Shown here: positions 1 through 43,108 of the stretch, piece by piece | Layout of the letters: each line of letters starts with the position of its first letter | How positions within the stretch are numbered: position 1 is the first letter of the stretch | Source: Actinomycetota bacterium | GTDB lineage: Bacteria; Actinomycetota; Actinomycetes; S36-B12 | Length of the DNA: 43,108 nt | Direction: 5' to 3' | Assembly: GCA_029978585.1 (NCBI GenBank) | Contig: JAPOJD010000003.1 | Location: 1-43,108 of the forward strand | Program-made: the position numbers and the translations under genes | The notes under the pieces: model-generated | Database searches by the model: none | Told to the model about the DNA's origin: nothing | Seen by the model: the letters and a program-made list of their open reading frames with translations, nothing else

Positions 1-82
1 CCCCCCCCCCCCCCTGCGGGGGGGTGGGGGGGCGGGCCCCCCAAACCCCGCGGGTTTGGGCCACCCCACCCGCCACTCAACC
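1..82. other. Low-complexity contig-edge sequence
   Basis: The first 33 bases are runs of C followed by runs of G, then a perfect 9-bp stem with a 3-base loop (40-48 paired with 52-60). No gene fits here. The homopolymers and fold-back look like an assembly or sequencing artefact at a contig end. Bases 69-82 recur inverted near the other end of the window. Confidence 0.6.
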
Positions 83-421
83 TCAGGAGGTAGTCGACGA
101 CTCCTTCTTGGGGGCACTGGTCGAGGACCCTGCGCTGTCAGATGACGAGGACGACGTTGACGAGGACGACGTCGCTGTCGACGACGATGACGACGACGAT
201 GACGTGGACGATGCCGACGTGGACGACGTCGAGTCCGAGGACTTGGCCCGCGAGTCGGTGCGGTAGAAGCCCGATCCCTTGAACACCACCCCGACATTCC
301 CGAAGCGCTTGCGCAGGGTGCCCCCGCACTCGGGGCACTCGGTGAGCGGGTCGTCGGTGAAGGACTGCACGGCCTCGAGCTCGTGGCCGCAGTCGCTGCA
401 CGCGTACTGGTACGTGGGCAC
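83..421 (-). CDS. FmdB-family zinc-ribbon protein, Ruc-like redox chaperone
   Basis: 112-aa protein with an N-terminal zinc ribbon (CxxC at residues 8-11 and 29-32), a conserved VGVVFKGSGFYRTDSR segment near residues 43-58, and a long Ser/Thr-rich, almost certainly disordered tail. The family (FmdB/CxxC zinc ribbon) includes M. tuberculosis Rv0991c (Ruc), known as a redox-regulated chaperone controlled by HrcA; the neighbouring cyclo-ligase, galU, moeA and rimJ genes match that locus. I chose the GTG at 421 because AGGAGGA lies 5 bases upstream; an in-frame ATG at 442 lacks such a site. A perfect CIRCE element sits just upstream, so heat-shock control by HrcA is likely. That it acts as a chaperone here is inference from the homologue. 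Confidence 0.85.
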   Translation of the reverse strand: MPTYQYACSDCGHELEAVQSFTDDPLTECPECGGTLRKRFGNVGVVFKGSGFYRTDSRAKSSDSTSSTSASSTSSSSSSSSTATSSSSTSSSSSDSAGSSTSAPKKESSTTS

Positions 422-448
422 GGTTCCTCCTGGGGCGGGCATCCCAGA

Positions 449-475
449 TTAGCACTCCACAGTAGCGAGTGCTAA
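449..475 (-). promoter_or_regulatory. CIRCE operator (HrcA binding site)
   Basis: TTAGCACTC, nine bases, GAGTGCTAA: an exact match to the CIRCE consensus bound by the heat-shock repressor HrcA. It lies 27 bp upstream of the GTG of the zinc-ribbon gene on the minus strand. A TACTGT -10-like hexamer (minus strand, 459-464) falls inside the 9-bp spacer, so a bound repressor would block the promoter. Confidence 0.93.
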
Positions 476-530
476 GCCATCCGCGAGGCCGGCCTGGGGA
501 CGACGGCCGAGGCGGCCCTTTGGTGGCGGG

Positions 531-536
531 TAGGGT
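531..536 (+). promoter_or_regulatory. -10 box TAGGGT, leaderless start of ABC ATPase gene
   Basis: TAGGGT ends 6 bases before the ATG at 543, which leaves no room for a ribosome binding site if transcription starts about 7 bases after the box. One of the repeated leaderless promoters in this window. Confidence 0.65.
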
Positions 537-542
537 CCGGGG

Positions 543-1454
543 ATGGCTATCACCGCTCAGGGACTGGGCAAGTCCTTCGGCTCCGTGCGCGCCGTGGACG
601 ACCTGTCCTTCGAGGTGCCCGAGGGAGTCGTCACCGGCTTCCTCGGTCCGAACGGAGCCGGCAAGTCGACCACCATGCGCCTCATGCTCGGGCTCGACCG
701 CGGGCAGGGCCGCACGCTCTTCGACGGCAAGCCCCTCATCGATCATCCCCATGCCAGCGAGGTCGTGGGGACCCACCTGGACGCCCGGCCCTTCCTGCCC
801 GGCCGCACCGCGCGCGACCACCTGCGCATGCTGGCGACGGATGCGAGGCTGCCCGAATCCCGCATCGACGAGGTCCTCGCGATGGTCGGCCTGACCGATG
901 TCGCCAACAAGCGCCCCAAGGGCTTCTCCCTCGGCATGGCCCAGCGCCTCGGACTCGCCGGGGCCGTCCTCGCGAACCCTCGCGCGCTCATGCTGGACGA
1001 GCCGGCCAACGGGCTCGACCCGCAGTCCATTCAGTGGCTGCGCGAGTTCCTTCGCTCGTACGCCGCCGCGGGCAATGCCGTTCTGGTCTCCAGTCACCTG
1101 CTCAGCGAGATGCAGGTCATGGCCCAGCACGTCGTCGTCATCGCCCGAGGTCGTCTCGTGGCCGACGGGACCGTCGATGATCTCGTCTCCGAGCGCAGCG
1201 ACGTCCTCGTACGCAGCGATGATCCGGCGCGCCTCGCCGAGGCGCTGCGTGCCTCGGGGGCCGACGTGGAACGCGAGGGCGACGACGGCCTGGCCGTGAC
1301 GGGGATGTCCACCGACGACGTCGGCCGCGTCGCGTTCGGGGCGGGGGTTGCCTTGCGCGAACTCGCCCGCCGGCGCGCCAGCCTCGAGGAGACGTTCATG
1401 GAGTTGACCGGCGATTCCCAGGAATTCGCCTTCGCGCCGGGGGAGTCCGCATGA
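543..1454 (+). CDS. ABC transporter ATP-binding protein
   Basis: 303-aa ATPase subunit of an ABC-2 type exporter. Walker A GPNGAGKST at 35-43, signature FSLGMAQRL at about 128-136, Walker B ending LMLDEPANGLD at about 149-159, and an H-loop SSHLLSEM near 183-190 are all intact, so the protein should hydrolyse ATP. The C-terminal 90 residues are the usual accessory domain of drug or lipid exporter ATPases (CcmA/BcrA-like). It overlaps the permease gene by 4 bases (ATGA), so the two act together. The start is leaderless, with TAGGGT 6 bases upstream. The substrate cannot be read from the sequence. Confidence 0.93.
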   Translation: MAITAQGLGKSFGSVRAVDDLSFEVPEGVVTGFLGPNGAGKSTTMRLMLGLDRGQGRTLFDGKPLIDHPHASEVVGTHLDARPFLPGRTARDHLRMLATDARLPESRIDEVLAMVGLTDVANKRPKGFSLGMAQRLGLAGAVLANPRALMLDEPANGLDPQSIQWLREFLRSYAAAGNAVLVSSHLLSEMQVMAQHVVVIARGRLVADGTVDDLVSERSDVLVRSDDPARLAEALRASGADVEREGDDGLAVTGMSTDDVGRVAFGAGVALRELARRRASLEETFMELTGDSQEFAFAPGESA

Positions 1455-2200
1455 GCGGCCCGCTGACCTACGAGTGGGTGCGCATCAGCACGGTGCGCTC
1501 CACGTGGGCGCTCATGCTCGTCGGCGCCCTGGTCCCCGCCGCGCTCGTCCTGTTCGTGACCTGGCTTGTCAACAGCGCCGAGGACTTCCAGGGCGGTCCG
1601 CCGGAGGGTGCCACCGCGGGATTCGCCGGCTTCCTGCCTCTCGTGGCCGCCATCCTGTGCACCATCGGAGCGGCCTCGTTCGGGCAGGAGTACCGCCACG
1701 GCCTCATTCGCATCACCCTGTCGACGTATCCGCGACGCAGCCGGGTCTTCGCGGCGAAGACCATCATGGTCGTCCTCGTCGTGATCCTCGCGGCCATCCT
1801 CGCCATCGCCTGCATCGTCGTCGCCAACGCACTCGGCCCCGCGATCGCGGGCAAGGGACTGGTCTGGGACACGACGGCCCTCGGTCCCCCGGGACTGCGC
1901 GGGGTGATCTACGTCGTCATCTTCGTCCTCATGGCCTTCGCCCTGACGGCGCTCACGCGCAACCAGCCGCTGGGCATCATCGTGCCGGTCGTGCTCGCCG
2001 TGCTCGTCGAGCCGATCATCCAGACGGTGGCGCTCGTGCAGGAGTGGACCTGGATCGACTGGGTGCTCCCCTTCACGGGTGCCACCGCGGGGGTCGGCGC
2101 GGACGGACTCGAGGCGTGGGGCCACCTCGGCGTGTTCTTCCTGTGGTTCCTCGTCCTGGCGATCCCGGCGTGGGTGCTCTTCCTGCGGCGCGACGCCTAG
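1451..2200 (+). CDS. ABC-2 type transporter permease
   Basis: 249-aa membrane protein with about six hydrophobic segments (roughly residues 18-40, 58-76, 103-126, 146-164, 172-192 and 222-242), the usual layout for an ABC-2 permease. It is translationally coupled to the ATPase in front (ATGA overlap) and followed after 4 bases by the first fluoride-channel gene. It should form the membrane channel of the exporter; cargo unknown. Confidence 0.88.
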   Translation: MSGPLTYEWVRISTVRSTWALMLVGALVPAALVLFVTWLVNSAEDFQGGPPEGATAGFAGFLPLVAAILCTIGAASFGQEYRHGLIRITLSTYPRRSRVFAAKTIMVVLVVILAAILAIACIVVANALGPAIAGKGLVWDTTALGPPGLRGVIYVVIFVLMAFALTALTRNQPLGIIVPVVLAVLVEPIIQTVALVQEWTWIDWVLPFTGATAGVGADGLEAWGHLGVFFLWFLVLAIPAWVLFLRRDA

Positions 2201-2204
2201 AGCC

Positions 2205-2639
2205 GTGACCGAGCGGCCGCAGCCCCCTCCCGCGTGGACCGGCGCGCGGGCCGTGATCGCGGTGGCCGCCGGCGGCGCGCTCGGCGCCCTCGCGCGCTAC
2301 GGCGTCGACCGGCTCCTTCCGCGCCCCGAGGGGCTGCCCCTGCCGACGTTCACGGTCAACGTGCTGGGCTGCTTCCTCATGGGCCTGCTGGTCGCTGCCA
2401 TCCTGCGGAGGCCCGATGCCCACCCGGTGCTGCGCCCGTTCCTCGCGGTCGGCGTCCTGGGCGGGTTCACGACGTTCTCCACCTACGCCGCGGAGATCCG
2501 CGGCGCGCTCGTCGACGGTCGCGTCGGCCTGGCGTTGGTCTACGCCGTGCTCACCGTGTCCCTGTGCGTGGGAGCGGCGTGGCTGGGGGTGTTCCTCGGC
2601 AGTCGGCGCCGGACGGTTCCCGATGGGGAGGCGCTGTGA
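2205..2639 (+). CDS. crcB1: Fluoride channel Fluc/CrcB, first subunit
   Basis: 144-aa small membrane protein exporting fluoride. It has the GGALGALARYG N-terminal helix, the FTVNVLGCF segment and the family signature GGFTTFSTYA, with four predicted membrane helices. The start is GTG at 2205; the in-frame upstream reading runs through the permease gene. Fluc channels are dual-topology dimers, and in Gram-positive bacteria two adjacent genes often make a heterodimer, which fits the second copy directly downstream (GTGA overlap). No fluoride riboswitch is visible; the pair appears transcribed with the ABC exporter. Confidence 0.92.
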   Translation: MTERPQPPPAWTGARAVIAVAAGGALGALARYGVDRLLPRPEGLPLPTFTVNVLGCFLMGLLVAAILRRPDAHPVLRPFLAVGVLGGFTTFSTYAAEIRGALVDGRVGLALVYAVLTVSLCVGAAWLGVFLGSRRRTVPDGEAL

Positions 2640-3004
2640 TCGACGTCCTCCTCGTGGCCGTGGGCGGCGGTTGCGGAGCGCTCGCGCGCTACGGGATCTC
2701 CCGCGCCTTCGGCTCCCGCCGGCTCGGGTCCCCGCCGGCGATCCTCGTCGCCAATGTGGTGGCCTCGACCTTCCTGGGCTTCCTCATCCCCTTCGCGCAT
2801 GGGCCGTGGTCGGCGCTGCTCGCGGTGGGGTTCTGCGGTGCGCTGTCGACGTACTCCACGTTCTCCATCGACGTCCTCGAACTCGCAACGCGCCCGGGCT
2901 CGGTCCGCATCGGGCCGCCCCTGGTCTACGCGCTCCTGTCGGTGGTGCTCTGCGTCTTCGGCGTCGGCCTGGGCGCCTTCATCGGTCAGGCGCTGGCGAC
3001 GTGA
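2636..3004 (+). CDS. crcB2: Fluoride channel Fluc/CrcB, second subunit
   Basis: 122-aa partner of the preceding channel. It has GGGCGALARYG at the N terminus and the signature CGALSTYSTFS, with four membrane helices. It starts with a GTG overlapping the stop of crcB1 (GTGA), so the two are translationally coupled and probably assemble as an antiparallel heterodimer. The gene ends at 3004 and the convergent cyclo-ligase gene ends at 3005, so there is no intergenic space for a terminator. Confidence 0.92.
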   Translation: MIDVLLVAVGGGCGALARYGISRAFGSRRLGSPPAILVANVVASTFLGFLIPFAHGPWSALLAVGFCGALSTYSTFSIDVLELATRPGSVRIGPPLVYALLSVVLCVFGVGLGAFIGQALAT

Positions 3005-3601
3005 CTACCCGCCGGACGCGCGGCAGTCGATGAGGCGCGTCGGGGTCAGGATCGCGTCGACGCGCTCGTCGTGACCCTGAGTTGGGACCTCCGCCCAGAC
3101 ATCCTCGTCGCGTAGTACGGCGATCACGGGCGGTGCCTGGCCCGAAGCGCGCAGCGCGGCGATGGTCCGGTCGTAGAACCCGCCCCCCTTGCCGAGACGG
3201 TCGCCGCGGGGCGACGCGGCAAGCGCGGGAACGAGCATCGCGCGCAGTGGCAGCAGGGCCCCCGCCGGACCGGTGGGCTCCTCGATGCCCATGCCGTTCG
3301 GCGCGCGCGGTGCGTCCGCACCGCACCACTCCAGGTCCTCCCCGCGCACCCGCGGGATCAGGACCTCCACTCCGGCACCCGCGAGCGCCGCCAGGAGCGG
3401 GCCGGTCGCCGGCTCGGTGCCGTAGGACACGTAGGCCGTGACCCGCGCCTCGCCCGGCAGAGTGGCGATCGCCGCGAGGGCGGCGCGGGCGAGGGCCTCC
3501 TCGTCGGCCGCCGGGCCGGCGCGACGGGATGCGCGGGCCCGGGCGCGCGCCTCCGCCTTGGCCGCGGCGATGTCCCCGGGATCGGTCGGCATGCTGCCCA
3601 T
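3005..3601 (-). CDS. 5-formyltetrahydrofolate cyclo-ligase
   Basis: 198-aa cytoplasmic enzyme (MTHFS / YgfA family) that converts 5-formyl-THF with ATP to 5,10-methenyl-THF. The diagnostic LGKGGGFYDR nucleotide-binding motif is at residues 136-145, and EP at 63-64 belongs to the substrate site. The start at 3601 is favoured over the ATG three codons further in because a GAGAAT box lies exactly 6 bases upstream, the spacing used by other leaderless genes here. It is divergent from galU, as in M. tuberculosis Rv0992c/Rv0993. Confidence 0.93.
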   Translation of the reverse strand: MGSMPTDPGDIAAAKAEARARARASRRAGPAADEEALARAALAAIATLPGEARVTAYVSYGTEPATGPLLAALAGAGVEVLIPRVRGEDLEWCGADAPRAPNGMGIEEPTGPAGALLPLRAMLVPALAASPRGDRLGKGGGFYDRTIAALRASGQAPPVIAVLRDEDVWAEVPTQGHDERVDAILTPTRLIDCRASGG

Positions 3602-3627
3602 GGCGCCATTCTCGCCCCGGGCGGATC

Positions 3628-3633
3628 TAGGGT
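3628..3633 (+). promoter_or_regulatory. -10 box TAGGGT, leaderless start of galU
   Basis: TAGGGT with six bases before the galU ATG at 3640 and no Shine-Dalgarno sequence. The divergent cyclo-ligase promoter (GAGAAT on the minus strand, 3608-3613) lies about 15 bp away. Confidence 0.65.
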
Positions 3634-3639
3634 GAGCCC

Positions 3640-4533
3640 ATGGGCGTCGACAAGGCCGTGATCCCCGCGGCCGGAATGGGCACGCGCTTCCTCCCCGCCA
3701 CGAAGGCCACGCCCAAGGAGATGCTCCCCGTCGTCGACACCCCGGCCATCCAGTACGTCGTCGAGGAGGCGGTGGCCGCCGGGCTTGACGACCTGCTCTT
3801 CGTCACGGGGCGCAACAAGCGGGCGCTGGAGGACCACTTCGACCGCAACCTGGAGTTGGAGGAGGTCCTCGCGGAGAAGGGCGACGACGCGCGCCTGAGG
3901 CTGGTGGAGCGTTCCTCCGACCTGGCCCGGATCCACTACGTCCGGCAGGGACAGCCCCTCGGCCTCGGCCACGCGGTGCTCATGTCCCGCCATCACGTGG
4001 GCCCGCAGCCGTTCGCCGTGCTCCTCGGCGATGACCTCATCGATCCGCGCGATCCGATCCTGCCCCGCATGATCGACGTGCGCGAGCGGCTAGGCGGCTC
4101 GGTCCTGTGCCTCATGGAGGTGCCGCGCGAGCAGATATCGCTGTACGGCTGCGCGGCGGTCGAGGCCACCGGCGAGCCGGGGGTGGTGCGTGTCACCGAC
4201 CTCGTCGAGAAGCCCCCGGTGGAGAGCGCGCCGAGTTCGCTCGCCGTCATCGGCCGCTACGTCCTGGACCCCGCCATCTTCGAGATCCTCGCCGACACCC
4301 CTCCCGGTCGCGGCGGCGAGATCCAGCTCACCGACGCCCTTCAGCGACTGTGCCACCCCGGCGTGCCGGGGGGCGGGGTGCACGGAGTGCTGTTCACCGG
4401 TCGCCGTTACGACACCGGGGATCGCCTGTCATACCTGCAGGCGGTGATCCAACTGGCGCTCGAGCGCGAGGATCTCGGGGGTCCGCTACGCGCTTGGCTC
4501 ATGGGACGACTCGGCCTGCCGGGCGGGGAGTGA
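3640..4533 (+). CDS. galU: UTP-glucose-1-phosphate uridylyltransferase
   Basis: 297-aa nucleotidyltransferase making UDP-glucose from UTP and glucose-1-phosphate for cell-envelope glycans. The N terminus carries the pyrophosphorylase signature (GMGTRFLPATKATPKEM, residues 12-28), then VTGRNK near 55-60, GDDLID near 129-134 and the VEKP motif near 190. Length is normal for bacterial GalU. The start is leaderless (TAGGGT). It is followed after 8 bases by glp/moeA, the usual actinobacterial order. Confidence 0.96.
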   Translation: MGVDKAVIPAAGMGTRFLPATKATPKEMLPVVDTPAIQYVVEEAVAAGLDDLLFVTGRNKRALEDHFDRNLELEEVLAEKGDDARLRLVERSSDLARIHYVRQGQPLGLGHAVLMSRHHVGPQPFAVLLGDDLIDPRDPILPRMIDVRERLGGSVLCLMEVPREQISLYGCAAVEATGEPGVVRVTDLVEKPPVESAPSSLAVIGRYVLDPAIFEILADTPPGRGGEIQLTDALQRLCHPGVPGGGVHGVLFTGRRYDTGDRLSYLQAVIQLALEREDLGGPLRAWLMGRLGLPGGE

Positions 4534-4541
4534 GGCACGCG

Positions 4542-5765
4542 ATGCGGAGCGTCGAGGAGCACCAGCGGATCGCCCTGGAGGCGGTGCGCCCGCTCGAGCC
4601 CATCACGCTCCCGCTGCTCGACGCCGCCGGCTGCGTCCTCGCGGAAGACGTGAGTGCGGCGTGGCCCCTGCCGTCGTTCGACAACAGCTCCATGGACGGC
4701 TACGCCGTGCTGGCCGCGGATGTCGCGGGCGCCTCGGCGGAATCCCCGGTCACGCTCGACGTGGTGGACGACGTGCCCGCGGGCTACCGCGCCACCGAGC
4801 GCGTCGCCCCGGGCCGCGCGATCCGCATCATGACCGGGGCGCCGCTGCCCGATGGGGCGGATGCCATCGTCCCGGTCGAGGCGACGGATGCGGGCACGGA
4901 CCGGGTCGAGATCCGTTCGCCGGTAGCGCCGGGCTCCTACATCCGGCGCGCCGGCGAGGATGTCCTTGCCGGCACCCCGGTGCTCGAGGTGGGCACCGTG
5001 CTCACCGCGCGCTCCATTGCCCTGGCGACCGCGGTGGGGCGCGCCGAGGTGCGCGTGCACCCGCGTCCGCGCGTCGTCGTGATCTCCACCGGCAATGAGC
5101 TCGTCGATCCCGGGGTGCCGCTGCGCCACGGGCTCATCGCGGACTCCAACAGCGTCATGCTCGTCACGGCGGCACGCGAGGCGGGAGCCACGGCGTACCG
5201 GGCGGGGCCGGTCCCCGACGACGAGGAGCGGCTCATGGCCACGCTCGACGACCAGCTCGTCCGGGCCGACCTCGTCATCACCTCCGGCGGCGTGAGCATG
5301 GGCGCCTACGACACGGTGAAGGCGGTGCTCTCGCGAATCGGCACGGTCGAGTTCGTCAAGGTGGGCATGCAGCCGGGCATGCCGCAGGGCTTCGGGGTGC
5401 TCGGCGACGATGCCATCCCGATCGCGACGCTGCCCGGCAATCCCGTGAGCGCCTATGTCTCCTTCGAGGTGTTCGTGCGTCCGCTGATCCGCCGGATGAT
5501 GGGGTTCGAGCGCGTTCACCGTCCGGCGGTGACCGCCGTGTGCACGGCGGCGTTCGACTCGCCGGCGGGCAAGACGCAGTTCGCGCGCGTCCAACTGCGC
5601 GTGGAGGACGGTCGGTACGTCGCCTACCCGGAGGGCGCGCAGGGCTCGCACATCCTCGGCGGCCTCGCCCGGGCAGACGCACTCGCCGTCATCCCGCCCG
5701 AGGTATCGCGCGTCGAGCAGGGCGATGCCGTCACCGTCATCGACCTGCGGAGGGACGAGCCGTGA
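4542..5765 (+). CDS. moeA: Gephyrin-like MoeA/Glp protein
   Basis: 407-aa MoeA-family protein. It has FDNSSMDGYAV (residues 47-57), the domain III motif STGNELVDPG near 183 and LPGNPVSAYVSFE near 297, so all MoeA domains are present. Classical MoeA inserts molybdate into molybdopterin-AMP. In Corynebacterium the homologue next to galU, called Glp, is a division protein that binds FtsZ and the membrane receptor GlpR. Here the gene is followed by moaC, which favours a cofactor role, and a few hundred bases later by a sepX/glpR homologue, which favours a division role. Start ATG 4542 is chosen; a GTG at 4530 overlapping the galU stop is possible. Ends in a GTGA overlap with moaC. Confidence 0.9.
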   Translation: MRSVEEHQRIALEAVRPLEPITLPLLDAAGCVLAEDVSAAWPLPSFDNSSMDGYAVLAADVAGASAESPVTLDVVDDVPAGYRATERVAPGRAIRIMTGAPLPDGADAIVPVEATDAGTDRVEIRSPVAPGSYIRRAGEDVLAGTPVLEVGTVLTARSIALATAVGRAEVRVHPRPRVVVISTGNELVDPGVPLRHGLIADSNSVMLVTAAREAGATAYRAGPVPDDEERLMATLDDQLVRADLVITSGGVSMGAYDTVKAVLSRIGTVEFVKVGMQPGMPQGFGVLGDDAIPIATLPGNPVSAYVSFEVFVRPLIRRMMGFERVHRPAVTAVCTAAFDSPAGKTQFARVQLRVEDGRYVAYPEGAQGSHILGGLARADALAVIPPEVSRVEQGDAVTVIDLRRDEP

Positions 5766-6268
5766 ACGAGCCGACGCGCGACGAGGGGCTCACCCACCTC
5801 GACGACCGGGGCCGGGCCCGGATGGTCGACGTGAGCGGCAAGGACGTGACCGTCCGCACCGCCACGGCGACCGGACATGTCGAGGTATCGGCCGAGGTGG
5901 TCCGCCTGCTGCGCGAGGGAGGGGTGCCCAAGGGCGACGCGCTGGCGGTGGCACGCATCGCGGGGATCCAGGCGGCCAAGCGCACTCCTGACCTCGTCCC
6001 CCTGTGCCACCCGCTCGCCATTCACGGCGTCACGGTCGACCTCGAGGTGCTCGACGACCACGTGGCGATCGAGGCGACGGTGCGCACCGCCGACCGCACC
6101 GGAGTCGAGATGGAGGCCCTGACCTGCGTCGCGGTCGCGGCACTGGCCCTCGTCGACATGGTGAAGGCCGTCGACCCGGCGACCGTCATCGGCGGCATCT
6201 GCCTGCAGGAGAAGACGGGTGGCCGACGCGGGCACTGGACCCGTGATGCCGATGCGGCGGCACGATGA
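5762..6268 (+). CDS. moaC: Cyclic pyranopterin monophosphate synthase MoaC
   Basis: 168-aa enzyme for the second step of molybdenum cofactor synthesis (forms cyclic pyranopterin monophosphate from the MoaA product). The LCHPL motif is at residues 81-85; the C-terminal part contains MVKAVDP and the ICLQEKTGGRRG motif. It begins with LTHLDDRGRARMVDVSGK, typical of the family. Start GTG overlaps the moeA stop; its own stop overlaps the acetyltransferase start (ATGA). No moaA, moaD, moaE or mobA is present, so the rest of the pathway must lie elsewhere. Confidence 0.95.
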   Translation: MNEPTRDEGLTHLDDRGRARMVDVSGKDVTVRTATATGHVEVSAEVVRLLREGGVPKGDALAVARIAGIQAAKRTPDLVPLCHPLAIHGVTVDLEVLDDHVAIEATVRTADRTGVEMEALTCVAVAALALVDMVKAVDPATVIGGICLQEKTGGRRGHWTRDADAAAR

Positions 6269-6873
6269 CCCCGGGCTGGCCGGCGAGGCTCAGCGACGGT
6301 CCCGTGGGCCTTCGACCGCTGCGGCTGCGCGACGCGTCCGCATGGCGTGAGGTGCGCAGTCGTAACGCGTCGTGGCTTCGCCCGTGGGAGGCGACGGTGC
6401 CGCTCGACAACCGCGACGTACCCCACACCTACGGCGCGATGGTGCGCCGCCTGCGCGCGGAGGCGCGCGAGGGCCGGGGCCTGCCGTTCGCCCTCACCTA
6501 CGAGGGCCGGTTCGTGGGGCAGGTCACGGTTGGGGGGATCGCGCGCGGGTCGCTCATGAGCGGATACGTGGGCTACTGGATCGACCAGGCCGTGGCCGGC
6601 CGGGGGATCGTCCCCACCGCCGTGGCACTCGCGACCGACCACTGCTTCACCGAGGTGGGCTTGCACCGCATCGAGATCAACATCAGGCCGGAGAACGCTG
6701 CCTCGCTGCGCGTGGTCGAGAAGCTCGGCTTCCGGCCCGAGGGGTTGCGCCTGCGCTACCTCCACATCGACGGAGGATGGCGGGACCACCTCACCTTCGC
6801 CCTGTGCTCGGACGAGGTGCCCGGTGGCCTGCTGCAGAGATGGCGGGCCGCCCAGGCGACCCCCCGCGCCTGA
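6265..6873 (+). CDS. rimJ: GNAT acetyltransferase, RimJ/RimL type
   Basis: 202-aa GNAT-fold N-acetyltransferase. The acetyl-CoA loop region (VAGRGIVPTAVALATDH, about residues 111-127) and the C-terminal RPENAASLRVVEKLGF motif are characteristic of the RimJ/RimL group that acetylates protein N termini, such as ribosomal proteins. It is coupled to moaC by an ATGA overlap. In M. tuberculosis the same position after moeA1 is occupied by rimJ (Rv0995). Substrate is not shown by the sequence. Confidence 0.88.
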   Translation: MTPGWPARLSDGPVGLRPLRLRDASAWREVRSRNASWLRPWEATVPLDNRDVPHTYGAMVRRLRAEAREGRGLPFALTYEGRFVGQVTVGGIARGSLMSGYVGYWIDQAVAGRGIVPTAVALATDHCFTEVGLHRIEINIRPENAASLRVVEKLGFRPEGLRLRYLHIDGGWRDHLTFALCSDEVPGGLLQRWRAAQATPRA

Positions 6874-6981
6874 GTCGGCATGCGACCTGGTCGCGACGCC
6901 GCGGGCAGGCTCCCGGCTCCGCGACCTGCGACACGTTCGCGCATTGACGCGGAGATACCGGGAGATGGCCTGCTGTCCGCA

Positions 6982-6987
6982 TAGCGT
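6982..6987 (+). promoter_or_regulatory. -10 box TAGCGT before sepX/glpR-like gene
   Basis: TAGCGT lies 8 bases before the GTG at 6996; no Shine-Dalgarno sequence intervenes. It suggests the division gene has its own short-leader or leaderless transcript in addition to read-through from rimJ. Confidence 0.5.
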
Positions 6988-6995
6988 TCAGTTTC

Positions 6996-7490
6996 GTGAC
7001 GGGGCTGATCTACGTCGCCATCGTGGGGCTTTGGGCGTGCGTGCTCATCCCCATCTGGCTACGCCGCCATGTGGACGATCAGGCGGCTCGTATCGAGCGG
7101 CACCAGACCGCGATGGGTGCCCTCGCGCGCGTGCACGGCTCGGCCCCCAGTCCCGCGGCGACCGCCTCCCGCCGACGCCGCGTGTGGCTGGGCGTCCTCG
7201 GGTTCGTCGCCCTCGTCGCCGTCACCGGGTGGGTCCTTGAGTTCGTGCCCCTGCCCGGGGTGGCGGCCAGCGTCGGCCTGCTCGTCGCCTTCTGCCTCGG
7301 GATCCTCGTGGCCCGTCGGTCCTCGACCCGCCACGTCGCCTCCGAAGGACGCGCGCCGGCCGAGGAGGCGGCTCCCCTCGGAGAGCTCGTACGCCTGCGG
7401 GGTCGCACGGCGCGCGGGAGACATGCGGCGACATGGACCGCCGCGACCTCCGACGCCGGGGTCGACGACGCGTACGGCCGCACCGCCTGA
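6996..7490 (+). CDS. SepX/GlpR-family divisome membrane protein
   Basis: 164-aa membrane protein. The first 25 residues (GLIYVAIVGLWACVLIPIWL then RRH) match the N terminus of SepX of Streptomyces and GlpR of Corynebacterium as I recall it. Two further hydrophobic segments lie at about 63-82 and 86-106, with a positively charged loop between and a polar C-terminal tail. GlpR is the membrane receptor of Glp and acts in septation and polar growth. The galU-glp-rimJ-glpR order supports this call. It is much shorter than the characterised proteins (several hundred residues), mostly through a short cytoplasmic linker. Start GTG; function in this organism is inferred. Confidence 0.78.
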   Translation: MTGLIYVAIVGLWACVLIPIWLRRHVDDQAARIERHQTAMGALARVHGSAPSPAATASRRRRVWLGVLGFVALVAVTGWVLEFVPLPGVAASVGLLVAFCLGILVARRSSTRHVASEGRAPAEEAAPLGELVRLRGRTARGRHAATWTAATSDAGVDDAYGRTA

Positions 7491-7576
7491 CCGCTTCGGC
7501 GCGCGAGCACTTGATAGGCTCGTCGACGCCTCGGCGGGCCATCGCCTCCCCGGGTGCTTCGCGGGTCCGCCCGCGA

Positions 7577-7650
7577 GGGGCTGTAGCGCAGTCCGGTAGC
7601 GCACCTCGTTCGCATCGAGGGGGTCAGGGGTTCAAATCCCCTCAGCTCAA
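7577..7650 (+). tRNA. tRNA-Ala(CGC)
   Basis: 74-nt cloverleaf: acceptor 7577-7583/7643-7649, D-arm GCGC/GCGC, anticodon stem CCTCG/CGAGG with loop TTCGCAT (anticodon CGC at 7611-7613), T-arm AGGGG/CCCCT with loop TTCAAAT, discriminator A. The G3-U70 wobble pair that specifies alanine is present. The terminal 1-72 position is a G-A mismatch. CCA is not encoded. A coding gene with a strong ribosome binding site starts right after the 3' end. Confidence 0.93.
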
Positions 7651-7663
7651 CAGGGAGGTCACC

Positions 7664-8203
7664 ATGGTCGGTTACGACGCCCACGCGGGCAGGGCAACCC
7701 GCATGTTCGCGGGCGCCCTTGTGGTCCTGGCCGCGGGAAGCGCCGTGGCTGCTCTCCTCACGGCTCCGGCGTCCGCTGCCCCCGCCGCGAAGATGAAGTC
7801 CGCCTGCTCCTGGGTCGAGGGCGACGTCGACAACACGTTCACCTGCGGGCCGCTCGCGAATCAGCTGCCCACGCTGTCACTGACGGAGTGCTGGAAGTAT
7901 CCGCCGTCGAAGAACACCTACATCCGGCGCAAGGGCGCTTCGGGATGGCAGGGCGCCGACGTGGGCTACCGGGTGCGGGAGCTCAAGGGCTGCGACAAGC
8001 CCTACCCCTGGAAGACCGTGGTCACCATCCCGGCCGAGACGATGAACGCCTTCGCTCCGCTGAAGGTGGCCCGCTACCGCCTGACGATGCCGGCGAGCAA
8101 GGGAACGTACGACGGCAAGCCCTACTCCTACGGCAAGACGGAGATCACCTGGGGCGTCTGCGTGGTGCCGGAGGGCACGACCGAGACCTGCGCCACCAAC
8201 TGA
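7664..8203 (+). CDS. Secreted cysteine-rich protein of unknown function
   Basis: 179-aa protein not recognised. A signal peptide is clear: a basic start, a hydrophobic stretch around residues 14-33 and a likely cleavage after ASA at 36-38. The mature part (about 140 residues) has six cysteines (48, 61, 76, 110, 166, 176), suggesting three disulfides, several Trp and Tyr, and a basic composition. The ATG at 7664 has AGGGAGGT (7652-7659) upstream. That site begins 2 bases after the tRNA-Ala, so the gene is almost certainly made from the tRNA transcript after 3' processing. It converges with the mannosyltransferase gene, 4 bases away. Confidence 0.82.
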   Translation: MVGYDAHAGRATRMFAGALVVLAAGSAVAALLTAPASAAPAAKMKSACSWVEGDVDNTFTCGPLANQLPTLSLTECWKYPPSKNTYIRRKGASGWQGADVGYRVRELKGCDKPYPWKTVVTIPAETMNAFAPLKVARYRLTMPASKGTYDGKPYSYGKTEITWGVCVVPEGTTETCATN

Positions 8204-8207
8204 GTCG

Positions 8208-9794
8208 TCACACCCAGGTGGGCATCCACATGCGCAGTCGCCACAGGTCGTACGGGATCTGCTCGGCGGTCCACACCGGATAGAACCACCAGGCCGCGAC
8301 CACGGCGAGCAGCACGATCGCGCCGGCGCCGATGGCCCCCCATCGCCGTCGCTCCGGCGGCGCGTCGGCCGGCCCCAGGATGCTGCCGATGGTCAGCGTC
8401 AGCGCCATGACGGTGAACGGCACGAACACCACGGAATAGAAGGTGAAGATCGTGCGGTCCAGGTAGAGCATCCACGGCAGCCACCCCGCGGCGACGCCGA
8501 CGAGGACCGCCCCGGACCGCCAGTCGCGCCGCGCCGCCCAGCGCCACAATTGGTAGAGCAGGGCCGCGACGCCGATCCACCAGATGACCGGGTTCCCGAG
8601 GGCGGCGACCGCCGACGCGCAGGTGTTCGCATCGCATCCGTTGACGCCCTGCTCGACGCTGTTCCAGTAGAACGACGTCGGTCGCGTCTGGAACAGCCAG
8701 CTCAGCGGACTGGACTCGTAGGAATGGTCGGACTGCAGTCCGACATGGAAGTTCCAGGCCTCCGCGTGGTAGTGCCACAGGGATCGCAGGGCAGCGGGGA
8801 TCGGCGATTCGGGCTGGCTGTCGGCCCAGTCCCGGCCCCATCCACCCGCGGTGAGCAGCCACCCGGACCAGGTGAGCAGATAGGCCACGGCAGCGCTGCC
8901 CACCATGGCGACGAAGGCGATCGGCCCGCTGCGCAGGATCGTCGCCGTCCACGGCCGAGCCACGCCAAGCGAGCGCCTCAGCCCCACGTCCCAGACCACG
9001 GTCATGATCCCGAAGGCAGCGAGGTACCACAGCCCCGACCATTTCACCGCGCAGGCGAGGCCGAGCGCTATCCCGGCGGCCCAGCGCAGCGGTCGCGGGC
9101 CGAGAGCCGGCCCCCACTCACTCGGCGCGAGGGGTATCCGTCCGGCGAATCGTCGTCGCACCATGTCGCGGTCCCAGATGAGCAGGCCGAACGCGACCAG
9201 GACCATGAACGACAGGACCATGTCGAGAACCGCCGTGCGGCTCATCACCAGGTGCATGCCGTCGATGGCGAGCAACAGGCCGGCGACGACCCCGAGGAGA
9301 TCCGATCGGGTGAGCCGGCGCACGATCCGCGCAATGAGGAGAACAGCGAGGGTGCCCAGGACGGCCACGGAGAACCGCCAGCCGAACGGCGTCACGCCGA
9401 ACATCCACTCCCCTGCGGCGATGACCCACTTGCCGAAGGGGGGATGCACGACGAAGGAGGCATCCGGGCCGAACACGTCGATCGTGCGCCAGTTGCCGTC
9501 CGACGCCAGGATCAGGTCGTTGGCGTCCTCCACGAACTGCTGCTCGTACCCGAAGCGCAGGAGCGCGAGGGCATCCTTGGCGTAGTAGACCTCGTCGAAG
9601 GCGAAGGCGTTCGGGCGCCCGAGCTCGGTGAAGCGCAGGACGCCGCCCAGGGCGGCCACGGCGATCGGGCCGGCCCAGCCCCGCCAGCCGGACGACGGCA
9701 TGGGCGGGTAGAGCGCGGAGGCGGTGGACGCCTGGGCCGCGGGGGCGGGAGGCTCCTCCGCCTCGGTCGGCTCAGCCGTCGCCGTCGCCGCCAT
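8208..9794 (-). CDS. pmt: Dolichyl/polyprenyl-phosphate-mannose protein mannosyltransferase
   Basis: 528-aa GT39 membrane glycosyltransferase that transfers mannose from polyprenyl phosphate to Ser/Thr of secreted proteins, coupled to Sec export. After a 40-residue disordered Ala/Pro-rich N terminus come about ten membrane helices. The catalytic loop FDEVYYAKDA with the Asp-Glu pair follows helix 1. The C terminus FYPVWTAEQIPYDLWRLRMW is typical of actinobacterial PMTs (M. tuberculosis Rv1002c). It is divergent from rsmI as in mycobacteria. Start ATG at 9794 is leaderless: TACGAT lies 6 bases upstream. Confidence 0.94.
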   Translation of the reverse strand: MAATATAEPTEAEEPPAPAAQASTASALYPPMPSSGWRGWAGPIAVAALGGVLRFTELGRPNAFAFDEVYYAKDALALLRFGYEQQFVEDANDLILASDGNWRTIDVFGPDASFVVHPPFGKWVIAAGEWMFGVTPFGWRFSVAVLGTLAVLLIARIVRRLTRSDLLGVVAGLLLAIDGMHLVMSRTAVLDMVLSFMVLVAFGLLIWDRDMVRRRFAGRIPLAPSEWGPALGPRPLRWAAGIALGLACAVKWSGLWYLAAFGIMTVVWDVGLRRSLGVARPWTATILRSGPIAFVAMVGSAAVAYLLTWSGWLLTAGGWGRDWADSQPESPIPAALRSLWHYHAEAWNFHVGLQSDHSYESSPLSWLFQTRPTSFYWNSVEQGVNGCDANTCASAVAALGNPVIWWIGVAALLYQLWRWAARRDWRSGAVLVGVAAGWLPWMLYLDRTIFTFYSVVFVPFTVMALTLTIGSILGPADAPPERRRWGAIGAGAIVLLAVVAAWWFYPVWTAEQIPYDLWRLRMWMPTWV

Positions 9795-9800
9795 CCGGAC

Positions 9801-9806
9801 ATCGTA
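9801..9806 (-). promoter_or_regulatory. -10 box TACGAT, leaderless start of PMT gene
   Basis: Minus-strand TACGAT with a 6-base gap to the ATG at 9794. It lies 14 bp from the opposing CAGGAT box of rsmI, so the two promoters share a very short divergent region. Confidence 0.6.
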
Positions 9807-9820
9807 GGCCGGGACCCTGC

Positions 9821-9826
9821 CAGGAT
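9821..9826 (+). promoter_or_regulatory. -10-like box CAGGAT, leaderless start of rsmI
   Basis: CAGGAT (first base off consensus) ends 6 bases before the rsmI ATG at 9833, the same spacing as the other leaderless genes. Confidence 0.45.
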
Positions 9827-9832
9827 GGGCCG

Positions 9833-10702
9833 ATGACCGGTCCCGGCCGGGTTATCCTCGCGGCCACGCCCCTGGGCAATCCCGCGGATGCCTCCCCTCG
9901 ACTCGCGGCCGCCCTTGCGTCTGCCGATGTGATCGCGGCCGAGGACACCCGCAAACTGCGTCGGCTCGCGCGGGACCTCGGTGCCACCCTGCGCGGCCGG
10001 GTGCTGTCGCTGCACGACAGCATCGAGGGGCGCCGGGCCACGCAACTGCTCGCCGATCTCACCGCGGGCTCCGACGTGCTCGTCGTGACCGATGCCGGCA
10101 TGCCCGCGGTGAGCGACCCGGGCTTCCGCATCGCGCGGGCGGCCATCGATGCGGGCATCCCGGTCACCGTCCTGCCGGGACCGAGCGCCGTGCTCGCGGC
10201 GCTCGTGGTCTCGGGGCTTCCCGTGGATCGGTTCTGCTTTGAGGGCTTCCTCCCGCGCCGCGGCGCCGAGCGTCGCCGCCGCCTCGATGACCTCGCGCGG
10301 GAGCCGCGCACCATGGTCTTCTTCGAGTCGCCGCATCGACTGCAGGCCGCGCTCACGGACATGGTGGCCGCCTTCGGGGAGGCGAGGCCTGCCGCTCTGT
10401 GCCGGGAGCTCACGAAGACCTACGAGGAGGTTCGCCGGGGGACGCTCCTCGAACTCGCCGCCGGGGCCGAGGGGGTCCGCGGCGAGATCACCCTGGTCGT
10501 CGGGGGCTTCGCGGGGACCGGTGACCGGGGGACTCCCGCGGAGTGGGCCCGCCGGGTCGCCGCACGGGTCGGGGAGGGCGAGGATCGGCGCTCGGCCATC
10601 ACCGGCGTCGCGGAGGAGTACGGCGTGCCGCGGCGATCCGTCTATGACGCCGTCGTGGCGTCCAAGCATGCGGACGACGAGAGCCCTGGCGAGCGAAAGT
10701 AG
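9833..10702 (+). CDS. rsmI: 16S rRNA 2'-O-methyltransferase RsmI
   Basis: 289-aa tetrapyrrole-methylase-fold enzyme that 2'-O-methylates C1402 of 16S rRNA using SAM. The family start ATPLGNPADASPR, AAEDTRKLRRL, the SDPGFRIARAA region and VLPGPSAVLAALVVSGLP are all present. The ESPHRL segment and the C-terminal helical domain are complete. In many actinobacteria it stands opposite PMT, as here. Confidence 0.96.
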   Translation: MTGPGRVILAATPLGNPADASPRLAAALASADVIAAEDTRKLRRLARDLGATLRGRVLSLHDSIEGRRATQLLADLTAGSDVLVVTDAGMPAVSDPGFRIARAAIDAGIPVTVLPGPSAVLAALVVSGLPVDRFCFEGFLPRRGAERRRRLDDLAREPRTMVFFESPHRLQAALTDMVAAFGEARPAALCRELTKTYEEVRRGTLLELAAGAEGVRGEITLVVGGFAGTGDRGTPAEWARRVAARVGEGEDRRSAITGVAEEYGVPRRSVYDAVVASKHADDESPGERK

Positions 10703-10705
10703 GAT
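10700..10705 (+). promoter_or_regulatory. -10 box TAGGAT before metG
   Basis: TAGGAT overlaps the rsmI stop codon and lies 8 bases before the metG ATG at 10714; no Shine-Dalgarno sequence is seen. A short-leader or leaderless start is likely. Confidence 0.6.
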
Positions 10706-10713
10706 CGAGCGCC

Positions 10714-12297
10714 ATGGCCGACTTCTACGTCACGACGCCGATCTACTACGTCAACGACGCCCCCCACATCGGCCACGCCTACACGACCACGGCCGGTGAT
10801 GTGCTCACGCGCTGGCATCGCCAGCGCGGCGAGTCCGTGTGGTACCTCACCGGCGTCGACGAGCACGGCACGAAGGTGCAGCGGGCGGCGGAGAACGGCG
10901 GCGTCGAGCCCCAGCAGTGGGTGGATCGGCTTGTCGAGGACGCGTGGAAGCCGGTGCTCGGCACCATCGACGTCGCCAACGACGACTTCATCCGCACCAC
11001 CGAGCCGCGTCACCAGGAGCGCGTGGGCCGGTTCTGGGAGGCCGTGCGGGACAACGGCTACGTATACGAGGCCGACTACGAGGGCCCCTACTGCGTGGGC
11101 TGCGAGGAGTTCAAGCTCCCCGGGGACCTGGTCGAGGAGGAGGGGGGCGGGCCGCCCCTGTGCCCGGTGCACGGACGTCCGGTCGAGATGCTCCGCGAGA
11201 AGAACTGGTTCTTCCGGCTCTCCGCGTTCACGGACAGGCTCATCGAGCACTACGAGCGGAATCCCGATGCCATCCAGCCCGCCAGCGCCTACAACGAGGT
11301 CATGAGCTTCCTGCGCGGTGGGCTCGTGGACATCTCCATGTCGCGATCGAGTGTCGCGTGGGGCATCGGCCTGCCCTGGGATGAGCAGCAGGTCGTGTAC
11401 GTCTGGTTCGACGCGCTCCTCAACTACGTCACCGCCATCGGCTACGGCGCCGATCCCGAGTCCGACGAGGGACGGTTCTTCGCGGATACCTGGCCGGCCG
11501 ACGTCCAGCTGGTCGGCAAGGACATCCTGCGCTTTCACGCGGTGTACTGGCCGGCGATGCTGATGGCGGCGGGCCTGGACCTCCCGCGCTGCGTGTTCGC
11601 CCACGGATGGCTCCTGGTCGGCGGCGAGAAGATGAGCAAGACCCGGCTCACCGGCATCGCTCCCGAGCAGATCACCGACCACTTCGGATCGGATGCCTTC
11701 CGCTACTACTTCATGCGCGCCATCCAGTTCGGGCAGGACGGATCCTTCTCCTGGGAGGACATGTCCGCGCGCTACACCGCCGAGCTTGCCAACGGCCTGG
11801 GCAACCTGGCTTCGCGCGCCACCGCCATGGTGCAGCGCTACCGCGACGGGATCCTGCCGGCCGCCGGTCCGCAGACCGAGGACGAGACCCGGCTCGAGGA
11901 CCTGCTCCTCGAGGTCGCGAGCGCTGCGGATGCCGCGGTCGAGCGGCTGGACTTCGCCGGGGCGATCGGCCACGTCCGCCGGTTCATCGATGCAGTGAAC
12001 CTCTACGTGACCGAGCAGGAGCCGTGGGTGCTGGCCAAGGATCCCGCGCAGGCGGGGCGACTCGACGCCGTGCTCTACGCGGTCTGCGAGTCGCTGCGGG
12101 CGATCGCGGTCCTCTACAACCCGGTCATGCCGCGTGCCATGTCCTCGCTGTGGGAGCAACTGGGCGCCGAATCCGCCCTGGGCCCGCTCGCGGCGCAGCG
12201 GATCGGCGATGTGGCGCGCTGGGGGCAATTGCCGCCCGGGACCGCGGTGTCCAAGGGCGCGATCCTGTTCCCGCGTCTCGAGGAGCCCGCCGAGTGA
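10714..12297 (+). CDS. metG: Methionyl-tRNA synthetase
   Basis: 527-aa class I aminoacyl-tRNA synthetase charging methionine. The HIGH motif (PHIGHAY, residues 17-23) and KMSKT near 307-311 are intact. The inserted zinc-knuckle region (CVGCEEF ... CPVH, about residues 128-152) has a CxxC pair plus Cys and His instead of four Cys. There is no C-terminal EMAP-like domain, as in other short actinobacterial MetRS. It overlaps tatD by 4 bases (GTGA). Confidence 0.96.
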   Translation: MADFYVTTPIYYVNDAPHIGHAYTTTAGDVLTRWHRQRGESVWYLTGVDEHGTKVQRAAENGGVEPQQWVDRLVEDAWKPVLGTIDVANDDFIRTTEPRHQERVGRFWEAVRDNGYVYEADYEGPYCVGCEEFKLPGDLVEEEGGGPPLCPVHGRPVEMLREKNWFFRLSAFTDRLIEHYERNPDAIQPASAYNEVMSFLRGGLVDISMSRSSVAWGIGLPWDEQQVVYVWFDALLNYVTAIGYGADPESDEGRFFADTWPADVQLVGKDILRFHAVYWPAMLMAAGLDLPRCVFAHGWLLVGGEKMSKTRLTGIAPEQITDHFGSDAFRYYFMRAIQFGQDGSFSWEDMSARYTAELANGLGNLASRATAMVQRYRDGILPAAGPQTEDETRLEDLLLEVASAADAAVERLDFAGAIGHVRRFIDAVNLYVTEQEPWVLAKDPAQAGRLDAVLYAVCESLRAIAVLYNPVMPRAMSSLWEQLGAESALGPLAAQRIGDVARWGQLPPGTAVSKGAILFPRLEEPAE

Positions 12298-13139
12298 GGG
12301 AGCGCCCGCCGGTCGCCGACCCGCTGCCGCGCCCGGTGGTGGACTCGCACTGCCACCTCGATGTCGTGGACCGTCATCTAGGCGAGGGGCCCGGCCCGGA
12401 CGACGCTCTTGCCCTGGCACGCGAGGCCGGAATCACGCGGGTGGTCCAGGTGGGCTGCGACGTCGCGTCCTCGCAGTGGGCGGCGGACTTCGCCGGCGCG
12501 CGCCCGGACGTGCTGGCCGCCGTGGCGCTGCACCCCAACGACGCCCCGCGCATCCTGGAGCGCGAGGGCAGGAGCGGCCTCGAGGCCGCCTATGACGCCA
12601 TCGAGGCACTGGCCGCGATGCCGAGGGTGCGTGCGATCGGGGAGACCGGGCTGGACTACTACAGGACGCGCAGTGATGACGCCCAGGCGGTGCAGCACGA
12701 GTCGTTCCGCCGCCATATCGACATCGCCAAGCGGAACGACCGCACCCTGGTGATCCACGACCGCGATGCCCACGCCGACATCCTGCGGATCCTGGACGAG
12801 GAGGGTGCTCCGGACCGCGTGGTCTTCCACTGCTTCTCCGGTGACGCAGAGATGGCGCAGCACTGCGCCGACCGGGGGTGGCTCTGCTCCTTCGCCGGCG
12901 TCGTGACCTACAAGAACGCCGACGGGCTGCGCGAGGCCCTGCGCGGCCTGCCGCGCGAGGCGATCCTCGTGGAGACCGATGCGCCGTACCTCACGCCGGT
13001 CCCGCACCGGGGGGCCGTGAACGCGTCCTACCTCGTCCCCCTCACGGTGCGGGCCATGGCGGACGTCCGCTCTCAGTCGCTCGAGCAACTCTGCGACGAC
13101 CTGTGGTCGAACTCCGAGCGCGCCTTCGGGCCGCTCTAG
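12294..13139 (+). CDS. tatD: TatD-family metal-dependent DNase
   Basis: 281-aa TIM-barrel amidohydrolase-like nuclease. Metal ligands are visible: DSHCHLD (17-23), [24 protein letters not shown] and the [15 protein letters not shown] motif. TatD enzymes act as 3'-5' DNases in repair and DNA turnover. It starts with GTG in the metG stop and is followed 4 bases later by rsmA. In M. tuberculosis rpfB lies between tatD and ksgA; here it is absent. Confidence 0.94.
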
Positions 13140-13143
13140 GGCC

Positions 13144-13986
13144 ATGCCGGACGGACTCCTCGGCGCCGCGGATGCGCGAGCCATTGCCGAGCAGCGCGGC
13201 ATCAGGCCGACGAAGCAACTCGGCCAGAACTTCGTCGTCGACGCGAACACGGTGCGGCGGATCGTCCGGCTGGCCGACGTCGGTCCCGGCGACGTCGTTC
13301 TCGAGGTCGGCCCGGGGCTGGGCAGCCTCACCCTGGGGCTGCTCGCCTCGGGGGCCGAGGTGGTCGCGATCGAAGTGGACCCGGCCCTCGCAAAGGCGCT
13401 CCCCGACACCGTGGGGCGCCTGCGCCCCGAGGACGCCGCGCGCCTCACCGTGATCACGGGAGACGCCATGCGGGTCACCCGCCTTCCGGCCGAGCCCGCT
13501 GCGCTCGTGGCCAATCTGCCGTACAACGTCGCGGTGCCGATCGTCCTCCACCTGCTCGAGGCATTCCCGAGCCTCGACCGGGGGCTGGTGATGGTGCAGG
13601 CCGAGGTGGCGGACCGGCTCGTCGCGCCGCCGGGATCGCGGACCTACGGCGTCCCCTCGGCCAAGTTCGCGTGGTTCGCCCGCGGAGCTCGGACTGGGTC
13701 CGTGCCGGCATCGGTGTTCTGGCCGGTGCCCCGCGTGGAGTCCCAGCTGGTCTCCTTCGAGCGCCAGGCGGCACCGGAGACGTCCGCGACCCGCGAGCAG
13801 GTCTTCGCCTGCATCGATGCCGCGTTCGCGCAGCGGCGCAAGACGCTGAGATCGGCGCTCTCCGGATGGGCCGGCTCGCCGCAGCAGGCCGAGCGCGTCC
13901 TGCGCGAGGCCGGGATCGATCCGTCCGCGCGCGGGGAGTCGCTCTCCGTGACCGAGTTCGCGCGCATCGCGGCGGCGAGGCCGTGA
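13144..13986 (+). CDS. rsmA: 16S rRNA N6-dimethyladenosine transferase
   Basis: 280-aa SAM methyltransferase (KsgA) that dimethylates A1518 and A1519 of 16S rRNA late in small-subunit assembly. It has LGQNFVVD (26-33), the SAM loop EVGPGLGSL near 54-62, and the catalytic NLPYN at about 123-127. The C-terminal domain ends with [11 protein letters not shown]. Length is normal. Its stop overlaps the ispE start (TGATG), so the two are coupled. Confidence 0.96.
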
Positions 13987-14897
13987 TGACGGGGCCGATC
14001 CGGGTGCGCGCCCCGGGCAAGGTCAACCTCGCGCTGTCGGTCGGGCCGCTGCGGGCGGACGGCTACCACGACCTGGCGACCGTATTCCACGCCGTCTCGC
14101 TGTATGACGAGATCGAGGTTGCCGAAGGCGCCGGCCTGCAGGTGATGGTCTCGGGCGAGGGGGCGGATCTCGTCGAGCCTGGACCCGCGAACCTCGCGCA
14201 TCGTGCGCTGGCACTGCTGGCCGAGCGAGCCGGGATCCGGCCGGACGTCCACGCGACCTTGGTCAAGGCGATCCCGGTGGCAGCGGGCATGGCAGGGGGC
14301 AGTGCCGATGCTGCGGCGGCCCTCGCGGCGGGTGCGGCGCTGTGGCGGACTCGGGCCGAGATCGACCTGACGTCGCTGGCGGCGGACCTCGGGTCCGATG
14401 TCCCCTTCGCGCTGCGCGGCGGCACGGCCGTGGGAACCGGACGTGGGGAGCGACTCACCCCGGTGCTGTGCCGCGGGGAGTTCCACTGGGTGCTCGCGCT
14501 CAGCCGTACGACACTGTCCACCCCGGCCGTGTACGCCGAACTCGATCGCCTTCGGGGGGATCGCGGCGAGGAACCACCGCCGCCCGTCGTACCGGACGAC
14601 CTCATGCAGGCCCTGCGCGACGGCGACGCCCGGGCTCTGGGGCGGGCGCTGAGCAATGACCTTCAGGAGGCGGCCATCTCGCTGCGCCCGGAGCTGTCGC
14701 GCGTGCTCGAGGCCGGTACCGACCTGGGTGCGCTCGGGGCGCTGGTGTCAGGCAGCGGCCCCACGTGCGCCTTCCTGGCGCGCGATGCCGATCACGCCCT
14801 CGACATCGCCGCCGCGCTCACCTCGACACCCGAGATCCGCTCGGTGAGATGCGCGCGCGGACCCGTGCCCGGGGCGCGGGTCGTGACCTCGGGCTAG
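13986..14897 (+). CDS. ispE: 4-diphosphocytidyl-2-C-methyl-D-erythritol kinase
   Basis: 303-aa GHMP kinase of the MEP isoprenoid pathway, which phosphorylates CDP-methylerythritol. It has APGKVNLAL at the N terminus, DGYHDLATVFHAVSL, the glycine-rich ATP loop IPVAAGMAGGSADAA near 95-110 and LGSDVPFALRGGTA, and ends with the SGSGPTCAF motif. I chose ATG 13986; a GTG one codon earlier is equally placed. Its TAG stop overlaps the stop of the convergent tetR gene by 2 bases. Confidence 0.95.
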   Translation: MTGPIRVRAPGKVNLALSVGPLRADGYHDLATVFHAVSLYDEIEVAEGAGLQVMVSGEGADLVEPGPANLAHRALALLAERAGIRPDVHATLVKAIPVAAGMAGGSADAAAALAAGAALWRTRAEIDLTSLAADLGSDVPFALRGGTAVGTGRGERLTPVLCRGEFHWVLALSRTTLSTPAVYAELDRLRGDRGEEPPPPVVPDDLMQALRDGDARALGRALSNDLQEAAISLRPELSRVLEAGTDLGALGALVSGSGPTCAFLARDADHALDIAAALTSTPEIRSVRCARGPVPGARVVTSG

Positions 14898-15502
14898 GTG
14901 GTCCCGCGGGTCACCGCGGACGGGCTGGTATCGAGGTGCGACAGCCCGTTCCAGGAGAGGTTCACCAGGTGTGCCACCACCTCCTCCTTGCGGGGCTTGC
15001 GCACGTCGAGCCACCACTGGCCGGTGAGGGCGGTCATGCCGACGAGCATGCGCGAGTACATCGGCGCGAGTCGCGTCGGAAGTCCGTGGGCCCGGAACTG
15101 CTCGGCGAGCAGGTGCTCGACCTGCCCGGCGATGTCGACGATGAGGCTGGCGAACGACCCGGTCTGCTGGGACACGGGCGAGTCGCGCACGAGGATGCGG
15201 AAGCCATCGGAGTGCTCGTCGATGTAATCGAAGAGCGCCATGCCGGCCTCCTCGAGCAGGCGTCGCGGATGGCTGCCGCGAAGTGCGTCGCTCATCATCG
15301 TCAGGAGTCTCGTCATCTCCCGATCGACGACGACCGCGTACAGGCCCTCCTTGCCCCCGAAGTGCTCGTACACGACCGGCTTGGAGACGCCCGCCTTTGC
15401 GGCGATCTCCTCCACGCTCACTGCCTCGAACCCCTTCTCGGCGAAGAGGGTGCGGCCGATGTCGACGAGTTGCTCGCGCCGCTCGCGGCCGGACATGCGC
15501 AT
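14894..15502 (-). CDS. TetR/AcrR-family regulator, likely of the adjacent desaturase
   Basis: 202-aa repressor. The N-terminal helix-turn-helix is clear (SVEEIAAKAGVSKPVVYEHF, residues 29-48), followed by a ligand-binding domain with WWLDVRKPRKEEVVAHLVNL near the end. It begins 7 bases after the stop of the desaturase gene on the same strand, so the two form an operon. TetR proteins with acyl-CoA ligands (DesT, FasR types) control fatty acid desaturases in other bacteria. That role here is inference from context and from the tandem palindromes upstream of the operon. A start at 15496 is the alternative. Confidence 0.85.
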   Translation of the reverse strand: MRMSGRERREQLVDIGRTLFAEKGFEAVSVEEIAAKAGVSKPVVYEHFGGKEGLYAVVVDREMTRLLTMMSDALRGSHPRRLLEEAGMALFDYIDEHSDGFRILVRDSPVSQQTGSFASLIVDIAGQVEHLLAEQFRAHGLPTRLAPMYSRMLVGMTALTGQWWLDVRKPRKEEVVAHLVNLSWNGLSHLDTSPSAVTRGTT

Positions 15503-15509
15503 GGCGCGA

Positions 15510-16541
15510 CTACGCGACCGCTGAGTCGTCCCGCGATACCGGCTCGGCCGTTCGCCCGGCGCCGGTTGCGGGCAGGTCGGGGTGCCAGCCGCGGATGCGG
15601 TGGCGCAGGGCGGGGTCCTGCAGCTTCGCTGCCAGGCGCGCAGGGTTCGGCCATCGCACGTCGTGCGCCAGGTGCAGTCGCTCCATCCCCTTGATGATCG
15701 CCGCGCTGACGTCGACCTGCCCCTTGAGTACGCCGTGCCGCGCGGCGGTGGGCTCGGCATGGTGCAGGTTGTGCCAGGACTCGCCGAGGGAGGGCAGTGC
15801 CAGCCAGGCGTTGTTCGTCGAGCGGTCGCGCGTCGTGAAGGGGCGGTTGCCGAAGACGTGGCAGATCGAGTTGATGGACCACGTGACGTGGTGCACGAGC
15901 GCGATCCGGATGAGGCTCGCCCAGAAGAGCGCGGTAAGGGCCCCCACCCACGACCAGGTGATGAGTCCGCCGAGCACCGCGGGCAGCAGGATGCTCACCA
16001 CGACCACCCACTGGAAATTCCGCGAGATCCGGTTGAGCATCGGATCGGCCACGATGTCGGGGGCGTAGCGCTCGATGGAGCTCTGCTGGCCGTCGAAGAG
16101 CCAGCCGACATGAGCGAAGAGCAGCCCCTTGGCCACGGCCTTGTGCGATGTGCCGTACCTCCATGGGCTGTGCGGATCGCCCTCCTCATCGCTGCGCGCG
16201 TGATGGCGCCGGTGATCGGCCACCCACTGAGTGAGGGAGCCCTCGATGGCCATGCTGCCGGCGAGGGCCAGGAATCCCGACACCCAGCGCGGGGACTTGA
16301 AGGATCCGTGCGTGAAGTGGCGGTGGTAGCCGATGGTGATGCCGATCGCGGCAATGAAGGCGAAGACGAGCGCGAGGATGATGTCAGTCCATCCCAGCCA
16401 GCCGCCCCAGGCAACGGGGATGGCCAGGGCCACCGCGAGGAGGGGAACCGCCACGAACAGCCCGATGGTCACCTTCATCCCGCGGGCCATCGGCTCGGTC
16501 ACGATGCCGGGCACAGGCGGTGCGGCGGGCGTAGCGGTCAC
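15510..16541 (-). CDS. Acyl-CoA/acyl-lipid delta-9 fatty acid desaturase
   Basis: 343-aa membrane di-iron desaturase introducing a cis double bond into acyl chains. The three histidine boxes are intact: HRHFTH (73-78), HRRHH (110-114) and HNLHH (257-261), with a further HH near 217. Four main membrane segments flank them. The start is GTG at 16541 with GGGGAGG upstream. It is the first gene of an operon with the TetR regulator. Tandem palindromes lie over its promoter, so desaturation is probably repressed by TetR and released by an acyl ligand. Confidence 0.93.
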
Positions 16542-16575
16542 GGGACCTCCCCTAGAACGGTCGGCGGATCCGACC

Positions 16576-16605
16576 TACGACACCGTAACCTACGCCTCCG
16601 TAACC
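16576..16605 (-). promoter_or_regulatory. Tandem TACG-N4-CGTA operator over desaturase promoter
   Basis: Two 15-bp direct repeats, TACGACACCGTAACC and TACGCCTCCGTAACC, each containing the palindrome TACG-N4-CGTA. On the minus strand a promoter TCGACA (16606-16611), 18 bp, TACGGT (16582-16587) can be drawn, and the repeats fill the spacer and the -10. This is the arrangement expected for a TetR repressor site; the adjacent tetR gene is the obvious candidate. Confidence 0.75.
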
Positions 16606-16648
16606 TGTCGAGCCCGGGGGCACCTGTCAGACTCATCCCCGCGTTCGG

Positions 16649-16719
16649 TCCCGGCTCGTCCAATGGCAGGACAAGAGACTTTGGATCTCTGAATGGGGGT
16701 TCGACTCCCTCGCCGGGAG
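16649..16719 (+). tRNA. tRNA-Gln(TTG)
   Basis: 71-nt cloverleaf: acceptor TCCCGGC/GCCGGGA, D-stem GTCC/GGAC, anticodon stem AGAGA/TCTCT with loop CTTTGGA (anticodon TTG at 16681-16683), T-loop TTCGACT, discriminator G. CCA is not encoded. The 3' end overlaps a self-complementary CGGGAGCTCCCG (16714-16725), which could pair after the tRNA is transcribed. Confidence 0.95.
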
Positions 16720-16802
16720 CTCCCGCGCCGACCCGTGTCCGGTGCGGCGTCCAGGGGGTAGTGTGCGCCTCACCCCTCCTGCGTCCGAAAGGTCCGTGCC
16801 CG

Positions 16803-18269
16803 GTGACAGAGGCCCCGATCGTCATCGTCCTCGCGGCGGGAGAGGGCACGCGGATGCGCTCGTCCGTGCCCAAGGTGATGCACGCGGTTGCGGGTCGCAG
16901 CCTGGTCGGGCACGTCATCGAGGCGGCGGCCGCGGTCGAGCCCGCGCATGTTGTCGTGGTCGTGGGACACGGCAGGGACCTGGTGATCGAGCATCTCGAG
17001 GAGATCGCACCCTGGGTTGACACAGTGGTCCAGGCGGAGCAGCGCGGCACGGGCAACGCGGTCCGCGTCGCCGTCGATGCTCTCGATGCGCAGGGCATGC
17101 TGGGAGACGGCCCGGTCATCGTCCTGTCCGGCGACACGCCGCTGCTCACCGGAGAGACCGTGCGCGCGCTGTTGAGCAAGCAGCAGGACTCGGGGGCCTC
17201 GGCGACCGTCCTCACCGCGGATCTGGAGGACCCTGCAGGCTACGGGCGCGTCGTACGCGATGCCGGAGGCCTGGTCTCGGCCATCGTCGAGCATCGGGAT
17301 GCCGACGAGGAGACCCTGCGCATCCGCGAGATCAATGCCGGGATGTACGCCTTCGACCCGAAGGCCCTGGTGCCGGCGCTCGGCGGCCTGTCGACCGCCA
17401 ACGCGCAGGGGGAGGAGTACCTCACGGATGTCATCGGCCTGCTGAGCGAGCAGGGATCCCCGGTGGCAGCGCTCAAGGTGCCGGATTCCGACGAGATCCT
17501 CGGCGTGAACGACCGCGTCCAGCTCTCCGCGGCCGCATCCCTCATGCGCGACCGGATCAATCGGCGCTGGATGCTGGAGGGCGTGTCGATGCTCGAGCCG
17601 GAATCGGTGTGGATCGACGTCGACGTCGACCTGTCCCGCGATGTCACCATCCTTCCCCAGACCGCCCTGCGCGGGCCGACCGCTGTCGCCTCAGGAGCGC
17701 GCATCGGGCCCGGGGTCACCATGGTGTCGTGCGAGGTCGGCGAGGGCGCGACGGTGACGCACGCCTGGTGCGAACTGGCGGTGATCGGCTCGGGGGCCTC
17801 GGTGGGTCCCTACACGTACCTCCGTCCGGGCACGAGCATCGGGAATGGCGCCAAGGCCGGGGCGTTCGTCGAGATGAAGAACGCGGAATTGGGGGAGCGG
17901 GCCAAGGTCCCGCACCTGTCCTATGTCGGTGATGCCGTCATCGGCGACGGCTCGAATATCGGTGCGGCCACGATCTTCGTCAACTACGACGGCGCGGAGA
18001 AGCATGCGACCGTGGTGGGCCGTGAAGCCCGCATCGGCAGCGACACGATGCTCGTTGCCCCGGTCAGTGTCGGGGACGGGGCCTACACCGCGGCAGGATC
18101 GGTCATCACCGATGATGTCCCCCCGGGGGCGATGGCGGTCGGCCGCGCCCGCCAGCGCACGATCGAGGGGTGGGTCGAGAGGCGCAGGGCAGGGACGGCC
18201 GCGGCGGAGGCGGCTCGAGCGGCCCGTTCAGGGCAGGATGCACAGGACGCGACGGAGGAGGCCCCGTGA
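16803..18269 (+). CDS. glmU: Bifunctional GlcN-1-P acetyltransferase / GlcNAc-1-P uridyltransferase
   Basis: 488-aa enzyme making UDP-GlcNAc for peptidoglycan. The N-terminal uridyltransferase domain shows [18 protein letters not shown] (10-27) and LSGDTPLLT. The C-terminal part is a left-handed beta helix of hexapeptide repeats with the acetyltransferase motifs ([39 protein letters not shown]) and a basic/Ala-rich tail. The start is GTG at 16803, with AAAGG about 10 bases upstream. A TAGTGT box near 16757-16762 suggests a leader of roughly 35 nt. It is coupled to prs by a GTGA overlap. Confidence 0.96.
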
Positions 18270-19261
18270 GCCAGCTGACGTTCCCCCCCAACAAGCGACT
18301 CGTGCTGCTGTCGGGGCGCTCGCATCCCGCGCTGGGCCAGGAGGTCGCCGATCACCTCGGCGTGGAGTTGTGCCCGGTGTCGGCGTACGACTTCGCCAAC
18401 GGTGAGATCTTCGTTCGCTTCGAGGAGTCGGTGCGGGGCTGCGACGCCTTCGTGATCCAGAGCCACACCGCGCCGATCAACACCTGGATCATGGAGCAGC
18501 TGATCATGGTGGATGCCCTGAAGAGGGCCAGCGCCAAGCGGATCACCGTGATCGCGCCCTTCTACGGCTATGCCCGCCAGGACAAGAAGCCCCGCGGTCG
18601 CGAGCCGATCTCCGCAAGGCTCATGGCGGACCTGTTCGTCACTGCCGGGGCGGACCGTCTGATCACGGTCGACCTGCACACGTCTCAGATCCAGGGCTTC
18701 TTCGACGGCCCGGTGGACCACCTCTTCGCCCTGCCGCTGCTTGCCGCTCATGTGTCCGAGCGCGTGGACCGCTCGCAGATCACCGTGGTGTCCCCGGATG
18801 CGGGCCGGGTCCGCGTCGCGGAGAAGTGGACCGATGTCCTCGGCGCGCCACTCGCGATCATCCACAAGCGGCGTGATCCGCTGCTGCCCAATCAGGTGCG
18901 CGTGCTGGAGGTCGTCGGCGACGTGAAGGACAGGGTGTGCGTGCTGGTGGACGACATGATCGACACGGGCGGGACTGTCGTGAAGGCCGCGGAGACGCTC
19001 TTCGATAACGGCGCGGCGGACGTCATCGTTGCCGCGACCCACGGCATTCTCAGCGCACCTGCGGCACAGCGGCTGCACGAGTCGCGGATCAGCGAGGTCG
19101 TGGTCACCAACACGCTCCCCATCCCGCCCGAGCACACGTTCGAGAAGCTCACGGTGCTGTCCATCGCGCCGCTGCTCGCCAAGGCGATCTACGAGGTCTT
19201 CACCGACGGCTCGGTTACGAGCATGTTCGAGCTCGCGGAGCACGTGACGGCGGCCCCCTAG
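18266..19261 (+). CDS. prs: Ribose-phosphate pyrophosphokinase
   Basis: 331-aa PRPP synthetase feeding nucleotide, His and Trp synthesis. It shows the [23 protein letters not shown] loop, the [12 protein letters not shown] segment, [15 protein letters not shown] and the PRPP-binding signature [12 protein letters not shown]. The start is GTG in the glmU stop. The glmU-prs-rplY-pth order is the normal actinobacterial one. Confidence 0.96.
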
Positions 19262-19269
19262 CCCTCGGG

Positions 19270-19429
19270 TAGGCTGGGGGAGCTCCCCGGCGAGGGTGGT
19301 CCGCCACCGTCATCGACGAGGGTCGCTGCCGAGGCGGTATGTCCGCTTCGCGAGGAGACCCCCGCGTGCCATCGCCGGAGGGCACGACGAGCGGCCGCTC
19401 CACTGGGCGACCCTGACCGAGGAGGACAC
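19270..19429 (+). ncRNA. Structured 5' leader of rplY
   Basis: A TAGGCT -10 box (19270-19275) lies about 160 bases before the rplY GTG, unlike the leaderless genes around it. Downstream of it are GGGGAGCTCCCC (19277-19288), hairpins GCGG/CCGC (19334-19337/19343-19346) and CGTGCC/GGCACG (19365-19370/19381-19386), and a perfect 8-bp closing stem, AGGGTCGC (19319-19326) with GCGACCCT (19407-19414). The nested stems look like an autoregulatory ribosomal-protein leader. I do not recognise it as a known family. Confidence 0.55.
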
Positions 19430-19915
19430 GTGTACGTACGCCTGGATGCCGAGCCGCGCTCGGAGTTCGGGAAGGGCGCCGCCCGCCGACTTCGGCGCGA
19501 CGGCCGCGTCCCCGCGGTGCTCTACGGGGATGACGCCGTCCTGCTGCACGTGTCCCTGCCCGGGCATGACCTCGAGCAGGCCCTGCGCAAGCCGCGCGTG
19601 ACCTTCGAGATCGTGCAGTCGGGCAACACCACACTGGCCAAGCCGCGCGACATCCAGCGCGACCCGGTTCGCCGCACCCTGGAGCACGTGGACCTCATCA
19701 TCGTCACCGAGGCCGAGGCTCGCGCGCGTGCCGCGGAGTCCGAGGCGCTCATTGCGGAGGCCGCCGCGGCCGCGGAGGCAGCCGCCAGTGCGCCGGAGTT
19801 CAGCGGCTCCTACGCCGCCGAGCGCGAGTCGGAGGAAGGCGCCGGGGGCGAGCAGTCCGTCGAAGCCGGCTCGTCGGACGGCGACTCGGGATCCGACGCC
19901 GCCGACGAGTCCTGA
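19430..19915 (+). CDS. rplY: 50S ribosomal protein bL25, short CTC-type
   Basis: 161-aa 5S rRNA-binding protein. Residues 1-92 are the conserved bL25 domain (EFGKGAARRLRRDGRVPAVLYG, then the IQRDPVRRTLEHVDLIIV strand). Residues 94-161 are a low-complexity Ala/Glu tail turning Ser/Gly/Asp-rich. Typical actinobacterial CTC proteins are about 200 aa with a second beta domain; that domain is missing here. The start is GTG with GAGGAGGA just upstream. A long structured leader precedes it. Confidence 0.93.
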   Translation: MYVRLDAEPRSEFGKGAARRLRRDGRVPAVLYGDDAVLLHVSLPGHDLEQALRKPRVTFEIVQSGNTTLAKPRDIQRDPVRRTLEHVDLIIVTEAEARARAAESEALIAEAAAAAEAAASAPEFSGSYAAERESEEGAGGEQSVEAGSSDGDSGSDAADES

Positions 19916-19931
19916 CCTTCCCGACCGCACG

Positions 19932-20522
19932 ATGGAGCCCTGGCTGGTCGTCGGCCTGGGCAACCCCGGCCCGGACTATGCCGCCACGCGCCACAACGTC
20001 GGCGTGATGGTCGTCGACGAGCTCGCCCGTCGCTGGGGTGGGCGCCTCACCTCGCACCGGTACACGCGGTGCGAGGTGCTCGAGGCCCGCTGGGCTGGAG
20101 CCAAGGTCGCGCTCGCGCGAGGTCGCTCGTACATGAACGAGTCCGGCGGCCCGGTATCCGCGCTGTGCGGCTTCTTCGGGGTGGATCCCGATCACGTCGT
20201 CCTGGTCCATGACGAACTCGACATCCCTTTCGGGGCGCTGCGGGTGAAGCAGGGCGGGGGAGACAACGGCCACAACGGTCTGCGCAGCGTCAGGTCCGCG
20301 CTGGGCACGGGGGACACGGTGCGGCTGCGCGTGGGGATCGGCAGGCCACCGGGCCGCCAGGATCCCGCCGACTTCGTGCTCCGGCCGTTCAGCGCGACAC
20401 AGCGCGAGCAACTGCCGGCGATTCTCGATCGCGCCGGGGACGCTATCGAGTGCATCATCGCTGAGGGCGTCACGCGCGCCCAGAACCTCTTCAACGCCGA
20501 TCCATCGGAGGAGCTGCCATGA
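19932..20522 (+). CDS. pth: Peptidyl-tRNA hydrolase
   Basis: 196-aa enzyme that releases tRNA from stalled peptidyl-tRNA. It has VVGLGNPGPDYAATRHNVG (6-24, catalytic His21), a RSYMNESGGPV motif, HDELDIPFG near 94-102 and GGGDNGHNGLRS. It begins 16 bases after rplY and overlaps the next gene by 4 bases (ATGA). No clear ribosome binding site; translation probably depends on coupling with rplY. Confidence 0.96.
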   Translation: MEPWLVVGLGNPGPDYAATRHNVGVMVVDELARRWGGRLTSHRYTRCEVLEARWAGAKVALARGRSYMNESGGPVSALCGFFGVDPDHVVLVHDELDIPFGALRVKQGGGDNGHNGLRSVRSALGTGDTVRLRVGIGRPPGRQDPADFVLRPFSATQREQLPAILDRAGDAIECIIAEGVTRAQNLFNADPSEELP

Positions 20523-21370
20523 CCCAACCCGTGAGCGACCCCGTGAGCGACCCCGTGAGCGATATGGAGTTGTCCGCGCGCGTGGCCGCCGAGGCCGGGC
20601 GCCTGCTCCTGGAGCTCAGGGAGTCCCGCGGCCCGGTGGAGGACCGTGAGTCCGCAGACGCACTGCGCAAGGACGCGGACCGCTCCTCCCACGAACTCAT
20701 CGTCGCGCGTTTCGCCGAATCGCGCCCCGACGATGTCGTGCTCAGCGAGGAGGGCGCCGACGACCCGATCCGCCTCGATGCCGACCGAGTCTGGATCGTC
20801 GACCCGCTTGACGGCACCTGGGAGTACGGGCAGGGGCGCGCGGACTTCGCAGTGCACATCGTGCTGTGGACTCGGGATGCGTCTCACCCGGCAGGCGGAG
20901 TGCTCAGCGCGGGTACCGTGGAGCTTCCCGCCCAGGGGCTGACCCGCCAGGTCGCAGACCCGCCCGCGCCTCGCCGCGGGCTGCCGGCGGACCGCCCCGT
21001 GCGCATCGTGGCCTCGCGCACCCGGCCACCCTCGACCCTTGCGGCGGCGGTGGAGATCCTCGCCGCCCGCCTGGCCGAGCGAGGATTCGACGGCGGCGTC
21101 GAGGTTGTCGACGTCGGCTCAGTGGGCGCGAAGGTCAACGAGATCCTCAGCGGCCGAGCCGAGGCCTATGTGCACGACACGGGCTTCTACGAGTGGGATG
21201 TCGCCGCACCGCTCGCCGTCGCTCACGCGCAGGGCCTGCCGGCATCCCATATCAGCGGCGAGCCCGTGGCTTTCAACCAGCCGCGGCCGTACGTCACCGA
21301 CCTCATCGTCGGCATCCCGGAGGTCGTAGACGACCTGCGCGCCGCCATGCTCGCCGCCCAGGACGCATGA
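20519..21370 (+). CDS. Inositol monophosphatase-family phosphatase, CysQ-like
   Basis: 283-aa Mg-dependent phosphatase. The metal-binding motifs SEEG (76-79) and WIVDPLDGTWEY (92-103) are present; the last family motif appears as YEWDVAAPLAVAHAQG near 222-237. Best fit is 3'(2'),5'-bisphosphate nucleotidase (CysQ), which removes PAP from sulfate assimilation; an inositol or fructose bisphosphatase role cannot be excluded. The N terminus encodes a repeated SDPV from a 12-bp tandem repeat, giving several in-frame starts. Confidence 0.85.
   Translation: MTQPVSDPVSDPVSDMELSARVAAEAGRLLLELRESRGPVEDRESADALRKDADRSSHELIVARFAESRPDDVVLSEEGADDPIRLDADRVWIVDPLDGTWEYGQGRADFAVHIVLWTRDASHPAGGVLSAGTVELPAQGLTRQVADPPAPRRGLPADRPVRIVASRTRPPSTLAAAVEILAARLAERGFDGGVEVVDVGSVGAKVNEILSGRAEAYVHDTGFYEWDVAAPLAVAHAQGLPASHISGEPVAFNQPRPYVTDLIVGIPEVVDDLRAAMLAAQDA
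20531..20563 (+). repeat. 12-bp tandem repeat carrying alternative GTG starts
   Basis: GTGAGCGACCCC occurs twice in full and once in part (20531-20542, 20543-20554, 20555-20563). Each unit is in frame and opens with GTG, and a further ATG follows at 20564. Slippage would change the length of the disordered N terminus without a frameshift. Confidence 0.85.
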
Positions 21371-24300
21371 CCATCACGGGACTCCTCGACGCATTCGCGG
21401 ACGTCCCCGGATGCGAGGCGCTGACACGGGCCGCCGCGCGACCCGCCGCCGAGGACTTGCGCATCACGGCCGTCACCGCGGTGCGGCCTTTCCTCGTAGG
21501 CCATGTGGCGCAGTCCCTCCCCGAGGGGGCCCTCTGCCTGGCGGTGACTGCGACCGCGCGAGAGGCCGAGGATCTCGCGTGGGCCGTGGGCGACCTGCTG
21601 GGCGCCGGGTCCGCCGCGGAGTTCCCGGCGTGGGAGACCCTGCCGCATGAGCGGCTCAGCCCGTCCGCTGACACGGTCGGGCGGAGGCTCGACGTCCTGC
21701 GCCGGCTCGCTGCCGCGGGCGACGGCCTTCGAGTGGTCATCGCGCCGGTGCGTGCCCTCCTGCAGCCGCTGGCCCCCGGGCTCGGGGAGATCGACGTCCT
21801 GCACATGCGCGCGGGCGACACTGTCGACCTCGACGAGGCCGTGCGCCGTCTCGTCGAGTTCGGCTACGCGCGCACCGACCTCGTCGAGAAGCGCGGCCAG
21901 TTCGCCGTGCGCGGAGGGATTCTCGACGTCTTCCCGCCCACCGACGAGCACCCGGTGCGCGTCGAGCTGTGGGGTGACACGGTCGAGGAGGTCAGAGCAT
22001 TCGCAGTCAGCGATCAGCGTTCCGTCGGGCTCGTCGAGGAGGGGCTGCGGGCCGGGCCGGTGCGCGAGATCCTCCTGACTGACGACGTGCGCGCTCGCGC
22101 GGCAGCGCTGGCGATCAGCCACCCCGAACTGTCCGACATCGCCTCGCGGATCGCGGAGGGGATCGTCGTCGAGGGCATGGAGGCTCTCGCACCGGTTCTC
22201 GTCGACTCCCTCGAGCCACTGACGTCCATGCTGCCCGCGGGATCGCTCGTCCTCGCCTGCGACCCGGAGCGAGTGGCCGCTCGCGCCGGTGAACTGGTGC
22301 AGACCTCGCGTGAATTCCTCGAGGCGTCCTGGCACAGCGCGGCCATGGGAGCCCAGGCCCCCTTGGCATCGCTCGACCTGTCGGCCGCGGCATACCTGGA
22401 TCTCGCAGACGTCGAGGCGTCGGCGCGATCCGCCGGGATCGGCTGGTGGGACACCGGCCCTTTCGCGCGCGAGGAGGCGCCCGGCAGCGTCATCCTCGAC
22501 GCGGCGGCGGTGGCCGAGTTCCGCGGGGACCTGACCGCCGCGGCGGAGTCGGTGCGGGGGTGGATCGCCGAGGGTGACTCCGTGGTGCTGGTGGCGGAGG
22601 GCCACGGCTCAGCCGACAGGCTCGCGCAGTACTTCCGCGAAGCCGGGGTGGCGCCGCTCGAGGTGGCGACAGGGCGCCTCCACGACGGCTTCGTCAGCCG
22701 GCCGGCGCATCTAGTCGTCCTCACGGAGATGGACCTGCTGGGGCAGCGGACGGAGACCCGCGACCTCGCGAGGATGCCATCGCGCCGTCGCAACGCCATC
22801 GATCCGCTGGCTCTCGTCGCCGGGGACTACGTCGTTCACGACCAGCACGGGGTGGGCAGGTACGTCGACATGATCGAGCGCACGGTGGCGGGGGCCACCC
22901 GGGAGTACGTCGTGCTCGAATACGCGGCGTCGAAGCGGGGCCAGCCCCCCGACCGCCTCTACGTCCCGACCGACCAACTGGACCAGGTCACGCGCTACGT
23001 CGGAGGGGAGGCACCGAGCCTGCACCGTCTAGGCGGGACGGACTGGCAGCGCACCAAGGGCCGCGCCAGGCGCGCCGTGCGCGAGATCGCGGGCGAATTG
23101 ATCCGGCTGTACGCCGCCCGGCAGGCCGCGCCCGGCCACGCCTTCGGGCCGGACACGGAGTGGCAGCGCGAGCTCGAGGACGCCTTCCCCTACGTCGAGA
23201 CCCCCGACCAGATGGCGAGCATCGACGAGGTCAAGGCCGACATGCAGCGGTCCACCCCCATGGACCGAGTCATCTGTGGCGACGTGGGCTACGGCAAGAC
23301 GGAGATCGCCGTGCGTGCGGCCTTCAAGGCGGTGCAGGACGGCAAGCAGGTGGCGGTCCTCGTGCCCACCACGCTGCTCGTGCAGCAGCATCTCGCGACG
23401 TTCTCGGCGCGGTACGCGCCGTTTCCCGTGCGGGTGGCCGCCCTCTCGCGCTTCAACTCCGACGCCGATGTGCGGGAGACCCTGGAGGGCCTGGAGGACG
23501 GCACCGTCGATGTCGTGATCGGCACGCACCGCCTGCTGACCACTCAGGTGAGGTTCCGGGATCTCGGCCTCGTCATCGTCGACGAGGAGCAGCGCTTCGG
23601 CGTCGAGCACAAGGAGCACCTCAAGGCCTTGCGCACCGCGGTCGACGTGCTCACCATGTCGGCAACGCCGATTCCGCGCACGCTCGAGATGTCACTCACG
23701 GGCATCCGCGACCTCTCCACGATCCAGACGCCCCCCGAGGAGCGCCATCCCATCCTCACGTTCGTGGGTCCCTACGACGACCGGCAGGTGGCCGCGGCCA
23801 TCCGGCGGGAGCTCATCCGCGACGGCCAGGTCTTCTTCGTACACAATCGCGTGGAGTCGATCGAGCGGGCCGCTGCCCGGCTGAGGGACCTCGTGCCCGA
23901 GGCGCGCATCGCGGTGGCGCACGGCCAGATGAACGAGCATGCCCTGGAGCGCGTCGTCGTGGACTTCTGGGAGCGGCGGGTCGACGTCCTCGTGTGCACG
24001 ACCATCGTGGAGAACGGCATCGACATTGCCAACGCCAATACCCTCATCGTGGACCGCGCCGATGCCCTCGGCCTGTCGCAGCTGCACCAGTTGCGCGGCC
24101 GGGTGGGCCGGGGGCGCGAGCGCGGGTACGCGTACTTCCTGTATCCGCCCGAGAGCGCCCTCAGCGAGACGGCGTACGACCGGCTAGCCACGATCGCCCA
24201 GCACGCCGACCTGGGTTCGGGCATGCAGATCGCGCTCAAGGACCTCGAGATCCGCGGTGCCGGCAATCTCCTGGGCGGGGAGCAGAGCGGTCACATCGCG

Positions 24301-24846
24301 GAGGTGGGCTTCGACCTGTACGTCCGCCTCGTGGGCGAGGCGCTGGCCGAGGCGCGGGGCGAGCCCGAGGCCGCGCCCGAGGCCAAGGTCGAGCTGCCCG
24401 TCAACGCCTACATCCCCCACGAGTACGTCCCCGAGGAGCGCCTGCGCCTGGAGGCCTACCGCAGGCTCGCGTCCGCCGGGACGAACGAGGAGGTGGCGGC
24501 CGTCGAGGCCGAGTTGCTCGATCGCTACGGCCCCACGCCGGAGCCGGTGGCCGCCCTGCTCGCGGTCGCCCGCTTCCGCGCCCGCGCCCGGTCCCTCGGA
24601 CTCGAGGAGGTCGTGGGCCTCGGGCAGCGCATCCGCTTCGCTCCGGTGGACCTTCCCGAGTCGCGGGCGCTGAAGCTGTCCCGGCTGCACCCGGGCACCG
24701 TGATCAAGCCCGCTGTCCGTACGATCCTGGTGCCGCGTCCCACCACGGCCCGCGTCGGGGGGGAGCCCCTGCGCGACCGGGAACTCCTGGAGTGGGCGGA
24801 CTCGGTGCTCGATGTCCTGGAGCCGATGTCAGGGAGTGCGACGTGA
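21367..24846 (+). CDS. mfd: Transcription-repair coupling factor
   Basis: 1159-aa DNA translocase that removes stalled RNA polymerase and recruits UvrA. In order: the degenerate UvrB-like N-terminal module (ending before about residue 330), linker, RNA polymerase-interacting domain ([12 protein letters not shown] near 489), helicase domains with Walker [10 protein letters not shown] (638-646), DEEQRFG near 739, the [19 protein letters not shown] motif, and the TRCF C-terminal domain. Full length and intact. It starts with an ATGA overlap with the phosphatase gene and ends in a GTGA overlap with the lipoprotein gene. Confidence 0.97.
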
Positions 24847-25478
24847 TTCGTCGATCGGGAGCCGCCGCAGCGGTGCTTCTGGCGCTGTCCGCCGTTCTCG
24901 CAGCGTGCGGCAACACCGCGAGCGCGGGCGACGCGGCGGTGATCGGGGACGCGAGCATCAGTTCCGATGACCTGGCCGCGACGGTCACCGAGGTCCAGGA
25001 GGCGCTGGGGACCACCCCGGGCGCTGCGGACGCGAACCTCGTCGTGGACATCCTGCAGCGCGAGATCATCACCGAGCTCGTCGCGCAGGCGGCGCAGCGC
25101 GAGGGCATCAGCGTCACCCAGGGCCAGATCGATGCCAAGCGCGCGGAGGCGGCGGCCGGGGTCGGCGGCGACGACCAGCTGGAGCTCGCGTTCCTCAACA
25201 GCAATGTGCCGCCCTCCCAGGTGGACGAGCAGATCGCGCTGTCGATCGAGGTCGAGGCGCTGGGAGCGAAGCTCGCGGCCGGAGGCCCGGTCGAGCAGCA
25301 GCAGGGCGCCGTCTACGCCTACATCGTCGGCCTGTCGGAAGAGCTCGACGTCCTCGTGAGCCCCCGCTTCGGCACCTGGTCGAACGTCGAACTGCAGATC
25401 GGTCCCGTCCCCACGGACCTGGCCACTCCCGCGCAGCCGCAGGAGGACCTGGGCGAACTGCCCGTGCCCCAGGGCTGA
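24843..25478 (+). CDS. SurA-N-like lipoprotein
   Basis: 211-aa exported lipoprotein. A signal sequence ends in the lipobox LAAC with Cys22, so it should be lipidated and anchored outside the membrane. The body resembles the SurA/PrsA N-terminal chaperone domain (VIGDASISSDDLAATVTEVQEAL, EIITELVAQAAQREGISVTQGQID), but there is no PPIase domain. The C terminus is Pro-rich. In mycobacteria lpqU sits near mazG and eno, but that is a different family. The role is probably folding of exported proteins, by inference. Confidence 0.82.
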   Translation: MIRRSGAAAAVLLALSAVLAACGNTASAGDAAVIGDASISSDDLAATVTEVQEALGTTPGAADANLVVDILQREIITELVAQAAQREGISVTQGQIDAKRAEAAAGVGGDDQLELAFLNSNVPPSQVDEQIALSIEVEALGAKLAAGGPVEQQQGAVYAYIVGLSEELDVLVSPRFGTWSNVELQIGPVPTDLATPAQPQEDLGELPVPQG

Positions 25479-25479
25479 C

Positions 25480-26123
25480 GTGGACGGCGTTCGTGCCCTC
25501 GTGGAGGTCATGGATCGACTGCGTTCGCCCGGGGGTTGCCCCTGGGATGCGCGCCAGACCCATCGCAGCCTCGTGGAGTACCTCGTCGAGGAGGCCTACG
25601 AGACCGTGGAGGCCATCGAGGCCGACGACCGCGATGGGTTGCGCGAGGAGCTCGGCGACCTGCTGCTTCAGGTGGTGTTCCATGCGCGGATCGCGGAGGA
25701 GGACCCCGAGGATCCGTGGGGCCTGGACGAGGTCGCGCGCGGGATCGCGGACAAGCTGATCGCGCGTCATCCGCATGTGTTCGCCGGGGAGGAGGCTGAC
25801 TCCGCTGAGTTGGTCGAGCGTCGATGGCATGAGCGCAAGGCCGTGGAGAAGGGGCGTTCGTCGGTCACCGATGGCATCCCCGATTCCCTCCCGGCCCTGC
25901 TCTGGAGCGCCAAGCTACTCGCGCGCAGCGAGGGCCTCGGCGCGCAGATCCCGCGTGCCGAGGAAGGCCGGGACATCGTCGGGGGCCTGATCGACGAGAG
26001 CGAGCTCGGCGACCTCCTGCTCGGCGTGGTTGCAGCGGCTCGGGCGCGTGGCTGGGATGCCGAGGCGGCGGTGCGCCAGGCGGCCCGGCGCCACCGGGAG
26101 CGCATCCGCGCGATCGAGGGTCG

Positions 26124-26127
<4 letters not shown>
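25480..26127 (+). CDS. mazG: Nucleoside triphosphate pyrophosphohydrolase MazG
   Basis: 215-aa all-alpha NTP pyrophosphatase, a house-cleaning enzyme for abnormal (d)NTPs and ppGpp. It shows GCPWDARQTH (19-28) and the metal-binding EExxE (VEEAYETVEAI, 36-46) with EELGDLLLQVVFHA (56-69). The second, degenerate MazG half carries ESELGDLLLGVVAAARARG near the end. The start is GTG, directly after the lipoprotein stop. It overlaps the DUF885 gene by GTGA. Confidence 0.94.
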
Positions 26128-29083
<2,956 letters not shown>

Positions 29084-29101
29084 CCGTGGCATCATGGCGG
29101 G

Positions 29102-29485
29102 GTGTCCCGCCCCTTCCAGCGCACGCGAGCGGGACGCGCAGTGATCGTCGTCGTGGTGCTCGCCGCCCTCGGACTGACCCTGGCCATCCCACTGCGGGAG
29201 TGGCTCGCCCAGCGCGCGGAGATCGCCGCGCTGAGCGAGGAGGTCGAGGCGGCACAGAAGCGCGTCGACGCGCTCGAGGGCGAGGCGGCGGACTGGCAGG
29301 ATTCCGCCTACGTCGTGGCCCAGGCGCGAGCCCGGCTGCACTTCGTCTTCCCGGGGGAGATCGGCTACGTCGTGCTCGGTGCCGACGACCGTCCGATCGA
29401 CCCCGTCCCGAAGGAGGCGGGCCCCCCGGTGGCGTGGTACTCCCTGCTGTGGGCCTCGACGCGGGAGGCCGACGCAGCGCCGTGA
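29102..29485 (+). CDS. ftsB: FtsB/DivIC-type septum formation initiator
   Basis: 127-aa bitopic membrane protein. A short basic cytoplasmic start is followed by a membrane helix at about residues 12-31 and a coiled coil at about 36-64, then the DivIC segment with AYVVAQARARLHFVFPGEIGY. FtsB/DivIC joins FtsL and FtsQ in the divisome and signals to septal peptidoglycan synthesis. Its place after eno and before DUF501 and ppx is the standard one (Rv1024). Start GTG. It overlaps DUF501 by GTGA. Confidence 0.92.
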   Translation: MSRPFQRTRAGRAVIVVVVLAALGLTLAIPLREWLAQRAEIAALSEEVEAAQKRVDALEGEAADWQDSAYVVAQARARLHFVFPGEIGYVVLGADDRPIDPVPKEAGPPVAWYSLLWASTREADAAP

Positions 29486-29985
29486 CCGGATCGTGCGACG
29501 AGGCACCGATCGCCGACGCGGACGTGGCCGCAGTGCGTCGCCAGCTCGGACGCGAGCCGCGCGGAATGCTGGCGGTGGCGCACCGGTGTCCGTGCGGCCG
29601 GCCTGATGTCGTCGTCACCGCGCCACGACTCGATGACGGAACGCCGTTCCCGACCGTCTACTACCTCACCTGCCCCAAGGCCTGCTCGGCCGTCGGCCGG
29701 CTGGAGGGCAGTGGGCTGATGCGCGAGATGGAAGACCGCTTGGCCGATGACCCCGAACTCGCGGCTGCCTACGCCCGCGCACACGAGGCCTACCTGCGCG
29801 ATCGCGAGTCCCTGCAGTGCGTGGACGAGATCGCGGACGTGAGCGCAGGAGGCATGCCTGATCGTGTCAAGTGCCTGCATGTCCTCCTCGCCCACTCACT
29901 GGCCGCGGGCGCGGGGGTTAATCCCCTGGGCGACGAGGTGCGCGAGGCCGTCGGGGTGTGGTGGGAGCCGACGTCGTGCGAGTAG
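29482..29985 (+). CDS. DUF501-family protein
   Basis: 167-aa protein of the actinobacterial DUF501 family, function unknown. It contains conserved motifs VAHRCPCGRPDVVVTAPRL and TVYYLTCPKACSAVGRLE with paired cysteines, and DRVKCLHVLLAHSLAAG. The Cys and His residues could bind a metal. Between ftsB and ppx it is almost always found in this order, so it may serve division or polyphosphate metabolism, but that is only context. Confidence 0.92.
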   Translation: MTGSCDEAPIADADVAAVRRQLGREPRGMLAVAHRCPCGRPDVVVTAPRLDDGTPFPTVYYLTCPKACSAVGRLEGSGLMREMEDRLADDPELAAAYARAHEAYLRDRESLQCVDEIADVSAGGMPDRVKCLHVLLAHSLAAGAGVNPLGDEVREAVGVWWEPTSCE

Positions 29986-30896
29986 CAGCCATCGACTGTG
30001 GCACGAACAGCATCAGGCTGCTCATCGCCGACGTCCACGCCACCGGTCTCGTCGACGTGGTGCGGCGCATGGAGATCGTGCGCCTCGGGGAGGGAGTCGA
30101 CGGAACCGGCCGCTTCAGTGACGCTGCCCTTGACCGGACCTTCGCGGCCTGCGACAGCTTCGCTGCGGAGATCGCCCGATGCGGAGCCGAGCGGCTGCGC
30201 TTCGTGGCGACGAGCGCAAGCCGCGATGTGTCCAACCGCAGCGCCTTCGTCGAGGGCGTGCACCTCCGGCTCGGCGTCGAGCCAAGCGTTATCAGCGGGG
30301 ACGAGGAGGCAGCGCTGTCTTTCGCGGGCGCCACGCTCGGACTTGACGGCGGCCTCGCACCCGCGCCGCGCCTTGTAGTGGACATCGGCGGAGGCTCCAC
30401 GGAGTTCGTCGTCGGGGACGCCGCGCCATGGTCGTCGATCTCCGTCGACATCGGGTGCGTCCGCATGACCGAACGTCACCTCGCGGGTGATCCACCGACC
30501 CAGGAGCAGGTTGCGGCAGCGCAGCGGGATATCGATGCCGCGGTGAGTCGGGCGATCGATGCCGTTGGCGCTCGGCGGGCGAGCAGCCTCGTGGGCCTGG
30601 CCGGCAGCGTCACGACCGTGGCCGCGCTGGCGCTTCGCCTCCCGGAGTACGACCCGGAGGCCCTGCAGGGGTCCGTCATCAGCGCCGACGACGTTCGGGA
30701 GGTCACCGCCTCCCTCGTGACCATGCCGCGATCGGAGCGCGCCGCCCTGCCCGTCATGCATCCGGGCCGGGTCGATGTCATCGCGGGCGGTGCCATGATC
30801 CTGCGCTCGATCGTCGACGCCGTGGGTGCCGACTCCGTCGTGGTGAGCGAGCACGACATCCTCGACGGGATCGCGTGGGGGCTGCGCCCCGCATAG
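29976..30896 (+). CDS. ppx: Exopolyphosphatase / pppGpp phosphohydrolase family
   Basis: 306-aa actin-fold phosphatase (Ppx/GppA). Motifs: VAAIDCGTNSIRLLIADV (3-20), ATSASRDVSNR, SGDEEAALSF, DIGGGSTEFVVGD near 134-146 and GLAGSVTTVAAL. It is the short form without the C-terminal HD-like domain of E. coli Ppx, like M. tuberculosis Ppx2 (Rv1026). I chose GTG 29976, giving the family start MRVAAIDCGTNS and a 10-base overlap with DUF501; GTG 29958 is also open. Its last codons lie in a 23-bp duplication. Confidence 0.93.
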   Translation: MRVAAIDCGTNSIRLLIADVHATGLVDVVRRMEIVRLGEGVDGTGRFSDAALDRTFAACDSFAAEIARCGAERLRFVATSASRDVSNRSAFVEGVHLRLGVEPSVISGDEEAALSFAGATLGLDGGLAPAPRLVVDIGGGSTEFVVGDAAPWSSISVDIGCVRMTERHLAGDPPTQEQVAAAQRDIDAAVSRAIDAVGARRASSLVGLAGSVTTVAALALRLPEYDPEALQGSVISADDVREVTASLVTMPRSERAALPVMHPGRVDVIAGGAMILRSIVDAVGADSVVVSEHDILDGIAWGLRPA

Positions 30897-30923
30897 GCCC
30901 GGGGCTGCGCCCCGCATAGGCCC
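30878..30923 (+). repeat. 23-bp perfect tandem duplication at the ppx stop
   Basis: GGGGCTGCGCCCCGCATAGG plus CCC is present twice in tandem (30878-30900 and 30901-30923), followed by a partial third GGGGCT. The first copy encodes the last residues and stop of ppx. Each copy holds a GGGGC-TGC-GCCCC hairpin, so the duplication doubles a possible U-less terminator. Confidence 0.9.
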
Positions 30924-30955
30924 GGGGCTCCGGTCGCTGTAACGCCTTGCGGGCC

Positions 30956-30968
30956 CGTTACCGTAACG
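30956..30968 (+). promoter_or_regulatory. Palindromic operator overlapping the lacI-family promoter
   Basis: CGTTAC-C-GTAACG, a perfect 13-bp palindrome. It contains the TACCGT -10 box (30959-30964), which lies 6 bases before the GTG of the LacI-family gene. An autoregulatory operator is the simplest reading. Confidence 0.6.
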
Positions 30969-30970
30969 CT

Positions 30971-31975
30971 GTGGCCATCACCATCCGCGATGTCGCACGC
31001 GAGGCGGGCGTGTCGACAGCCACCGTGTCGCGGGCACTGCGGGGCCTGCCGCACGTCGACCCCCAGACGCGCGAGCACGTGGCCCGGGTCGCTGCTGAGT
31101 TGGACTACGTCGCCTCCGCCAACGCCTCCCGGCTGGCCAGCGGACGACAGGGCACCGTCGCCGTCATCACGCCGTCACTGTCGCGCTGGTTCTTCGCCAC
31201 GGTCCTCGCGGGGATCGGCGAGGTCCTGCAGGCGGAGGACCTCGACCTGCTCGTGCACTCTGTCGAGGATGCGTCCGCCCCGAGCCTCCCCAGCGAGCGC
31301 CGGCTGCGGGGAAGAGTCGATGGGGTCATCGCTGTCGCCCTCCCGTCGGGCGATGCGCAGGACCTCCGCGGCATCGGGGTTCCCCTCTCCCTGATCGGGG
31401 CCACGGCAGACGGCGTTCCGTCCGTGACCATCGATGATGTCGATGCGGCGCGCACAGCCACGGCTCACTTGATCTCGCTCGGACACGAGCGCATCGGCCT
31501 CATCGGCAGCGGCGACGACGCCTCCGCGGACTCGGCGGGCAGCTGGCGCATGGAGGGGTTCCGCGAAGCGATGCTGGAAGCCGGGATCCCGATCGACACC
31601 CGGCTGCATGCGGATGGGGGTTTCACGGTCGATGGCGGTGAGACCGCGATGGCGGCACTCCTTGCACGACCCGACCGGCCCACGGCGGTGTTCGCGCTGT
31701 CCGACGAGATGGCGTTCGGCGCGATGCGCTCACTGCGCCGGCATGCCCTGCGTCCGGGCAATGACGTCGCCCTCATCGGGATCGACGGCCACGACCTGTC
31801 CGGCCTGCTGGACCTGTCCACGGTCGCGCAGCCGGTCTCGGACATGGGGCGCATGGCGGCGGAGCAGGTGCTGCGGCAGTGGCGCGGCGATACGCCGGAG
31901 CCCGTGCGGGCGCCGACGAGCCTGGTCGCCCGCGGGAGCACCCTGCCGGTCGCCGAGGCCGTCGCCCTGGCCTGA
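30971..31975 (+). CDS. LacI-family transcriptional regulator
   Basis: 334-aa repressor. The N-terminal helix-turn-helix (ITIRDVAREAGVSTATVSRA, residues 3-22) and hinge (DYVASANASRLASG) are followed by a periplasmic-binding-protein-like sugar domain (VAVITPSLSRWFFATVLAGI, HERIGLIG, DVALIGIDGHDLSGLLDLST). The start is GTG at 30971, leaderless. No sugar transporter or glycosidase is adjacent, so its target and ligand are unknown; the palindrome at its own start suggests autoregulation. Confidence 0.93.
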   Translation: MAITIRDVAREAGVSTATVSRALRGLPHVDPQTREHVARVAAELDYVASANASRLASGRQGTVAVITPSLSRWFFATVLAGIGEVLQAEDLDLLVHSVEDASAPSLPSERRLRGRVDGVIAVALPSGDAQDLRGIGVPLSLIGATADGVPSVTIDDVDAARTATAHLISLGHERIGLIGSGDDASADSAGSWRMEGFREAMLEAGIPIDTRLHADGGFTVDGGETAMAALLARPDRPTAVFALSDEMAFGAMRSLRRHALRPGNDVALIGIDGHDLSGLLDLSTVAQPVSDMGRMAAEQVLRQWRGDTPEPVRAPTSLVARGSTLPVAEAVALA

Positions 31976-31996
31976 GGCCGCGACCGCCGCGCGCAC

Positions 31997-32002
31997 TAGG
32001 CT
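31997..32002 (+). promoter_or_regulatory. -10 box TAGGCT, leaderless start of dienelactone hydrolase
   Basis: TAGGCT with a 6-base gap to the ATG at 32009; no Shine-Dalgarno sequence. Confidence 0.62.
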
Positions 32003-32008
32003 GCCGCC

Positions 32009-32707
32009 ATGTCGACGATGCTCGAGATCGGATCCGGCGCGAGCGCGATGCCCGCCCTCTACGCGCAGCCCTCGTCGGGGCGCGGCCCCGGCGTGGTCGT
32101 AATCCAGGAGTGGTGGGGGCTGGTGCCCCACATCTCCTCCGTCGTCGACCGGCTCGCCGACGCCGGCTTCGTGGCGCTGGCGCCGGACCTGTACCGGGGC
32201 GAGACCACGACGGAGCCCGACGAGGCGGGCAAGCTCATGATGGGCCTGCGGGTGTCCCGGGCGGCAACCGACATCGCCACGGCGGCCGATCACCTCGTGC
32301 GCACCGGTGCGCTCCCCGACGATCGCGTGGGCGCCATGGGCTTCTGCATGGGCGGTGGCCTTGCGCTCCTCGCCCCTACCGTGAGCCCGCACATCGTGTG
32401 CACCGCGGCGTTCTACCCGGCGATGCCGTGGCCCGACTACCACCCCGCGTGGGCCAACTACGCCGGACGTGAGGCGCTCATCCACCAGTGCGAGTCCGAC
32501 ATCGCCTCGACGGGGCCTGACATCGCGCGCTACGCGGCGGAGATCGCATCGCATGGCGGCACCGCCGTCATCGTCGACTACCCGGGAACCCAGCACGCGT
32601 TCTTCAACGACGACCGGCCCGAGGTGTTCGACGCCGTCTCCGCCGCGGCGGCCTGGGAGAGCTCGCTGGCGCTGTTCCACCGCGTGCTCGATGGCCCGTT
32701 CGCCTAG
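32009..32707 (+). CDS. Dienelactone hydrolase family protein
   Basis: 232-aa alpha/beta hydrolase. The nucleophile is cysteine in GFCMGGG (Cys113), as in carboxymethylenebutenolidase. Glu34 in VIQEWWGL and His near 201 in GTQHAFFND complete the usual site. Dienelactone hydrolases open cyclic lactones in aromatic degradation, but no other such genes are here, so the natural substrate is open. It overlaps the UDG gene by 17 bases. Confidence 0.92.
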
Positions 32708-33395
32708 CCGGCGCCTCGCGGAGCTCGACCAGCGGATTATCGCCTGCCGTGCCTGCCCGAGGCTGGTCGCCTGGCGGGAGGAGGTGGCCCTGACCCGGAG
32801 GTCGGCGTACGCCGACCAGGAGTACTGGGGCCGACCCATCACCGGGTTCGGGCCCGTGCGCCCGGGGGTGCTCGTCGTCGGCCTCGCCCCGGCCGCTCAC
32901 GGGGCGAACAGGACCGGGCGCATCTTCACCGGCGACCGCAGCGGGGACTGGCTGTTCGCCTCCCTGCATCGCCTCGGCCTCGCGTCGCAGGCGGAGTCGG
33001 TCTCCCGCGACGACGGGCAGGAACTCAGCGGCGTGCGCATCACGGCCGCCGTGCGGTGCGCGCCGCCGGGCAACGCGCCGACCCCCGGGGAGCGCGACTC
33101 GTGCGCCCCCTACCTCGTCGAGGAGGTCGACATCACCGACCCGCCGGTGATCGTGGCCCTGGGCGGGTTCGCCTGGCAGTCGGTCCTGCGGACACTCCAG
33201 ACGCTCGGCGACGACATCCCCCGCCCCCGGCCCCGGTTCGGGCACGGCGCGACGGCGAGGGTCGGCTCGAGGTGGCTGCTCGGCTGCTACCACCCCAGCC
33301 AGCAGAACACCTTCACCGGCCGGCTCACCGAGCCGATGCTCGACGACGTCCTCGGCCGCGCCCGCGATCTCGCGGAGACCGGCGGCGTAGCCTGA
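32691..33395 (+). CDS. Uracil-DNA glycosylase, family 5 (UdgB-type)
   Basis: 234-aa iron-sulfur uracil-DNA glycosylase. Four cysteines for the cluster are at 19, 22, 123 and 138 (CRAC and [16 protein letters not shown]). Motif A is [10 protein letters not shown] (64-73), without the Glu/Asp typical of family 4, which points to family 5, known to act on uracil, hypoxanthine and xanthine. Motif [11 protein letters not shown] begins at His201. The start ATG 32691 lies within the end of the hydrolase gene. The gene ends 4 bases before a tRNA. Confidence 0.92.
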
Positions 33396-33399
33396 GGGA

Positions 33400-33473
33400 G
33401 CCCCCGTAGTCCAATCGGCAGAGACGCCCGGCTTAAACCCGGTCCAGTGAGGGTTCGATCCCCTCCGGGGGCA
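33400..33473 (+). tRNA. Atypical short tRNA with anticodon TAA (Leu-like)
   Basis: 74-nt tRNA: acceptor GCCCCCG/CGGGGGC, T-arm GAGGG/CCCTC with loop TTCGATC, anticodon loop CTTAAAC (anticodon TAA, reads UUA), discriminator A. The D-arm is leucine-like: a 3-bp stem GTC/GAC with an 11-base loop CAATCGGCAGA, close to the loop of E. coli tRNA-Leu(UAA). But the variable region is only about 5 nt (CCAGT), while bacterial tRNA-Leu has a long variable arm and about 85 nt. The top anticodon-stem position is a C-U mismatch. CCA is not encoded. Whether it is charged with Leu, or at all, is unclear. Confidence 0.8.
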
Positions 33474-33482
33474 CGGTCGGGA

Positions 33483-33510
33483 TTGCTTCGGCGGCCGAAT
33501 CGGTTAACGT
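33483..33510 (+). promoter_or_regulatory. Promoter of Bax-inhibitor-1 gene
   Basis: TTGCTT (33483-33488), 16 bp, TAACGT (33505-33510). It starts 10 bases after the tRNA and would give a leader of about 40 nt, containing the AGGAGGT ribosome binding site (33542-33548) of the next gene. Confidence 0.5.
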
Positions 33511-33557
33511 GGAAGGAGACCCGCAGACCGGGCCCCGTCCCAGGAGGTAGACCCAGC

Positions 33558-34472
33558 ATGCAGACCGCGAACCCGATCCTGTCCCGCATCGACCGCGACG
33601 CGGCTCAGGCAGCGTCGAGCTGCCCCGGCTTCGCCTACGAGGAGGGCCGTACTGCCGTGGCCGCGGCCCAGGCGCCGGCCCCGCAGGCGACCGCCGCTGC
33701 AACCTCCGCCGCCGTCCACTCCGCGGGGGCTGCCGACGCCGGCTACTACGCCGGTGTCCAGATCCCGGCCCCGGTCGGGCAGCGCGTCACCTTCGCCGAC
33801 GTCATGGTGAAGAGCGCCATCATGTTCGGGCTCGCCGTCGTCGGTGCCTTCGTCGGATGGGGGCTCACCGCGGCCGTCCCGGGCATCGGCACCGGGGTCG
33901 TGCTCGTGGCGACGGTGGGCACGCTCGTCCTCGGCCTGGTCAACGCATTCAAGCGCCAGGTCAGCCCGCCCCTCACCCTGCTGTACGCCGCCTGCTCCGG
34001 GATCTTCCTCGGCGCCATCAGCTACTGGTACAACGAGCTCGCCCTGCAGTCGGACTACGAGGGCCTCGTGCTGCAGGCGGTCCTCGCCACGTTCACGACG
34101 TTCGGCGTGATGCTCCTGCTCTACGGCACCGGCATCGTCAAGGTGAACGGCCGCTTCATGAAGATCATGATCGTGGCGATGGTGTCCTACCTCTTCATCG
34201 GCATCGCCTCGTTCGTGGCCGCCCTCTTGGGCGTCGGAGGCGGCTGGGGCTTCTACGGTGTCGGGACGCTGGGCCTCCTGCTGTGCGTCTTCGGCGTGGG
34301 GCTGGCGGCGTTCAGCCTCATGCTGGACTTCGAGGCCATCAAGCAGGGCATTGCGATGGGCCTGCCCGAGCGCGAGTCATGGCGGATGTCCTTCGGCCTG
34401 CTGGTCACGCTGGTGTGGCTCTACCTGGAGTTCCTGCGCATGTTCGCGATCATCGCGTCCGGCCGGGAGTAG
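33558..34472 (+). CDS. Bax inhibitor-1/YccA family membrane protein
   Basis: 304-aa integral membrane protein. About 85 soluble, Ala-rich N-terminal residues precede seven hydrophobic segments. Conserved BI-1 features include NAFKRQVSPPLTLLYAACSG and the C-terminal LDFEAIKQGIAMGLPERESWRMSFGLLVTLVWLYLEFLRM. Family members conduct Ca2+ or protons or affect membrane proteases; the role in actinobacteria is not established. ATG 33558 is set by AGGAGGT 9 bases upstream; the in-frame reading further upstream runs through the tRNA and is not coding. Confidence 0.93.
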   Translation: MQTANPILSRIDRDAAQAASSCPGFAYEEGRTAVAAAQAPAPQATAAATSAAVHSAGAADAGYYAGVQIPAPVGQRVTFADVMVKSAIMFGLAVVGAFVGWGLTAAVPGIGTGVVLVATVGTLVLGLVNAFKRQVSPPLTLLYAACSGIFLGAISYWYNELALQSDYEGLVLQAVLATFTTFGVMLLLYGTGIVKVNGRFMKIMIVAMVSYLFIGIASFVAALLGVGGGWGFYGVGTLGLLLCVFGVGLAAFSLMLDFEAIKQGIAMGLPERESWRMSFGLLVTLVWLYLEFLRMFAIIASGRE

Positions 34473-34493
34473 CACCCGGCTGACGGCGGGTGC
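34472..34493. terminator. Bidirectional hairpin terminator
   Basis: GCACCCG (34472-34478), 8-base loop, CGGGTGC (34487-34493): a 7-bp GC stem between two convergent genes with no U-tract, the usual actinobacterial form. It could stop both the BI-1 transcript and the opposing DUF4287 transcript. Confidence 0.6.
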
Positions 34494-34496
34494 CGC

Positions 34497-34727
34497 CTAG
34501 GCGAGTTTGCGCGCGGCGCGCTGCATGTCGTACTCGTGCACGATGGCCGTGGCCTGACCATGCGACAGGTCGTGCTCAGTGCGCAGCCAGGTGACCTTCT
34601 CGTCGAATCGCAGGAACGCGGGGCCGTCCTCCAGCACCACGAACCACTCCTTGATGTCGCGTCCGGTCGTCTCGGGAATCCGGGCGACCAGGGCCCGATG
34701 CGTCTCCTCGGAGTGGTGCAAGGTCAT
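34497..34727 (-). CDS. Small DUF4287-like protein
   Basis: 76-aa soluble protein resembling the DUF4287 family (TGRDIKEWFVVLEDG, then TWLRTEHDLSHGQATAIVHEYDM). Function unknown. The start ATG at 34727 has AAGGAG 7 bases upstream; a longer reading to 34787 has no such support and adds a low-complexity stretch. No operon partner on this strand. Confidence 0.75.
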   Translation of the reverse strand: MTLHHSEETHRALVARIPETTGRDIKEWFVVLEDGPAFLRFDEKVTWLRTEHDLSHGQATAIVHEYDMQRAARKLA

Positions 34728-34816
34728 GGGGCGCTCCTTCGCGTCGACGGGGCTGCTGCCTCCACCGTAGGCCCTGCGGCGCCCCATGGGGAGGGACTCC
34801 GCGGATCCGGCCCGGC

Positions 34817-34822
34817 TAGCCT
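34817..34822 (+). promoter_or_regulatory. -10 box TAGCCT, leaderless start of small hypothetical gene
   Basis: TAGCCT with a 6-base gap to the ATG at 34829, which supports this small frame as a real gene. Confidence 0.55.
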
Positions 34823-34828
34823 GCCCGC

Positions 34829-35125
34829 ATGACCGCCGAGGAGGAGCTGCGCCGGGAGGCCGATCGGGTGGTGGAGCGCCTGCGCACCATGCCGCTGGCC
34901 CGGCTGTCGACCTCGGCCCCCGGGGCGCGGGCCCTCGCCCAGCGCCTCGAGGACCGTTCGGCGGACCTGTCCGGGCGGGAGCGGCGGGAGGTCCCCGACG
35001 TCGGCGACGCCGCCGTAGGCGACCAGGTGGCGGTCATGGTCGCGGACCTGCTGCGACTTCGCCCGCCGCCGCAGCAGTGCGCCGAGGCCGCGGATGAACT
35101 GGCCCGCTACCGGCGGGAACTGTAG
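34829..35125 (+). CDS. Small conserved-type hypothetical protein
   Basis: 98-aa protein not recognised. It is mostly helical and strongly charged (EEELRREADRVVERLRTM at the start, ELARYRREL at the end), with no signal peptide or membrane segment. The leaderless promoter box supports the start. Its 3' end overlaps the convergent SGNH hydrolase gene by 19 bases. Confidence 0.65.
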   Translation: MTAEEELRREADRVVERLRTMPLARLSTSAPGARALAQRLEDRSADLSGRERREVPDVGDAAVGDQVAVMVADLLRLRPPPQQCAEAADELARYRREL

Positions 35126-35931
35126 GAGTCGTCGGGGACCGCGGGGAGGATCTCGCCCTCCCCGCCCAGTCGCCACGCCGCGATGACCTCGGGCAGCAGG
35201 GCCTGGGCCGCTGCCTCGTAGCCATCGGTCGAGGGATGGAACCGGTCGGCGGCGAACATCACCTCGGGGCGCTCGTCGAACTCCGGTCCCAGCCGAGCTC
35301 CCAGCGATACCGGCCGACCCCCCTCGGCGAGCGTGGCCTCGGCCTGTGCTCGCGCGAGGAGGCGCGAACGCCGGCGCATGATGCTGCGCAGCGGCTGCGG
35401 GACGGGCTTGACCGTGCCGAGATCAGGACAGGTGGCCATGACGACATGGGTACCCGCCTCGCGCAGCCTTCGGATGGCCGCGCGGAGCCGCTTCGCGGAC
35501 AGGTGGCGGGGCACCAGGTGCGTGACGTCATTCGCGCCCACGATGATCACGGCCACGTGCGGTCGGGTCCACAGAGCGCGGTCCACCTGGGCGTCGAGGT
35601 CCTTCGCCTGGGCGCCGATGACGGCGTGGTTGCTCAGCGTCACCGAACGCCCGGATACCTCGGCGAGGGCCTCGGCGAGGAGGGCGCCGGTCGTGTCCTG
35701 CGGCCGGTCGGCCCCCAGGCCCGCGGCCGCCGAGTCACCGAGCATGGCGAGGCGGATCGAGGTTCCCGGGCCGGCGCCGTACCGGCCGTCGGCGTACGGG
35801 GCGGACGAGGTGCGCCGGCCGATGCGGCGATGGGCCTCGTAGGCCTGGGCGGTGAGGATCCCCAGGGCCGCGACCGCTGACGCGGCGACGGCTCCCGCGG
35901 TGCGCGCGGCGGCGGTGCGGCCCGTCGGCAC
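35107..35931 (-). CDS. SGNH/GDSL-family hydrolase
   Basis: 274-aa esterase-type hydrolase. An N-terminal hydrophobic segment (about residues 11-30) suggests membrane anchoring or export. Block I GDSAAAGLG (Ser67), block III GANDVT (132-137) and block V DRFHPS near 246-251 give the Ser-Asn-His site. In M. tuberculosis a GDSL hydrolase (Rv1075c) lies near cbs, as here, so it may be the orthologue. It is 2 bases from the MBL gene upstream on the same strand. Confidence 0.9.
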   Translation of the reverse strand: MPTGRTAAARTAGAVAASAVAALGILTAQAYEAHRRIGRRTSSAPYADGRYGAGPGTSIRLAMLGDSAAAGLGADRPQDTTGALLAEALAEVSGRSVTLSNHAVIGAQAKDLDAQVDRALWTRPHVAVIIVGANDVTHLVPRHLSAKRLRAAIRRLREAGTHVVMATCPDLGTVKPVPQPLRSIMRRRSRLLARAQAEATLAEGGRPVSLGARLGPEFDERPEVMFAADRFHPSTDGYEAAAQALLPEVIAAWRLGGEGEILPAVPDDSYSSRR

Positions 35932-35933
35932 GA

Positions 35934-36650
35934 CTACCGGCTCGCCTTGCGCAGGAATGAGCGCACGGCCTCCCGCGCGTTGTCGCGGATCTCCGGACCG
36001 TGCGTGAACGCCGCGATGGCATATTCCACCTCACCCAGCGCATGCGCGGTCTGGACGTTCTGCCGGAAGGACGTGCAGAAAGCCTTGGTCGGCCAACTCA
36101 TCCGCGAGTTCATGTTGAAGATGGAGTCGCCGGTGATGAGGACGCCGCTGGCCGGATGGAGCAGGGAGATGTGTCCGGGGGTGTGACCCGGCGTGTGCAT
36201 GACGCGCAGTCCGCCGCCGACCGGCAGCTCGTCGCCGTCGTGCAGGCGCTGGGCCACGGCGGTGGGGCGGAAGTCACCCCAGGGAGTGCGCGACATGAGC
36301 CGCCCGGACGACTTCGTCACGTCGCCCGGGGCGCGCGTGCCGGACTCGATGTAGCCGGCATCATCGGCGTGGACGTCGACACCCACGGCTGCGGACTCCG
36401 AGACCAGTTGGGCTGCGCCGCTCGCGTGGTCGAAGTGTGCATGGGTGAGCAGGATGCGCTGGACGTCCCGCGGATGCTTCCCGAGGGCGGACAGGGCGCG
36501 GACGATCTTGGCCGGCGCGCGCTTGAGGCCGCAGTCGACGAGGGTGACGGACCCGTCGTCGTCTACGAAGGCGTAGGAGTTGATGAAGTCGCCGAGGGTC
36601 GGGATCCGGTGCACGCCGGGGGCGAGGGTGACGACGGGCGCCTTGCTCAT
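35934..36650 (-). CDS. Metallo-beta-lactamase fold hydrolase
   Basis: 238-aa MBL-fold protein with the di-metal motif THAHFDH (69-75), HTPGHTPGHISLL and GDSIFN. It resembles glyoxalase II-like or general thioester/lactone hydrolases; the substrate is not clear. ATG 36650 is chosen because a TAGTCT -10 box lies exactly 6 bases upstream; a GTG two codons earlier would sit inside that gap. It leads an operon with the SGNH hydrolase and is divergent from cbs, with overlapping promoters. Confidence 0.9.
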   Translation of the reverse strand: MSKAPVVTLAPGVHRIPTLGDFINSYAFVDDDGSVTLVDCGLKRAPAKIVRALSALGKHPRDVQRILLTHAHFDHASGAAQLVSESAAVGVDVHADDAGYIESGTRAPGDVTKSSGRLMSRTPWGDFRPTAVAQRLHDGDELPVGGGLRVMHTPGHTPGHISLLHPASGVLITGDSIFNMNSRMSWPTKAFCTSFRQNVQTAHALGEVEYAIAAFTHGPEIRDNAREAVRSFLRKASR

Positions 36651-36656
36651 GGTCAC

Positions 36657-36666
36657 AGACTAGGCT
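36657..36666. promoter_or_regulatory. Overlapping divergent -10 boxes of MBL gene and cbs
   Basis: On the minus strand TAGTCT (36657-36662) lies 6 bases before the MBL ATG. On the plus strand TAGGCT (36661-36666) lies 8 bases before the cbs GTG. The two hexamers share the central TA, so only one RNA polymerase can open this promoter at a time. Confidence 0.7.
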
Positions 36667-36674
36667 CTGGTCTC

Positions 36675-38039
36675 GTGCGCGTCGTCGACTCGGTCGTGGA
36701 ACTCATTGGCAACACCCCTCTCGTGCGGCTGAATAGGGTCACCGAGGGGATCGCGTGCCCGGTCTACGCCAAGGTCGAGTACCTCAACCCCGGTGGCTCG
36801 GTGAAGGACCGCATCGCAGTGCGCATGATCGAGACGGCCGAACGCGAGGGCCTTCTCGGGCCGGGGGGCACGATCGTGGAGCCCACGTCCGGCAACACCG
36901 GGGTCGGCCTCGCCCTCGTCGCCCAGCAGCGCGGCTACCGCTGCATCTTCGTCTGCCCGGACAAGGTGTCGCAGGACAAGCAGAACGTCCTGCGGGCCTA
37001 CGGCGCCGAGGTCGTCGAGTGCCCGACCGCTGTCGATCCCGAGGACCCCCGCTCGTACTACTCGGTGAGCGACCGGCTCGCCAGGGAGATCCCCGGAGCG
37101 TGGAAGCCCGACCAGTACTCCAATCAGGACAACCCGCGGTCCCACTACGAGACGACGGGCCCGGAGATCTGGGAGCAGACCGACGGCCGGGTGACTCATT
37201 TCGTCGCGGGCGCGGGCACCGGGGGGACCATCAGCGGTGTCGGGCGATACCTCAAGGAGGTCAGCGAGGGCCGAGTGCGCATCATCGCCGCGGACCCGGA
37301 GGGCTCGGTCTACTCCGGCGGCACCGGTCGCCCCTACCTGGTCGAGGGCGTGGGCGAGGACTTCTGGCCGACGACGTACGACCCCGGCATCGCCGACGAG
37401 GTCATCGCGGTGAGCGACCGGGACTCCTTCGAGATGACGCGCCGCCTCGCGCGCGAGGAGGGCCTCCTCGTAGGCGGATCGTGCGGCATGGCTGTCGTCG
37501 CCGCGCTGGACGTGGCACGGCGGGCATCCGCGGACGACATGGTGGTCGTCCTGCTGCCCGACTCGGGGCGCGGCTATCTCTCCAAGGTCTTCAACGACGA
37601 GTGGCTGGCGTCGTACGGCTTCGGCCCCTCCGAGGGCGAGCGCACGGTCGGCGACGTCCTGCGGGGGAAGTCCGGCGACCTCCCTCCCTTCGTGCACGCG
37701 CATCCGACCGAGTCGGTGCGCGAGGCGATTGACACCCTGCGCGAGTTCGGCGTCTCGCAGATGCCCGTCGTCCGCGCGGAGCCGCCGGTCATGGCCGCCG
37801 AGGTAGTCGGATCCGTGGTGGAGCGCGACCTGCTCGATGCGCTCTTCGCCGGCCGTGCCGCTCTCGCCGACACGCTGGACCAGCACATGTCGCCCCGCCT
37901 CCCGCAGGTGGGCGCGGGGGAGCCGGTGTCGGCCGCGGTCGCCGCGATGGAGGCCTCCGACGCGATCCTCGTGCTCGAGGACGGCAAGCCGGTAGGGGTG
38001 CTGTCACGGCAGGACCTGCTGGGCTACCTGGCCGGCTGA
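36675..38039 (+). CDS. cbs: Cystathionine beta-synthase
   Basis: 454-aa PLP enzyme joining serine and homocysteine, the first step of transsulfuration. The PLP lysine is Lys44 in NPGGSVKDR; the phosphate loop is GAGTGGTISG; SGNTG is also present. The C-terminal third holds two CBS domains (from about residue 335), ending LEDGKPVGVLSRQDLLGYLAG, unlike O-acetylserine sulfhydrylases, which lack them. No heme-binding N-terminal extension. Together with metB downstream it connects Cys and Met metabolism. Start GTG with a short or absent leader. Confidence 0.95.
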   Translation: MRVVDSVVELIGNTPLVRLNRVTEGIACPVYAKVEYLNPGGSVKDRIAVRMIETAEREGLLGPGGTIVEPTSGNTGVGLALVAQQRGYRCIFVCPDKVSQDKQNVLRAYGAEVVECPTAVDPEDPRSYYSVSDRLAREIPGAWKPDQYSNQDNPRSHYETTGPEIWEQTDGRVTHFVAGAGTGGTISGVGRYLKEVSEGRVRIIAADPEGSVYSGGTGRPYLVEGVGEDFWPTTYDPGIADEVIAVSDRDSFEMTRRLAREEGLLVGGSCGMAVVAALDVARRASADDMVVVLLPDSGRGYLSKVFNDEWLASYGFGPSEGERTVGDVLRGKSGDLPPFVHAHPTESVREAIDTLREFGVSQMPVVRAEPPVMAAEVVGSVVERDLLDALFAGRAALADTLDQHMSPRLPQVGAGEPVSAAVAAMEASDAILVLEDGKPVGVLSRQDLLGYLAG

Positions 38040-38043
38040 GGAG

Positions 38044-38078
38044 TAACACGGATTCCGTGTAGCACAGAATCCGTGTTA
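38044..38078 (+). promoter_or_regulatory. Tandem palindromic operator of the toxin-antitoxin pair
   Basis: TAACACGGATTC (38044-38055) and GAATCCGTGTTA (38067-38078) are perfect 12-bp inverted arms around 11 bp. Within this, ACACGGA-T-TCCGTGT (38046-38060) is itself a perfect palindrome and a second, imperfect one is centred 16 bp later. The right arm overlaps the TAGCGT -10 box. This is typical for ribbon-helix-helix antitoxin autoregulation. Confidence 0.85.
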
Positions 38079-38082
38079 GCGT
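38077..38082 (+). promoter_or_regulatory. -10 box TAGCGT of the toxin-antitoxin operon
   Basis: TAGCGT with a 6-base gap to the ATG at 38089; a leaderless start directly under operator control. Confidence 0.65.
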
Positions 38083-38088
38083 GATCCC

Positions 38089-38346
38089 ATGACGAACCTC
38101 ACCATCACGGTGGACGACGAGGTCCTTCGTCAGGCGCGCATCCGCGCCATCGAGGAGGGTTCCTCGGTCAACGCCGTCCTACGTGAGTACCTGGCTCGGT
38201 ACGTCGCCGATCGCGATCGGTCCGAGCGTGACCGCGCCGTACTCCGCGGCATCGTGGCCCACGCCCTCGCGCATCAGGGCAGGTCAGGCGGGCGCCGGGT
38301 GCGCCGCGAGGAACTCTACGAGGAACGGGTGCAGTGGCCCCGTTGA
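38089..38346 (+). CDS. vapB: Ribbon-helix-helix antitoxin, VapB-type
   Basis: 85-aa antitoxin. The N-terminal strand and helices (LTITVDDEVLRQARIRAIEEG, then SSVNAVLREYLARYV) form a ribbon-helix-helix DNA-binding fold, and the basic/acidic C-terminal tail (about residues 50-85) would wrap the toxin. It is the first gene of the pair, overlaps the toxin gene by 13 bases, and has a palindromic operator at its promoter. It should neutralise the PIN toxin and repress its own operon. Confidence 0.9.
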   Translation: MTNLTITVDDEVLRQARIRAIEEGSSVNAVLREYLARYVADRDRSERDRAVLRGIVAHALAHQGRSGGRRVRREELYEERVQWPR

Positions 38347-38741
38347 CCTTCCTCGACACGAACCTCCTGGCCTACGCCTATGACGCTGACGCGGGGACCA
38401 AGGGCGAGCGGGCACGCGAGGTCCTGGGCAGCCTCGACAGGGCGGTCGTGAGCACTCAGGTCCTGCTCGAGTTCTACGCGGTGCTCACGCGCAAGTTCGG
38501 ACTTGCGCCTGCGACTGCCTTGGCTGCGGTCGACTCGTTGCTGGGGCTGGAAGTCGTGGCAACCGATGCGCGATTGGTGAGGGATGGCCTGCATCTGTCC
38601 ATTGAGAACGGCATTTCGCACTGGGACGCGATGATCGTGGCGGCCGCCGCAAGCGCTGGTTGCGACGTTGTGCTGACCGAGGATCTCAGCGATGGACAGG
38701 TCATCGAGGGCGTGCGGATCGTCAACCCCTTTCCGGGGTGA
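38334..38741 (+). CDS. vapC: PIN-domain toxin, VapC-type
   Basis: 135-aa PIN-domain ribonuclease. The Mg-binding acidic residues are all present: Asp8 (FLDTNLL), Glu46 (LLEFYAV), Asp98 (SHWDAMIV) and Glu116/Asp117 (LTEDLSDG). It should cleave specific RNAs, often tRNA or rRNA in this family. I used the GTG at 38334, which overlaps the antitoxin; a TTG at 38343 overlapping the antitoxin stop is possible. Catalytically intact; target unknown. Confidence 0.92.
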   Translation: MAPLTFLDTNLLAYAYDADAGTKGERAREVLGSLDRAVVSTQVLLEFYAVLTRKFGLAPATALAAVDSLLGLEVVATDARLVRDGLHLSIENGISHWDAMIVAAAASAGCDVVLTEDLSDGQVIEGVRIVNPFPG

Positions 38742-38753
38742 GTGCGGATATCG

Positions 38754-39812
38754 TCAGCGGCTCCAGATGTCTCCCACGGTGAAGCCGGTGGGGAACGGGT
38801 CCGTCGGGTCGACGACGTACTCGGCGAAGCCGGTGATCCAGGCGTGCCCGGTGATCTCGGGAACGACCCCCGGCACGCCGCCGATGTCGACCTCCTCCAC
38901 GAGGCGCCCGATGAAGACGGTGTCGGTGATGCTCTCGTGCCGGAACTCCCGGCCGAGCGCCAGCCGGCCGCGGGCATGCATCGTCGCCATGCGCGCGCAG
39001 GTGCCGGTGCCGCACGGCGAGCGGTCCAGGCATCCGGTGAAGCTCGCGGGCGACCCCCAGCTCGGCTGACCCGTGCCCATGGTCACCGCATTGCGGCGGT
39101 CGTTGGCCGGCGATCTCGGCGGGGCGGACAGTTGCGAGATGGTCACGCCCGCAAGCGAGGGATCGAGCGGATGGTGCACGGGGTACTGCTCGCTCGCCGC
39201 CAGGGTGAGCATGCTGCCGAAGCGCACGATGTCCGCTCCCTCGTCAGCAGTGAGATCGAGGCCGAACGCGGATGCGTCGGCGATGGCGTAGAACATCCCG
39301 CCCCAGGCGATATCGGCCTCGATCGTGCCGACGCCGGGGATCTCCACGGGGACCGCGAGATGGGCCGCGAAGGCAGGGACATTGCGGAAGGTGATGGAGG
39401 TGGCCTTGCCTTCGTGGACCGTAGCGGTGATCTCGATCAGCCCGGCCGGCGCCTCGAGGGTTAATCGCGTGACCGGCTCGCTCACCTCTACCATGCCGGT
39501 CTCGATGAGGACGGTCGCCACGCAGATGGTGTTGCTGCCCGACATGGCCGGGTACTCCACGTGCTCCATGATCACGTAGCCGTAGTCGGCGGCCGGATTC
39601 GCCGACGGCAGGATGAGGTTGCAGCAGGAGGCCGGATACCCGCGCGGCTCATTGAGCATGAGCTTGCGCAGGCTGTCGGCATGCGACTGGAGATAGCGGG
39701 CCTTGTCCAGCATGGTGGCCCCGGGAACATCGTCGACACCGCCGGTGATGACCCGTCCCGGCATGCCGTCGGCGTGGATGTCGACCGCGGTGATCCGGCG
39801 ATCGAATCGCAT
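38754..39812 (-). CDS. Proline racemase family enzyme with Ser/Cys active site
   Basis: 352-aa member of the proline racemase superfamily (proline racemase, 4-hydroxyproline epimerase, trans-3-hydroxy-L-proline dehydratase). The first catalytic cysteine (normally in MCGHN) is replaced by Ser91 in PAMSGSNTI. The second is kept, Cys267 in DRSPCGTGT. Loss of the first Cys argues against a standard racemase and fits a dehydratase or Ser/Cys epimerase. AGGAG precedes the ATG. It lies 9 bases downstream of msrA on the same strand. No other hydroxyproline genes are nearby. Confidence 0.9.
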   Translation of the reverse strand: MRFDRRITAVDIHADGMPGRVITGGVDDVPGATMLDKARYLQSHADSLRKLMLNEPRGYPASCCNLILPSANPAADYGYVIMEHVEYPAMSGSNTICVATVLIETGMVEVSEPVTRLTLEAPAGLIEITATVHEGKATSITFRNVPAFAAHLAVPVEIPGVGTIEADIAWGGMFYAIADASAFGLDLTADEGADIVRFGSMLTLAASEQYPVHHPLDPSLAGVTISQLSAPPRSPANDRRNAVTMGTGQPSWGSPASFTGCLDRSPCGTGTCARMATMHARGRLALGREFRHESITDTVFIGRLVEEVDIGGVPGVVPEITGHAWITGFAEYVVDPTDPFPTGFTVGDIWSR

Positions 39813-39821
39813 GGCCGGCTC

Positions 39822-40487
39822 CTACAGGGCGGGAAGCGCGATGCCGGAGGCAGAGTGGCAGCGGTAGCCGTTGGGGACCTTGTAGAGGTACTGCTGGTGG
39901 TATCCCTCGGCGAAGTAGTAGGGCCAGTCCGAGGCGGGGGACACCTGCGTCGTTATGTCGGCGTACCCCCGGTCCTTGAGGAGCGGGGCGTACGACGTCG
40001 CGGTGCGCTCGACGAGGTCCCGCTGCTCCTGAGTCGTCCAGAACACGGCACTGCGGTACTGCGTGCCCGTGTCGTTGCCCTGCCGGTAGCCCTGGGTGGG
40101 ATCGTGCTGCTCCCAGAAGTGGCGCAGGACGTCGTACGTCGAGATCTCGTCCTCGCGGTAGGCGACCATGACGGCCTCCGTGTGCCCGGTGCGCCCGGTG
40201 CACACCTCCTCGTACGTCGGGTGCGGGGTGAAGCCGCCCTGGTAGCCGACCGAGGTCGTGTAGACGCCGGGAAGGCGCCAGTAGATCTCCTCCGAGCCCC
40301 AGAAGCAGCCCATTCCGAGGTAGATGACCGACAGGCCCTGCGGCCAGGGCTCCGCCGGCAGGTCCCGCAGCGGGGTGCCGAGGACGGCGTGGTCGGCCGG
40401 GATCTCGAAGGGGTACTCGGCGCGGCCCGGGAGTGCGTCCTCGGGCGTCACCATGCGCGACTTGGCGGAGGGGAAGAGGAAGGCCAT
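39822..40487 (-). CDS. msrA: Peptide-methionine (S)-S-oxide reductase
   Basis: 221-aa enzyme reducing methionine-S-sulfoxide in proteins. The catalytic motif GCFWGSEE (Cys61) and the GYQGGFTPHPTYEEVCTGRTGHTE region are intact; a further Cys near the C terminus (GYRCHSASG) may resolve the disulfide. An N-terminal extension of about 50 residues is normal for the longer MsrA form. The start ATG 40487 has GATACT 6 bases upstream. Divergent from metB. Confidence 0.95.
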   Translation of the reverse strand: MAFLFPSAKSRMVTPEDALPGRAEYPFEIPADHAVLGTPLRDLPAEPWPQGLSVIYLGMGCFWGSEEIYWRLPGVYTTSVGYQGGFTPHPTYEEVCTGRTGHTEAVMVAYREDEISTYDVLRHFWEQHDPTQGYRQGNDTGTQYRSAVFWTTQEQRDLVERTATSYAPLLKDRGYADITTQVSPASDWPYYFAEGYHQQYLYKVPNGYRCHSASGIALPAL

Positions 40488-40493
40488 AGGTGG

Positions 40494-40499
40494 AGTATC
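40494..40499 (-). promoter_or_regulatory. -10 box GATACT, leaderless start of msrA
   Basis: GATACT on the minus strand with a 6-base gap to the ATG at 40487. It lies 10 bp from the opposing TAGGCT of metB. Confidence 0.55.
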
Positions 40500-40509
40500 G
40501 CCCATCTCG

Positions 40510-40515
40510 TAGGCT
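40510..40515 (+). promoter_or_regulatory. -10 box TAGGCT, leaderless start of metB
   Basis: TAGGCT with a 6-base gap to the metB ATG at 40522; no Shine-Dalgarno sequence. Confidence 0.62.
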
Positions 40516-40521
40516 CCTGCC

Positions 40522-41676
40522 ATGACGGAGTGGGGCACGGCCGGCTTCGAGACCCGCGCGATCCACGCTGGCCAGGAGCCCGACCCGCAGACCGGGGCCG
40601 TCGTGCCGCCGGTGTACCAGGTGTCGACGTACGCCCAGGACGGCGTGGGCGGCCTTCGCGGCGGATACGAGTACTCCCGTAGCGGCAACCCCACGCGAAC
40701 GGCGCTCGAGGAATGCCTGGCCTCTCTGGAGGGAGGTGCCCGCGGCCTCGCGTTCGCGTCGGGTCTCGCCGCGGAGGACACCCTGCTGCGCACCGTCTGT
40801 GCCCCGGGGGCGCACGCGATCATCGGCAACGATGCCTACGGAGGCACCTACCGCCTCTTCGCGCGCATCGCCGAGCCGTGGGGCCTCGAGCACACTCCGG
40901 TCGATCTCACCGACCTCGACGCCGTGCGCCGGGCCGTGCGCCCAGGAGCGACCCGGGTGATCTGGGCCGAGACGCCGACCAACCCGCTGCTCACCGTCGT
41001 CGACATCGCGGCCCTCGCGCAGGTGGCGCACGAGGCGGGTGCGCTCCTCGTCGTCGACAACACGTTCGCGTCGCCGTACCTCCAGCAGCCGCTGGCGCTG
41101 GGAGCCGACGTTGTCGTGCACTCGACGACGAAGTACCTCGGCGGCCACAGCGACGTCATCGGCGGGGCGCTCGTGGTCGCCGATCCGGACCTGGGGGAGC
41201 GGCTGGCCTACCATCAAAACGCCATGGGCTCGGTGCCCGGCCCATGGGACTCGTGGCTCGTCCTGCGCGGCATCAAGACCCTGGGGGTGCGGATGGACCG
41301 GCACTGCTCCAATGCGCGCGAGGTCGTCTCGCTGCTGCTCGACCATCCGCGCGTGACCGAGGTGTTTTATCCCGGCCTGCCTTCCGCCCGCGGTCACGAG
41401 GCGGCAACACGTCAGATGCGCGACTTCGGAGGCATGGTGTCGTTCCGCGTCGCCGGAGGGGAGCAGGAGGCTGTCGACATCTGCGGGCGGACGAAGGTCT
41501 TCACCCTGGGCGAGTCCCTGGGCGGGGTCGAGTCCCTCATCGAGCACCCCGGTCGCATGACGCATGCCTCCGCCGCGGGCAGCCCTCTCGAGGTCCCCGA
41601 CGACCTGGTGCGGCTGTCCGTCGGCATCGAGACGGTCGACGACCTGGTGGCGGACCTGAAGCAGGCACTGGGATGA
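40522..41676 (+). CDS. metB: Cystathionine gamma-synthase/lyase family
   Basis: 384-aa PLP enzyme of the Cys/Met metabolism family. The PLP lysine is Lys204 in VVHSTTKYLGGHSD; YEYSRSGNPTRTALE and the C-terminal FTLGESLGGVESLIEHP are typical. Family members make cystathionine from an O-acylhomoserine or split it. With cbs nearby and by synteny (Rv1077/Rv1079), either completing transsulfuration or forward synthesis is possible; sequence alone does not separate synthase from gamma-lyase. It overlaps the amidase by ATGA. Confidence 0.92.
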   Translation: MTEWGTAGFETRAIHAGQEPDPQTGAVVPPVYQVSTYAQDGVGGLRGGYEYSRSGNPTRTALEECLASLEGGARGLAFASGLAAEDTLLRTVCAPGAHAIIGNDAYGGTYRLFARIAEPWGLEHTPVDLTDLDAVRRAVRPGATRVIWAETPTNPLLTVVDIAALAQVAHEAGALLVVDNTFASPYLQQPLALGADVVVHSTTKYLGGHSDVIGGALVVADPDLGERLAYHQNAMGSVPGPWDSWLVLRGIKTLGVRMDRHCSNAREVVSLLLDHPRVTEVFYPGLPSARGHEAATRQMRDFGGMVSFRVAGGEQEAVDICGRTKVFTLGESLGGVESLIEHPGRMTHASAAGSPLEVPDDLVRLSVGIETVDDLVADLKQALG

Positions 41677-43034
41677 GCGACCGGACCGCGGTCTCCATCG
41701 CGGCGGATGTACGCGCGGGTCGCCGTACGGCGGTGTCGGAGGCTGAGGAGTCGCTGGAGCGGATCCGGACGCGGGACGGCGACCTGGAGGCGTTCCAGGT
41801 CGTGCGCGGCGAACGCGCGCTGAGCGAAGCTGCGGACGTCGACGCGCGCCCCGACCGGGCGAGCCTGCCGCTCGCCGGAGTACCCGTGGCCATCAAGGAC
41901 AACGTTCCCGTGGCCGGCGAGCCCATGCGCGATGGGTCGGCGTCGACCGATCCCTCGCCGCGACCGACCGACCATCCCGTCGTGGCCCGCATCCGCGCGG
42001 CCGGAGGAGTGGTCATCGGCATCACCCGCGTGCCTGAACTGTGCGTGTGGGGCGCGACGGACTCCGTCTACGGCGTCACGCGCAACCCCTGGGACCTCGG
42101 CCGCACCCCTGGCGGGTCGAGTGGCGGGTCAGCTGCCGCCGTCGCGTCGGGCATGGTGCCGGTCGCGCACGGCAATGACGGCATGGGCAGCGTGCGCATC
42201 CCGGCGGCGTGCACCGGCCTGGTGGGCATCAAGCCGGGGCTCGGCGTCGTGCCGGCCGAGCTCGGCGAGACCTCGTGGTACGGCCTGTCGGAGAACGGCG
42301 CGCTCGCCACCACCGTCGACGACGCCGCGCTCCTGCTGTCGGTGATGGCGGCCGATCCGTCGCTGGCCGTCGTCACGCCCCCCGATCGCCGCCTGCGCGT
42401 GGCCGTGTCGTTCTCGTCGCCGGTCGCCGGCATCCCGGTCGACCCCGCGTGGGCGGCGGCCGCCGAGTCCGCGGCAGCGATCCTGCGCGCTCAGGGCCAC
42501 GACGTGCGTCGCGCCAACCCGGCGACGAGCCTCGCGGGCAACGCGGCGGCGATCGCTGGGCTCGCGCGCTGGTTCGCGGGCACGGCGCAGGATGCCGATG
42601 ACGTGCCGGATCCCGGGCAGTTGGAGAAGCGAGTCAGGGTGCACGCCCGCGTCGGTCGGGCGCTGCGGCGCACGCCGCTGATGAGCCAGCGGTTGCGCGA
42701 TATGTGGATCGACCATGCGCGCGGGTTCCTCACCGAGTACGACGTCCTCGTCACCCCGGCACTCGCGCAGCCGCCCATCGAGTCGCGTCGCTGGCATGAC
42801 GGCGGATGGGCATCGACCGTGCTCGCCAATGCCCGCTATGCGCCGTTCGCGGCCCCCTGGAATGTCGCTCAGGTCCCCGCCATGGTCGTGCCGATGGGCG
42901 TGCACCCGCAGGCGGGCACCCCGGTTGCCGCGCAACTCGTCGCGGGCCCCGGCCGCGAGGCCCTGCTGCTCGGGGTGGCGTCAGCCCTCGAGGCTGCTCG
43001 GCCGTGGCAGCGCATCGCCCCCGCCTACGCCTGA
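41673..43034 (+). CDS. Amidase signature family enzyme
   Basis: 453-aa amidase with the intact Lys75, cis-Ser149, Ser173 triad ([35 protein letters not shown]). The 24-residue spacing of the two serines matches GatA and FAAH. It is not clearly GatA, since no gatB or gatC lies nearby and the C-terminal part is shorter. Substrates of this family range from acyl amides to peptides. It is coupled to metB, which may mean a role with sulfur amino acid derivatives, but that is only position. Confidence 0.9.
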
Positions 43035-43108
43035 CTCTCCCGCCCGACCTTGGGTTGAGTGGCGGGGGGTGGTTTCACACTCCTTAGCTTATTTTGGCCT
43101 TCACGGCC
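43035..43108. other. AT-richer contig-edge sequence with inverted copy of the left end
   Basis: No gene seen. GGTTGAGTGGCGGG (43053-43066) is the exact inverted copy of bases 69-82. The last 35 bases are notably richer in A/T than the rest of the window and end in a GGCC-TTCAC-GGCC hairpin. Confidence 0.6.

Follow-up and report, generated by a model that had tools for sequence, protein, structure and literature searches.

A class-I-sized tRNA-Leu(UAA) gene of Actinomycetota, predicted to read UUA where the long-armed leucine tRNA is missing

Introduction

Bacterial tRNA-Leu(UAA), including the Streptomyces bldA product, belongs to class II of tRNAs and carries a long variable arm. According to a 2023 review, the long arm occurs in tRNA-Leu everywhere but in animal mitochondria. 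Animal mitochondrial tRNA-Leu(UUR) likewise serves the UUR codons without a long arm and owes its identity to A73 and A14, as described in PMC9976931. The same paper reports that in E. coli A73 is crucial and A15-U48, G18G19 and A20a are essential for leucine identity, and that E. coli tRNA-Leu variants without the long arm remain active. Among actinobacteria, PMC6582537 mentions a leucine anticodon in a body with a short variable loop, for a tRNA-Leu(TAG) encoded in a tRNA gene cluster of the Mmuc and Mpho mycobacteria. This gene is, however, an extra cluster copy found with an HNH endonuclease gene; it stands beside the normal long gene and is not the sole reader. In a literature search outside which most subscription journals lay, this remark was the only mention of a short-armed bacterial tRNA-Leu in the texts available. 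Allo-tRNAs, as presented in PMC7609411, are also unusual bacterial tRNAs recovered by sequence searches, but their acceptor branches are of the 8/4 or 9/3 type.

The tRNA gene analysed here comes from an Actinomycetota bacterium (assembly GCA_029978585.1). It shares with class II tRNA-Leu(UAA), bldA included, the anticodon UAA, A73, A14, A15-U48, the GG(C/T)AGA D-loop and a short D stem, but its variable region has 5 nt, in contrast to 12-17 nt in 19 long Leu genes, and it falls into a separate tree group; usually a GCCCCCG-type acceptor stem is a further difference between the two. As with bldA, no other reader of UUA was found in the searches of family genomes and of Demequina aestuarii, but the long arm is missing. 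Unlike the animal mitochondrial tRNA, the anticodon branch of which is partly unfolded, it is a well-paired bacterial tRNA. An allo-tRNA was ruled out, the acceptor/T branch having the normal 7/5 form (7-bp acceptor stem, 5-bp T stem) rather than 12 bp split 8/4 or 9/3. The short tRNA-Leu(CAA) of Actinomycetota (locus L044 in the same genome) has the same 74 nt, NCAGU variable region, D-arm, A15-U48, A73 and tree group; it differs in the anticodon CAA and in occurring also where the UAA gene is long.

Results

Structure and surroundings of the gene

The window (the whole 43,108-nt stretch of DNA that was analysed) contains the following features at the locus, all on the + strand; the evidence is given in brackets.

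32469..33395, +, uracil-DNA glycosylase superfamily (UDG) gene directly upstream of the tRNA (Pfam PF03167, E 7.6e-25; ORF list)
33400..33473, +, class-I-sized tRNA-Leu(UAA) gene, 74 nt, CCA unencoded (ARAGORN; Rfam RF00005; presence in 33 of the 35 genomes of the family)
33400..33406, +, acceptor stem, 5' strand, pairing with 33466-33472 (sequence; covariation, as detailed below)
33409..33425, +, D-arm with a 3-bp stem (33409-33411/33423-33425), a C13.A22 mismatch and A14A15 at 33413-33414 (sequence)
33427..33443, +, anticodon arm, loop CTTAAAC at 33432-33438, positions 27-43 unpaired (sequence; fold; covariation)
33434..33436, +, anticodon UAA, fitting codon UUA (ARAGORN)
33444..33448, +, variable region CCAGU, 5 nt, U48 at 33448 (sequence)
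33449..33465, +, T arm with a 5-bp stem (sequence; covariation)
33466..33472, +, acceptor stem, 3' strand (sequence; covariation)
33473, +, discriminator A73 (sequence; conservation, as given below)

ARAGORN called a tRNA-Leu(taa) at 33400-33474, and Rfam model RF00005 matched 33400-33473 with 53.1 bits (cut-off 29), which bears out the original prediction that this is a real tRNA gene. The class-I size, the UAA anticodon, the leucine-like D-arm, A73 and the variable region of about 5 nt that it had described were all found correct by direct reading of the sequence. Both the gene and its homologues, with 5 nt each, fall short of the variable arm of at least 10 nt that marks class II. The D loop holds A14, A15, G18, G19 and A20a, and its GGCAGA is as in long tRNA-Leu; 136 of the 144 short Leu genes share the motif GG[C/T]AGA, as do 17 of the 19 long ones. 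A C27.U43 mismatch opens the anticodon stem.

Folding energy is ordinary (z -1.23; 22 of 200 shuffles fold equally well) and makes a weak argument, which was dropped. Among 132 distinct short UAA genes, however, both partners of a pair vary in each of the four stems: in acceptor pairs 2-71 to 7-66, in all five anticodon-stem pairs, in two of three D-stem pairs and in three of five T-stem pairs. The fold is thus more than chance. All 132 contain the C13.A22 mismatch and the NCAGU variable region, part of them having been retrieved by a pattern demanding CAGT. Judged by its evolution, the short UAA tRNA is a working RNA. A pseudogene reading was set aside on the same grounds as the alternatives discussed below.

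The stop codon of the UDG gene and the start of the tRNA are 4 nt apart, and the next gene after the tRNA is Bax-inhibitor-like. A scan of 32000-34000 for sigma-70-like promoters and for terminators found none, although chance alone would also yield hardly any hits there and the scan covered this promoter type only; the tRNA may thus be co-transcribed with the UDG gene. Several genomes of the same genus have the tRNA at the UDG gene's 3' end, with a varying strand relation (same or convergent): loci L004-L007 and L012 contrast in this respect with L001, L002 and L009. Other ordinary tRNA genes in the window stand singly, for Ala(cgc) at 7577-7650 and for Gln(ttg) at 16649-16719 (ARAGORN, Rfam). 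A 95-nt tRNA-Glu(ttc) called by ARAGORN at 5478-5572 was unconfirmed by Rfam and is probably a false call. The codon UUA, expected to be rare, accounts for 2 of 10,687 codons in an in-frame count over 28 ORFs of the window picked by GC3.

Conservation in the family and order

A blastn search with the gene against 59 genomes (relatives and the own genome) matched 38 of them. ARAGORN named Leu(taa) at all 20 loci taken first and at 13 further loci of the same family, i.e. in 33 of 35 own-family genomes, so the proposed search of related genomes revealed a conserved gene. Among the 35 family loci taken by similarity, the two that are not Leu(taa) are Arg(ucu) genes; the match in genome G019 is such an Arg(ucu) gene, and genome G009 (79% complete) gave no blastn match for the short UAA gene.

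The own genome (assembly 91% complete) yielded 26 tRNA hits, in which leucine is represented by the gene at 33400-33473, a 74-nt CAA gene and one long GAG gene. A canonical long tRNA-Leu(UAA), which was to be sought elsewhere in this genome, is absent among these hits, and the long-armed Leu(UAA) pattern matched 0 of 35 own-family genomes. The proposal of a second, minimal Leu(UAA) tRNA therefore comes nearest of the three put forward as far as "minimal" is concerned; no first one was found for it to be second to.

The long pattern matched 14 of 24 order-mates. It is incompletely sensitive, having missed the long gene of G038, and with ARAGORN the long gene was located in 15 order-mates (G038 added) and the short gene in four of the five members of family f7. 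In five order-mates (G039, G041, G047, G051 and G055) neither form was settled. The one clear exception is G054, an order-mate MAG (83% complete) which carries both the short and the long Leu(UAA) gene, at loci L094 and L110 on different contigs; this reflects either contamination or a transitional state.

Short and long forms across Actinomycetota

A phylum sample of 396 genomes was searched with the short UAA and long Leu(UAA) patterns; a looser UAA pattern was too noisy in low-GC genomes, and narrower ones were used instead. The short pattern matched 62 genomes (reversed-pattern control 1), and ARAGORN named Leu(taa) at 28 of the 29 loci (L113-L141) taken from these matches. The long pattern matched 168 genomes; control hits occurred in 21 genomes, so that a few of the 168 matches are due to chance. 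Only one genome (G358) matched both patterns, and its long-pattern string is not tRNA-like. This near-exclusion of the two forms over the 396 genomes gives a Fisher p of 1.6e-15, with kinship uncorrected. About 167 genomes fit neither pattern, which means that the patterns miss genes. Within family f25 (38 genomes) the short form was found in 18 genomes, the long in eight and both in none (Fisher p 0.0035; the long-pattern strings of G111 and G358, which are not tRNA-like, were set aside). Families f16, f23 and f54 also contain both kinds, in different genomes.

A narrower pattern applied to named genomes gave at least 119 loci, 40 of which, from isolates, were picked (Cellulomonas, Demequina, Cutibacterium, Aeromicrobium, Actinotalea and others). 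The long Leu(UAA) pattern matched none of these 40 named isolates carrying the short gene. In Demequina aestuarii NBRC 106260, Rfam detected 45 tRNAs, all named by ARAGORN, with 43 anticodons. Its leucine tRNAs, one each, are UAA and CAA with short 74-nt bodies and UAG, CAG and GAG with long ones; among the 45 there is no long UAA gene and no other UUA reader by ordinary pairing rules. Since the short genes lie nearly always where a long-armed UUA reader was not found, the short tRNA is predicted to insert leucine at UUA there.

The same distribution bears on the suggestion that the molecule has a non-translational role, e.g. as an aminoacyl donor or a regulator. The great rarity of UUA in the window and the unusual tRNA body would suit such a role. 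It is nevertheless extremely improbable because the short form and the long one, the sole alternative reader fitting UUA, nearly exclude each other, and in view of the family loci taken by similarity, which are called as Leu(taa) in 33 cases out of 35 and as Arg(ucu) in the other two.

Amino acid predicted to be inserted at UUA

The LeuRS alignment comprised 30 genes, with frames chosen by BLASTP; those of G054 and G019 were kept outside both groups compared. The UUA codons of the short-gene genomes, 19 codons from five of 14 genomes, fall on 16 LeuRS columns, 15 of which are mainly leucine and one mainly alanine. The 14 other genomes (nine with an ARAGORN-called long gene and five without a settled form) have leucine in 194 of 224 residues at these columns. 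In the reverse test, the UUA codons of the 14 comparison genomes fall on 38 LeuRS columns, 35 of them mainly leucine in the short-gene genomes. In this one gene, LeuRS, the codons matching the short tRNA thus stand at leucine positions (15 of 16 columns).

The LeuRS model reached its cut-off in 45 of the 59 genomes, and among the matches listed no genome of the 59 had a second LeuRS above the cut-off. Several assemblies have an incomplete LeuRS or none; in the own genome it is an N-terminal piece at a contig end.

The nucleotides A15, U48, G18G19, A20a and A73 are present in all 33 own-family genes, which were retrieved by blastn and not by pattern. In the 132 distinct short UAA genes, A15, U48 and G18G19-N-A20a occur in all and A73 in 130; one of the two exceptions (L220) was framed one base early by ARAGORN. 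As the phylum-wide short patterns fix U48, this position is no evidence outside the own family. The own genome also has A15-U48 in tRNAs for Arg, Lys, Gln and Gly(ucc), so that this pair alone does not prove leucine identity. Within its set of 26 distinct tRNAs (Met unparsed, Pro(cgg) misread), A73 accompanies A15-U48 in only four: Lys(cuu) and the three for leucine.

It had also been suggested that the tRNA is charged with another amino acid, which would make UUA a recoded codon in these genomes. The tRNA is without the arm typical of bacterial tRNA-Leu, Arg(ucu) ranks second in similarity to it within the own genome (54 of 73 bases), and one of the 16 LeuRS columns holding UUA is an alanine column, all of which would agree with recoding. 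The remaining 15 columns are mainly leucine, though, A15-U48 is joined to A73 in the own genome only in the three leucine tRNAs and Lys(cuu), the 45 tRNAs of Demequina aestuarii include no other fitting UUA reader, and the short tRNA takes the place of a leucine tRNA instead of accompanying it. We consider recoding highly improbable. The best reading of the gene at 33400-33473 is that it encodes an ordinary leucine-inserting UUA reader, predicted from sequence, in an unusual body.

Relationships and origin

The tRNA of the own genome closest to that at 33400-33473 is the short Leu(CAA), with 59 of 72 aligned bases, ahead of the Arg(ucu) tRNA. In Mycobacterium tuberculosis, leuX (CAA) is also about 74 nt long. 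A quick tree that used 87 of the 163 distinct leucine tRNAs, built on 66 columns after removal of the anticodon and the variable region, separated a long group from a short group with 99% SH-aLRT on each side and placed the tRNA studied with the short Leu(CAA), apart from the long Leu tRNAs. CAA and UAA genes intermix in the short group. A single short UAG gene (L224, contig labelled Cyclobacteriaceae) sits among the long genes.

The short CAA pattern matched 44 of 59 relatives, some of which have the UAA gene in its long form, and eight of 37 genomes of the same class; all eight loci are Leu(caa) according to ARAGORN, and five of the eight genomes match the long UAA pattern. We infer that the short CAA gene is the older one and that the short UAA gene arose within its family and displaced the long gene on more than one occasion; this order of origin (CAA first) draws on the distribution and on the tree of 66 columns, with 40 of its 82 inner branches weak.

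Phage genomes also contain relatives of these genes. The short CAA gene was matched by 75 phage records (Erwinia 29, Mycobacterium 19, Corynebacterium 6, others), 35 of them over at least 80% of the gene, and the 20 among the matches listed are annotated as tRNA-Leu; two phage records match the short UAA gene. Short Leu genes with UAA, CAA or UAG anticodons (L259, L211, L224) were seen on contigs labelled Aureispira (22 tRNAs), Phycisphaeraceae (17) and Cyclobacteriaceae (4), and the long tRNA arrays on the Aureispira and Phycisphaeraceae contigs look like phage tRNA arrays.

These phage relatives (75 records for CAA, two for UAA), the tRNA arrays and the presence of both forms in G054 could be taken to mean that the gene is a supernumerary or mobile, phage-derived tRNA beside a normal tRNA-Leu(UAA) that escaped detection. 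We regard this as very unlikely. The gene is present in 33 of 35 family genomes, the long pattern appears in none of the 35 and in none of the 40 named isolates, the 45 Demequina aestuarii tRNAs include no long UAA, and the flanking UDG and Bax-inhibitor-like genes are not phage genes.

Discussion

The gene at 33400-33473 is interpreted here as a member of an Actinomycetota-wide, class-I-sized tRNA-Leu(UUR) family. In this lineage it is found where the long tRNA-Leu(UAA) is missing; it would be the sole UUA reader and is predicted to be charged with leucine by the ordinary LeuRS. We assign this interpretation a probability of about 0.9. LeuRS would accept the short tRNA through A73, A15-U48, G18G19 and A20a, elements that act in E. 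coli without involvement of the long arm. The short UAA gene would have arisen in the short UUR family, the CAA member of which persists beside a long UAA gene in relatives, and the long UAA gene would then have been lost.

For the phylum as a whole, the comparison of genomes makes it probable that the class-I-sized tRNA-Leu(UUR) family took over UUA decoding from the long-armed tRNA several times and that the leucine tRNAs are consequently split into short UUR and long CUN readers served by one LeuRS. Short genes are annotated as tRNA-Leu in public records, e.g. in those of Mycobacterium phages, while the size class, the spread and the role as UUA reader of the short tRNA-Leu appear to be undescribed so far. 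The rule of a long arm in every bacterial leucine tRNA will likely have to be amended, and a widespread bacterial exception would overturn it for tRNA-Leu.

Two tRNA bodies recognized by one LeuRS would constitute a natural experiment in tRNA recognition. The exchange has a bearing on UUA as the switch codon of Streptomyces development. Isotype checks based on the arm may mislabel tRNAs that are likely essential, and designers of orthogonal leucine tRNAs could make use of the short body. The main interest lies not in the single gene but in what would be a phylum-wide exchange of two tRNA bodies for one codon.
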